A DNA stretch of 64,000 nt from Dioscorea cayenensis subsp. rotundata (taxonomy: Eukaryota > Streptophyta > Magnoliopsida > Dioscoreales > Dioscoreaceae), in the NCBI RefSeq assembly GCF_009730915.1, contig NC_052472.1, positions 744,001 through 808,000 of the forward strand, in the 5' to 3' direction. The position numbers and the translations under genes are program-made. The notes under the pieces were generated by a model. It ran no database searches, was not told the DNA's origin, and saw only the letters and a list, made by a program, of their open reading frames with translations. Positions 1-64,000 of the stretch are shown here, piece by piece. The number at the start of each line of letters is the position of its first letter. Position 1 is the first letter of the stretch.

Positions 1-301
1 GAGAGCTAGGGTTAGGGCCCGAAGCCCAATTATGACTGAAATCCCTAAATTCCAGAAATTCCAAGCATGAAGAAGGGGATCTGCAGCCCAGATTTGAAGA
101 AGAAGTTCATTATCTGAAGCCCAAGTATCTCTCACAAGCTCAATTAACATTGGAAAAAAGAAAAGTTTTAATCGAGGTAATACAACAACAACAACAACAA
201 CAACATCAAAGCAAAACCCTTAACAATCACATAAACCCCGCAAAACTAAAAAAAGTAAAAAAAGGGGAAAAAAAAAGATAACAGATTGATCTAATACTTA
301 C

Positions 302-480
302 CAGAGAGAATCTTCAACTTAAAAGGAAAAAAGGCTGATATCGATCAATAAAGATTTTTGTATTCCCGCGTTATCGAATAAATTTGGAATTCCTTTCCAC
401 CGAGAACGAAGATGGGGAAGGGTTTAGGGTTTCGTAGGAAAAACGAAACCCTAGGGGAGAAGAGGGAGGAGCGGGCGCCG
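302..480 (-). other. Possible 5' leader exon of a gene running off the left edge
   Basis: On the - strand this stretch is pyrimidine-rich, carries two telo-box-like AAACCCTA motifs and ends at a strong donor (CTCTG followed by GTAAGT, intron starting at 301). TGGGCY-type site II motifs lie just upstream around 500-560. That combination is typical of the transcription start and non-coding first exon of plant housekeeping genes. The next part toward position 1 contains several AG acceptors but no recognisable coding sequence, so the body of the gene would lie outside the window. This is an inference from composition and one splice signal only. Confidence 0.3.
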
Positions 481-949
481 GGCGGGATTGAGATTGGGGA
501 CGAAGAGAGATTTGGGCGTGGGCTGTGAAGAGAATGAACCCAGTGGGCTTGGCCTTGGATTAATAATAAGTGGGTCACCAGTGCAGACTGGACGGATAGA
601 TGATCTCACGTGGGCCTACTTGATTTCAAATTCAATGGGTCGGATCATTTTGTTATTCTTATCCTCGGCCTGTAAACCACTGGACCCAATATTTATCTTC
701 TTTTCTTTTCATTTATCGACTTGATTTAGTGATTATCAATTCGGAATTTAAATTATATTAGGAAACAGCCTGAAGATTTAAAATAAATAAAAAAAAGTGA
801 CAAAGAATACAATATTATTTATTTATTTAATTATTTGAGAAATTTCAAAAGCTCAAAACCTCAACCATTTAAATGTGAAAGTGGTCGTTGGTTTGTTATT
901 ATTTTAATCAAAATCTGATTTTATTGTAAAATTGATAGAGGTACCAACG

Positions 950-1374
950 TAGACCTGACCGCGGTTCGGTTCGAACCGTAGAACCAAACCGGAACCGCCA
1001 CTATTAGAACCGAACCAGAACCGTATAAAAGGTTCCGGTTCCAAACCGGAACCTTAACCGGAACTTTAAGGTTCCGGTTAAGGTTCTTATGAGTTGAAAA
1101 CCGGAACCTGAACCGAACCGGAACCGAACCGCCGGTTCCGGTTCTATTTTTTATTTTTTTAAATAAAATATATATATAATATAATTTTTTATATTTTTTA
1201 ATTAATTGGAATTAAATTATTTAGAACCCAGAGCCGGGAGCCGGAACCATATTGGAACCGAACCGAGAACCGGAACCTTATGACTATGGTTCGGTTCCGG
1301 TTCTATAGTTTATAAAACCGGAACCGGCGGTTTTGAACCGGAACCGAACCGGAACCGAACCGTGGTCAGGTCTA
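950..1374. mobile_element. hAT-type MITE, 425 bp, with 8-bp target-site duplication
   Basis: The element starts TAGACCTGACC and ends with its near-perfect inverse GGTCAGGTCTA. It is flanked on both sides by the identical octamer TACCAACG (942-949 and 1375-1382). An 8-bp duplication and short terminal inverted repeats are the diagnostic pair for the hAT superfamily. Between the ends are long runs of GGTTC/GAACC words on both strands around a short AT-rich centre, so almost the whole element can fold back. It has no open reading frame and must be non-autonomous. Confidence 0.85.
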
Positions 1375-2440
1375 TACCAACGTGTTATAAATTAAGATTT
1401 GTTATTTTGTGAAAAGAGTTGGTGAAGAGCTTCTCACAGTTATTTGACAAATGAGATTTATCTTTATCTACTTTTATAGTTGTTTTGTCCAAATACACTC
1501 CATATTAGAACAATAAAAATAATCACTCATTTTTTAAAAAATAAAAAAAAAAATATTCCGGTATAATTAATCACTCATTTTAAAAGAAATTAAAAATATA
1601 AGAAAAAATAATTATTAAAAAAAGTTTGCCTTACTCTTCAAAAAAAGAGAATACTACGATTGTTTAATTGGTTATTATAAAATACAAAATAAAATAAATT
1701 TCTTAAAATTTTTATTTCTTTTAAAAATTCATAACTATTAAAAAAACCTGAAATACATGTATACGTACCATAAGAAATTTTTTTTATAAAATACATATTT
1801 TTTTTAAAATATTAAATATATTCAAAAAAAAAAATCAATAACATTGCCATTTTTTATTCAACTTAATAAAAGAAAAAACATTTGATAAAATTTGTTGACA
1901 AAAACTCTTGATTTTCCATTCGAAAATTTTTATAAAGACAAGACTGCCTCTCTTTCCTGCAAATTAAAATTTTGTAATATATTATATTAAATATCATGTC
2001 AACTGAAAGTTAGTTTTTTGAAAAACAATAAATTATAAGTTGTTAACCCATTGTAAAACAATAAATTAAATAAAGTGGAGAAAATTATAAGTTGTGCCAT
2101 TTTTTGAAATTAAAGACAAACCATAGTTTATCAATCAAAAGTCTGCCACATATCCCACTTTACTGTTTTTATGCTTATAAGTCCTTTGAAAAATAGATGC
2201 AATTCTGTGTGTTGTTGGTTTCTAATTTCTTTACATCTACCCTGATTACGGATATGATTTATTTAATGAATACAGTAAAAATATTATAAAAATGATTTTA
2301 TGTTTGGTATTTTTTAATATATATGTCACAAATTTACTAGGAACTACACAAATTACACTATTAGAACTACGCTTAAGTTATCTTTTATTTTAAAACTCAG
2401 GCACCTATATAGACCCTTGTTTATATGTAATGTAAATGCT

Positions 2441-2768
2441 TTTAATTCAAAAGTATTTAGATTTATATTTAATTTATATGTATATACATACAAATGTAGC
2501 TTTATCTAGAGATGTTTGAAGATTTTAATTCAAAATCATTTAGATTTATATTTAATGTATATGTATATACATACATATATAGCTTTATCTAGGGATGTTT
2601 GAATATATAGCTTTATCTAGAGATGTTTGAAGATTTTAATTCAAAAGAATTTAGATTTATATTTAATGTATATGTATGTATAATGTATATGTATATACAT
2701 ACATATATAGCTTTATCTAGAGATGTTTGAAGATTTTAATTCAAAAGCATTTAGATTTATATTTAATA
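2441..2768. repeat. Degenerate tandem repeat, about 80-110 bp unit, three copies plus a partial
   Basis: A block beginning TTTTAATTCAAAA, running through ATTTAGATTTATATTTAAT and ending in TAGCTTTATCTAGAGATGTTTGAAGA recurs at about 2441, 2523, 2634 and 2734. Unit lengths differ because an internal GTATATACATAC segment and a TAGCTTTATCTAG segment are themselves duplicated in some copies. It is non-coding. Confidence 0.8.
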
Positions 2769-3441
2769 ATTACTATCCATTCATGTATAGTATCAAATAA
2801 TATATAATAGTAACTAATACTCCTTAATTGTGTTAAAATAATAACAACAGGAACTATGCACATGATTCTTATAAATAACAACCTTGATCTAACGACTGCT
2901 ATTAAACATTCGTATATTTTTAATGGTTAAAAGTTGGTTTTTAACATCCTCAAAAAAATGTATGCTATATATATATAATATTAACATACATTTCAGCATG
3001 CAAATAATTGAAATAAAAAAAAACCAAAGCTCATGATAAGTGGCTGGACGGCGAGGCATAAATTGTTACGGCTTTGGGAAAGTGTTCGTAAATAATGCGG
3101 ACTGAAAATGTCATTGATTCTCAACCTTTTGGTACAAGAGCAAATGTATATATATTATGCATAGTCTCTGTCACCAAGCGAAAAATGTCCAACTTGTTTT
3201 GCTTCATGAATAATGATAATGTCTGCACTCAAAAAGGCACTTTTTTGGTTCTTAATTAACCACATGTTTTTTTTTTTTAATGAACAGAGCATGCACTTTT
3301 TCGTAGAATTATTATTATTGAGTCGCAGCCAAATATAACATACAAAGACATAAGGTTCACTTTTCCAAATTTATAATTTCTTTCTTTTCCCACCAAACTT
3401 TCCAAATTTAATTTTGATGACATTAAAATAAGAATAAATTA

Positions 3442-3462
3442 ATATATATATATATATATATA
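3442..3462. repeat. (AT)n microsatellite
   Basis: Uninterrupted AT dinucleotides. Similar tracts occur at 5232-5258, 13975-13994, 14983-15004, 17390-17418, 20320-20352, 22158-22185, 25040-25068, 34239-34262, 38957-38986, 40098-40120, 45565-45586 and 57581-57606. Confidence 0.9.
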
Positions 3463-4122
3463 GAAGCATACTTACAAGTGTAGTACTCATATCATATTAT
3501 CATTTCGGTAGGATAAGATTGTCTGCATGTGTCTTATTTGGACCTTCATACAAAGTGCTTAAAAGATTTAAGAGAATAAATAAAACAAAATGATGGTTGA
3601 GATGGGCCGGGGTTGTACAAACTACAAAGGAGGCAGCAAGAATGGGTCCACCCATGCACAATGATCCACGTCCATTTCAATATTTCATTTTAAGACAGAT
3701 GCACATAGCGTCCATTAATGACCGACAATGACCTCTCGTACGTGCCAAACACACAAACATATCAATTTACTTTCAAATAATTAATTTTATATATTTATAT
3801 ATTTTATTTTATTTTTAAAAACCCAATCCAAGGCTGAGAAGTTCAAATGAATATTTCAATGTCACTCTCTCTCCGTTATGCCAACGGACTTGTCCCCAAT
3901 ATATAATAATAATAATAACTCATTTTTTGTTTTAGTTTTGGTTCTTTACACATAATATCACAAAATTATTTTTTTTTCTCAAAATATCTAAATATATATA
4001 TAAAAAAAAAACTCCTAATCCTAAAAGAAAATAGCAACTCCTCAATCGCGGTTGAAAAAAAGGAAAGAGTTTTCAGAGTTTCCGATGATTTCATGGTCAT
4101 CTCGATGATGATAATGATGATG

Positions 4123-4623
4123 TCAAGAGGGTGGATCGGGATCCCACTCCGGGATGGAACTAAGACTAGAGGCAAAGCTCCGGCCACCGCTGGACCTTCG
4201 TCTCCTATCTCGCTTCCGCTGAGGCGCGGCGGCGAGAGGGCTAGCACTGGCCGGGCAAGAGGCGGCGGGTAGCCAGACGGGATAACGGCAACTGTTCATG
4301 AGAGCGGAGCTAGCGCGGACGGCGAGGGCAGCCATGTCCTCAGGCTGGAGACGGCGGCGGAGCATGGAGACAGGAAGGAGAAAGTAGAGCTGACCCGGAT
4401 GCAGCTCGTCGTCGGCGGAGAGTGCGGAGAGGAAATCGCCGAGCTCCATATCGTCGGAGTTGCAGATGAAGGAGGAGGGGGACTTGTTGAGGATGTGAGA
4501 GACGGTTACAGGGCGGGTATACTCTTCGAGCTTGCCGTCCTGGAGGACAACCTTGGCGGTCATGGACATCGTCGGAACAGCCGCCGCCGCCGCCGTGACG
4601 TCGCATGACTGGCAGATCCCCAT
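4123..4623 (-). CDS. PADRE/DUF4228 domain protein
   Basis: Single-exon gene of 166 residues. The start chosen is the ATG at 4623, giving MGICQSCD. An upstream in-frame extension has only a TTG, and plant PADRE proteins typically begin with MGxC, a context suited to N-myristoylation and palmitoylation (family knowledge). The PADRE core follows: a beta-rich segment VVLQDGKLEEYTRPVTVSHIL, then a stretch ending PGQLYFLLPVSMLRRRL near residues 80-95, the family's most conserved block. The C-terminal third is Ala/Ser/Arg-rich and ends in a basic RKRDRRRRSS run and an acidic tail. PADRE genes are often induced by pathogens and abiotic stress, but the biochemical role is not known. A TATA box sits about 115 bp upstream. 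Confidence 0.88.
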   Translation of the reverse strand: MGICQSCDVTAAAAAVPTMSMTAKVVLQDGKLEEYTRPVTVSHILNKSPSSFICNSDDMELGDFLSALSADDELHPGQLYFLLPVSMLRRRLQPEDMAALAVRASSALMNSCRYPVWLPAASCPASASPLAAAPQRKRDRRRRSSGGRSFASSLSSIPEWDPDPPS

Positions 4624-4738
4624 TGCCGGCGGGTTGCCGGTTGGATCCAAGTGAGTCTTTTTATTTGCTATTTTTTTTATTAATATTTTTTTTTAAAAAA
4701 AAATAATATTGAAAAAATAAGGCGATGGTGGGATGGGG

Positions 4739-4748
4739 TATTTATATA
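4739..4748 (-). promoter_or_regulatory. TATA box of the PADRE gene
   Basis: Read on the - strand this is TATATAAATA, a canonical plant TATA element, about 116 bp upstream of the chosen ATG. It implies a 5' leader of roughly 80-90 nt with no intron needed. Confidence 0.5.
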
Positions 4749-4879
4749 AGAATAAAATGGAAAGGAAAAAGTGAGGAATAGGGTATGACGCGTCTTGTTT
4801 TTGTCGTTTAGTGAGGGGTAGTAAGGGGTAGGACCGTAGGGAAATATGGCAGCCTGGAAGTGGTTGCAGACAGCTTGCA

Positions 4880-5231
4880 TCTGTGTGTTGGTCTGAGATC
4901 CCTGCAGTCGCCTTTGGATTTTCCAAGATTCACAGCCTCACTGCTGTTTTAATTAATTAATTATGGAAGTATTTGTTAATTTTTTTTCTTTCACAATTGA
5001 AAAAAAAAGTTTTAAAATTCATAAATGATTTTTTTCTTGAATAATAGCTAAAGGTTTGTTCTGGTCCGTATAGATATGTTTATATAGTTAAAAAAAAATT
5101 AATATAAAGATTAAAATAAATATTTTGATATAACTGGAGGTCAATAATGGTCTTGCACTTGGTTAAAAGGCAATATCAAGTAATAAACAACTTCTCTAAA
5201 CAAGGGGATGATGCTTCATTAGCAGATTAAA

Positions 5232-5263
<32 letters not shown>

Positions 5264-7014
5264 CTGATTTCCTAAATTAGAGGGTTAAAAAAAAAAAAAA
5301 GTGAAACTTAATTTACAGACAAAAAATTATTAGATGTGGGAATTCGGCAGAGATTAGACATGGAAAGAAAGAATATTTATTTAAAGCAGTGGAGTGGAGT
5401 GTGGAGTTGATAGTCCTTGAGAGCCAGCTAAGGTGTTGATTGAGGTAACTGGATTGGATAGGATGGTTGTCAAGTCTAGTGATTGTGCAATCCATGCTAT
5501 CTATCGTACATTTACCACCAGTGCCACACACAGTGATCAATAGGATGATATCACCAATCTGATCATGATTCATGATTTATTGATTTGTTGATTTATGATT
5601 TATTGATTTATGGATGGGGAGAATATATAATGAATATATTCTTTTGTTCTTTCTTTCCGGACATTAATCATCGGCTTTGTCAAATACATGCATGAGGACT
5701 GGCTACTGAGGAGAGGAGAGGAGAGGAGAGGAGAGAGGGATTCACAATGCAATGCATTGCATTGGTGCTGGTGATGATGGAGGCCTCAAAGAGTAGTTGA
5801 ATGATTGCTGAGCTCTATAGACACAGCATTGGATCTTCTTGTTGTTATTATTATTATTATTGTATTATTTTCATCGTCATTAATAACAGGATAACTACGT
5901 GGCATATTTATTATATAGGACATAGGCCTAAGCATGGGAGGAGGTTTGTTTACAAAACAGCAAGATTTTGTATTGTTTAATTGTTTTGACATAGTCATGT
6001 TGACCAAGTTATTATGAATTATTAATTTTAGGAAGGGCTAAAGCAAAAGAACAAACACTAAACCTTCCGACAAAGAGATGGAGGTGTGACCTGTGATGTG
6101 GGGTTGGAGCTAGCGCAGGAGAATGCATGGATTCCTGAACTTGTGGTGCCTTTATTTATTTATTTATTTATTTATGCAACTATGCGACCAAACCTATTTT
6201 CAATAATTCATCTGCAATTAAGACCCAATGACAAGGTGCGTCAAGACCTCTCTTTAATTTGCTGGCTCTTCTGGTCGGCATCCCAATGCAAGAAGTGCAC
6301 ATGTGTTTTTCAGTGTGTCTGCGCAAAACACTGGTTGATTTTGTTCACAATTTGATTAGTAGAAAAGTAGGCAATGGGGGACTGTTTTATGGTCAAAGAA
6401 GAGGTGATTAAACAAGTTTGAATGTTGGGTAGAGCTAGAAACATTCTCCATGATGCAGACTGGATTGTTGAAGCTGTGTGTTAATAAATGTCACACCACA
6501 TCTGTGAACAGACAGAGTGAGCAGCTCCCACCACATGCCCACTTGTGCTAATTGGAGCAGTATAAATAATGTGTTGTGACTTGTGATCAGTCTACTGAGT
6601 GGGGGCAAGTACAAACATGACCCATTTTCAACCTTCACCAGCAGGATGGGTCCATTATTGACCTGAACTCCACACAGGCTGGAAAATTAAATACATGGGA
6701 TCCTGTTTGTTGCTGTGGCTTATCATAAAATACACAAATAAAAATCTCATTTGATTCACAAGACCAAGCAAATTGAACGAAAGGGATGGCAAGTCTCTTC
6801 AGAGGTTTTGGTGGTTTGGTACATTTCCAGATAATGGTTTAGGTTTGCTCATGGAAGGTGAAGATTTAAAACCTCACAAATATTTATGGCCATGGTGGAG
6901 CTGGTGTACTTTCTCAGGTTCAGTCTGTATAAGAACCATCAAAACCAACGCACTTAACAAGATATAACAGCCTGGCTTTGCCAAGCCAGTTAAGCGCCCA
7001 GAGGCATAAACATA
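4880..7014. other. Intergenic, no gene recognised
   Basis: AT-rich spacer with an (AT)n tract at 5232-5258, a GGAGA-type purine microsatellite around 5710-5740 and a short TTTA repeat near 6155-6175. The open frames seen here are short, lack family resemblance and have no good start or splice context. The last 100 bases presumably hold the dirigent gene promoter and leader. Confidence 0.55.
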
Positions 7015-7572
7015 ATGCTGGCAAAGATCATCTTCTTTGCAGCAGTATCAGTGGCCATTGCCACCGTCATCCTCCTAGCATTCGTTTCACCGCCAGGGCA
7101 CAAGAAAAACCAGGAGGACAAGCAAGGCTCTTGGCTCGACCTCTCCCTCTACATTCAGCCGCCCCACCTTCCAAACTACCAACATCCAGGAGCAACACAA
7201 CGAAGGAGTGAGGCATTGATTTTCCACCACACAATCACAGAGGGTCCGAAGAACACATCGAAGGTCATCGGCAAAGCACAGGGCTTCATAATTCCCATAG
7301 AGCATTTTGCTCATTCACCATTTAACATCATTTACCTCAGCTTCAATACACCAGAGTACACTGGGAGCCTAAATGTAGAGGCAAAGCAAATGAGGAATGA
7401 AGCCAGAGAAGAACTCACTGTTCTAGGTGGAACCGGTTCGTTTGCCTTCGCCCGAGGACTTGCCGTCTTCATACAAAATCAAAATTACAATCTCAATCGA
7501 AGGGATGGGCTAACATCACATACTTTTGCCATGTACCACCTGCAGTTAAGGCTGAAGTTCCCTGTACAGTAA
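7015..7572 (+). CDS. Dirigent family protein
   Basis: Single-exon protein of 185 residues from an ATG at 7015 to a stop at 7570-7572. Residues 4-24 form a hydrophobic signal or signal-anchor segment, so the protein should enter the secretory pathway. The dirigent domain spans about residues 40-185. Visible family blocks are the FHHTITEGP strand, the GKAQGFIIP segment, SPFNIIYLSFNTPEYTGSL, and the hallmark VLGGTGSFAFARGLAVF near residues 133-150. Dirigent proteins steer stereoselective phenoxy-radical coupling in lignan and lignin-related pathways in the cell wall. Which subfamily and substrate apply here cannot be read from the sequence. It is the only host gene on the + strand. Confidence 0.9.
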   Translation: MLAKIIFFAAVSVAIATVILLAFVSPPGHKKNQEDKQGSWLDLSLYIQPPHLPNYQHPGATQRRSEALIFHHTITEGPKNTSKVIGKAQGFIIPIEHFAHSPFNIIYLSFNTPEYTGSLNVEAKQMRNEAREELTVLGGTGSFAFARGLAVFIQNQNYNLNRRDGLTSHTFAMYHLQLRLKFPVQ

Positions 7573-9410
7573 TATGGCAATATATCTGGATGAAAACGCA
7601 TCCACAAACAATTGAGACACATGATCAATTTGTCTGAGCATGTTTAACTAACAAGAAACTGACATATTAAAGACAAACAATTGACCAGGACTACATCTGT
7701 AAAGCAAAAAGGAGAACATTGGAAACATTCAAAATATAGCACATCTTGTTTTCAGTTGGTGTATGACTACAGTCATACACTGAAAAAAAAATAAAGAACA
7801 CCAGAAATCAGATAGTTGGCCTTAAGAATGCCATCAGTTTGTAGATAATCATCCTCAACGACCATTCCCAAATCAAGTAGAATCTACAGTGAACTCTCAA
7901 AAGATTCCAAGGACCTGAGCTGTGACAAATATAGAAAACCAATGCCTTATAAATTGGCTCATCAACTGTTGAAATACAATACAGAGCATCTTACGTAGGG
8001 AAATGACTCCTTAATTCTAGTCAAACATGTATATGTGTGGTTGTTTGTAATATTTAGATGCCGGAAACAAACTCACAGAATCGAGAGACATAAATAATAA
8101 ATGGAGCTTATCTGAAACAAAATAAATGCATAAAAGCAAACATGTTATTTTAGTAAAGCCACTAACAAAAGTTTGATTAGTCCAGTAAAAGCAAAAGAGC
8201 AACAAAACCACATCACAATGTCCAACTAAACACAGAAACAGAGGAAAAAAAAAAAATTCCAGCCAAGTATGGCAAACTTAATAAAAGGTTCTGGCATGAT
8301 CACGGTCAACCTTCACTTGCCACAAGAAGATAGAACATTATCTGTACATAAATAAATGTCTTATCAGAATCTATCTCACACAAAAAAATAACAAAAAATG
8401 GAGTATATTTCAGCATGCATTCATCAAGTATTGATTTGAATTATCCAATGGCATGCTAAGAGGGCGCATCCTCACAGAAAACAAGCAACATTTCACTATT
8501 CAGCGCTGATAACTAATAAGGTTCTAGTATTAACAATGACTTTGTAAACCCTTTTTTTTTTGTTGCAATTTGATCAGATTTCAGTTCTAAGCTATTCATA
8601 TTTGAAACAAAAATAGTCTGAAGAAATGAGAAGCCACAAATAAACATCTTGGGGAAAAAAATGAAGGGTAGCAAAGATTGAAACAAGTTACAAAACAAAA
8701 TAAGAGCCTGGTAATTTGCCAGTGTGTTTAGTCGCAAAGTTCAAACAAACAAGTCTGCTTGATGAGGTGGGCATGGATCCAATTATCATAATTTGATCAT
8801 TGATAATCCAATATCACTTCAAATGCTGAATTTGACAATGGCATAGTCACAAAATTAAGATAAGTAATACATTGGACTGAATATGATCCCAGTAGCTTCT
8901 GCTTCCTGATTATGCAATCAGGAGAAAGATCACTAATTTCATAAGCAGGAAACAAAAGCTGGAAGCATAAGTCACCCTGATCATATCATGACGGTGGCGT
9001 TTCCAGTGTCAAAATTACTAATTGAGTCACCAAAACCATTGCTCATCTAGGTACTCTTTAATTATCTTCATTGTATGAAATTCCTCCTTTTTTTTTTTTA
9101 CTAATCATGTTCAATGATTAACTCAATATTCTTAGACAACGTAATACATAATTTCTGAAAACACAGCGTGATGGGAAGGAAACCTACACTAATTAGCGCA
9201 AACATTCCACATAAAAATCCAAACTTGAATACCGAGAGAAATAGGCGTCCATTTATTCCTACTAAATTCATTATCATACCAGAAAGGAAAAGCAGAATCA
9301 CAAAGTGATTTAACATGGCATATCAATCAGAAGACTTTGAAACAGTAATCAACCATAAGTTGCGGACAAAGGAAAAGACCTTGGAGAGAGCTGGAAAGGT
9401 AAAGAGGAGA
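7573..9410. other. Intergenic, no gene recognised
   Basis: Moderately AT-rich sequence between the convergent dirigent and TOM6 genes, presumably including both 3' UTRs. No frame shows a recognised domain. No structural RNA motif, terminal inverted repeat or long repeat was noticed. Confidence 0.55.
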
Positions 9411-9575
9411 TCAGAGGTCCAGGCGGAGAACTTCCTTTTCCTGAGTGAGGTAGTGAAGGATGTAGGGGGTGACGCGGATGGCGGCGATGACGGCCCCCAT
9501 GATTGAGAGGTGGGTCTTCAGCTGCTTATAGGCCGTCTCCTTGTCCGGCCTCCGCGGTAAACCTCCAAGAAACAT
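9411..9575 (-). CDS. TOM6: TOM6, small subunit of the mitochondrial outer-membrane translocase
   Basis: A 54-residue intronless protein starting MFLGGLPRRPDKETAYKQL. It has the plant TOM6 layout: a short basic N-terminus (RRPDKETA), one membrane-spanning helix at about residues 23-43 containing the conserved block RVTPYILHYL, and a charged EKEVLRLDL tail. TOM6 is a tail-anchored-like accessory subunit that stabilises the TOM40 pore complex for preprotein import (family knowledge). The ATG at 9573-9575 is chosen because everything upstream in frame is unlike the family and lies in the leader. Length matches the family. Site II promoter motifs lie 146-217 bp upstream, as is common for nuclear genes of mitochondrial proteins. 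Confidence 0.92.
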   Translation of the reverse strand: MFLGGLPRRPDKETAYKQLKTHLSIMGAVIAAIRVTPYILHYLTQEKEVLRLDL

Positions 9576-9720
9576 CGTTCTCTTTTCTTCTTCTCCTCTT
9601 CCTCCTCCTTCCCTTCTTTCAAACCCTAGTTTTCGAACGAGCCTCGCTCTTTCTAGAGATATATATGTACTGATATAAAAAAATAAAAAAATAAAAATAA
9701 AAGATAAGGGATGCATGTCA

Positions 9721-9792
9721 TGGGCCGGGTTGACGGCCCAATATTGGGCTATAAGAAGTTTGCTTTTCAAGTGCTTTGCCCGGCCTAGCCCA
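9721..9792 (-). promoter_or_regulatory. Cluster of four site II (TGGGCY) elements upstream of TOM6
   Basis: TGGGCC at 9721-9726, its complement at 9735-9740, TGGGCT at 9745-9750 and its complement at 9787-9792. Site II elements bind TCP-family factors and are enriched in promoters of plant genes for mitochondrial and ribosomal proteins. The assignment to TOM6 rests on proximity. Confidence 0.55.
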
Positions 9793-9799
9793 TTAAAAT

Positions 9800-12448
9800 G
9801 AGAAAGCACCAGAGAGTGACTAGCGCCATCTCATCTAATATGAGCTTGTTTTCAAGGAAATTGTTTAATTAAATCATTTTTACAATATCTTAACTATAAT
9901 TAAATTATATGGACTCGCTTTTTTGTCCTGCCTGTGGCCACTTTATGAATGAGAGCATATTTCATCACGCTTAGTGAATTTTTTTTTTTTTGTGGAAAAC
10001 AAATCAAATTAACAAGAATTTTTTTTTATATAAAGATTTAAACATTAAATCTTGAGGATTTATATTTAATACACTAAGTATCATACGTTTGTGATTAATT
10101 CCCACCTCCACAGAAGAACGTAAAAAAATAAATACAAAATCTGAAGAAGGGATGAGGAATAAACTATTTACTTTCATGATATATTTAGAAAAAGAACACA
10201 ATCAAATTACTCTGTTAGACAACAGAGAGAATTCCTGATTACTAAACATCAATTATTTTTTTTTTTTTTGACAAAGATAACAAATGATTTGCATAAACAC
10301 AGGAGTAGATCATTCTGCTGTGCTTTATGTTTTCCTTGTTGCTTGTACAAGTGCGCAACAAAGTATAGTGCGAGTTTTAGAGTTCAGCATGCCTCCTTAT
10401 CAAAATTATTCCCGTCAATCTTGTGCAGCAATCTCACCATAGTAATTAAGGCTGCACACTGCTTCTGCAACAAAGATATACAACACTTGAAATGAAGAAA
10501 GGATATAACAACAACTAATACTAATAGTTTTGAATTAGTTACCCATTTACACTAATCACTATATCTAGTGTTGGTCAGCTGATTAGTTAGGACTAACAAA
10601 AGAAAATTTGAAGAGATGTTGATGTAGCTCAAAAGTGCTTGAAAAATAATCATCTTTCTTTCCCATCATAAGAACACCATGATTGATACATGGCCTGAGA
10701 GAGAGAGAGTATTAGTTTTTCATCATTGCCACATCACATCCCCACCAGCACACAACTTTTCCAATGCTCTCTCTCCCAGACAAACCAATGAACAAAGGTT
10801 AAATTTTAAGGAATTCAGGAGAAAACCAAAAAACAATAAAAAGTAAAGGATTAGAACGCATCAAAAGCATAAAAAAGAGAAGGAAATTTCATGGTCCACA
10901 ACATGATCTAAAAATCCATTTGTTGGTTTTTTCCCCTAAAGTCCTTGTGGAAAAAAAAAAATGAGCTAAAAAGACGAGCATAGGACCTGCACATCTGCTT
11001 CTTTACTGAAAGCAGAGAAAGTGAACAATCATGACTATACTACACCACTTGCCCATCCAAAAAATCCAAACATACATCAGCGTAACAAAAAAATAAGTAT
11101 AAGTAAATAATAAGGAAAAACATTTGTTTTTATTTTTTGATTTTAAAGCAGATGTTAATGGCATTCAGAATGAGTAGGAGGATTAGATTCATTCATAGAG
11201 GAAATATCAGAACCGTAGTAATAGTAATGCTCATCATCACCATGCCACAAAAACCTAAAAGAAAAAAACAAGGAAGGTTGCAATCACAACAAGAGATGAA
11301 TGAAGAGATGAAAAAACAAAGAAAACACAAAGACTAAAAGAAGGATTTTTCTCAAACAAATGCCTCATTTTTGTCGTCATTATTGAATGGAACGGAAAGC
11401 AAATCGGACTCGTCATCTTCATCTGCTCATCACCGAGAAATCCCAACACAATAATATAAATAAATAAAAGAAATACTACAACACTTAAAAAGAGAGAGAG
11501 ATAGAAAGAAGACGCACGCAAGGTAATGAAGGTATTTTATGAAAATTTCTTGTCAAAGAGAGAAATAATATAAGACCAAGAACGAACATGCTAAACAAAT
11601 AGACTCATCAATAGAGATGGCAAGCGGCGCCTTCCCAGAGTAAATTATAGGCAGAGATGAAGGAGTGCACGCTTGTGTTTAGGGTTCTCGATGCACCTCA
11701 TGTGTATTTACGAAATTACCCTTTTAGTCGCACGAGCCACAACTTGCACGTGTGATAGCTCATCGATTTCCTAAAAGTTTCGCTTTGGGATTTTACCAAT
11801 TACAGTTATTCATGATGACTGACTCCTTGTTTTCTTTCTTTTTTTTCCCGGTTTTTGGATCATTGATGTTTGCAAAATCATGCAAATGTTCAGTTAATAT
11901 TTAATTTCCAGTGTCTGTATAGCACAAGACCCATTAGTTTTTATTAAGGAGAATTGTTCATTCCAGAGTATGTGCTATTATAAGATTTGTATAACATATA
12001 TTACAAAGTGTCCCGTGCGCATTTCATTCAGATTAATTTAATAAAATGAAGGTTTCTTTCCAATATCTGAAGGCTCAGGAACATTGAAGAAGACAAAAGG
12101 ATTTCACTTGTCGAATAAAAAAAAAAATTTTAATAATTTGAACCTAGACATGCTGAATTGCTGATATGCATTCAATTGGCAACCTGCCACAAAATGTAAC
12201 GGCCTTGAATAAAATAAACAAGAAAACGTCCACAATATTTGATGATGTAGTAGATCATGACTTAATTTGACGGTCTTTAATAAGTATGATCTTAAAAGCA
12301 AGACAACAACAGGCCTATATAAGTTTCCATTGGGTATATATATTATAAAATTCAAATCATGATGAACTGCAACACAGTAAGATTTTGTGAAAAAGTAATA
12401 AAGGAAAGGAAAATTTTTGTACCTGAAAAAACAGTAAGCATGAAGAAC
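9800..12448. other. Intergenic, no protein gene recognised
   Basis: Two to three kilobases without a domain-bearing frame. It holds a possible GA/CT-armed foldback at 10685-10790 and a single telo-box-like motif near 11680 on the - strand that might mark an unseen transcript start. The part just below 12448 should be the COR413 3' UTR. Confidence 0.5.
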
Positions 12449-14417
12449 CTAGAGGTAATCCGTCAACATGCACCAGACTGGGTAAACCAAGAGAAGTATG
12501 ATACCAATGGTGTTTGATATGCCATGCCTTGTTGTAAGGGAGTTCCTGAAGCAGCCTGATGCTTTGATGTGCTCTTGGAGCAAGTAGCAGCCAATTACCA
12601 AACAAATAAATACACCGACAACATCATGTCTTAGTGTATCTGCGAAGAATCCAGGCGCAACAACAAGAAGAAGAATCAATGACCCGGGCATCTCCAGCCA
12701 GTCTGCACTCATACAAACAAGAGATCATCGTACCTCAAAAGGATAATTGCTGTGCTTATTTAGTACAACCATAAACTGAAAAGTTTTATGAACAATATAA
12801 TTAGTAAAAATCTTAGAAGAAATTAAGTTAACTCATGGATGCTTCAAATGGCTTCGATAGTTCCAGAATATGAATGCCTTTCACTCATTGCAATTGACTT
12901 GTTAGCTCATGCTTACACTTGAAAAAATGAAAATAATTTCAATATAATAAGAAGCCGCATAGAAGAGAAATTATTAGCAGGGATACCGATCTACTTACAC
13001 ACTATATTAACCATGAGGATAGAAAGGGATGATGTGGCCTTAGGAAAAACAGAGACATTCTCTAATTCTAGTCACCACACCCTTTTCATGTGCTAGTATG
13101 AATGTTGCATGAATTCAGTCTGTTGGATAACTAAGCATTATCTGGGAAGACTTTAGCATGCTAAACAACTACAAACAATTTCAGCAAATTTCCATCTGTC
13201 GAATAACTAACCAAAATTTGGGCAGACTCCAGTGTGTGAAAGAAACTAATCATAATTTAGCCTGATTTCAATATGTTGAATAAGTAAACACAATCTAGGG
13301 AAAAACATAGTTCTGGTGGATGTGATCATTGTTTTTAATTAACACATGATTTGGGCACACTTGATTGTGTTGAATAACTAAAATTTATGAAAAGCTAGTT
13401 GAATGACAACATAAAAGGGGACGTGCTGTTTCCACTTGTAAAACAAAAGTAGTAAATGAAAAGAAAATGCAAACTAGTGGAGGAAAAGGTTTCCAGTAGA
13501 ATCCTGAACAAGGTTGATGCCTGTTGATTCAAACCTGGAAAATGGCGAGGAAAGAAAAGTCGAAGGACAACAGCAATGAGGGCGATCCATTTCCCAATAT
13601 CCCCTCTGCAGAATATGAATGAAATTATTCAATCTATTGATCAAGAAAGCTCAATGAAGAAGTTGGCATTACTAACTAGACTGTTATCACATCACCTTAA
13701 TACATAAAACAGTTCTGATGGGAGGCTCAAGAATATGTATGGAACTAAAAGAGAAGTCGTCATTTTAGTCCTCCAGTGAGTCTTGTCCAAGATTAACAAA
13801 TATCTGCAATAACAATGCTTAAACAAAGTTAGGGTGAAAGTGAAATTTGTGTTAAAATGGCAACCAACCAGAGATGCTGGGCATTGCAAAGTACAGTGAT
13901 TGAAAATATTCAGTGATTCAAAATCTTTCTTTTCACATTGAGAGAAGTTGGTTGGGTCATGGCATGCTAAAATTATATATATATATATATATAATGAACA
14001 GCTTTCAATTGGACCAGGTGATTAGAGTAGAAATTAGGAAAGTCACATGCATTTTACAATGACACGTTGCTCTCTTGATGTCCTGATTCACTGGGAAGGT
14101 ATTCCAAAGTGAAGTATTAGTAGAGTTTCACAATCAAGCGATCAACTACAACAATCATGGATAAAAGAAACCTTATTAATTGAAAGTAGACGAGCAATTC
14201 AACTTGAAACGATGAATAATTTTAACTAAATACATCAGCAAACTCTATATTCATGTCTAGAAGGAGGAAATACGAGCATATTGAAAACAAGACTGCGAGA
14301 AAGATCAGGGACTCACATGGCGGCAAGAGAGGCGAGGATTCTGAGGTCGCTGCCAAGCATGAGGGTGTGATAGGCAACACCCTTGATCTGGTCCGTCTTC
14401 ATCGCCAGGAACCCCAT
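12449..14417 (-). CDS. COR413PM: COR413 plasma-membrane type cold-acclimation protein
   Basis: Four exons: 14317-14417, 13696-13803, 13535-13605 and 12449-12702. All introns are GT..AG and joining them keeps frame, giving 177 residues. It starts MGFLAMKTDQ, matching the LAMKTD opening of COR413-PM proteins. Exon 2 gives IYLLILDKTHWRTKMTTSLL and the PYIFLSLPS helix, exon 3 the GDIGKWIALIAVVLRLFFPRHFP block, and exon 4 DWLEMPGSLILLLVVAP and the GCYLLQEHIKASG loop. The family are polytopic membrane proteins induced by cold or ABA, of unknown biochemical activity. This protein is about 20 residues shorter than typical members: the spacer between LAMKTD and the first membrane helix is reduced. Confidence 0.92.
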
Positions 14418-14970
14418 CGATCAGCTCTGCTATGCAATCCGATCAAAGAGAGAGAAGAAGAAGAAGAAGAGGTTGATAGCTTGTGTTCGTGATTGTGAAG
14501 AGAATGAAATAAAAAAAAAAAACGAAAGGGTAAAGGCGTTGATGAGATGGCCTGGGTCTTTCGGCCATTGTTTAATTTCATCCTCCAGAACAGACACAGT
14601 GGTTTCGTATCACATATATTGATAAAACACAAAAATAATTGCAAAATGATTAAAAATTCCAAGGATAAACATAACAAAACCACTTTTGTAGTATTGAATA
14701 CTATATAATATGACGTTTTCCTTGATGTTTCATTTGCACTGTTAAGCACGAATGCGTGCTACATGTTTCGTCAATATTCATGCTGTATTTTGCTATTATT
14801 ATCAAATGAATAATTAACGTGCCAAGTTAATTCATGTCCTCCATTAATTGGGCGCATTATTAGGACTCGGTTAAAAGGCACGGCGAGGCGAATTTAATTA
14901 CTGTAACTACATGACTGAATAAATTAAAAATAATAGTTATTCAAGCGAGCTAATTAATTAATTAATTGAG

Positions 14971-15004
<34 letters not shown>

Positions 15005-15053
15005 ATTGAAAATTGTATATATTATGAACAAGAGAAAGAGAAATGGTCATGAC
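14418..15053. other. Intergenic between COR413 and WAKL14
   Basis: It contains the COR413 leader and promoter (a GAA-rich microsatellite around 14454-14470) and the downstream region of the kinase gene, with an (AT)n tract at 14983-15004. No further gene seen. Confidence 0.6.
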
Positions 15054-16339
15054 TCATGAATGACGGACGTTGGCTAAAAGGCTGTTGGCCGAAGGAGAAC
15101 TCTGATCACTAAACCATCGATCGTGCACGGAGACAGGAGAGTCCACCACCTGGACCTCTTGTTGAACCGTGGCATCAATCACACTAATGGACATGTTACT
15201 ACTAGCACTGGCACACTTTTTTGGTGTGACAGAGGAAATATTAATTATAGAAGAGGAGGCGGAGCAGAGTGAAGAGGAGGAGGACAGGAAGATGTTGCGT
15301 TCATCGGTCGCAGCCCATCCGCTGAGTTTGATCTGGTCGAGCTCCTCAGCCACCTCCATCATGGAGGGTCTCATGTCCCTGTGGAATGCCAAGCATCTGA
15401 AAGCCAGTTCTGCCACCTTGTGTATCGAAGACAAGGTCCAGGCGTCTCTGTGAGGTTCCAGGAATGGATCTATAATCTCCTCCACCAGTCCTCTTCCAAT
15501 CTTATCGATTGCCAGTGCCGCCAGGTTCACCTCCCCCGGCACCCGGCTGAAGTCCACCACCTTGAGCCCCGTGATGATCTCCACCAGCACCACACCAAAG
15601 CTATACACATCGCTCTTGTCAGAGAGGTGGAAACTCTGGTGGTACTGAGGATCCAGATAGCCGGGTGTGCCCTGAGGAGCTGTGGAGATGTGTGAGAAGC
15701 CGGTGATACCCACGCGGGAGAGCCCAAAGTCCGCCACTTTAGAGTTGTAGTTGTAGTCCAAGAGGATGTTACTGGATTTGACGTCCCTGTGATATATAGG
15801 CGGGTGCACAGACGAGTGGAGGTAGGCTATGGCTTGTGCCGTCTCAGTGGCGATGGTGAGCCGCACCGTCCACGGGAGCCCGTCCCCTCTCTCACGTTGC
15901 AGTTGCTGTGAAAGAGTGCCGTTAGGCATGAACTCGTAGACCAGTATCTGCTCGCCTCTCTCGATGCAGCAGCCCAGGAGCTGAACGAGGTTAGGGTGGC
16001 TAACGGATGAGAGGAGTTTGATCTCGTTCATGACTTGCTCCATTCCATCGGCCTCCCGGTGTTTGATCCTCTTCACTGCAACGAGGTCGCCGTTGTTCAG
16101 CTTGCCAGCATATACGGTGCCATAAGCACCGTTGCCTAGCCTCCCCGACGCGGCGAAACCCATGGTGGCGCGCTCGATGTCTTTGTAGGAGTAGAGTGGC
16201 ACTGCGCACGATGCCTCGGATAGCAGCCTTCTCATGCTCTTTTTCATTCTACACAAACTCGAACGCCGCCTAATTATGTAGATCACGAACGCCAGCCCAG
16301 CCATAATGCAAGCTCCCAGGATGATCCCTGAATGAATGA

Positions 16340-16383
<44 letters not shown>

Positions 16384-17386
16384 TGAAAGAACATCGGCAT
16401 GTTTTATTATCTGTATTTATTACTATGGTTAACTTATAATATTGCTTAACTTTAGACAATGCATTTGCAATTTATGTTAAAATAATGCAAGTCATAGTAG
16501 AGTATCTTTTAATTCTGACCCGTAATTAAACCGTGATGCAATATTTGGTCAAACTAGATAGTCAAATCTCCTTTCATTATTTATATAGTGCCTTACTTGG
16601 CAAGGAATGAGAAGGAAGACTTTGGTCATGCGGTTCTTTTACTCATTAGAAACCTAATGTATGAAATTGTAGAGGAAGTACCTCCAATGAGAACACCAAC
16701 TCTGGTGGTTCCACCGCATTTGCCTGACATGTAGTGCGAAGGGTTGCAGCTCGGCCTGGTTTCTGTAACAGGGCAATATATATAGACAGATTAATTACCA
16801 GTGAGAACTTGCCAATAGACAGACAGACAGACAGACAGACAGTCAGATATAAATTATAAAGAGAAAATTCATTATATTCGATTCAGGGCCAACAACCGCA
16901 ATGAGTATGCGCCACCACAAATGCTTCGTGCCCACAGTAATGGCAATGTCGACTAATTAACACCGTTGACCCAAAAATAAAAATAAAAATTCATGGGCTC
17001 GTTGGTCTCCGCCTAAATTAATTCTTTAGTGATCTAATATTTGTACGCTCACATCTCACATCCATCTACAGATATTAAATGCGTGGTAGCGGCTGGTCAG
17101 CAGTAGTTGGGGAGATAAGAAAAATCACAGGCATGACAACAACACCAAACAACGCTCTCCAGACCAACGATCCTCTTCCCGATCGATCAATCAATCAGAC
17201 ACTCAATGCAATTGCAGGCTATGATCATTCATCAGGCCAGCATTCATTCCACTGGCTGGTTCAGGGGAGGCTTTTCTAATTTTTCTCAAAGAATTAATTT
17301 CAATTCAAATATTGTTCCTCAACCTCAACCCAAACGGATAGAGATAAAGAGAAAAAAATAAATTTAGAAGAAGAAGAAAAATATAC

Positions 17387-17422
<36 letters not shown>

Positions 17423-18329
17423 AATGACAAAATTAGTAGACTAATCTTTAATAAAAGAAGAAAAGAAGAGGGAGACCTTTCCGGCAGGCATCGCCTTGGA
17501 TGAAGCCATCTCCTTGGAACCCTTCCTTGCACCTGCACCTGATAGCGTTTCCCCGGGTGACCGGAGACTGAAGGCGCGTGCAATCAGCGTTAGGATCGCA
17601 GTGGTGGCAGTCACCGTCGAGCCACCAGCCCAGCTCGACATGGCGGAAGACAAGGGAAGTAAAGCGGTCATCCGTGGTGTCGTATTCGCCGGAGGTGAAG
17701 AGAGATTGACATCCTGTGTGTTTCAAGATATTGTCTGGAGAAAGAAAGCCCTTGGCAGTGTCGTTGCTGGGGAAGCAGCTGATGTTATCATTACCGGAAC
17801 TGGGAGAACTGGGAGCGCAGCTGTTGAGGTTCAAGCTATGAGAGAGGAGCGCCGTGGAGATGGAACAGCCTGACGAGCCGGAGACGTTGCAGTTGCGAAG
17901 GAACAGCATGTTGTTCCAGGTCATTGCGTAGTTGCTCCCGAAGAAGCTTGTGGCAGTGCGAATGGAACGGTTGCAGGACGGTGGCACGTCCACCTGGAAG
18001 CTCTCCCAAGTGATGTTGCTCACCACGAAATCTCCAAGCATGATCTCAGTACTCTCCGTGTTGTTATTGTTGTTGTTGTTGTTGTTGTTGCTGTTGTTGT
18101 TGCATTTTAATGGGATCTTGCATTCCTTGAAGAAACCAAAGGGATAAGGCACGGTATTGGACCCGCATGTCCTTTTTGTCTGGTCGCAACTCTCCACAAC
18201 AGAAGAAGAAGATGAAGATTGGTTACTGCTGTTTGAAGAGATGAACAAAGGAAAGTAACTCACAAACAGCAGCAGCAGCAGCATCAACACCACCAACCGG
18301 AGAGGGACTAGTCCTCTCCCTGTACCCAT
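15054..18329 (-). CDS. WAKL14: Wall-associated receptor kinase-like 14 (WAKL14) type protein
   Basis: Three exons, 17477-18329, 16682-16762 and 15054-16327, join in frame (GT..AG) to 735 residues. Residues 1-30 form a signal peptide. A Cys-containing galacturonan-binding-like ectodomain follows (CGSNTVPYPFGF) with an Asn run encoded by a GTT/AAC microsatellite, then a Cys-rich EGF-like stretch near residues 245-285. The membrane helix lies at about 303-330, split between exons 2 and 3. The kinase domain has the GNGAYGTV loop, VAVK lysine (about K397), HRDVKSSN with catalytic Asp about 493, DFG about 511 and GTPGYLDP, so it should be active. WAKLs are thought to sense cell-wall pectin. Very strong resemblance to WAKL14 across the kinase (for example APQGTPGYLDPQYHQ). 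Confidence 0.93.
16341..16379. repeat. (TTA)n microsatellite next to a splice acceptor
   Basis: Thirteen trinucleotides in intron 2 of the WAKL14 gene, ending 11 bp from the acceptor dinucleotide at 16328-16329. On the sense strand it reads AAT repeats immediately before TTCATTCATTCAG. Confidence 0.9.
17390..17418. repeat. (AT)n microsatellite in WAKL14 intron 1
   Basis: About 14 AT dinucleotides, 60-90 bp downstream of the exon 1 donor in transcript orientation. Confidence 0.9.
18058..18102. repeat. Coding GTT/AAC microsatellite
   Basis: Encodes a near-uninterrupted Asn run in the WAKL14 ectodomain, broken by one Ser. It follows directly after the KCN motif, in a luminal/apoplastic part of the protein. 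Confidence 0.9.
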
Positions 18330-19164
18330 GTCTATGAATCTATGATCTCTTGTCTTGTGTACGCGTGTTTCTTCTTCTTCTTCTTCTTCTTTCTCAATTC
18401 AGACCATCTGATTAATCTGGGTGTATGATTGAACAAGGAATTGCTTGTTCTTCTCTGTCTCTGGCGTCTGCACAAAGAAAATTGGTAAAAGAGGAAATAA
18501 ATTAAAAAGACTACTACTACTACTGCTGCTGTATTATTGTATATAGAAATTATAGCAAGAGTTTAATTAAAAAAATTAAAGAATGACGGTGACCTTGTCC
18601 ATATATGTGGATTGTGCAATGGGGTGGAACCGTGGAAAGGAAAACTGGAAAGAAATTATATTGATTATAGAACGGGCAGGAGTCTGAGTCAGGGGAAGCG
18701 GCTGCAGATTTTTGCCATTAATTAGTGAACCCCAGACCTTGACTTTTATTGTAGGATGGGCTGACTGACTAGTCGTCACAAATTTTTTGTTTTTAGGAGT
18801 AATTCACACTATTATATAAATATTTATATTTGTATAACCACACCTCAATTACTGGATCTAATTACTATGATATTAATTATCAACCTGTTGGCTGTTGACA
18901 AATAGCTGGGGTTAAGGTTTCAGACTGTAGAAGGGTTAAGGTTTCAGACTTTAGTAACATGGACAGATTGATATATTGTTTAGTTACTAATAATCAAATT
19001 TTATATATTATTTGTGGTCCGAGTTATTCCACCCGTGACATGGATCATGGATGGGACGCGTTGCTGTGTATACGCCCACATATATTTATTTATACACAAT
19101 CTAAATAAATCAGTTCCAAGTGCATCTATCATTATTCTTTCATTTATCGGTCGAGTTACAGACA

Positions 19165-19210
<46 letters not shown>

Positions 19211-19455
19211 TGAATTTACCATAAATATAATAAACAGTATAAAGTGACATAGCTTTTCCTAAACTTAATTAATATTTTAAGCACCCAATAACTTTGATTT
19301 AGTGATAATAGTCTCACTGTGAAAGATATCTTAGGCAAAAATATATTGTGTTAAAGTTTATGACCCAAATTCTATTTATAATTAAATTTAAAATATTCTA
19401 TGATTATAATTTTAAATCATAACTTGAGTTTGTATAAATTAGTTTGAATCTTAAT
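18330..19455. other. WAKL14 upstream region and spacer
   Basis: Just upstream of the WAKL14 start there is a CTT microsatellite (about 18369-18392). Farther out a (TTA)n microsatellite occupies 19165-19207. No coding sequence is recognised. Confidence 0.6.
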
Positions 19456-19467
19456 AAAATTTGATAG

Positions 19468-19996
19468 TAGCACCATAGGGGTGCCAATTCGATAGTGCAT
19501 GCAAGGAACGCTGAGGAAGCTGATCTGCAAGTGATCATCATTGCACTTCAGGTTTCTGTGGATGCTGGTTTATCTCTCACGCACTACTTCATCACGGGTC
19601 CAGGTTCCAGCAGGATTATTTCGCAGAGCTCTACACCTGACTGCAGGCTTCGGACTTGGATTAATAGCATCAACTCCATCCTTCAGGGGGCTAACTGGCC
19701 TTCCATACATCTCATTCCCAAGTCTTGGGCTTCACCCGCTTACAATCTTGCATCCTTGGCCTCCAGTTTGCATATGCTATCTTTATTCTTCCAGAGTCGT
19801 GAGTTGCCGCGTTGGGTTATGAAGGTTTTTTGCAGCGAGGGTTATATTTTTTAATCTTTTGTTGTTTTGGTTGAGTCATTGTATTTCTTTTGAGTGTTGT
19901 TTTGTTTTGTTTTGGTTTTGGTTGTAATGTTGAACTCTTTGTAATTTTTCCTCCTTATTAATAAAATCAGCTCTCCGAGCTCTTCTCTTAAAAAAA
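19468..19996 (+). mobile_element. 5'-truncated LINE (non-LTR retrotransposon) 3' end
   Basis: An open frame at 19495-19854 (119 codons) resembles the RNase H-like C-terminus of plant L1 elements: a block with ALQVSVDAGLSLTHYFIT, then SIHLIPKSWASPA and a terminal ELPRWVMKVFCSEGYIF. The metal-binding Asp after FIT is replaced by Gly. A 3' UTR follows with TTAATAAAATCAG and a terminal A run at about 19990-20000. The insert is bracketed by AAAATTTGATAG (19456-19467) and AAAATTTGAGAG (19997-20008), an 11/12 target-site duplication as expected from target-primed reverse transcription. The 5' truncation makes it inactive. Confidence 0.8.
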
Positions 19997-20008
19997 AAAA
20001 TTTGAGAG

Positions 20009-20314
20009 GTGAACATTAACGTGAGTCTGAGTAGTAATATAGTCATACATGATGTCTTGTATGGGGTGGTAATAGTGTAAACAACAATTTAACATTATGC
20101 TTGGGAATGCCCATTAATGAGCCTATTCGATTTTGAGTATGCAAGTAAATCCACTTGTTTGTTGTCCTCTCCTTTTATACATGTATGCACTAGTATGAGA
20201 AAAGGTTTTTGGTTGTGGGGATGAGCTTGCAGTCCACGTGGTGAGTGTGCATAAATCGAACGATTAATTTTTGCTAATATGCACATCTTGGCACACGGCT
20301 TATTCATTTTATAA

Positions 20315-20356
<42 letters not shown>

Positions 20357-22153
20357 TGGAAACATTCAACTACATCACTACATTTCGATTCTAACCGGAT
20401 TGAGACCTTGTACACATAAAAGAGAGAGCATCAGGTGTACTCTCTTGCTTCCAATGGACGGTTGCAAGCCCCTTCACAAAAGTGACACAAAGATAAGTAT
20501 ATACTCTCTGTAATGGCCCGAGACGATTTTCATTTTCCATTGACTACAAAAATTAATGGTGCTGTTTTGCTGACCAAGTCCCTTCCACTAATTAATCAAT
20601 TGTTTCTTCTTTAATTTCCGCCGGATTATTTGGTCTCAACTCAAATTGCAGCACTTGCTTGATACTGTAGCATATAATAGAGTTTAATTAATATTAATTA
20701 GATCAGTAAAGTTAAAGGGACAAAGACTATTTATAAGTTATAACATGGTTAAGGTCAAACAAAACATAATACTATAATAGAGCTTAATATTATTTATGAA
20801 GAGACAGACACATTTAACATGAGTTGGATACCAAACTCATAAATGGGACCTGCCTGGCTAATCTAGGGACTGTGTTTGGTTGACTTGGTATGACTTTTTT
20901 GGGGCATCATTATGCAAATGCACAGCTTAAATTCCATCATTAAAAAGACACACTAAATTGTGTTTTATTGGTGTGAGTTTTATGTTTATAAATCTTTGTT
21001 TATATAAGTACCTAATTTTGCGATAAGACCAACCCCACTATTAATTGATGGAGAACAGACATTATGGCTTTCTGCTGCACTAGAATTTTGGATATACATT
21101 TTAAATCAATTAAAGTTTTAAAAAGAGAAGTCTCGGATAAAAAAAAATAATAATAATAACTTTTACTGATAAAAAAAATTGAGAAATGTAAAATTTAAAA
21201 CAGAACACTTGCTCTCGTGGATGATTCCAAGTTGATAATGAAATTTTATACGCATTAACGTAATCAATTTTGACCTGATTAGGAATATAAATGTAAAAGC
21301 ATGTGAAGTGGTTGTAACATATATAATATGCGTGCCTGATCAATTAAATTAGCTTTTAATATTATTTTGTGTCCCATGTGAAGCAGTGGTTGCAACCTAT
21401 CAAACATGAGTGATGATGAGTCTCTGGCTCTCATAAGTTTGAGTATAAAAAAAACACATGAACTCAATCTATCCCAACAAACAAAGATGAGTATTTGACA
21501 ATTATAACGTACCTATTAGCTTTCTCTTGGTGTCACATTATCTGATGCTGTTTATCTGTTGTGCTTGATGATTTAATTATGGTTAGTTCGTTGGTCTTGG
21601 TCTCATGGTCCCAACATTCAACTTTTTCCACACGTTGCCGTGTGGAACGATAAGCTCCATCACCCTCGCTCTCAACTTTCAAGTCTTTGTTTTCTATAGT
21701 ATTTCCACTGAAACATCATATATGCAATCACTCTCTACTCTGCCCTGCTACTTGTGCAACTTACATTATCTGCTATTTGATTCATTAAAAAAAAAAGAAA
21801 AGGAAATCTACATGTAGAAAATAATACGACAATAAGTTTATTAAAATTTAATTAAATAAAATCTGCTCAAATTATTAACAATGAATTACAAGAATGGAAG
21901 CTTAAATTTGAGACGTCCTTAGTATTACCATGGGATAGATTTCACCCAATTTTTTACAGAGTGTGCCGGTGTCTCTGTTCTCTTAAATTTATATGTCAAT
22001 GTGAATGTCACTTGGGCATTCATTAAAAAAAGGGAAAACACAAATAAAGATAGACAAGAAGAAGAACCACATCAGAAAATAAATGAGTGACGATGTGATT
22101 AAATTTTATATGAAAAGTTGAGGGTTGATTTTAAGGTTAACAGATTTTTGAAA

Positions 22154-22186
<33 letters not shown>

Positions 22187-22765
22187 CCGGGAAGGAATTG
22201 GTAATGGACTGAATAAACCACAACTGCTTGGTTTATTTATTAAAAAAAAAATCTCATGAAAACAGGTTGGCACATAATTCTCAGGGACTAATTGCAGTCC
22301 ACTAAACAGAAACCTTAACATGGGCCATGACCATGGTTGGAAATGAAAGTTTAAGAAAATGGGCCGTGGGCTGTGTGAAGAAGGAAGGAAGTTCTCACAA
22401 ACATGCATCTCCATATCTGATTTAGTATCCAATGCAAAGGAACAGCTTTATGGGTGAGTCAGCTTATGTCTTTTTATAAAAAAAGAAAGAAGTTTAATAT
22501 GAATTAATGTTATATTACAACAACTTGACTTACAAATCAGAGATCGGGAGGTCCAGAACCCGGCTAAAAATCCATTTCTTCTCAATAATAAATTAAAATT
22601 AAAATTAAAACTAAAAATGAGTCCAAGTCTGTTGGCTCCGCCACGCACAAACCTATGACTATGTCGTCAAAAGACAATCTCTCTCTTTCCTTCATAAACA
22701 AAGAGAAGCATAAAAAAAAAAAAATGTTTAGCCAACTGAGAGGTAGCACACACGTCACCAGGCTC
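20009..22765. other. Intergenic, no gene recognised
   Basis: AT-rich spacer of 2.7 kb with (AT)n tracts at 20320-20352 and 22158-22185. All open frames are short and without domain resemblance. No terminal inverted repeats or long duplications noticed. Confidence 0.55.
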
Positions 22766-22793
22766 TGATGAGTGATGAGTGATGAGTGATGAG
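22766..22793. repeat. (TGATGAG)4 microsatellite
   Basis: Four perfect 7-bp units about 70 bp beyond the stop codon of the JINGUBANG-like gene, so likely in its 3' UTR. Confidence 0.9.
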
Positions 22794-22864
22794 TGAGAGT
22801 ATTATTTCAGTACTCTGAATGTGTCGTGGCCCTCGTGGGAGTGACTAGGATTAGAACTAGGAGT

Positions 22865-24346
22865 CTAGGAGTCGTACTCGAAATCGTCTTCGGGACCCAA
22901 AGGGACGTTCTGGGGACCGCGCAGCAGAGGTTCCGGCGGTTGGTCCGACACCCGCCAGATTTTGACCGATTTGTCGAGACTGCCGCTGTAGACCATCCAG
23001 TCATGTCCTCCTGCATTTTGGGCCTCCTCAATGTCATTGTCAATGGCCAAGCACTTGACAGGCCCAGTGTGTCCGCTGAGCACTGAGATACAGCTGTGAA
23101 CACCCGCACCCTCTCGACGCCACACGCAAATCGTCTTGTCCGCCGACCCGCTCAGCATCAGACTCCCAGCAGCCGCCAGGCACAACACCGCTTGGTTGTG
23201 GCCCCTTAACGCTCCACCGTATGTAAGCTGCCCCTCCCACTCCCAGAAGTTCACCAACCCGTCGGAGGACCCGCAGTACACCACCGACGCTGCCGCGCTT
23301 ATTGCCAGCGCCGTCACCGCCGAATCCTGCTTCAGCAGCGTCTGTGAGTGCGCGTGCTTCGTTCCTTTACCTTGCAGCTCCCGCCTCCAAGCTTTCACGG
23401 TGCCGTCTGCGGAGCCGGTGAAAACGAGGCCGTCGAAGCCGGCGACCACAGAGTTGACGGCATCGTCGTGGGCGACGACAGACTCGAGGCAGCGGGAATC
23501 GGAGATGCGCCAGACCTTGAAGGTCTTGTCCCATGAGCCAGAGTAGAGTAGGCCTTGGTCCTCGCTGAGGCTAAGGCAGGAGATAGCGTCGTAGTGCTTG
23601 AGCCAGAGGGCGGTGCGGCGGCGGCGCACCTCAACGTAGTTGGAGGGCTTGATGGAGCTTTTAAGGTAGTCTTTGAGTGTGGGGAGGCTCCCGGAGCGTT
23701 TGTGAACGGAGGGGTTCTTGGGGGAGACCTTCCAAACCCTGATCTTGCCGTCTTGGTGGCCGGTGAATATGCGGTCGCTGGCGATGACGATGGCTTTGAC
23801 TAGGCCACTGCTGGACTTGAACCCGGAGAACTCCTTCTGGTTCTTCCATACACGGATGTTCTTGCTGTCGGACCCAGTGTAAAGTAGCTCACCGGAGGCT
23901 GCGAGCGAATAAATGTGGCCCTCCTCCCGGACCAATGAGCCAATCAGGCTGGTGCCGGCATTGCCGCCCTGTTCTTGATAAAAATAAGGAGCAGCGGCGG
24001 CTGAGGAGGCATGGGACCAGGGAGACGCGGCGTACGTGGAGGGGAACTGGTGCCACGGGGACATATTGCAAGGAGAGCTCTGGGGGCTTAATATTTGACT
24101 TCCGCTATGCATGTGCTCTGAGTAGTTGTAATGGCTGCCCCTGCCGGAACAGCTGCTTCTTCTGTTGAACAAATCGTCCTCGCTAGTCGCCGGATGAGAA
24201 CCCAGTACTACTGTGTCTGTGTGCATGTGCATGTGCATGCTGGTGGACGTCCTCATATCCTCTCCTCCACCTTCACCTGAATCACCTCCACCCCCACCTT
24301 CTTCTCCATGCATGGCACTCTCGCCATGCCCACCGTCCTCCCTCAT
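22865..24346 (-). CDS. JGB: JINGUBANG-like WD40-repeat protein
   Basis: An intronless gene of 493 residues from the ATG at 24346. The first ~125 residues are low-complexity, Gly/His/Met/Ser-rich and probably disordered, with [22 protein letters not shown] as the family's N-terminal signature. Seven WD40 repeats fill residues ~135-470 and should make one beta-propeller. Visible blades include [90 protein letters not shown] and [15 protein letters not shown]. The insertion [20 protein letters not shown] after blade 2 is typical of the JINGUBANG group, whose Arabidopsis founder restrains pollen germination through jasmonate synthesis. Function here is inferred from family. GC-rich coding sequence contrasts with the AT-rich flanks. 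Confidence 0.88.
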
Positions 24347-25036
24347 GGATCCCTCTAGCTAGCTAGCTAGATAGCTAAAGAAAAAAAAAAAAGTTTTTTC
24401 AGAGATTTGATAGATTATGATAAGAATTGAGATATATATATATATATATATAGATCAAGACACGCAACAAATTGCAAAGAAAAGGCTGGTGCGTACGTGT
24501 ATGAAACAGAAAGCTAGTAAGGCATGCAATACTCATGCATTTATGCTTGTAGATGGATAGATAGGACGAATGAGTTGATGATGCTGTTGATAGCGACGAC
24601 GATGCTGAAGAAAGAAAAAAGATGATGACAGAGGAGAGAAGTTAATTGATCAATATGAGAGCTGGCTAAGTATATTGTTGAATGAAGGGACGCAGGGAGT
24701 GAGATGGAGATCGATGGCTATCAACCGGTGATGATGATTGCAACCCAGAGCGGGGTTGTGTTCGTGTGTGAGGTGGAGATGCCTAGCCGGGAGGTTCGGA
24801 GCCAGAGGAATACGCATGGCCTCTCCTATCAAGTATCAACCGTTGAACGGTTAACGGTCAACTAATTAATCTGTGGCGAGCGGCACGGGCCAAATGTTAT
24901 GTGAATCTCATGTTCTTTGGCGTGAATCATGATTGATCAACTGAAGACAAGATGATGAATTGTCAAGGACATGAGCCGCCTCGTGTAGCTCAAAATATGT
25001 TATCTCGTTTTGTTAAATCTGTTTTTCACCTTGCTC

Positions 25037-25070
<34 letters not shown>

Positions 25071-25562
25071 CCCGAGGCGCGTGTCATCTAATCTTTTACG
25101 ATCTTTGCTAAATGGTTTTCTCCACTTTCCATTCAGCTAGCATTCTTAATTTAGACGGGTTTGAATGTGTAGATCCGCGCAAGGATCCTGAGGAAATCCT
25201 TCCACATTATAAGTTTTAACTTGTATAGCGTTACTACCTTTTTGCGAGTCATATTCAATCTTAAAAGCATTCGAAATTATTTATAAAGTTCGTGATAAGT
25301 TTCTTATCATTCAGATATAAATAACTGTTAAATTAAAGAGATCTAAATGCAGTATAATTAAGATTACCTACCTTATCTTTTCTTCCCATCCACAGTGACG
25401 TATTCTTTATAATGGCTATAGCTAGTATCTTTTTTAACAAGGATAACCATTCTCCCATGCATAAATATATATATATGCTGATGATCCTCATGGCCTTAGT
25501 TTGACAAAAGGAAAAGAAAACAAAAAAGTCAAGATGAAGTAAACTCCGCGACAAACGCACAA

Positions 25563-25600
<38 letters not shown>

Positions 25601-26324
25601 GACGCCAGCGGGAAAACTGATTAGTATGGGTAATCTGAAGAGAGATACTTACGAGATACACAGTAAGCAGAAGGCTTATTCAGCAAAACATCCAATACAA
25701 CTTTCTTTTGAGGATTTCTAGGCATCATAACAAAAACATAAAAGAAAAGGAGCAAAAAGAGAAGAGGTACATGGACGGCCTTCCTGCGATGGAATGCACA
25801 GAATTGTGTGGTCTTGTGCTGGTCAGTAATGTATGTCCAGCTTTATGAATAACTACACAATGACAAGGTGATGCCAACTGCCCCTTGCATGTAAAAACAG
25901 CACACATGGCAAGTGTTTTGAAACAGACATCCCATGAACTGGACGACCATGTTTGCTGCACAGAAAATAATCTGATTGTGTCAAGCATGTACCATTTCAA
26001 CATTTCCTTTGAAGCAGACGCAATCAATAAAATACTGACAAATGTGAGAGGATGCAGAATAACTCGCACTTCGACCATAAAAAAAGAGTCATTAACTCCT
26101 GCAATCTAGGCGACACATGGAATTTGCTTTTACTTGCAATTATGATAGGGTCAGAGTAGCTCACAAAATTGCTAAATGTAAGACAGCAATTTTTCAAGTG
26201 AAAGCTTATGTATGTGCAGACTGCATTTTGAAACCTCTAGCAATACTTCAAAGAACTTTAACCACTAATTGATCATCGCAAAAGGTTTTCTAGTATGGCA
26301 CCTGTTAGTTTATATGCTTCTTTA
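24347..26324. other. JGB promoter side and SHM1 3' side
   Basis: It contains a CTAG repeat just upstream of the JGB start, (AT)n tracts near 24432-24452 and 25040-25068, and the (GA)n tract at 25568-25598. The last part below 26324 is probably the SHM1 3' UTR. A short upstream open frame lies at about 24650-24815 on the - strand, but nothing supports its translation. Confidence 0.55.
25568..25598. repeat. (GA)n microsatellite
   Basis: About 15 GA dinucleotides without interruption. Confidence 0.9.
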
Positions 26325-29300
26325 TTAATCCTTGTACTTCATTGTCTCCTTCTCAAAACCAATGGTGGGAAACTGTTTAGCAAACTCCTCAACCTCCTGA
26401 CGGATTTTTGCAATCTCAGATTGAATATTAGCATCAGTTTGAATAGTTGCTAGGAAGTCCTTTAACTTTGACCCACCTGAGTTGACCAGAAAACATAAGA
26501 TAACACTTCAACTTACAAGATCAACAAAAATCATCAAATACATGTAAAAGCAGGAAAGCAGAAGCTTAGCTCAAAATGAAACTTTTCCAGAGAACTAATG
26601 CACCTTTTGTTTCAGCCTTGATTTTCTGGGCTAATTTAACAGTGGTATCAAAAAATTCAGCAACTTTTGCAAAATCCTCTTCAACAAATCCCCTTGATGT
26701 CAGAGCCGGGGTTCCTGACCAATCAAGAGATCATGAGCATGAGCTCACCCACACACAAAAAATCCTTATACAAAATTTCTAAGATAATGATGACTGCTAT
26801 AAAGAGATCTATACCCATCCTGATGCCCCCAGGAACCATTGCAGACACATCACCAGGAACAGTGTTTTTATTAGCTGCAATGTGAACCAGCTCTAACACC
26901 TTTTCAACTCTGGAGCCATCTATTCCCTGTCAAGGTGAAATAAAAATGATCACAGTTAATGTGCTTGCCGCTATTTTTTTTTTCTTTTCCATTGGCTGCA
27001 CACACACACACACACACATGTTACAGATTATTGTGCTTGCCGCTATATATTTTCTTTTCCATTGGCCGCCCACACACACATGTTTTTTTTTCTTTTCCAC
27101 CGGCTGCCCACACACCCACACCCACACCCACACGTGTTACAGATGGAACTTAGCCAGTGATAATTTCAGTGTCTTAATAGAATGTTGCTCTGGTACATAA
27201 TAGTCTATACAAAAGAATGCTCTGCGCGCAGCTCATGAAAGTGATATGTTAGAAAAATAACTAAACCATTTATTCAGATTAATTTACAGCGGGTAAAAGC
27301 TATACTTCCTCTTACCTTGTTTTTAAGATTAACTAAGACTAAATGATTTTCTGTTCCACCAGAAACCAGCTCATATCCTTTCTCAATCAAGCTCTGCACA
27401 ATGAATTTTACTTTGAAAGTAAGAATCAGCTAATAGATAATATGGAGAGGTCAAGTAGACAATCGAAATATATATCTAATCATAACTCTTAAAAAATAAA
27501 ATTCCAAGTAGCATCCACTGACAGAATAGAAGTCATCACTACAAAGTTTAGTATATTTGGATTTCCTTAAAGTAAGTGATAAAAAATAGTAACTCCCATC
27601 ACACCTGAGCAAATTTTGCACAATTACAAAGAACTTGTTCTTGATATGCTTTGTATTCTGGAGTAGTTGCCTGCAATAACACCTTGGTATCATTATGTGA
27701 GGAACCCAAGAATTACAATAGAAACAGCAAAAGGAACTCATATGACTTCTTCAGTGTTTAAAAAGAAATTAAACACATGTCCTCTGGGTTAACATGCATG
27801 TTTTCTTACAATAACCAAACAAAGATAGGATGGATACAGCCGAAAGGCAAACCTGTTTGAGTGCAACAGCTAAACCAGATATAGTATGATTGTGTGGACC
27901 ACCTTGAAGTCCAGGGAATACAGCCGCGTTGATCTTATCTTCATAGTCATAAAGGACCTATACAGGTGAGGGGAAAATAAAAGGTCCTCCGTCATTCCAA
28001 TCTCTAACTATCTGGTCGCACTTGTTATGAGATTATGATCATAGCAAAAAGTGCTAGACATGAGAAACTAAATCTTATATTCATTCACCTCTTGACCTTG
28101 CTTGTTTATCTCCTTTAACCCTTTCCTGAAAAAGATCATAGCCCCACGAGGTCCACGGAGTGATTTGTGGGTTGTAGTTGTCACCACATCTGCATATTCA
28201 AATGGTGACGGAATGACACCAGCAGCAACCAGACCACTAATGTGGGCCATATCTGCCAAGAGTACAGCTTTCTGCCGGTCACAGATCTGATCATTTCAAG
28301 AAGATTTATAGATGAACCTCAAGCAATAAACAGCAATAAGATAAAGAATGCTGTGAAAAACAAAGGTCCAAACTAGATATCTTAACAGAATGAAATAGAG
28401 ATACCTTTCGTATACGAGCATAATCATAAAGTCGTGCATATGCACTAGCTCCAGCAACAACTAGCTTTGGCCTAAAAAGTGTTGCACTTTTCTCGAGCTG
28501 TAACAAGCAGAAACCATGCAGGTTTAGCTATATTTGAAGAAAACTATCAGTCAGGGAACTACTAAATGTTATTTTGACAAAAATGGAGGAATTTGGCAAT
28601 CATGATAACCCAAACATAATACTAATCTTCCTAATTACTTGGATGCAAGTACTAACTAAAACAACTGACAGTAAAGACCTTGCTTTTAGCAAGAGGGAAA
28701 ATAAAAATGTTAAAATACATCATAAGTTTGCGAAACCATTGTGCGGAGCAGATGATTGCCATGACTTTGATAGATGTGAAGGAATAAGCTTAGTGATGTG
28801 AGAAGTAAGGTCACCTGGTCGTAGTCAATATATCCCGTGCTTTCATTCAATCTATATGGCATTGTCTCAAAGAATATAGATACAGCAGATATCTTCTTGG
28901 TATCAGTCTGCAGAAATTTTACAAATATCAGTCACTGGAAGCATAAGGTGTGTTAATGAGAAAATAAAATATAGCATGATATTAATACCATCCAATTGTC
29001 CACATATTCCAAACAAACAAAGCAGGGGAATATTCATATAGTCCTACTGCACAGCATCCAAGTGTTAATATGTTTGAAAATAAGGAACTCAAAACCATAA
29101 CAACATGCCTGACTGAAAACCCAAAAGTGTCAAAACCTATTCAAAACAATAAAATTGTTGCTAACAAGCAAATAGCACATTTTATCTTATCAATGTCTTG
29201 TATGACAGGCATAACGAGGTGGCATTCACATTCACATACCCAGAAGTCAAGGAGCAATGACAAATTTACTGACGCATCTGCCAACTGTGGCTTACTTACA

Positions 29301-31609
29301 TTTATGGATTGACTAATTCTGTGTATAGGAATTTAATACAAAAGTTCAATACTAGGGGACAATTATATCATTAAATTTTGCAAAGACCTCCTATGTATTA
29401 TATTACTTAATTAACTTATATTGGTATTTAAATAAAACATAAATCATGAGAACTAGCAAAGTTTATACTAAATCTCCCACCCATGTAAAGTAACATTTCC
29501 AATAGCATCAAATTAACAATCTTCAAATTTTCTCTCATTTTTACTCAGTGTTATGATGTTTTTGATAAAAAGCTAGAAACTAGCACCTGATAGCCGTGTG
29601 AAAGATGCCCACCATGGGGAAGATCAAGAGCCATGATTCTCTCATGTGGTTTAAGAAGCGCAGTATATACTTGGAAATTAGCAGGAGAACCAGAAAGAGA
29701 CTGAACATTCACTGCAAAAGTTATGAGGATAAAGTCACTAGCAAATTAGGGAGCATCGCTTGCTGATGGGAGAAACCATTTATCAAAATTCTTAGAATAT
29801 AAGTAATTGAAGAATCGAATCAGAAGAAAAACGTTTAAGATAAACCTACCAATATTACATAAAAAACAAAGAGAAATATTCGTTGGTTAAATGCAATTTC
29901 CAATTAAAACTCAGTATCATTACCAATGGCAAGAAACTCAATGTTAGAACCAAAAGTAAATGAATAAATGGATCAGACTTCACCTTTGAGATGCTTTAAT
30001 TTGCACTTCTCCTTTTAGTTAACAATAATGCAACCAAAAATGGCTCCAAAAGAGAGTAGAATTTTTGCAACTTCCCTTGTCTTAGAATTTATTCCCTAGG
30101 ATTTCTCTCCACGTTAGGCCAACGACAACAACCACAACTAATCAGCCCTGACATACATGGATCAGCTATATGGAACTTTAAGATGATTGGTTAATGTAAA
30201 TTGAAAAAAAATTACTTATTTACTCACCCTACTTGCCACTAGCATCTCTCATACATTCCTAGTATGCATGATATTTACGTAAATCCAATTAGAAATTTAT
30301 GTTGCTTTGGTTTAGTCAGTATCAATATAGATCCTTAAGAGAGACCATAAGCTAGACTGAACATTATAATTTTATCAAACTCTAAGTAACTCTGTGATTA
30401 GCTTTATGCAGCAGCTTGGCATCTTTGTGGACTTTAACTAATTAAGAAAAAGGTTACAACAGAAAGCCTTCAATGCAGAGCTAACGACTAAAGAGAAACA
30501 ATATTCAAAATATTTTGTAAATTAAAAAGATGAAACCTCTTCTGCAGAAGATAGGTAAGTTCAATATAAAGTGCAGATCAACTTAAAGAGAGTAACATCA
30601 AGGAAGAATTCACTGGGCGGGGATATGTGAATTACCGCCCCACTTTGCAGGATCCAGACGGAATGCCTCCAAGGCACGCTTTTGACACAATGATTCAGCC
30701 ATGTCAATGTACCTGAAAAAGGAAGGTAGGGAAAGAGAATTATAATTATAAAGGTGGTCATGTATTGTTAAAAAGAACAAAAATCATGACCAAGGTAAAT
30801 CTTACTCATTTCCACCATAGTATCTCGCACCGGGGTAGCCTTCACTATATTTGTTAGTCATGACTGATCCTACCGCTTGCATCACGGACACAGAAGTGAA
30901 ATTCTCGGAGGGTATGAGCTCAAGACCCTAGAAAGCCAACCAAAGATTCAACTAGCAATTAGATCAGAAAATAAAACCCATAGTATGTTAGAGATTTTCA
31001 TTGAATAATGTAGATCTCTCCATTCAGGTTAACATTATACAGGACAGACCAAGACATTTTGATCATCAGATGGAGAAACATCAACAAAACCGAAACTTTT
31101 CTATGCATGCAAAAGAATTTTTTTTTTTAAAAAAAAGGGAAGAAGAAAGAAACCTTCCATTGTCGGGCCTTCTCGAGCTCAATGATGTCTGCAATCTCCG
31201 GATCCACAACCTCCAGCGGCTCATTCAACACCTTCGTCCACTGCAAACCCAGATCACACGGGAAAAAATTACACATATATAAAAAAGGCTATCCCTTGCA
31301 CTCCCAAAAACCCCCGCATTTTTTTGTCGGTTCCCTCAATGAAATGGAACATAGATTGGGTCACATACCGTGATGCGAGACTTGTCCTTGTCGTGGACGG
31401 CTTCGCTCGGGAGAGAAGACTGATTATGCGAGAACAAAGTGCTTAGCAAAGGCTATCGTTTCCCAGCGAAGAAACTGATAAAAAAGAGAAAAAAAGCAGT
31501 GGCAGTAGTAAACCATGAAATAGAGGGAGACCCGTGATGATATTGGTGGCGCAAGCGGCTTCTTCGCAACAGACGAAGAGAGCCTCCGGAGCGCCGTCGC
31601 CATTGCCAT
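26325..31609 (-). CDS. SHM1: Serine hydroxymethyltransferase, mitochondrial (SHM1 type)
   Basis: Fifteen exons join in frame to 521 residues: 31514-31609, 31369-31419, 31154-31240, 30806-30927, 30636-30712, 29587-29711, 28815-28907, 28405-28497, 28089-28286, 27853-27957, 27605-27670, 27316-27393, 26815-26926, 26604-26714 and 26325-26476. All introns are GT..AG. The enzyme is PLP-dependent, converting serine and tetrahydrofolate to glycine and 5,10-methylene-THF. In mitochondria it works with glycine decarboxylase in photorespiration. Residues 1-32 are an Arg/Ser-rich, acid-free presequence before SSLPSEAV. Visible motifs are [49 protein letters not shown] and [10 protein letters not shown] with the PLP lysine at about 289. 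It ends [10 protein letters not shown]. Length and intron pattern fit plant SHM1, and no damage is seen. Confidence 0.97.
26961..27144. repeat. Minisatellite of three ~50-70 bp units in an SHM1 intron
   Basis: Units at about 26961-27032, 27033-27082 and 27083-27144 share GTGCTTGCCGCTAT (first two), TTTTCTTTTCCAYYGGCYGC and a (CA)n tail ending in GTTACAGAT. The third has lost its first part and changed CA to CCCACA repeats. It lies in the intron between exons 12 and 13. Confidence 0.85.
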
Positions 31610-32535
31610 CCTCCCAAATCTCGAACTCTGTCAGTCGTGTCTTCCTCCCTCGTCTGGAGCCCTGGAGGTTGCCGATAAAAGAATTTTGGTGTCTGGTCAC
31701 CATTCACCAACCGAGCCTCTTTACAAAAAAATTTAGTTATCACACAAAAAAATAAATAATTATTTAATTATTTATGATACTTATGATAAAATATATATTA
31801 TTAAAAAAAATAAGTAATTTAACTTAATGTTAATTAAATCAATCAGAAAAATCTCCTAATTATTTTTTGGAAATATTATTTTAAACCACTCTATTAATAT
31901 ATATTATTTTTCTTTTCAAATGACAGATGGAGGATTTTAATCTCAGCTAACTCAAAAGCATAAAGTTTAAGACTTGTTCACAATTTATTAAAAAAAAATA
32001 AAAAAATAAATGCTACACACTCACTAAACTTGAAAGAGTGGTGGTGTGAGCTAGGTTAATGGGTAGTGCATTAATACGTTCAATTGAACCAAAAGTTACA
32101 GTTAATTTGCATTATGATCTCGTAATGCGTTGTAACTCTGGATTGATTAGATTAATCGGTTAATAGAACATGAGAAATAGAGCGGAAAAAACATGATGTT
32201 TTAGGGCAGAGAGAGAGAGAGAGGGTGAAAGGAGATGTTAGAACAAATATATAAAATTATCTTTTTATTTTACCTTCATGATATACAAATATATAAAGAC
32301 AGTCATTACTATATAAGAATATTATCAATCTATGAGATATTATATACTAACTATAAAATATTTATGTACATATTTATGCGATATAATAAATTATAAATTT
32401 ATAATTTATCCACTTTATTTAAAAAAAAAATATTCATTCAAATTTATTTACATATTTAGAAGATATAGAAAATGTCACTAATATTCTCTAATATGGTCAA
32501 GCAAGTTAAAGTCAGGTAATGACTCTTACTTTCAA
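31610..32535. other. SHM1 upstream region and AT-rich spacer
   Basis: The first ~130 bases are the likely SHM1 leader and promoter. The rest is very AT-rich, with no coding sequence or recognised element. Confidence 0.6.
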
Positions 32536-33180
32536 AGAAGATATTTAAATTAACACTTGGTCAACGGTTTAGTCATGATATCCACAAAGTTGATTTTGAG
32601 AATTGATGAATTGAATCTTAAGGTAGCAATGAGCTACTTTTGCCAAGTACAAATTAAGTGAAAAGCAATCTCAACATATTTCATTCGAGCATGGAACGCC
32701 AAGTTTGCAGAGAGGTAGGTGGCACCAAAATTATCTACTAAAGGATTGGAGAAGATGAGAGATAGGCTGAGCTTGGAAAAAAAAAGAGGACTAGAGCCAT
32801 GTGAGCTTAGTAGAAGTGTCTACAAGCACTTTGTACTTTGCTTCGTGGAAGATCAGGAGCTTGTTCGTTGCTTGCGAGAACTCCATTAGATAAGATTGTT
32901 TCTCAAGAAATTTGCGAAGCCCATATAGACTTGCAATTATGGGGACAACCGGCATAATCTGCATCTCAAAATGCTTTGAAAATGGTTGGTAGAACCACGG
33001 TTGAATAATAAACCATAATCAGAGGTTCCTTGAAAATACCAAAGGATTCATTTGACTGCAACTCCGTCGGTTGAGGCATGAATTGACACACGGAGAGATT
33101 AGAGCTAATGAGAATGATGTATTGTATGGTGCCCAATGTCTGACAGGACTTGGTTGGATCAGAGAACCAAGGACTAGAAA
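32536..33180 (-). mobile_element. Ty1/copia reverse transcriptase-RNase H relic
   Basis: Translating the - strand in shifting frames recovers the order of a copia pol C-terminus. Around 33,120 it gives FSDPTKSCQTLGTIQYI and VCQFM-like words, around 32,960 DADYAGC, and around 32,740 FGATYLSANLAFHARMKYVEIAFH. Near 32,580 it gives a degenerate version of the INSQNQL..DIMTKPL block. Several frameshifts and stops separate them, and neither LTRs nor upstream gag/integrase parts were found. This is an old, dead fragment. Confidence 0.75.
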
Positions 33181-33182
33181 GC

Positions 33183-33221
<39 letters not shown>
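33183..33221. repeat. (AAT)n microsatellite
   Basis: Thirteen AAT trinucleotides abutting the upstream edge of the copia relic. Confidence 0.9.
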
Positions 33222-34283
33222 CACTTTTTTAGTAGTACTCAATTCAGCCACTTCCTCAGGATTGAACCTTCTTAGTCTGATCGGCACTGATTGCTCTTGC
33301 TGTACTTTCATCTTACCGCTTTTAAAGTTCTGGAGGTTTCGCTTGCTTGTTGCTTTCGCTTTTTCCTTTTTCCGTTTGTTGTGATCGTCACATCGGCTGT
33401 AAGCGTCCTTTTCGTCTCATCTGCTTTTTGCTGTTTTTCTTCCAGGTTGTTTCTTTGCTTTTGTTTTCTAATAAATTTGTGATTTATCCATTTTAATCAA
33501 AAATTTCATACCCATCCGAGGAGGTGAATAAAGGATATGAAAAACAAACGCCCCCTCTTGGAATAGGTCCTCGCCATGTGTGATTTATTTTCTCTTACTT
33601 CTTCCAAATAGTAAAAGAATCCTTATTTCAGCTTATTTTCAGGGATTACCAGCAAGGCAACAACTCCTTCCTTAAAAAGCAATTCTCCACATGTTAATAA
33701 TAAAAAATAAAAATTTGAAAAAAAAGAATAATGCAATTACATATATATATATACATATTATTGGAAAAGGAAATATTATCGTTCATAGCACTCTGTTCAA
33801 GAGCAAAACAAAATAGTAACTGCAGAGGTCGGCCTTATCATGCTACACCAACTCCAAGCGTGTGCCATCATCTCCCAGTTTGACGCCCACTGCAAGCATG
33901 GTTGGTAAAAAGGTTGCCAAAATAGCCTCCTTTCCAACCTCTGACAAATCCCTGCTTGCACTGGACAAGACTAATGATCAAACCAGAAGTTCAGACGTTT
34001 ATTTCTTTGATATTATCATGAAGAAATTGTTCCAAAACATGATCCCTCGATCAATGTGTCGGCTATCGCTTGCTTTATTTTACTAGGAAAATATCTCCTC
34101 GATTTAGACTTGTGCCAAATCCGAGAGAGGAATCAGGCTAAGTGCACTTTCCTGTCTTTCTCGCAACTTGCTTATTTTGCTTTGTTGCTTGCGTCTGTAC
34201 AATTGCTATTAATTTCATCAAAATCTGAAAATGGGCACAAATATATATATATATATATATATCGTTGAGAGTAGAGAGGTTAA
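33222..34283. other. Intergenic, no gene recognised
   Basis: It has a T/C-rich stretch around 33300-33480 and an (AT)n tract at 34239-34262 just beyond the stop of the next gene. No recognised domain on either strand. Confidence 0.55.
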
Positions 34284-37200
34284 TTAAGAGAATAGGGGCC
34301 AGGCCTGGTCTGCACAAAGAGCACCAGAAACAACTTCATTGGGAAACCTGAGAGACATGCTGCCCCCCGTCTGGATCCGGGTGCCATCACCAGGGAAATG
34401 ATCACCACTTATACGTCCGCTTCTGCTGCCAATTGAATCCACACTGACATGCGCATCAACCAAAGCATTGCCCTCGAGCACTCTCAAGACCTGCCGGTGA
34501 GGATCAAGCAGATACATATCAAAAGTGTTTGTTCAGGAGAGAGGTTGAGAATCAAAGAGAACAATGTCTATATATAGAGAATTAGAGATTATGTGCGTTA
34601 CCTTTGACATTGATGGTCTTGTTTCAGGTTCACGACGGAGACACAAAGAAGCGGCACAAGTCATAGCACGAAGCGGCTGCGATAACAAGCCAACCTGACC
34701 CTGATTAAGGCGTGGGTCTAGATACCTGTTAACCATCACTGTGCAACTCTGACCGTCCATTGCCGCCTGAGATAGCAGTGGGCGAGCCCACTGTGCCAAG
34801 AACTGCTGACCCTTTGGCCTGCTTGAGTCCATCGCTCTACATCCTGTAATTAGCTCCAAAAGAACCACTCCAAATGCGTAGACATCTGCTTTCTCCGTCT
34901 CGATCCCATATTCAATGTACTCCGGTGCAAGATGCCTACACAAACATATATGAATGCATAAACTTTTTTTTCCTATGCGCGCTTCTATTTTCTTCAAATC
35001 GGTTAAGTGTGGCATAGAGAACTATTTGTTGTATGTTCACTCAACTACTTACCCAAAAGTTTGGGGAACATTAGTGCCCACACAAGGAGAATACTCAGTT
35101 TGCCGTCTTGTGATGCTCAAGTCCCCGAACTTCAATTAAACAAGTATAATAATAATAATCATTAAGTACATAATCTTCTTTCAGATTTATATAAGGCGGC
35201 GTCTTAGTTGGCTTGGCAAGTGAGAAAGAAAGTGAGGTGAATTAATAGTACCAGAGGGTCCAAGTCATGGGTGAGGAGGATGTTGTTGGGGCGAATATCT
35301 CTGTGAACAACAAAGCCCACCCTGCAGTCTTCGTGAAGGTAGCGCAACCCTCTTGCCACACCCATTGCAATTTTAACTCTTGCATGCCAGTCCAGTGGTG
35401 CCTTTTCTTGTCCTAATTAAACATGAGTGCAAGGTACATAAATTAAGATGCAAGAAGAGATGGAATAATATATATATATATATATATATGCGCAAAAGAT
35501 ATAAAGATGCATACCCATACCGTATAAATGGAAGTCCAACGAACCATTGCAGATGTATTCATAAACCAACACTCTCACATTCTCTTCAATACAAAACCCT
35601 ACCAACATCACCACATTTCGATGTTGAGCTCGACTCAGCATCTCCACTTCTGTGAGAAACTCCTCCACCCCACGAAGATTATTGCGGCCAGTTGTCTTCA
35701 GCTGCTTCACAGCCACTGCACGCCCATCTTGTAACATGCCTCTATGTACTCTACCTGACCAGCCATCTGCCAACAAGTTCTCATCTGAGAATCCATGAGT
35801 GGCCTCTTCTAGTTCTTGGTATGTGAACTGTCTTGGTGGTTTTCCAAATAATGGAGCCTTATGCCTGCACAAGGAACATAGTGGAGGTGGAATGGAAGGG
35901 GTATTTCCATGCAGAGAGACAGCCTCCCTAACATCCGACACGTGCATGCGCTCCTTGGCCAAATACCGATGTAGCTTGAGTTTTTGGAGCAGAGACTTCC
36001 TATCATATTCAGAGAATTCCCCTTTCAAGTTTCGGACTGTGGTTGGAGGCTTGTTGTTGCGTTCACTACTTTTACATCTTTGAACAATTGGAGCATCTTC
36101 CGAAATGTACTCTGGAATCCAATATACTCCATCGTGACCTGATCCGGAATGATGGTGATTATTGTTTGGATTAGCTCTGCAGGAGTCCGTGTGTCCTTGT
36201 AAACATTGGTCAAATGGCCGCTATTTAGTATTTAGAGAGAAGAGTGAACTGAATGATGTATGTTATATCCAATGACATGAATACTAATATGGAGAGAATC
36301 TATCACCATGTCCAATGGTAAATCTAATTCTATTATAAATTTAGCCTCCATGGTTTGAAAATTATCATTAGTTACCTGCATCACGGTTGTTGAATTCTAA
36401 TGATGGATTAGCATAGCGGGGGCTTGCTCTCCTGCTACCATCAGAATCAGATGCATATAAATCATTCAAACTGCTGGATCCTCTTGAAATCATCAGCTTC
36501 TTAGTTTGAACTTCTGAAAACAGAGGATTGTTCCCACAAACGTACATAGAGGAGCTTCCTGTGCTGGAATTTGATAGTGAATTCTTGATGATTTTGTTGT
36601 ACGGATATATTTCACTTGGCTCAAGATTTAGAGCAGATGAAGAAGAGGAGATGTTTAGACATGGTCTTTGGGTTTCTCCCAAGTTGAGCCGGAGCACCCT
36701 GGCATGGGAACCTTTCATTGCTACAATGTTGCATTGCAACTGCTCCATGCAGTGCTTCTCTTCCTGTTTCAGTTGCCTGTACAATAACACAGATGAATTT
36801 TCATGTACTAAAGTAAAATTAATATTTAAGCAATATGAAAATTAGTAGACAACTATAATTAAAGAATCCATCATCAAACTTGAGCTCTAGCTCTTGTAAG
36901 CTGACATAACATGATCAGGGATATCAATACGTTCACAACAGAATGCATGCAAGGACTGGTGTTTACTAGGTGATAGTACAACTATTTTATGATTAGTTTG
37001 TCTTAATACCCTTCTCTCATAGCGTCCATATGTCACATAAAGCTCCACAACCAAATGCATATCTTTTCTCATCCTACAACTTGCTTTTTGTCATGCTTTC
37101 AGTTGTAGGAGACACAGCTTGTTTTGACACAGAGTATATGGATTGAACGGAGTTCTGTTCCCAATGGTAAACAATGAAAATTGTTATGTTATATCCTTGA

Positions 37201-38360
37201 GATAAATCACCGTTCCCTCCTTTTGATGTTTATTGTACTTGTATTTTTTGTATTCATTTTTATTTTTATTTTTTAAAATCGCAATTGCTAAACATCAATT
37301 GGGGTAAACTAATGATCTATTTATTAGGAATAAATAATGGTCCAACAGGGAAGAAGATATGCGTCCAAGATAAATAAGCTGGGTATGTAATACACAGAAA
37401 CGGAAAGCAGCCACAAAAAATCAAATGGAGACATATGAGAATTAAAGCAACAACTTGGCAAATGGCAATAGCATGTTTGGATGCAAAGCAGGAAAACTCA
37501 TGAACCGCAAGTTTAGCAAACCCCATGGTACTTATTATCTTTGATTCACTGAGACGAAATTAATGAGAAATATAGACTATCACTATACTATATGGCAGTC
37601 GCTGTGAGCAAGAAGTTGTGCTCAATCAAATAAATTACTGGAAAACAAACAATTAATGGATGGAAATTGGAAAGCATATATAGCATGGCATGGGATGTTG
37701 TTAAGTAAGTTTACTACTTGTCAAGCACGACCCAGTCGGCGCCGATTCTGTTGGCCTCGGCAGCCACCACACCGGCTCCGCCTGGGCTTATCTCCTCCTC
37801 CGATCCCACCACCTTTATTCTCACATTGATCTGGCCATCACCAAATTAAATAGCGAAATTACCAATCCCATCATGCATATTGAAATTAATTACCCCCATA
37901 AACAAATTAACAACGAATTTCGTGCATTTGGTTGGTACCTCACTTTGCCCGTCGATCTGCAGCGCCATTTGTGAGCACGACGCGGAGATTTGACACCTCC
38001 TCTCTCGCCGCCTTGCGTCGGTGGCGGCGTTCAACTTGGGAAATCCCCGCAACATCCTTCGCCACACTGTGACATGATACATAAATGATAGTTAAGAGTC
38101 TTAGATAATGAAAAAGAGACAGAGAAGGAGATTATAATGCTGACAAAAAAGAAGAAATAAAAATAATGTAGGTGTTGCCTACCGCCCTTGCCCGGTGAAT
38201 CATGGAGGCCAGGGAGTACGGCGAGGAGGGTAACCAGGTCTCCCGGACGGACAATGTGCGTGAGAGCCCATGCCAGAGCTGTCTTGGAGAGCTCCCCCTC
38301 GGCCCTTACTGCCACCAACACCACACTTTCCCGGCCTCCTCCCTGTGATGAGGGCGACAT
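34284..38360 (-). CDS. USP-domain protein kinase, 'inactive kinase SELMODRAFT_444075-like' family, likely pseudokinase
   Basis: Nine exons join in frame to 757 residues: 38183-38360, 37939-38066, 37718-37830, 36376-36776, 35521-36195, 35252-35412, 35053-35129, 34602-34935 and 34284-34490. Residues ~10-180 form a universal-stress-protein-like domain: [14 protein letters not shown], then [20 protein letters not shown] and a block ending KVLRLNL-like (ARVLRLNL). A Ser-rich linker holds [18 protein letters not shown]. The kinase domain runs from ~397. VAVK lysine (about 437) and HRD aspartate (about 537) are present, but the glycine loop is degraded ([10 protein letters not shown]), HRDxK is HRDIR and DFG reads DLS (555-557). 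Phosphotransfer is therefore doubtful. The acceptor of exon 5 (36195) is a weak AAG; 36174 is an in-frame alternative. Confidence 0.88.
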
Positions 38361-38951
38361 GAGCTATTATGGATGAAGTAGACAGAGACAGATAGATACA
38401 AACAATGTCCTCTCTTCCTCTTCCTCTTCCTCTTCCTCTAAAACTAAAGCCGCAGCCTCTTCTTCCTCTTCCTGTTTCCTATTGATCGAATTTATTATTG
38501 CTGATGCTGGACTAACTAGTCCGTTCCTTTACTTAATTGGTTAGCAACTTAGCAGCAGCAGCAGCAGCAGCGGTAATAATGGGCAAGGTCCCCCGATGAA
38601 TCAGGTGATCAGAGCACTTGGCTGACTTGTCTCAATTAACGGGATTGGATCTTGGGCGGTGAGGTAATCCAATCCTCAGCTCATAGTCATGACCCCATTC
38701 GGAAGGGATGGCCCTAACTAAATTGACTTGACCATACACCCAGTCTTCTTGGTCACGGTACATGCTGCTTGCTTTTATTATTTTATTAATTAATATTAAT
38801 AAAATATAATAAATAATAAATCAATAAATTATTATTATTATTATTATTATTATTGAAAACTATTTTAAAGCTAAATTTTAATTCAAATTTCTCAATAACA
38901 AGGGCATTTGGATGCATTTGCGTAATTTAGATTTTCGGTGAATTCTTTTTA

Positions 38952-38988
<37 letters not shown>

Positions 38989-41900
38989 TTAAAATTTTGA
39001 TTCTCTTATGCATTATTCTTTTCAAAGATTAACCTATTAAATAGAAAGAAAATAAATAAATAAATATAACAATGAAAAGAACCTGAAATTATAGTTATCT
39101 AACCAAATTAATTTATATGTAAACACTCGTTTTAATGTAAAATGATTTAATTATCTTTTCTTCTCAAATAAATTATATCATCTCATTATTTCCTTATTTT
39201 CACAGTTAAGCATCATCACCCACAAATTTATTGCCAGCAAACCCTAGTTATGGTTTTCAAAGTTGTTTAATTTGAATGAATAGATTTTATAAGGAATAAA
39301 TAATAAATAATATCAAGTACGTTTTATATAAACATAAATTTTGAAAGCCACAAGGTCCTCTTCCCATGATACCTTAAGTATATTTTTTAATTAATTAATC
39401 AATTTTCTCCAATATCTTAATAATGATATTTAGAAATAAATAAAATAAATTTATATAAACCATCAATGATTATTGATGGATTTGTGAAATATTTTTTGAA
39501 ACTTGAGGGTATTCATTCAAAATTTATGAATTCAAAATATTATATGGAGTCAATTGAAACATTTTTTGGATGAAATCTATTTATTTGGTTTTTTTTATAA
39601 AATAAATGGTTATAAAAAATTTTAAATTAAAATTTGATTTAATTTTTTAAATTTCAAATGGAGTTCTCATGATAAATGTTTTAGTTTTTTAAATTATCAA
39701 ATTAGAAAATTAAAAGTTTTAGTGACAAAGATTTTATAATTATAAATAATTTTAAAATTTATTTATTTTATTATATGAGGTAAAATTTTTATAAAATAAT
39801 ACTCTGGAAATGAGAAGACTTATTATTTTTTAGAAGCTATTTATTGATAAATGAATAATGTATTAATTTATCAATAAAAAAGTATTTATTAATTTAAACA
39901 GAGTTTTTATATTATATAAAATAGAGTTATACCCCATGCCCTGCACAAGGGTGATAAATGTAAGTTAAAAAAAATACTTTTGATAATAATATTTAAAAAT
40001 TACTGTTTAGACATAAATTATTATTATAATATTTTATTTATGTTTTGACAGGAATTGTTAATGAGAGTTTGACGAATGACATGAATTTTCCTTTATGTAT
40101 ATATATATATATATATATATACCGGCGCTTACTGGCTGCATGGCGGCAACCAACGGGTTAAGCAGTAACTTACCATAAAAAGTAGTTATGCTTTTGATCA
40201 TTATACAATAATTGAGATTCTCACCAGCACGCCTGCAGACATGCAATGCAACGAATTCCAAAGAATACAACATCGTGGGGTAGTTGATACAGCGGTTTTT
40301 CTTATTTTTCAATAATCATTGTCCTTTCGTTCACTTGGCTGTGGAACATGCAGTGCTCCATCCATAAGAATAAAATCTATTTTAATAAATCATTTTGAAT
40401 AAGACAATCAGAATTGCTTGCCCACTAGTTTAATAAACTTTTTACGCCTGCTATTGAATTCAATTTACAAATTATACAATTAGTTTATGAGACAAAATAC
40501 CAAGAATGCGACATCATTACATAGGCTATTGTGACTGCTGTCGTTGTCCAACTAGCAGTAGGGTCTAGCCAGTTTGGACCTCATTTTTATATATCATATA
40601 GGTGGGATGTGGCAACACAGCATGTGCCCAATAATTAAATTCAATGGCGGTCCTATTTTATCAGTAGGACCAGAGCCTGCATGGTCGCCAGATGAAGTGA
40701 ATCAAGTCAAAACGAAGACAACAAACACTCAGCAAAGTCAAAAACAAATGCACAACATCCACCAGAATTGAGGAGCTAAATGACCATATAGAATCCATTT
40801 AAAGCTTCTGCTGAATTAGATCCTGGCTTTCACCAGCTGACAGTTGTAAAATAACCAACTTCTATACCAATCAATATTTGGGCAAATTGGCAAAGTTTCA
40901 GATGGAGGGCCAGCCCTCTCTGAGAAGCAGATCCACTAGAAAAAGGGCAAATAGAGTACAACGCATGCAATTCGAAATGGATCCAATAGTATTTCACCGG
41001 CAGTCCATGTGCAAATACTGTTTGTGTTAGAAGGAAACTTAGACAAAGGCCTACCTTCATGCATATCTTCCAATCAGTGAAGGACACTTAAGAGTTGATT
41101 AATCATCATCACATGTCTCTAATGGCTCTTCAGTTCCGTAAAACATTCTTGTTCCTGGGTGGTAAACATGCAGTATATTCTTGGCCAGCCCAACCAGCCA
41201 TATATCATCATCTCATCAAACAGGGGGTCGATCTCTATAAATGCATATATACATCTTGCTTTCTTCCACCGCCTTAAGCCACTCTATTGTGATAAAGCCT
41301 TCACACATCAACAGACAATATCAATTACATATGGTGGATAAAGCCTTCACACATCAAGAATCCGAGACAAGCTTTCACAGCTTCCCAAGTTCGGCTAAGG
41401 TCTATGGAGCTACAAATTTTTTTTTTTCACCAAGATGGGTAATTAGGCCACTAAAAAAAACATGGGCATATACAAATCTTGATAGAGTAAATAGAGATAA
41501 GACCCACATACACATAACCGATAGTATCACTCGCACACGACCATTACTCACACTCTTAACCCTCACCCACCACTTAAAAAATATTCTAATAGAGACCTTC
41601 AAGCTACACATTTTATACAGCTAACTAAAACTGAAGGCAATGAACCAGTGAACTGAAGAAGAAGGCGCTTTTGTCCTATGCTTGCTTGCTCGCTGTTTGC
41701 ATGAGCAAAGATGTTCATGAATTAATGTATACTACAGACACCAGTCTTGCGTATCACATCACATCTGTGGCATCCGTCGCCAGTGGGAACGGAAGCCATC
41801 CTTTGCTGCTAATAGCCACACAGCAATTCTCATAGCACAGCGCAACATCACCTCCGCCTACAGTGATGACAAAAGAATCCAACAAAATAGAGAAAGCTCC

Positions 41901-42351
41901 CACAACCACAAGCGGGCGTGGCAGGCAAAATAATATCAGTGATGTTTCTTCATGGGCATATAGTATTTGCCTTTAATATCATTCTATTTAAGTACCATTC
42001 ATCCAACCCTGCAAGCTATAGCTCGTTAGTGAACAAGCCTTGCCGGAAAACACCTGCCCTACCAATGATAATGATATATCACCAGTGATTATGATTTTAA
42101 CACCTGAAAAAAGGGGTAAGTGAGATCTAAATGTACTTATATAAAAAAAAGAAAAAGAAAAAAAAAGCAGCACTAGGCATCTCTTGCAAACCAGTATTAT
42201 CGAAAGCAAATATAAATTTGTTGGTGACAAACATAGTCAAAGCCGATGAAACTTGAGACTGGAATGCAATCAGCAAACACTAAGGAGAAAAAGTACATGT
42301 CTTCGCAAGAAATGCATCAGATGACAACATTAATATTACGCTCCTGCATGC
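38361..42351. other. Long intergenic region, no gene recognised
   Basis: Nearly 4 kb. It starts with the USP-kinase promoter side, which carries a TCTTCC microsatellite (38408-38437) and a GCA/CAG run near 38550-38570. The core, 38,780-40,060, is extremely AT-rich with (TTA)n at 38828-38854 and (AT)n at 38957-38986 and 40098-40120. The last kilobase probably includes the 3' UTR of the next gene. A 17-bp word AAAGCCTTCACACATCA is repeated near 41295 and 41340. No domain-bearing frame was found. Confidence 0.55.
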
Positions 42352-45300
42352 TTACAGAATATCTCCTTCAGCATGTGTAGCTTTTGAAGTTTCTTCTATA
42401 TCATGGTCATTTTCCATCTTTTTTCTGGCTTCTTGTAACAAGGCCTTCACGACTTCTTCCATCTTCCGCCGAAAGGTTGGCAAGCGTGAAAGTGTAAGGC
42501 TAAATCCATGTAACCTGTAGTAAACAGCCAATTTTTTTTTACATTTGAAGCAGGAATTTTCAGGCAGAAGAGAACTGATATGAATATTGTACAATAATTG
42601 CCCTGAGGAATGAATAATATATAACAAACATTAACATTATTTGCAATTGATGATAATAGTACACCCATCAATCTAAATTTAGCAGAAAATTGGGTGAGAA
42701 AAATTAAAGTCGAAAGCCAGAGGGTTTAGTTGAGCTTAAAACCTTTAGGACATGCTACATTATATTGTTTGGATGTTTACCATTAAGTCTTGCAGCAGTG
42801 CAGACTAGTTCAAAAACGAGATCTCCATTTATAACATTTCAAAAGCTTTCACCAGACATGATGAAAAGGCGTAAAAACAATACCTTCTGCTTAAACCCTC
42901 TAATTGAGCTCTTTTGACCTCATCAGCAGGTGGAACTCCTCCATTTTGCCAGGTAGTTACTCTCTGAGCATCTCCACAAAAGAGAGCCACCTTGTAAATG
43001 TAATTTTCTTCTATATCATCCAAATCCGCAACCCTGATCTGTTCCTTCAAAAGAAGCATAGGCTCGAAAAGCCAATCAAAAATCCTTCCCTCAGGTCTAT
43101 TAATGCTTGTTAGTTCAATATTATCACCTGCAAACCAAATGATTTTTGCGATCACTTTAAATTCTAAATTGTCAAAATTAAAGAAAAACGATTAGCAAGT
43201 CAAGACAGCTGTACATACGCATAACAAAACCAGCGGATCCTTTTTTAATTGAGCGGATAAAACATTGTAGAAAGACATATGAAGGAAGACCAATGTTAAC
43301 TATCTTGTTTTTGGAGTTTTGCCATGCCACAAGATCACATTCCCTAATAGCCCCAACTCTGACAAGCTCTTTCCCCAAATCTTCACACGCCTTGAAGAAG
43401 CTTTCCCAAATCTGTATACAGGAAAGCCTTGATTAGCATAGACAGAAATACCATAAGGCAAAGGAGCAATGATAACAGCTTACCACTACTGCTTTCAGCT
43501 CCTGCATTTTCATTGACGGTGACTTTATAAGAGGACGTTTCAGAAGAGCAAAATCAGACAGTTCTGAAATCCGTTTTATTGGCAGTGTTGGAGCTCGAGT
43601 AAGACTTGTCTTTCGATACTTAGGTCTGGCTGTCCATATAAACAGATAGTTTAAAATTTTAACCAGAAAATCATGAAATATATTCCTCTTGCAAACAGAG
43701 AAGAATGTGCAAAATTAGCAACTAAAATCTAAACAGAATATACAAACTGAAAGCTTAAGCAGAGTTACAAGGAGTGACCCGGACTGATATTCCATATCCA
43801 TATTTAACGGAACCAAGTAGGACTATTAGTAACTCTCAACAATCAACACCAGATCTACAGTTATCTTGTTTGTCCTATTGGCATACCGGTAAGCCCAACG
43901 GCTGTTGTGTTCTTATATTGGCTGGTGCTATGCACTGTGGCACATAACAAAGAGTCAGACTCCCTTGTGCAGCTCTCCAAAAACAGAAGTACTACTAAAT
44001 GAAAACATAAAACATCAATGGTATCTAAGCCTCTCAAACAGTCAATATGGATCCTTTACAAAAGATAATCCAGGCAAATGATGTATATTCTCACCACTCA
44101 TCTCTATCTGTTACCATTTACTTTTTTGAAGTCCTTCCAATAAGGTTGTCTTTTTTTTTTTTTAATCATGCCACCACGGCCTTCTCAGTCTGCCTTCTGC
44201 AATTTTAGCTCCACCAAGTTGAATCGCCTAATCCTTTCATATTGATTCATTGGAAAATCTTTATTAGTGTTTGGAGGATAACCTTAGATGATTTATTTCG
44301 CATTATTTCAATTGAATTAACTCCTATCATGGAGCCGATATCTTCACGACGTTCTAATCTATATAAAATTTCTCCTCTGGTGTACTATTTTCTAATAATA
44401 TTTTTAAAACAAGTAGATAAGTTATAAGGATTTAAATTCCAGTTCAAAAGCACCTTGTTATCACACAACAGCTCAATAGCCTTTATTTGGAAAGGTAATA
44501 TATGTACAAAAAGAATTTTTCAAGGGAGAACTAGAATCATCTACTATTTTTTGTGAAAAATAAGTTTCATTAATGTGTCAATGTACCCACACCTACTGCA
44601 AATGCATCAAATGGTCAGTAATCAACACATACCTTGGGAAACAAGACCCTTCTCGCATGTCAAGAAAATCATTGGTGAATTCGTCAAACATAGATATGCA
44701 AGTTATAACATAGAGTAGTCCGCTCTTCATTGAGTTCTCCTATAATAAATTTAAAACAAAACAGAATAATGGGAGGATCACCAATATATATTGCATACAT
44801 GTCAATCTTAATTGACACAGTTCAGCTATAAATCATGCAAAAGCTCTTAAAAACAATGCTGTAAACAAATATAAAAGGAAGTGAAGCCAGAAACAATGAG
44901 ATAGCACAAAATGCAACAAACTTGACGCAGCAAGATTTTGCAGCTCTGAATTATATATAACTACCTGGTATGCAACTGCAGCAGCATAACATCCAAGGCT
45001 GAAGCTAGAAAGTATTCCTGCTATAGCAGTCAATTCGACAGCAACGGGCCAGAGTAAAATTAATAAACCGGCAAAGGGAACACAGACACTTTCCAAGAAT
45101 GGGCCTGATCTTCCAATGAGATCTCGAATTAACTGCCTCCATCCTTTGAAGAGCATGACAGGAACCTTGTAAATGACTATTAATGTTAGCATAGGCACAT
45201 CCACAAGTACTCCAACAATCCCTGCCAATAAGCATCCTGGTACCTGAGATAATCTACAGCACGCCAAATTGTTAACAGAATCAAACAAAAATGGGCAACC

Positions 45301-46532
45301 TTACCAGACAACATAATGTTAAAAAAAACCTAAAGGTTAGTGCCACTTCTAATTAATTAACAAAAACTCAAATCCATGCACTATGTATATGATGGACACA
45401 AGTCAAGGGGGGACCTTGATATATGAAAGACAAATGGACAATATGCTTAATTGATAAAGAGAACAATAAGAAAAAAAAAACTGTCATAAAATCTCAAAGG
45501 AGATTTGAAATCTCTACTATGGCAGCATGATTGAGGGTGTATGTATGGGTTAGTTTGTCCGCATTATATATATATATATATATATAATTGAAATTTCCTT
45601 TATACACCAAATGACAACAATTACAAGTTGATAATAAAGGTAGGTGGTTCAATGATAATAATAAAAAAAAATGATGAGCATGATGATGAAATAAGAGGAT
45701 ACTTGATATCCATGAGTGTCTCGCCCCTGGCCTCGAGCAACCCATCCATGACAGAGAAGTAGGAATGGAAGCAAATGTCCTTGAATTCACGCACGATTAA
45801 AAAGGCCGCTTTGATGGAGCTCCACGTCCCGTCCTAGTAACATGAAAAACCATGCGTACACACCAGTAACAACCGGGATTGTAAGCATTCATGAGGGGAA
45901 AGAAAAAAAAAAAAGGCGATGAGTTCCATACCTTGAGGCATCTGGCCAACTTATTAGGGACTCCCTCTCTGATGGGCTCAAAGGTAGCCATGAGCGGCAG
46001 AGAGATCCCAAAGACAAGTCCAGTTAGAACAGTCCCAATTGCGGAAGCGACGGGCCAGAGTAGAATGGGAATGGGCATCATTAGCATAATAATCAGCTTG
46101 AGCAAATCCCCAAATTTCCTGGTTCTGTGCGATGAAAAAAATAAAAGGCGAATAATATTGTGGTTTCCAGTTTACAGTTTCCAGTTTCTATATATATATA
46201 TATATCTATATCTATCCGGACATATATAGACACACTGACCTGAGAATGCAGTAACAAGTCCAAACAGAGTGACATGGGTATAGCCCGATGATTAGCGCCA
46301 TATTGCCCACCAGGACGATGATGAATACAATGGGCGTGATGACCACCACTGCAACCGACCGTCAATGTTTAAGGTCATATATGAATAATTATAAAGGAGT
46401 GAGGTGTGATGTGTACCCTTATTGCTCAACAACGTTACCTTTGAGGATTCCAAGCACTAGCAGGAGGAGGAAAACGATCAAGAAGGCGAGGAGACGGCCC
46501 AGATGTGTGAGAAAAACAGCAAGAGAGGCCAT
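42352..46532 (-). CDS. Polytopic membrane protein of the At3g27390 family
   Basis: Ten exons, all GT..AG, join in frame to 554 residues: 46439-46532, 46240-46348, 45932-46124, 45703-45833, 44965-45253, 44633-44739, 43484-43625, 43219-43411, 42884-43127 and 42352-42514. It begins MASLAVFLTHLGRLLAFL. The N-terminal half has about six hydrophobic helices, including LLLLVLGILK, GNMALIIGLYP, PIPILLWPVASAIG and FAGLLILLWPVAVE, with DGTWSSIKAAF, FKDICFHSYFSVMD and MLFKGWRQLIRDLIGRSGPFLE as conserved family blocks. The C-terminal half is soluble (DMREGSCFPRP, then a helical part ending EEVVKALLQEARKKM). The family is conserved in land plants but has no assigned biochemical function, so I give none. 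Length agrees with the family and no defects are seen. Confidence 0.93.
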
Positions 46533-46843
46533 TTCGATAGCCACCAGATCCGGCCTCAAGCACAAGCTACAACTTCTTACAAGCACACCGCGACTGACTG
46601 CTCCCAGGAAGGTGCGTTGCGCAGCCCAATCAAATTTACAAATCTTCCTTCCAAGTTTCCAACCCTACTCTCTGCAGCGCAGTTCATCTATGAATTAATT
46701 AAGTAAGATCTGTTCTACTTACGCAGGCATCTTATCTTCCAGCTGGCCAACACGTTCGCTTACTGCCAAGCTATCCTGTCACATTTACTCAGAGATGCCA
46801 AAAACCCTTTCGTGCCCACATAACCCTAATTTTATGCCATACT

Positions 46844-47750
46844 CAAAGTTGTCGGATCAGGCCCGGACAATGACCCGACTAAGTGCAAGGATCAAAAGTC
46901 AATGGATTTGGTTGGGTCGAACCGAAGTTGAATCAGTGTCAATAATTAAATATAAAAAATATTATAATAATTAATAATGAGCAAATATAATATTAAACCC
47001 ATAATTATAATATAAAAACTTACTCAAATTCGATATTTAAATTGATAAATGACTTTATATATAATAGAGTTTTATAATTATGTCATTTATTTTTATATTT
47101 TTTAAATATTTACAAATTTAATATATTAATATATAATTATCGAACTTCTCTCGGTGTTATTTATTTATTTATTTATTTGATTATTGGTTGATTTTGTTAA
47201 AATAGATAAGAAATTTAATTCACTAATTCTTATATCTCAATTGAATTTTTATTTTGTTTTAAATTTTTTTATATTTTTTATTTAATTAGAATACTTTAAT
47301 TTTATATTTTTATAATAAAATTACACTCATTTATTGTTTTATTTTCTTAATAAATTAAATTTTTAGAAAGTATTTACATAACACATTAATAGATTTTATT
47401 TTTAAATGTTAATTTTTGTTGGTATGTTTATGATATATTATATATATATATTGTAATTCCATTTATTGATTATAAATTATAAATTAATATTAATAAATAT
47501 ACACGATTTTGTGGTTTCTAATGAGAAAATAATAACAAATTATTAAATATTGTAAAAAAAAAAAAATTAAACATTGTGACTCGATTGACCCGGCCGGGTC
47601 AACCGGTTCTCGGTTGAACCACCCGGGTCACCGGGTTAACACAGGGTTTTTTAATACCCGATTCAATGGGGTATACCCGGGCCAGCCACATGGCCAATTC
47701 CCGATTTTTTCGGTTGAACCGGCCAGGCCGGTCCGGGTCTCACAACCTTG
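46844..47750. mobile_element. Candidate hAT-like non-autonomous element with GC-rich ends, about 907 bp
   Basis: The left end CAAAGTTGT and the right end, inverted, CAAGGTTGT match 8/9 and are followed inward by GACCCGG/GGCCCGG-type words on both sides. The flanks GCCATACT (46836-46843) and CCCATACC (47751-47758) match 6/8, consistent with a decayed 8-bp duplication. The centre is strongly AT-rich while the last 180 bases are dense in CCGGGT/ACCCGG words. No open frame is seen. Superfamily assignment is tentative. Confidence 0.45.
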
Positions 47751-47758
47751 CCCATACC

Positions 47759-48304
47759 TTTATATCCGTCAGAGTAAAAAAAAAATTATACCCTTACTTT
47801 TATTTGTAAAGTACAAATATACTCACGGTACCCATTTACTCATTATTTAAATTGCTGAATTAAATTAAAATTAAATAATAATAATTATAGATTACAATAT
47901 AATGTTTAAACACATATTCATAAATTCAAAATTACAAGTTGATATATATTTGTTTATCTTAAATCATATAATCACATAAAAATTATATGTAACAAATTGA
48001 TTTATATAAAATAACAAGTTGATTGATTTTCATTGGTATCTATTTAAGACTAAACGGTAATTCTACCTTTATTGCTTAAGTTTAACTATCTTTAAATTTT
48101 TCATATATCTACTATTTATATTTTATATGGTTTCAAATTTTATAAATGTCTAGTGAGATTTTGAATTGAAGTGCAATTATAAATTAAGTGATTCTCATAA
48201 GTTTATAAATTAATTGGTTAATTTATATATCTAATTGATTTTTTAGTATCATCTTATTTTTTAGAATTTTCTTGTAATTTATAAAATAAATTATTATGAC
48301 ATTA
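47759..48304. other. AT-rich spacer before the MULE
   Basis: No gene or repeat structure recognised apart from TACCC/GGGTA words near 47,790-47,840. It is the pre-insertion flank of the MULE and continues at 56,980. Confidence 0.5.
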
Positions 48305-48313
48305 TTTTTTATA

Positions 48314-48398
48314 GGGAAAATTACTGTTCAACCCTCGTAATTTTCAAAACTTCCCAAAAACCCCCTCCAACTTTTGCACACCCCGGACAACCCTCCGT
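48314..48398 (+). repeat. MULE left terminal inverted repeat
   Basis: Starts GGGAAAATTACTG. Aligned with the inverted right end over about 85 bp it is roughly 70 percent identical by eye, with matching AACCCT, CCCAAAAACCCC-like and TTTTGCA words. Confidence 0.7.
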
Positions 48399-48721
48399 TA
48401 TATTTTACATTCCTTTTAACCCCCCACCGGTAAGTTGAAGTGGGTCCACGATATGAAATTCCTTTTTTGCCCTTGCAAAAGGTGGGAAAAATGGCGCCCA
48501 ATCATAACTTTCTTTATGCATAGTTTTTCAATTTTTTTTTTTGCCTCATGCTTGCTTTTTCTCAAACAAAGTTTAGAAGGCTCATATCTTGTTCTTCTTG
48601 TTCAGAATCTGGCAACGCTTCTGTTCCACATCATGGCGAGCCTGAGGGTGTGGCATGCCTTCCTTCCTCATCCGATCAGTCGAAGTGTTGTCGTTGGATA
48701 TCGACAATGTTTTGAAGGTGT

Positions 48722-49048
48722 TGAACATTTCGAGACGCACTTAGGAATTTTTGCGATCAAAAGGAATTTTTGACTTCAAATTCTCGAAGAACGAGAAACA
48801 CCGAGCGATCGTGGAAGGAAGCTTCGACTTCAAAAATGGCGTATAAGGAAGCTATATTCCCATACTGGGACAATGACAGTCGATGGATGAAAATCGCGAA
48901 TCATGCGTTTGCGACCGCTCTGCGACGAGAAGGCAACCCTGGGTGTCCTAGAGCGAAAGAGGATCGAGTCGTGAAGTGTCCCGAGGTCCGCAAGTTGCGT
49001 TGTAGCCATTGCACGCGTTTCGGTCACAATCGCGAGATCGTGGAATGA
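48722..49048 (+). pseudogene. MURA transposase remnant: N-terminal MuDR domain joined to a decayed zinc knuckle
   Basis: In shifting frames the first ~120 bp give FRDALRNFCDQKEF then DFKFSKNEKHRAIVE, which is the MuDR N-terminal (WRKY/GCM1-fold DNA-binding) pattern. A frameshift follows the TTT run. About 100 bp later the frame reads NPGCPRAK and CSHCTRFGHNREIV before a stop at 49046-49048. That is the C-terminal CCHC knuckle region with its last Cys lost. The roughly 500-residue catalytic core (DDE) that should lie between is missing, so this is a deletion derivative. Confidence 0.65.
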
Positions 49049-49510
49049 ATCATTGCCGACTAGGCATTAGTGTATATACTTCTTATTATTGTTAAATATT
49101 GAACTTTATATTTAAATATATCTCTTACGGTTTAAATATTTTATTCTCTGTTTAACTGTTATTTTTATCGTTTAAAATAAATTTGTATCCGCTTAAAATG
49201 TACAACGGGATGGTGCTAGCGGTTCCCCAAGCGTAATTAATACACGCTCGGTTCCCCAAGAGTTTCCACTCCCGTCGCACATAAAAATCGGAAGCCGAAG
49301 CGCCAGCAGGCTGTTGGATTTCGCAGTATAAATGGGAAGGAAGAACCATTTCGTTGAACATACTCTACTGGCGCAACCACTCCTCTTCCTCTTCTTCTTA
49401 TGTGATGGTCATCCTGTCGAGTCAAAGATTTGGTGTTCACATCATTCGCTCCATTCAAACCACATTTTTTAGATTAGAGACTTTTTTAGGATGTGTCATG
49501 AGAATTTTCC

Positions 49511-49676
49511 TCTGGGACATCATCCGTAAACAACCTGTAGGTGAAAACTTTCTTTTTCTTGGCCAAGTCTAAATGCTCGCCTTCTTGCTCTACGGGTAAG
49601 CAATGACGGAAGTGCGTTTCGACTTGGTCAAGAAAAGAAGGTTTCACTTACAAGTTGATTGCGGATGATTACCCGG
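49511..49676. repeat. MULE-internal foldback, copy A
   Basis: Arms of roughly 65 bp. The left reads GTGAAAACTTTCTTTTTCTT then GCCAAGTC at 49541 onward, and the right inverse carries TCTTGACCAAGTCGAAACGC. Complementarity extends outward to CATCATCCG / CGGATGATT. The loop contains TACGGGTAAGCAATGACGG. Confidence 0.75.
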
Positions 49677-49999
49677 AAAAAGGTTCATCACATATCCTTT
49701 AAAAAGGACTTGATCTAAAAAAAATGTGGTCTGACTGGAGCGAGTGTTCTGGACACCCTATTCAAAGGTGTACTTGGACGATTCCGAGGTCCGTGATGGT
49801 TACGTCGTGCGTTAAACGAAGAGTTTGAAGCTTTAACAGAGAATTTTTGTATTGTCTTACGTGAACATTCTATTTTTATCAGAGATTTGTATTTTAAGTA
49901 AAGGTCGTTGTAATTATGTGAAATTTAAACAGAGAAAAATAAACTTAAAGGGAGAAACTGATAATTATACAGTGAAACTGAATGTTAAATAGTACACAG

Positions 50000-50146
50000 C
50001 ATAACAATCGATAAATCTCTTTCGATCGTGTACACAGATGAAAATGAAAACCAAAACAAAACCCTAGCCGATGAATCTCCCTGCGGACTTCAATATCATC
50101 CAACAAGAACAGAACCTCAAAACGAAACAGAAAAAAAATCTTTTTC
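50000..50146 (+). repeat. Internal diverged copy of the right subterminal region
   Basis: Shares, in the same order and orientation, ATAACAATCG, TTTCGATxGTGTA, AAAACCAAAACAAAACCCTAGCC-type and GAAATCTCC/GAATCTCC words, CTTxATATC and GAAAAAAAATCTTT with 56299-56479. Confidence 0.75.
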
Positions 50147-50639
50147 TAACACAATCGTTTAAAGAAAAAAAACCCTACTGAAAACGAGTTTTTCTCGTTG
50201 TAAGATTCTTCTCTTTTATGTTTATCTAGTTGTATAAGTTGATTACTGTTTAAATTCTCCTGTGTCTGTGTAAATAAAGTACTTTTCTATTTAAACATTG
50301 TCATCTTCGTTTAATTTACCTATCAGTATTTAACTATTTAATTTATCGTTAACATTGTAATTTATCATTTAAACATTTTGTGTATCTGCTTAAAATTTTT
50401 ATCTTTTCCGTTTAAACTGAAGTATTGGCAGGTGGCAAATGGCAAGTTTATGGTATCCCGTGCACAAGAATTGATGACGGCTTTAAATTTTCTAAAATTT
50501 AACATAAATATCCAAAGACCCATTTCTGGTTAATGAGAAAAGCTCGGTCCCCCGTGCGTTTCAGTTTTTTTCTGGGATCTGAAGCGTCAACCGGCTTGCG
50601 AACTTGACACCATAAATGAGAAGGAAGACCACTTCCCCT

Positions 50640-50705
50640 GGACACCCCCTCCTCCTCCTCTTTCTCGTCCTCCTCCTCCTCCTCCTTCTCCTCCTCGTCC
50701 TCTGC
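50640..50705. repeat. CTC/CCT-rich microsatellite inside the MULE
   Basis: Interrupted CTC trinucleotides 75-135 bp before foldback B. A shorter TCT/CTC run sits at the equivalent place before foldback A (about 49378-49399), supporting duplication of the whole block. Confidence 0.8.
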
Positions 50706-50778
50706 TTCTTCTCAGATGAGTTTCATCTTAATGTGTCCAAGATATTCGCTTAAAGGATCTGTCATGATCCTCTTCTGA

Positions 50779-50947
50779 CTGGAGAATCAATCACGCAACA
50801 AGTTAAACTTTCTTTTCCTATTCAAGTCAGAAAGCCCGCCTACTTGCCTGAATACGGAGGATGACGGGTAAGCAATTAAGCTGGCCTTTTGACTTGATCA
50901 GGAAAAGAAAGTTTTCACGTATTGCTTGATTTCGGAGGATTCTCCGG
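50779..50947. repeat. MULE-internal foldback, copy B
   Basis: Left arm from CTGGAGAATCAATCACGCAA through AAACTTTCTTTTCCTATTCA. Right arm from GACTTGATCAGGAAAAGAAA through GTTTTCACGT to GGATTCTCCGG. About 75-bp arms, loop near GGATGACGGGTAAG. Confidence 0.8.
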
Positions 50948-51246
50948 AGAAATGGACCATGACACATACTTTAAGTATTCAAACGGAATTGATATTTACC
51001 ACTTCAGAATTGTTCTCATCCTTTAAAAGCTTTTCCTTAGTATGCAAATATTATTTTCTGTGTTTAACTCTCAGGATCTTCGCTTCAGTCAGACTACAAG
51101 TTAACCTTTTTTAACTGTCAGTGTGTTTTCTTAACCTTTATTTACTGTTTGTGTTCTACGTTGTTTCGTGAAAGGATCTTCGCTTCAGTCAGACTACAAG
51201 TTAACCACTCTATCTGAAAGGATGTTTCGTGAACCTTCTTCCTTAT

Positions 51247-51440
51247 CTTGAGAATCAATTAGCCGTAATCACCCAACTAGTTAAACTATCTTTTCCTGCC
51301 CAAGCCGAAATGCTATCATAATTGCCTGAATGCAGAGGATTCTCCAGCGGTGGATGACGGGCAAGCAATTAAGCGAGCATTTCGACTTGGGTAGGAAAAG
51401 AAAGTTTTCACGTATTGCGTGATTGCGGAGGATTCTCTAG
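51247..51440. repeat. MULE-internal foldback, copy C
   Basis: Left arm CTTGAGAATCAATTAGCC, then AAACTATCTTTTCCTGCCCA. Right arm GACTTGGGTAGGAAAAGAAA, GTTTTCACGT to GAGGATTCTCTAG. Closest to copy B over the whole block including flanks (both followed by TTTAACTxTCAGGATCTTCG). Confidence 0.8.
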
Positions 51441-51842
51441 AGGAGGGAGTTCAGGAAACATCCTTTAAGACGGGGTTGACATTTACCACTTGAGACTTTC
51501 TGTTACCGTTTAAGAAAATGACGTCAATGTACAACTATTACGTTCTGTGTTTAACTATCAGGATCTTCGTTTAAGTCCGACCATGACACATTGATTAATA
51601 GTCGTTTTCATGAATGTGTGTTGTTTAACCTTTTTAATGTCAGTAGGTTTTGCAGGGGTTCAAGATGATGCGCATGTTATGCAACCTGTGAGCGTTCGAA
51701 TGTACTGGACACTTGTTTCAGTTATACGAGGGTCGAGTCGTGAGTGTCCAAAGTCCGAGCGGCCGTTGTAAATGTTGTAAATGTTGTAAATCTTTTATAA
51801 ATAAAACGACACAATCGTATTTGACTGTGAACTAGAAGGCAG

Positions 51843-51965
51843 CCTGGGCGGCCTAGACGAAAGAGGATCGAGTCGCAAGCGTTTGATGTCCGCGAGTTAC
51901 ATTGCAGCCGCTGCCAAGGATCCGGTCACAATCGACGATCTTGCAATGAAACTGTCGCCGACTAG
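51843..51965 (+). pseudogene. MURA transposase C-terminal zinc-knuckle remnant
   Basis: A clean 40-codon frame begins PGRPRRKRIESQAFDVRE and ends at TAG 51963-51965. It contains an intact CCHC knuckle CSRCQGSGHNRRSC (C-x2-C-x4-H-x4-C) preceded by the basic GRPRRKR hook, the usual C-terminus of MULE transposases. The same nucleotides, decayed, occur at 48930-49066. No other part of the transposase is recognisable just upstream. Confidence 0.7.
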
Positions 51966-53644
51966 GCATTGTTAATAAACCGACGATGAAACATTGTGTA
52001 TTGATGGGAACCTTTCCACATTTAAACTCTTACTCTTTACAACGAATTGAATGTATTTAAACAGAGACATTGTTATTTTAAACGGATACACTGTAATTTG
52101 AAATATTTCAACTGATGTTTAAACGATATATGGTATATTTAAACAATGAAACGGAAATGTACACAACTACTACGTAAATTAAATAATGAAATGAAAGCCC
52201 GAATGAAATTTAACCCTCGCCTTACAATTGAAAAAACAAACAAAAATTTACATTGAGATATACAAGTCATGTTCTTCGAAAAACAAAAAAACAATGAATT
52301 GAATTTATGACAGTTTACGCTCCCCTCCTTACGTATCGCGGGTAACATACCTTTAATCGAAAATATTCCTAAAGAGAAACATTGTTTCTAAAGAGAAACA
52401 TTGTGTATTGATGGGCAACTTTCCATATTTAGTTAAACAATGAGTGCATTTATTTAAACAGAGACAATGTTATTTTAAACGGGTACACCGTAATTTGAAA
52501 TATTTAAAACTGATGTTTAAACGATATATAGTATATTTAAACAATGAAAGTGAAATGTACACAATTACAACGTAAATTAAACAATGAAATAAAACCGAAT
52601 GGAATTTAACCTGCTTTACAATTCAAAACAAACAAAATTGACATTAAGATATACAAGTCATGTTCTTCGAACACGAAAACAATGAATTGAATTTGTCCAG
52701 ATTTACATTTGAAAACAAAATTGACAGTCAGATATACAGGACATGTTATTCAAAAACAAAATTTAACCCGCTTGTGACGACCCCCTTTGTCGTGGGACGC
52801 GTACCGCCTCCCTCCTAAGTATGCGGGTAACATACCGTGATCCGAGGTAAGGGAACGTCCCGTCTGCGGTGGCCGTAACTTCTCATCCCACGGAATTGCT
52901 CGATAAACCGCGATGACGTGAGCGCCGTAATCGACGCTTCCTTGTTTTGGCGTGGGGTTTTACGTAGTCGCATGCGAGCGGGTACTTTGCCGTCGCCGAC
53001 TCGCCGAACTCCATATCGACACAAAGGTCGAATAGATTCCGCTGTCGAGATATGCAAGTCGAGATTAGAATACCGATTTAAATACCAAACGGATATTAAT
53101 CGGACATAATTAAAGAACTTACCATGTCCAACGCGTCCCTTATTGTACCCTGGACATGAAGAATAACGCTCAGTATTCTTGTTTATCATCGTCTGTGACT
53201 GACGACATGGAAGTGGCCATTCATGATTATCGGGAGGATGACAATTTGAACTTCATGCAGGTCTGCAGACAAAGCATCCCCGATCATAGCCATAATCGTG
53301 TCATGTGCGTCGTCCCGCTTTGACATAAAAGCAAGTAAGCGGTCTCGGTGATGGAGGCGCTTCTTGTAAGGATATGGCTCTTTGCTCAGCGACTTTTTGT
53401 ATTATGACACTGAAAGCGTCCCATCACATCATCGATGACCATCTCCTTCCCCTCAAGCAGCATGTATAATTTGTCGGCGTGTGAGTCTGATAGCAGTCAT
53501 TCTTCCACACGACATATGCGAGGTTAAACGATAACAAATATAATAAGACCATATTGTAAATATTTAAATGATATTATTAATTGTTACATGATATTATATA
53601 TAATTAAACGATAAGTAGAAAAATTAAATGATAACATAAAGGTA

Positions 53645-53700
53645 TTAAACACTATTAGGAAATAGTTAAACACTATTAGGAAATAGTTAAACACTATAAG
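53645..53700. repeat. 21-bp tandem repeat in a TTAAAC-rich spacer
   Basis: Two and a half nearly perfect units beginning TTAAACACTATTAGG. It is a clear local instance of the wider TTTAAAC periodicity of the element. Confidence 0.85.
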
Positions 53701-53930
53701 AAAACCTTTAAACAATATCATAAAAACGTTACACTTACCCGTCCCATGAGCAGATTGAGGAAGATCCTCATCAACTCTCGCTCAGTATTTGTTAAAACGA
53801 CTCGAGCCAACCCATTTCTTCTTCTTCGAATAAAAAGCTTTCCCGAGCCGTCCGGGTCCAATTTTTCGATTAGCCTCGATCATCTCTCTCGTTGCTCGGT
53901 CGGGGTCTTCATCAAGCATCTTCCTTCGAT

Positions 53931-54090
53931 GCGGGGGACGATGGCGACAACATCAACGCTGACACATCCTTACATGGTTGTTATTGTTGTGGGATTGTGT
54001 CCGCTCGATCGCGAGGGACGACGGCGGCAGCATCAACCGCGATCACATCCTTACATGGTTCTTATTGTGGTGGGATTGTGTCCTGCTTGG
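53931..54090. repeat. 80-bp tandem duplication in the cargo linker
   Basis: Two units starting at 53931 and 54011 share GGGACGA, CATCCTTACATGGTT, TTATTGT and GGGATTGTGTCC. Both encode, on -, a DTIPxQ plus QPCKDV-like unit interrupted by stops. Confidence 0.8.
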
Positions 54091-56298
54091 CTGCGGTACT
54101 GTCGGCCACGGCCACGGCCACGACAACGGATTCGACGATCTTCTCAACCGTGGCCATGACAACAGCATCATTGGGAGACACACCCTTAACTTGTTCTTGA
54201 TCTTCAGGGATTGTGTCCATCTTTGATGCCGCAATCTCGGCAGCCGGTTCCACCGGGTCGACGATTTCATCGAGAAGAGAATCAACGACCTTCTCAACCG
54301 CGGCAACGGCCACATCATCTACGATGTCCTCCACCGTCATGGCCATGTCATCAACGGCGACAGACTCAGTAACAGCATCAGCCGCCGATAGTGTTGCTAT
54401 TGTTTCATCGTCAGCCGGCGGTGGAGACAGAGGCAGTATTGTTCTCCTCTTTTTCGCAAGTCTCTTGAATGTGGCCGCCTTTGGAACGACCTTCCCGATG
54501 ATGTCGTCGTCGTCAAATTCCGACGCCTCGTTCGTCCCGAGTGCTTCAGTTCTTTTCGAGGGATGGCGCAATGGGTTGTGAACGTCCTTCCAGCGCCTCC
54601 ACATGAGCGACAAGCCGAGGAAACTCGGTCATCAATATCTGGAATGCCTGCATAAGAGTTGCGGTGACATCTTCGCCCAATGTCACGGTGGGAGTCGCCA
54701 CGGTCGGAGGGTGCGCCATGGTCGAGGGGACCGTCGTTGTCGTGGTAGGGGGTTGTTGCAATCTGCAGGGGTAGGGGGAGGGCTTCTCCGGCTCGAGGAA
54801 TCGCTGCGCGTGGTGGGGGTCGGAAGTAGGAGAACGGCGTCTCAGCGCCACGATAGAGGCCGCCCTCTCATCCCGCCTTCGAGCAAGTGGTTCCGGGAGC
54901 AATGGCATCCATCCGTCGGTTGGCCCTCAACAAATATTTCTTCTTCAAACGATTCACGGAACCATTTCGAGAAACTAACATATGTAAACCAAACAATTTC
55001 AGAGAAAATCATTCATTTTAAACTATAAAAAACTATATTTAAAGCAGAGTGTTTATATATTTAAACGTTATAGAATATAATTAAAGCGGAGAACAAAAAT
55101 ATTTAAACCAAGTATGAATAAGAGTTAAACGGTAAATACTAAAGTTAAAGCGCTAACTAAAAATGTTTAAACATTAAAGACTTATGTTAAACATTGTCCA
55201 TGATTTATTACCTCTTTTCCATCGAGCGATGACAAGCTCGTTTCTACCGTCGCTGCTTCCGGTAAGTACTTTCACCGTAGCACGAGCATCCTTGGGATCT
55301 TGCCGAAAACGGACTTTCTTCCCCGTTCCGGCCACTCGTAAAACCGAGACGTTAAGCGCGACCGAGCAACCCTTAATGTACCCTCGTGTTGGTCTTCTTC
55401 CCGCAAGCATCTATCTCTGCACTCGGGCGGCCGCCATGGAATATCCTCCATAAGCCACTGTGCGTCGCTCGCGCCCATCGTCAGTCGCCCATGGGCCGGG
55501 TAGATCATCGACGTAATCAGCGATCCGATTCGAACCGAGTATGATGTATTTGGGAAGAGGGATCGTCCCCATGAGGTACACCATCAGGAGTTTGACAAAA
55601 TTATCTTCTTCTCCACTCTGTCGAACAAGTTGCACAAGAGTGCTCTTGATGGAGTCTCCCCTGTCGCTCGTAGGGTCTTTGATAGATACCGCCCTTCGAC
55701 AGCCGACCGGTTTTTCTTCTTCGAAGACCATCTGCGTCGCCATCGCAACGCGAGACCAAGAACGACGGCCACATCTTCGAGGTCCGAAACTCGCAGGTTT
55801 TCCCCGATCCTCGAATTTATTAGTGCGACCATCGTACTTTTGCAAAAAGAGAATCAAGAAGGGCCCTTTCTTGGTATATGGCTTCCACTCAGATGACACC
55901 GCAAAGCGGTGTCCTTCGAATAATCTCCCACTCGTCGAGGGGTCATGTTAACTTTCAATTCAACTAAGGTCTCCACAACCGTGTCAAATAGCATCGCCCA
56001 TTAACTAGGTTGACCGCCATAATCACAAAGCCTGCGATAATAACAACACATTATCGACAAAAAGTTTAAGCGGAAATATAAGGTTTTAAGCGGTAGAACT
56101 CTCGGTTATTAAGCAGAGATATAAAATGTTAAAGCAGAGACCCATTTTGTTAAGCAGAGGCGAGAATACTTAAAGCAGAGACAACAAATTTTAAAACTCA
56201 GTAACATCTCATTTCTTAAAGCGTCAACCTCGTTTTCAGTAAAAGCGCAACCATATCAAACGAAAGGGAAATGTACATTATAAATATTACACTAAATC

Positions 56299-56479
56299 AT
56301 AACAATCGAAAAAAACTATTTCGATAGTGTATACATACTGAAAACTGAAAACAAAACAAAACCCTAGCCGAGAAATCTCCTGCAGACTAACAAAACCCCA
56401 CCGAGAAATCCCCCTACGAGACTTGATATCTTCCAACAAAAAGCAGGAGCACAAAAAGCAAAAACCGAAAAAAATCTTT
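56299..56479 (+). repeat. Right subterminal region, source of the copy at 50000
   Basis: Lies upstream (in - orientation) of the DUF1985 part, so it is likely the cargo gene's 5' leader. See the copy at 50000-50146. Confidence 0.75.
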
Positions 56480-56886
56480 CTTTATATGAGCAGTTAACAT
56501 AAAACCATACTCAATACCTTAGATTGCAAGCGATGAAATGCCAACTAGTTGCTGGGGGACTTCTCCTTCGAGATACTCGGGTGGAAAGGGAAAAAGGCGA
56601 TGAAATGCCAATTACGGAGGCTTGGCAGTAGAGACAACTTCGGAGGCAGACCGAAATGGAAAAGTCAAGACGTGAGTTGAGAAAAAAAGCAAGTAAAGCT
56701 GACTCCAATAAATTGCCTCTCGGGGTTACCCTACGGAAAACCGCCCACTTCCTCTCAAATCGCCGAGATGGGCTCGTAGCCCACGACTCCCCATGCAAGG
56801 GCATTTTTCGTCCAAAAATTTGAAACTCACTCCGTTCACATCCGTTCTGAGGGTTTGAGGGTTTAAAAAAACATAGACTTTTAAAA

Positions 56887-56970
56887 AGGAGGGGTTTTTG
56901 GGGATTGCAAAACTAACGGGGTGTTTTTGGCAATTTTACAAACTTAAAGGGTTTTTTTGGCAATTTCCAC
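56887..56970 (-). repeat. MULE right terminal inverted repeat
   Basis: Inverted it starts GTGGAAATTGCC and carries AACCCTTT, CCAAAAACACCCC and TTTTGCA words that line up with the left end. Confidence 0.7.
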
Positions 56971-56979
56971 TTTTTTATA

Positions 56980-58315
56980 TTTATTTTATAATATTTATTT
57001 TTAAAATTTAATTATGATTGTTAATATATATCCAAAATTCAATTTTAATAATATTATGCTCTATTATCATCAGATATAATAATAAAAATTAAATAAAATT
57101 TAAAATAATATCTAAAAAAATTAAAATATTAATTTTAAATTAATCACTATGAAAATAAATTTTTGGTAAATTACTAATTTATGAGTAAATATCTAGCTTA
57201 ATAAAAAATTATATATATAAGGGTAAAAGTACGAGTATGGATTTTACCCGTATCCACTCCAACATGTAAGGGTATGAATAGAGTAGGGGCATACCCTGAC
57301 TTGATCTGTACATGCTAAAAAAATAACAGATAATATCTATACCCGTATCCATATCTGGTCAAAGAGGATAATATTTTTTTTGACCAAATATAGGTATAGG
57401 TATACCCATCGGGTGAAATGCAAATGATAATTTGCAGAGGTGACTTGAATAATCGACTTGTTTCTATTTTTGGTAAATTTTAAAAAGGCGTATTGATGAG
57501 ACCGTTGCGATTGTTCAGAAGGTTTTAGACTTTCAAATTGGATACTGAATGAAATGGGACTGAAAATGACGCCCTTTTTAATTTATATATATATATATAT
57601 ATATATTTATATGTATGAAAGAACACTTATAATTAAGGTGTCTGCAATAGAGCTTGCGTTTTGCCAGGTTGAATGAAGTACATACGACGGGCTAGCGGGT
57701 GTGTAACGAGATAAACTGCCATTTCTCTCTAATAGTGGTTGGTGATAAGTGATTGTTTCGTTTGCCGGAACACTGGTTCCTATTGAAAATTGCTATATTT
57801 TCATGATAGATTTTGGTGTTATGCTAATTCTGTGGTACACCTAGAATTGAATCTCAACCAATATTAATGCTAATTAGAAATTAAATATTTTAAAATTTCA
57901 AATATTTTTTTTTAAATGGACAAACTATCAATTCATTGAAAGAAGAAACAAACAATACACAGAAACTGGATCACCATAAATGAAACTCAAGGTTAAATTG
58001 ATAAATATTTTCAAAATTTTTTTAAAATATTTATCAATAAGGATAACTTTATAAAATTAATTATTAAATATTTAGAGGAGGGACAAGGGCTTATCCCAAC
58101 CAAAGAACCCAATGAATGACCTCTTTGCCGGAGTGATTTATAAACATCAACATAATCTGATAACAAACTGATATACCATAACAATTTAGGTATATATTTT
58201 GAATAACGATGAGGTGCGGCGTCTTCAACAAAACACACACACACAATGATACCAGTACCCAGCTACAGAAAATAATAATAATAATAATAATAATACTAAG
58301 AGGAAGCCACAGTAG
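56980..58315. other. AT-rich flank of the MULE and spacer
   Basis: No gene recognised. GGGTA/TACCC words cluster at 57,225-57,415 and may be the edge of another old element. An (AT)n tract is at 57581-57606 and an (AAT)n tract at 58268-58293, just beyond the transporter stop codon. Confidence 0.55.
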
Positions 58316-61300
58316 TTAGTTAGGCTTAAAGAATTTAAGCCTGAGGCCACTATTAACCATGCTCCAGACACCTCCGAGGGAAAAGGCTAAGCTGAAAGCT
58401 ATTCCCATTATCCCCAGGCTCCAATTAAGGTACCAATTGAAGCTAAATCTAGATGGCTTTTTAATTAGAACCCACATGAAGCAAGGGTAGGCAAAGGTGA
58501 CAGGGAGAGTGAGGCCACCTAAAAGACCAGCAAGGCTGGAGAGGAAGGGAAGTGCAACCCCTATTAGGAATGAGATGAAGCCATAGAATACTCGGAAGCC
58601 AGAACGCACCCAGATTGAGCAGGGCCTATTTGTTCGGCTGGTATAAAATGCTTCAAAGCTGTCAAACACTGGCATTGAATATATCTGAAAGCTGCTCAGA
58701 CAGTTGAACACCACCAGCAGGAATGTTGTTGCCAGAAGTCCCCTGGGAATATCAGGGCTGTGAAATGCAAATAGGGCGTTCAGCATCCCTCCTGCAGGCA
58801 TCTACAAGGAAAATGGGAATGAACCACCCCATTACTTACTTATTTCACAAATCATTCTTCATATTAATTCAAACAAATCAAAAAGCTGTTGTGCAACATC
58901 AATGCGACAGCCAATGCATGACAGGATATCAGGCTGAAATTTGAAATCTTGATAAACTCACAAGGTTCCCATAGGCCCAGAATCCTCCAATGGCAACTGG
59001 GAATAAGCACATGGCAATAAGAATATACGCCACCTTAGCACCTCGCCACATTGGTACATGAGCAGGATGTTTAAAAGTTGATGGCATTGTCGCCTGCAGA
59101 ATACAATAAAACATATGACTCTAGTTACTTGCAATTCATAGATATCAGAAATAAAACCTCCAGGTCTTGGCATATATATTCCGAATGTAATTACTCTTTC
59201 TCTGATGATAAGGTCACACTGCCACATTTTTCTCATTCAAGAAGAAACACGCGTATAGTATAGAAGATAAACACCACAAAAATTAACTTCTACTCAAACA
59301 CAAGCAATTCTATTATATAGAGGCCTTGTACCTGGATTTCTAGTGCTAGATTGTGACCTCGGAATGCAAACGCGATTATACCAAGTGCATTCAAGATTGA
59401 GAAGATTGATGCAGTAAAAGAAGGGGACTTAAGTGGCTGATAAGAGATGGAAGGAGGCCTTGTCTGGCTAACAGAGAGAACCCAGGCCATCGTAGCGTAG
59501 ATAATTGCAGTCACAGCTCCAATGAGAGAAAGGCCTGCTATTGAATTAAGGTTTGGAAGCTGAGAGAGAACAATACACAACGAAGTAAACACCAGATACC
59601 ATTCAACAGTTGAAAGGGGGTTTGATGAACACAGGGGACCACACACAATCTGAAAAAACAGCTTCATTGTTTCTCCTCCAATAAGAATCAATGCAGTTGC
59701 AGTGCCTGCTGAGAGATAAACAGTTGGGAATAAAGCCAGCCAAACGCCTAATCTTTCACCTGGAAAGAGAGGATAGCAGATGTCACCGAAGCAATAAGGC
59801 AAATAGGCTTTTAAGGTCAAAGCTAGCCCAACAGTACTTAACACTGAACAAGTTAATCTCTTGGGATGAGTCCATGATAGAAATGCAAACGTTTTCTGAC
59901 ATGTAAGATGTCTCTCAACCACAGGCACCTTTTTGTATCCAGCTATGATGCGGAAACAAAAATTGTAATATACTTGCACGAATTGATCCTTAAACAGGGG
60001 ATCTAGTTTAGATATGAAACAGACAAAAATGTAGTACAAGGCATCACAAATTATCAACAACATTCGTAACATTCGTGTTTACCAAGAGCACTGCTCCACA
60101 ACCTCAATAGTGACCATAAACGGGCATACACCATTCAAATGCCAACTTCAACAAGCATTGTATGGGGAAAAAACCTGTCTAGATGTAAAGCCACTTTTCT
60201 AATAAAAATTACCTTCCTCATTAATATATCTCTTTGGTTTCAAGTTTCAAACTCACATTGTAGCAAGTTTTAGTTAATAGAAACAACGCAGCTCACAATA
60301 TGCACCAACTATTAGCTACATGAGAAGTCTACAAACAAGCTTACCAAAGGCAGCTTGTGCGAGCTCCACGTATCTATTGTACCTCTTTCCTGGTACAGCT
60401 TCATGAAGCTTAATTAGTATCCAGAGAGTGTAAAGTTGCCAAAAGTAGGCTATAGTCAATGAAAATATGCCCCAGCTCCTGCAATTCCAAGATAAAAATA
60501 AAAACTATAATAATCAAAGCAGCCATGAACCTACAGTCCTTTTTACCTACAAAATTTCCAATGATTTTTTAACTACCATAATTACTAAAAAGCACTAAAA
60601 GGTGGGATTTGAGAGTTCTGATGAATGATATGAGCATGGTATTCCATGTTATTCATTGGGATGGTCACATAATGAAAGTCAAATTAATATGCCAAGGAAC
60701 GGTGCCATGACATTTATTAGGAGAAGCTTGTCCCACTGGTGACTTGAGATCTACGGAGTGGGTGTGCACTTGACTACATATATATCTAGCAAACATCAGT
60801 GGAATAATCTAACCACATTGAGCTATATAAGTAAGAATAGAAAGACACATTGAGATACATGGTATGTATTAGTTTGCCGTTGGTGGTGAATATGTTGGGT
60901 AGCTACATATATCTAATAGAGGGTCTCTGAAATCTCAAATCTGAATATGGCCGGCATATATAATAAGCTCATTCTATATCAACAGTTAACAAAGTAAAGC
61001 AAAACCAACTAGCTACAACAAGTCTACAAGTTAGTAGTGTTCTATGCTATTAATTCATTGCGGAAGTCTGGAAGAAAAGAAAAAAGCAGAAGAAGAAAAA
61101 AAGAAGAAGAATAAAACATTAATTAGCTCAACAGTATAATGGAAAGAAAGAAAGAAAAAAAAAATATATATGCACCAGCCCAGGAAGGCGAACGCAACAG
61201 GAAGAACAAGGGCTTGAAAACCGACTCCAGCATTGAGATTGTGGAAGGCAGCGTAGTGGGCGTTGCCATTGCGGGACTCAGTGATGGGAAGCCAAGCATC

Positions 61301-61567
61301 CTGCGGGTTGAGCCGGGTGAGGTGGCCCATGTCCTCCAGGTACCCCCTCAGGTTCACCAGCACCCGCTTCATCGGTGTTCCTACCATTGGAGATATCATC
61401 ACCGAACCCGATGGCGTCCACGACCGAGATGCCGCCCCCGGCCGGGGAGACCTCTGCCCCGACGGCGTCACCGTCTCAGGCGTTGAGACACCCCTCGGCG
61501 TCGCAGGGATCGACACCAGCTCCGCCTCCGAGAAACCTCCTCCACCCATTCCGACCTTGCCTTCCAT
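58316..61567 (-). CDS. AATL1: Amino-acid transporter, lysine/histidine transporter-like 8 (AATL1) type
   Basis: Five exons join in frame to 523 residues: 61176-61567, 60345-60478, 59332-59759, 58962-59093 and 58316-58801. All introns are GT..AG. The start at 61567 (MEGKVGMGGG) is preferred over an upstream in-frame ATG near 61729 because the family begins shortly before the conserved SIPATPRGVSTPETVTPSGQ, and the extra residues would be unlike it. The N-terminus is a Ser/Pro-rich cytosolic tail. About eleven membrane helices follow from residue ~105 (NLNAGVGFQALVLPVAFAFL), with WSWGIFSLTIAYFWQLYTLW, LALFPTVYLSAGTATALILI, TVEWYLVFTSLCIVLSQLPN and ALGIIAFAFRGHNLALEIQ as family signatures of the AAAP superfamily. 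These are proton-coupled amino-acid importers of the plasma membrane. The substrate here is not readable from the sequence. Confidence 0.93.
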
Positions 61568-64000
61568 CTCACTCACAGTCTCACTGACACTCGCACATTC
61601 ACTCCTCTCTTTCCCCTTTCTCCTTCCTTCAAAAGTGATATCACTGAGATGAGGTGTTGGGACACTGGGCCAGGCAGGTGAAGAACAGGGACACTGAGCC
61701 AGAAAAAGCAATGTGGCCCGGCACGGCATCAACAGTACCCATTGCTGAAAACTTCTCCTATCCGCCACCAATATCCAACAAAGGAAAACAAAAAATTATA
61801 CTACTCAGGAACACGACTTTCCAAGCATGGGATGGGATGGGATGGGAACAAAGTGTAAGTATAATAATAATAATAATAATAATATTTATTAAGAGAAAGA
61901 AACCGGTTTTTGGCGGGAACTCCATTTATTTATCTGTTTACTTCTTTGTTGTGTAAGCACGTTCTATTCTTACAAAGTAACAGAGAGGGTTAAAAACTTA
62001 AAACCCTATATTTCATACAAAGTTACAAACACCAGCGCTATACACCGGGCCTTCTTTGTGAATTGTGAGGACCGTGAGATGTCAGTTTTTTTTAAAGGGC
62101 ATAAGGACGGTGGGTTGTACTGAAAATGATGATGGTGTCGTGGTGAAAAGATGCACCCTGACAGCATGGGGCCAATCGCCGCGTTGTGGTCACTAAAAAA
62201 CACCGGGAGGTGGTCAAAGAAAGTATATCATTGAGACCGATGCTCACAGCACCTTTGGATTTTTGCAAAACCCTAAGCCCGGCCCGCATTCGAATATGTA
62301 TCGAGATGAATCCACCAATCTTTCAAAGGCATCCAAGAAATAAATAACATTATGTTCGACGAAATGATAATGACATGTTGCTTCGAAGGGTACAGGAACA
62401 AGCATGCTTGCAGCGCTGGAAGTGGAAAGCCCCCTATTTTTAAATCGATCTAATTATAATTTGTGTTTGGAAATTTGATAAACCGATTTGAACACGGTAT
62501 TGATACTTGTGTACTTTGCTATTAGGCCACTGAAATGTCTGATCATATGTTATTTCAAATGTGTTTTTGCTTATTAGTGTATTTGATCCTTTTTTTAGTC
62601 AAATCTTAGATTTGTAAATTTTTTCCCATTCACAACGCGAGGTCTAGAACTCCTAGTTTTCTTCACGGGAAGTCAAACAACACGTTTTACAGGATCTCCT
62701 TCTACGAACCATTCTATGAAATATATCCGCTTTGAAAAAAAAAAATAGACTTTTCCATCATTATTAAAAAGTATTCATATGCTCTTTTTTTTTGGGATTT
62801 CTGTAGTCTATGATACACACAGCGCTTATTAGGAGAATCACTTCAAAAACTCAAGTGCTCTGTGAATATTTTGAGCGCTATATTAGAAGACTTTGCAGGC
62901 ACCACGACTCCCCAGTCTTCATTGGAGTGAGCCACTCCACTTTTATAACTAAGTAGGACTCTTGTTACCGCACGCTGGACTTTACCGATGCGGTTGTATT
63001 TTTTCACCATTTTTTGCTTGCTTTTAGCTTGTTGATTAGGGCTAGCATCACTTCTGGTGGTTGTTTTCTAGCTTTATTTTGCCTTTTACCTTTTTGTACT
63101 TTTTTTTTACTTCCGTCTTGTACGTTGTGTGTTTGTGTGTTTTTTCTTTGTCATGCCATAATTTATCTAAAACCAAAATATTTCTATTTCTACCTAAGTG
63201 CTTGTGTGCCTAAATCCAAATGTGTAAATTGAAATTCTTACATATTATTGCTAGTTTTTGTACCTTAGTGTTTATGTGTCCAACAATTAGTTTTCTGAAC
63301 GGTATTTTTAAGATTTTTTTAAGACATATTAGTCTTTATAAGCAGAAATTAAGGTGTGAAATATATAAGCAGTTGAAAGCAGAAAGATTGAGAAGAGCAA
63401 GCACTTGGTGTGTAAGCAGTTGGGTAAGATGTTGAAATGTATAAAAATTAATTTCAAGAATAATAATTGGGATAGCTTGTTGAGTAAAATACTGTAATGT
63501 CAACCTTCTGCTATGGTTCAAATCCTTAGCAGTTGGATTGAGAAAGTGATAATGGTAAGCATTTGGTATATGAGCACTTGGGTAGGCTGTTGAAAAATAT
63601 AAAAATTTAATTTTAAAAATAATAATTGGGGTAGCTTAGGGTAGGATGTCAACTATTCCCCCTTTAGTTCAAAACTTCATATCCCCACTCTCACATTTTT
63701 ACATGCTTGCTAGAGCTAGAAGAAGGGAAAAAAAAACCCTCAAGCAATAAGGTTGAGGAAGTGAGAAGAGTACCTAAGTAATTTGTTTAGAGGATTGAAG
63801 AAAGTAAGGTTTTAGAGGGGAAAAAAAATCTAAACAAGTGGATTAAATGAGTGAAGAGATTAGGTTAAAAGATTTGAGTAGATAACCGTTTTAAAGGTAA
63901 AAATTTAAATAAATGGATTAAAGGATTGACAAGAGTAAAGTTAGAGGAAAGTAAAGTATTAGAAAAAACCTAAGCAATTAGGTAGGCGTGAAAGGTAAAG
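61568..64000. other. Transporter promoter side and spacer to the window end
   Basis: It holds a (AAT)n tract at 61862-61882 and the imperfect tandem duplication at 63369-63675. The last 300 bases are A/G-rich and repetitive (AAGTAAGG, AAGCAANNAGG words). No gene is recognised on either strand. Confidence 0.55.
63369..63675. repeat. Imperfect tandem duplication, about 150-bp unit
   Basis: Units from about 63369 and 63521 share GCAGTTG, AAGCACTTGG/AAGCATTTGG, GCAGTTGGGTAAG/GCACTTGGGTAGG, TGTTGAAA, AATAATAATTGGG and TAGCTT. A/T-rich, non-coding. Confidence 0.65.

Follow-up and report, generated by a model that had tools for sequence, protein, structure and literature searches.

Phased hexamer arrays in the non-coding DNA of a high-copy yam TIR-MULE family with a convergent DUF1985 gene

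A Mutator-like element (MULE) of Dioscorea cayenensis subsp. rotundata was found to carry arrays of the hexamer TTAAAC/GTTTAA with a pitch of about 20.5 bp in its non-coding parts, including two introns of a DUF1985 gene. Motif-bearing repeats are likewise reported from introns of VANC21 and VANB21 in Arabidopsis, and the element family probably harbors a VANC/KAONASHI-like system that resides in a TIR-MULE and uses a new target word, to which the DUF1985 protein would bind.

The element was confirmed as a MULE at positions 48314-56970 of the window (the whole stretch of 64,000 nucleotides analysed) by its terminal inverted repeats (TIRs), its target-site duplication (TSD) and its relatives (Table 1). 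The TIRs and perfect 9-bp duplication claimed in an earlier, sequence-only reading were borne out, with TTTTTTATA present on both sides. The TIRs are degenerate (54/84 identical, left versus the reverse complement of right), and the pair reached a global score of 23, versus a best of 2 for both 2000 shuffles and 2000 random window segments. Exact 9/9 duplications were also present at the TIR edges of 13 of 16 other copies subjected to the same test (15 of the 20 left-end copies described below, plus L044 with a hand-set right edge), with imperfect duplications in L020 (8/9), L026 (5/9) and L031 (4/9). As a control, mismatched left/right pairs yielded a matching duplication in 0 of 272 cases. 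L018, L021, L025, L027 and L032 did not enter this count, since in these copies the right end could not be located, consisted of N or fell outside the DNA retrieved.

Table 1. Features of the element, in positions of the window
Feature	Position	Strand	Remarks
Left target-site duplication TTTTTTATA	48305..48313		exact 9 bp
Left terminal inverted repeat	48314..48398	+	at least 40 scored genome matches at 98-100%
Transposase remnant, first ~80 aa only, two frames	48602..48828	+	tblastn with L044 frame, E 3e-7
Transposase 3′ end around the zinc knuckle, copy 1 of 2	48833..49068	+	blastn; knuckle judged by eye
Array of three GTTTAA, 20-bp pitch	49130..49175	-	
Long hairpin 1	49535..49670		RNA fold z -7.0
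Scattered hexamer copies, both orientations	50157..50417		
Long hairpin 2	50795..50925		RNA fold z -7.2
Long hairpin 3	51275..51415		RNA fold z -7.4
Second zinc-knuckle copy	51831..51970	+	89% to L045; CCHC by eye; Pfam only E 0.84
Array, mostly TTAAAC, steps ~20-21 and 40 bp	52022..52582	+	
Ulp1 (Peptidase_C48)-like exon, decayed	52765..53510	-	DNA homology to family copies
Intron with TTAAAC array	53511..53745	-	TTAAAC at 53524, 53604, 53645, 53666, 53687, 53708
Low-complexity linker exon, DUF1985 to Ulp1	53785..54867	-	tblastn E 1e-94 / 6e-96 to L044 / L036
Intron with motif array	54985..55212	-	six GTTTAA in aligned stretch, steps 20, 42, 22, 42, 43
DUF1985/PMD-like exon, frame-shifted	55215..56096	-	tblastn match 55177-56096, best E 3e-47 to L036
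Variant array TTAAGC/TTAAAGC, upstream of DUF1985 gene	56040..56240	+	21-bp period at 56111-56195; variant counts
Right terminal inverted repeat	56887..56970	-	at least 40 scored genome matches at 99-100%
Right target-site duplication TTTTTTATA	56971..56979		9/9 versus left

Searching the 584-Mb genome with both TIRs, as the sequence-only reading had proposed, revealed that each end recurs, with at least 1464 left and at least 1418 right first-look candidates and at least 40 scored matches per end at 98% identity or more (all counts being lower bounds). From the 40 scored left-end matches, 20 copies were fetched, 17 of which reached the right end within 40 bp (the alignments of L018, L025 and L027 stopped short of it in the fetched DNA), 19 of which had DUF1985 homology by tblastn and three of which had kept the transposase core. 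The proposed deletion derivative of a Ulp1-carrying MULE family with relatives elsewhere is thereby supported and, judged by these alignments, the element at 48314-56970 belongs to a high-copy TIR-MULE family as a non-autonomous copy that bears deletions. The search for full-length copies delivered L044, which spans 9 kb and combines TIRs and a TSD with an open transposase frame of 442 aa, a SWIM frame and the convergent gene, but no intact Ulp1 was found in the family.

On the + strand, the MuDR and zinc-knuckle remnants described earlier could be recovered through relatives (about 80 aa by tblastn, and blastn matches to L044 and L045), but not through any significant Pfam match in the window. 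Specifically, 48833-49069 corresponds to L045 s4681-4911 and 48906-49068 to L044 s4782-4939, while comparison with L044/L045 identified 51831-51970 as the original zinc-knuckle position. The catalytic core (aa 82-442 of the L044 transposase plus SWIM) found no match in the window copy, from which, by this comparison, it is lost, and shorter copies with a transposase remnant retained at most about aa 1-86 (tblastn). In L044, the DBD_Tnp_Mut, MULE and SWIM domains scored 80.1, 75.4 and 40.6 bits with Pfam. Transposase dN/dS between copies amounted to 0.22-0.52 in three pairs. A repressor peptide combining the N-terminal ~80 aa of the transposase with the zinc knuckle was considered and dropped, since this stretch is frame-shifted in the window and the copies possessing it hold only a truncated DNA-binding part.

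Six-frame Pfam scans of the window copy, and of shorter pieces of it, revealed nothing significant and only weak, chance-level matches, so that the domain names of the convergent gene could not be confirmed from the window alone and relatives were needed. DUF1985 exceeded its cut-off of 35.1 bits in L036 (36.5) and remained below it in L045 (33.8), L020 (33.4) and L044 (13.6), PF09331/PF10536 were matched in L036, L020 and L045, and Peptidase_C48 was weak and seen in relatives only (19.4 bits in L044 and 15.5 in L020; cut-off 20.7). Of the DUF1985 and Ulp1 relic previously noted on the - strand, the DUF1985 part therefore stands by tblastn to relatives, while the Ulp1 part is positioned by DNA homology, its Pfam scores being below cut-off. 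By eye, the intron at 54985..55212 has a GTAATA donor and a TTAG acceptor, and the intron at 53511..53745 a GTAAGT donor that 16 of 17 aligned rows share. The DUF1985 frame was under past constraint among the better copies (dN/dS 0.17-0.48 in six pairs of L020, L036, L023b and L045), with higher values in decayed copies (0.57-0.96 in 15 pairs of the transposase-less L019, L020, L024, L031, L032 and L033) and 0.99 for the L036-L044 pair.

Across the genome, 25 of 120 transposase matches had one of 150 DUF1985 matches within 15 kb (0.9 expected by chance); in 22 of these 25 pairs the DUF1985 match was located downstream on the opposite strand, 20 times at 2.7-5.9 kb. Elsewhere in the genome, 10 of 47 Ulp1 matches were located 1.4-2.9 kb downstream of a same-strand DUF1985 match (paired by eye). 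Complete family members are, as far as homology indicates, composed of a MURA-type transposase and a convergent DUF1985-linker-Ulp1 gene of the VANC/KAONASHI kind.

The phased arrays are the main feature that the sequence-only reading overlooked. The hexamer was present in all 18 element bodies scored (the window copy, L044, part of L045 and 15 of the 20 left-end copies) at 3.6-8.0 per kb, and same-orientation distances peaked at 20-22, 40-43, 60-63, 80-84, 101-105 and 122-126 bp, yielding a best period of 20.5 bp. Some 20-bp arrays were also present in the flanks that served as control. All 47 hexamers of the window copy, and 33 of the 39 in L044, were located outside stretches marked as coding-derived; a short, family-specific motif is clustered in the element's non-coding DNA. 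When all 6-mers of the window element were scanned, TTAAAC ranked first, with 13 in-phase pairs and none out of phase, the best of 100 shuffles being 2.4. Neighbouring spacers were 45% identical versus 39% for random pairs, indicating that the pitch is conserved and the sequence mostly not.

Genome-wide, hexamer triples at 20-22 bp numbered 15,200 versus 24 for the reversed pattern, while those at 15-17 bp numbered 16 versus 17. Among four DUF1985 loci fetched via Pfam search (L037, L038, L039 and L040), L039 carried TTAAAC arrays, whereas L038 and L040 had an array of TATACA instead at the same pitch (scores of 11.4 and 11.3; shuffle maxima of 4.0 and 4.2). No array was detected at L037, nor at the top two PF10551 matches, L041 and L042. 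Genome-wide, the TATACA triple was only twofold in excess (536 versus 267 for the backwards control), with microsatellites among the matches.

In Arabidopsis VANDAL elements, VANC is described as an anti-silencing DUF1985 protein that binds motif arrays in the non-coding DNA of its own element and removes methylation (PMC5735166, PMC10398659), with motif-bearing repeats reported in the VANC21 and VANB21 introns and upstream of VANA21 (PMC5735166). As described for VANDAL21 (Hi) and VANDAL6 with their VANC21 and VANC6, the yam family encodes a DUF1985-bearing protein beside a MULE transposase and carries short non-coding motif clusters, including in its own gene's introns and upstream DNA, and in both cases the word varies between families (YAGTATTAY and AGTTGTCC/AGTTGTAC in VANDALs, TTTAAAC in the yam family; PMC5735166, PMC10398659). 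However, VANDAL TIRs are described as degenerated, whereas the ~85-bp TIRs of the yam family are still recognisable, and VANDAL arrays are termed tandem repeats, whereas the yam spacers are mostly unalike. A review describes KIU-carrying VANDALs as recognising motifs in non-coding regions (PMC13317346).

The Kaonashi-type likeness drawn earlier concerns the design: for KAONASHI (KI-MULE/KIU), a Ulp1-like domain is described that runs opposite to mudrA (PMC2528002), as the weak Ulp1 match suggests here. Nevertheless, the KI-MULEs of Arabidopsis are described as non-TIR (PMC2528002), whereas this family has recognisable TIRs, so that it is similar in design to KAONASHI and not a member; its Ulp1 match is also below the Pfam cut-off. 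The family also resembles the TIR-MULEs described from melon and grapevine, which have Ulp domains in both orientations, and grapevine Mutavine in its 9-bp duplications, although those descriptions mention no motif array (PMC2528002).

We considered whether the phased words might be the transposase's own binding sites, comparable to subterminal repeats, with the DUF1985 gene being incidental. In other superfamilies, transposases bind clusters of short words, and the arrays sit in elements whose relatives encode a transposase. However, they occur in introns and internal gaps up to 3-4 kb from either end, shorter array-bearing copies lack the transposase core, and two DUF1985 families have different words at one pitch, making this explanation unlikely. 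The same switch of word at constant pitch argues against the arrays being ageing minisatellites, in which a ~20-bp unit was tandemly duplicated and then drifted with no selected function. Such an origin would agree with the 19-21-bp tandem arrays that TRF found at several window sites, with the near-identical units near 53.65 kb, with adjacent units being slightly more alike than random ones, and with motif columns barely above other A/T columns in two aligned introns (0.872 versus 0.860 and 0.890 versus 0.862). Neutral decay should nevertheless erase word and pitch together, while here hexamer and pitch are both retained in several parts of each element although the spacers mostly differ, and in the window copy only outside coding-derived DNA; we regard this origin as just as unlikely as transposase sites. 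A role of the arrays as intron or chromatin signals that need no dedicated protein, be it in splicing or in excluding or phasing nucleosomes, would fit their A/T-richness, their spacing of about two helical turns and their partly intronic location, but they extend outside introns, and neither a fixed hexamer nor a change of word between DUF1985 families is required of a chromatin signal, so that we deem this very improbable.

In the VANC-like reading that we favor, intact copies would supply the DUF1985 protein in trans, which would bind the TTAAAC/GTTTAA arrays along one helix face and strip DNA methylation from copies of the family, among them defective ones; once demethylated, family copies would become open to mobilisation by transposase. 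In another DUF1985 family, TATACA at equal pitch would be recognised by a paralogue tuned to that word. We counted against this reading the low DUF1985 score of L044, the Ulp1 scores below cut-off and the arrayless L037, as well as the higher dN/dS in decayed copies, the marginal motif conservation in introns, the flank arrays and the twofold TATACA excess. A 2022 paper in EMBO J about how VANC co-evolved in eudicots reportedly mentions helical periodicity in its abstract, along with DUF1985, DUF287 and Ulp1 domains. More tentatively, at least two VANC-like systems might co-exist in this one genome, sharing a two-turn pitch of ~20.5 bp with different words (TTTAAAC and TATACACA), one of them at ~15,000 phased triplets; the architecture of the DUF1985 protein assembly might then dictate the pitch and leave the word free to change, and copies without transposase, namely the shorter classes and the window copy, might keep their arrays so as to be freed in trans.

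Differences between family copies are concentrated at CG/CHG sites and in part resemble base-calling error, and some frameshifts may be artefacts of this kind. The label of relic may for this reason be overstated. The three long hairpins were considered as small-RNA sources and left, the scan of copies being confounded by GC-rich coding DNA.

The arrays point to function, and calling such elements mere Ulp1-carrying MULE relics would omit what is likely their functional part, the non-coding arrays. Methylation-linked base-calling error may moreover make young elements appear dead. Transposon-encoded anti-silencing has been worked out in Arabidopsis, and thousands of phased arrays constitute a large natural data set with which one can ask what an anti-silencing protein reads, be it word, density or spacing; with a fixed pitch and two different words, this becomes directly testable.

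The element boundaries proposed in the sequence-only reading for the window copy of this Mutator-like element (MULE) proved exact to the single base, and its terminal inverted repeats are degenerate (54 of 84 positions identical), yet match far above chance. A search of the 584-Mb genome with both element ends revealed each of them to be a repeat, with at least 40 scored matches per end at 98–100%, these counts being lower bounds (1464 and 1418 first-look candidates for the two ends). For 20 of the 40 left-end matches (L017–L036), the match and about 9.7 kb of the sequence following it were examined, together with two extra copies selected via their transposase, L044 and L045 (a left end was looked for in L045 and not found). 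The relatives sharing both ends that had been envisaged do exist, 17 of the 20 left-end copies having an alignment that stops no more than 40 bp short of the right end; for L018, L025 and L027 no alignment reached the right end within the fetched DNA. Among the 16 copies scored for a TSD (15 of the 20 left-end copies and L044), 13 showed a 9/9 match and L020 an 8/9 match, while L026 and L031 failed; mismatched left/right pairs, used as a control, never matched (0/272). The 9-kb copy L044 carries the TSD TAATAATAA.

L044 contains a 442-aa open frame matching DBD_Tnp_Mut (80.1 bits) and MULE (75.4 bits), as well as a SWIM frame (40.6 bits). Convergent to this transposase lies a DUF1985/PMD-domain gene that also includes a linker of low complexity and a stretch weakly matching Peptidase_C48. 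Against Pfam cut-offs of 35.1 (DUF1985), 34.9 (PMD) and 20.7 bits (Peptidase_C48), the respective DUF1985 and PMD scores were 36.5 and 50.6 bits in L036, 33.4 and 55.2 bits in L020, and 33.8 and 45.1 bits in L045; those of L044 itself were low (13.6 bits each), and Peptidase_C48 stayed below its cut-off in both L044 (19.4 bits) and L020 (15.5 bits). Genome-wide, where 150 of 455 candidate DUF1985 matches were scored, a DUF1985 match was located within 15 kb of 25 of the 120 scored transposase matches (0.9 expected). In 22 of these 25 pairs DUF1985 was downstream and in opposite orientation (20 of the 22 at 2.7–5.9 kb), and 10 of 47 Ulp1 matches, paired by eye, followed a DUF1985 match on the same strand, 1.4–2.9 kb downstream. 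The convergent DUF1985(-Ulp1) architecture therefore recurs in this genome.

All that is left of the transposase in the window copy is its N-terminal part (ca. 80 residues) plus two zinc-knuckle stretches. The core is retained in three of the 20 left-end copies (L026, L027 and L029) and DUF1985 homology in 19, and 16 copies keep DUF1985 homology with the core missing. These 16 copies represent a non-autonomous class in which the putative anti-silencing part is retained.

The earlier term 'relic' for coding remnants of the window copy may be overstated, as differences between copies cluster near CG/CHG sites and might partly be base-calling error. When L020 was compared with the seven other 6-kb copies (L017, L019, L024, L028, L030, L033 and L034), differences were 3.2–4.4 times denser within about 2 bases of CG/CHG sites (11.6–20.4% versus 3.3–5.9% elsewhere). 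The differences comprise short indels and A-to-G changes besides C-to-T, and many A/T stretches of these copies are identical by eye. This pattern possibly reflects base-calling error at methylated cytosines in the assembly; genuine decay also contributes, methylated cytosines being mutable in their own right.

Pairwise dN/dS on the DUF1985 stretch (45 pairs in all) was 0.17–0.48 for the six pairs among L020, L036, L023b and L045, 0.57–0.96 for the 15 pairs that can be formed from six copies without transposase (L019, L020, L024, L031, L032 and L033), and 0.99 for L036–L044. By these ratios, the lineage leading to the better copies kept the gene under constraint. Constraint seems to be relaxed in the shorter class; this would be expected if such copies are freed and mobilised in trans, but also if they simply decay.

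The hexamer TTAAAC/GTTTAA occurs 47 times in the window element (5.4 per kb) versus 35 times in the remaining 55.3 kb of the window. None of the 47 falls within the 3,405 bp marked as coding-derived, a result to which base composition contributes; in L044, 33 of 39 are likewise outside such stretches, and of the remaining six, three fall in an intron according to intron alignment. In a scan of all 6-mers for pairs 19–23 bp apart, TTAAAC ranked top in the window element (13 in phase, 0 out; highest of 100 shuffles, 2.4). Pooled over 18 elements (the window copy, L044, part of L045 and 15 of the 20 left-end copies, all but L018, L021, L025, L027 and L032), distances between words of the same orientation cluster at multiples of about 20.5 bp, up to six periods. 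The control, made up of flanks and the window outside the element, has a TTTAAAC density of 0.43 per kb (both strands) and also holds some 20-bp arrays, which perhaps originate in adjacent elements. Across the genome, TTAAAC triples at 20–22 bp numbered 15,200 versus 24 for the backwards pattern (at 15–17 bp, 16 versus 17). As the 18 elements contain 91 triples, or about 5.1 each, this would correspond to some 3,000 element equivalents if these 18 are typical.

Bases following neighbouring words were 45% identical versus 39% for random unit pairs (198 adjacent pairs), and the pitch therefore outlives the spacer. Across two DUF1985-gene introns, aligned over 18 and 17 copies, conservation of the word columns barely exceeded that of other A/T columns. 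Next to 38 TTAAAC[AG] sites, the window copy has 15 motif-like TTAAAGC/TTAAGC sites, which may stem from the same base-calling effect. The helical-periodicity principle is not claimed as new, because a study of VANC co-evolution published in EMBO J in 2022 has reportedly named it already. Among the titles and abstract openings listed, a weak test, there was no link of the TTTAAAC word with such elements.

Among four DUF1985 loci found by Pfam search, L039 has TTAAAC arrays, L037 has no array, and L038 and L040 (78% alike) lack a TTAAAC array but have TATACA/TACACA spaced at 20 and 41 bp. Their TATACA array scores were 11.4 and 11.3, with shuffle maxima of 4.0 and 4.2 (60 shuffles each). These two loci represent a second DUF1985 family, whose TATACACA-like words recur with a pitch of 20/41 bp. 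Phased TTAAAC pairs were present in all 20 left-end loci and phased TATACA pairs in none of them; the 64-kb window has one phased TATACA pair. No array was seen in L041 and L042, the two best PF10551 matches, chosen irrespective of DUF1985 neighbours. Over the whole genome, TATACA triples are twice as frequent as their backwards control (536 versus 267), A/T microsatellites being among the matches. By eye, several second-word matches are facing arrays about 3–5 kb apart.

Three long hairpins in the window copy are possible small-RNA sources, and inverted blastn matches of the hairpin region were also found in L026, L027, L029, L036, L044 and L045. Ordinary plant gene frames flank the element, the transporter frame at about 2.3 kb from its end.

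Features of the window copy and its surroundings (window positions)
Feature	Position	Remark
TSD, left	48305-48313	
Element	48314-56970	
TSD, right	56971-56979	
Long hairpin	49535-49670	z about -7
Long hairpin	50795-50925	z about -7
Long hairpin	51275-51415	z about -7
Perfect 9-bp tandem repeat GTTGTAAAT x3	51765-51791	directly left of second zinc knuckle
Flanking plant gene frames	59293-60078 and 4126-36220	amino-acid transporter, kinases, WD40, PADRE, dirigent-like

In Arabidopsis, the DUF1985-containing VANC proteins of VANDAL elements are described as anti-silencing factors: VANC21 binds YAGTATTAY words clustered in VANDAL21 non-coding DNA, with introns of VANC21 among the sites of such repeats, and VANC6 acts on a different word (PMC5735166). 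VANC targets are reported to be fast-diverging tandem arrays, with RdDM active on the same DNA (PMC10398659). Ulp1-bearing VANC genes (KIU) act likewise according to a review (PMC13317346), and Ulp1-carrying TIR-MULEs are known from grapevine and melon (PMC2528002). The yam family has the DUF1985 gene, the convergent order and word arrays in matching places, and, much as VANC21 and VANC6 use different words, a second yam DUF1985 family has another word. Because of these likenesses, we favor, with some reserve, the view that the family of the window copy constitutes a VANC/KIU-type anti-silencing system, in which the protein would bind the word arrays and bring about demethylation.
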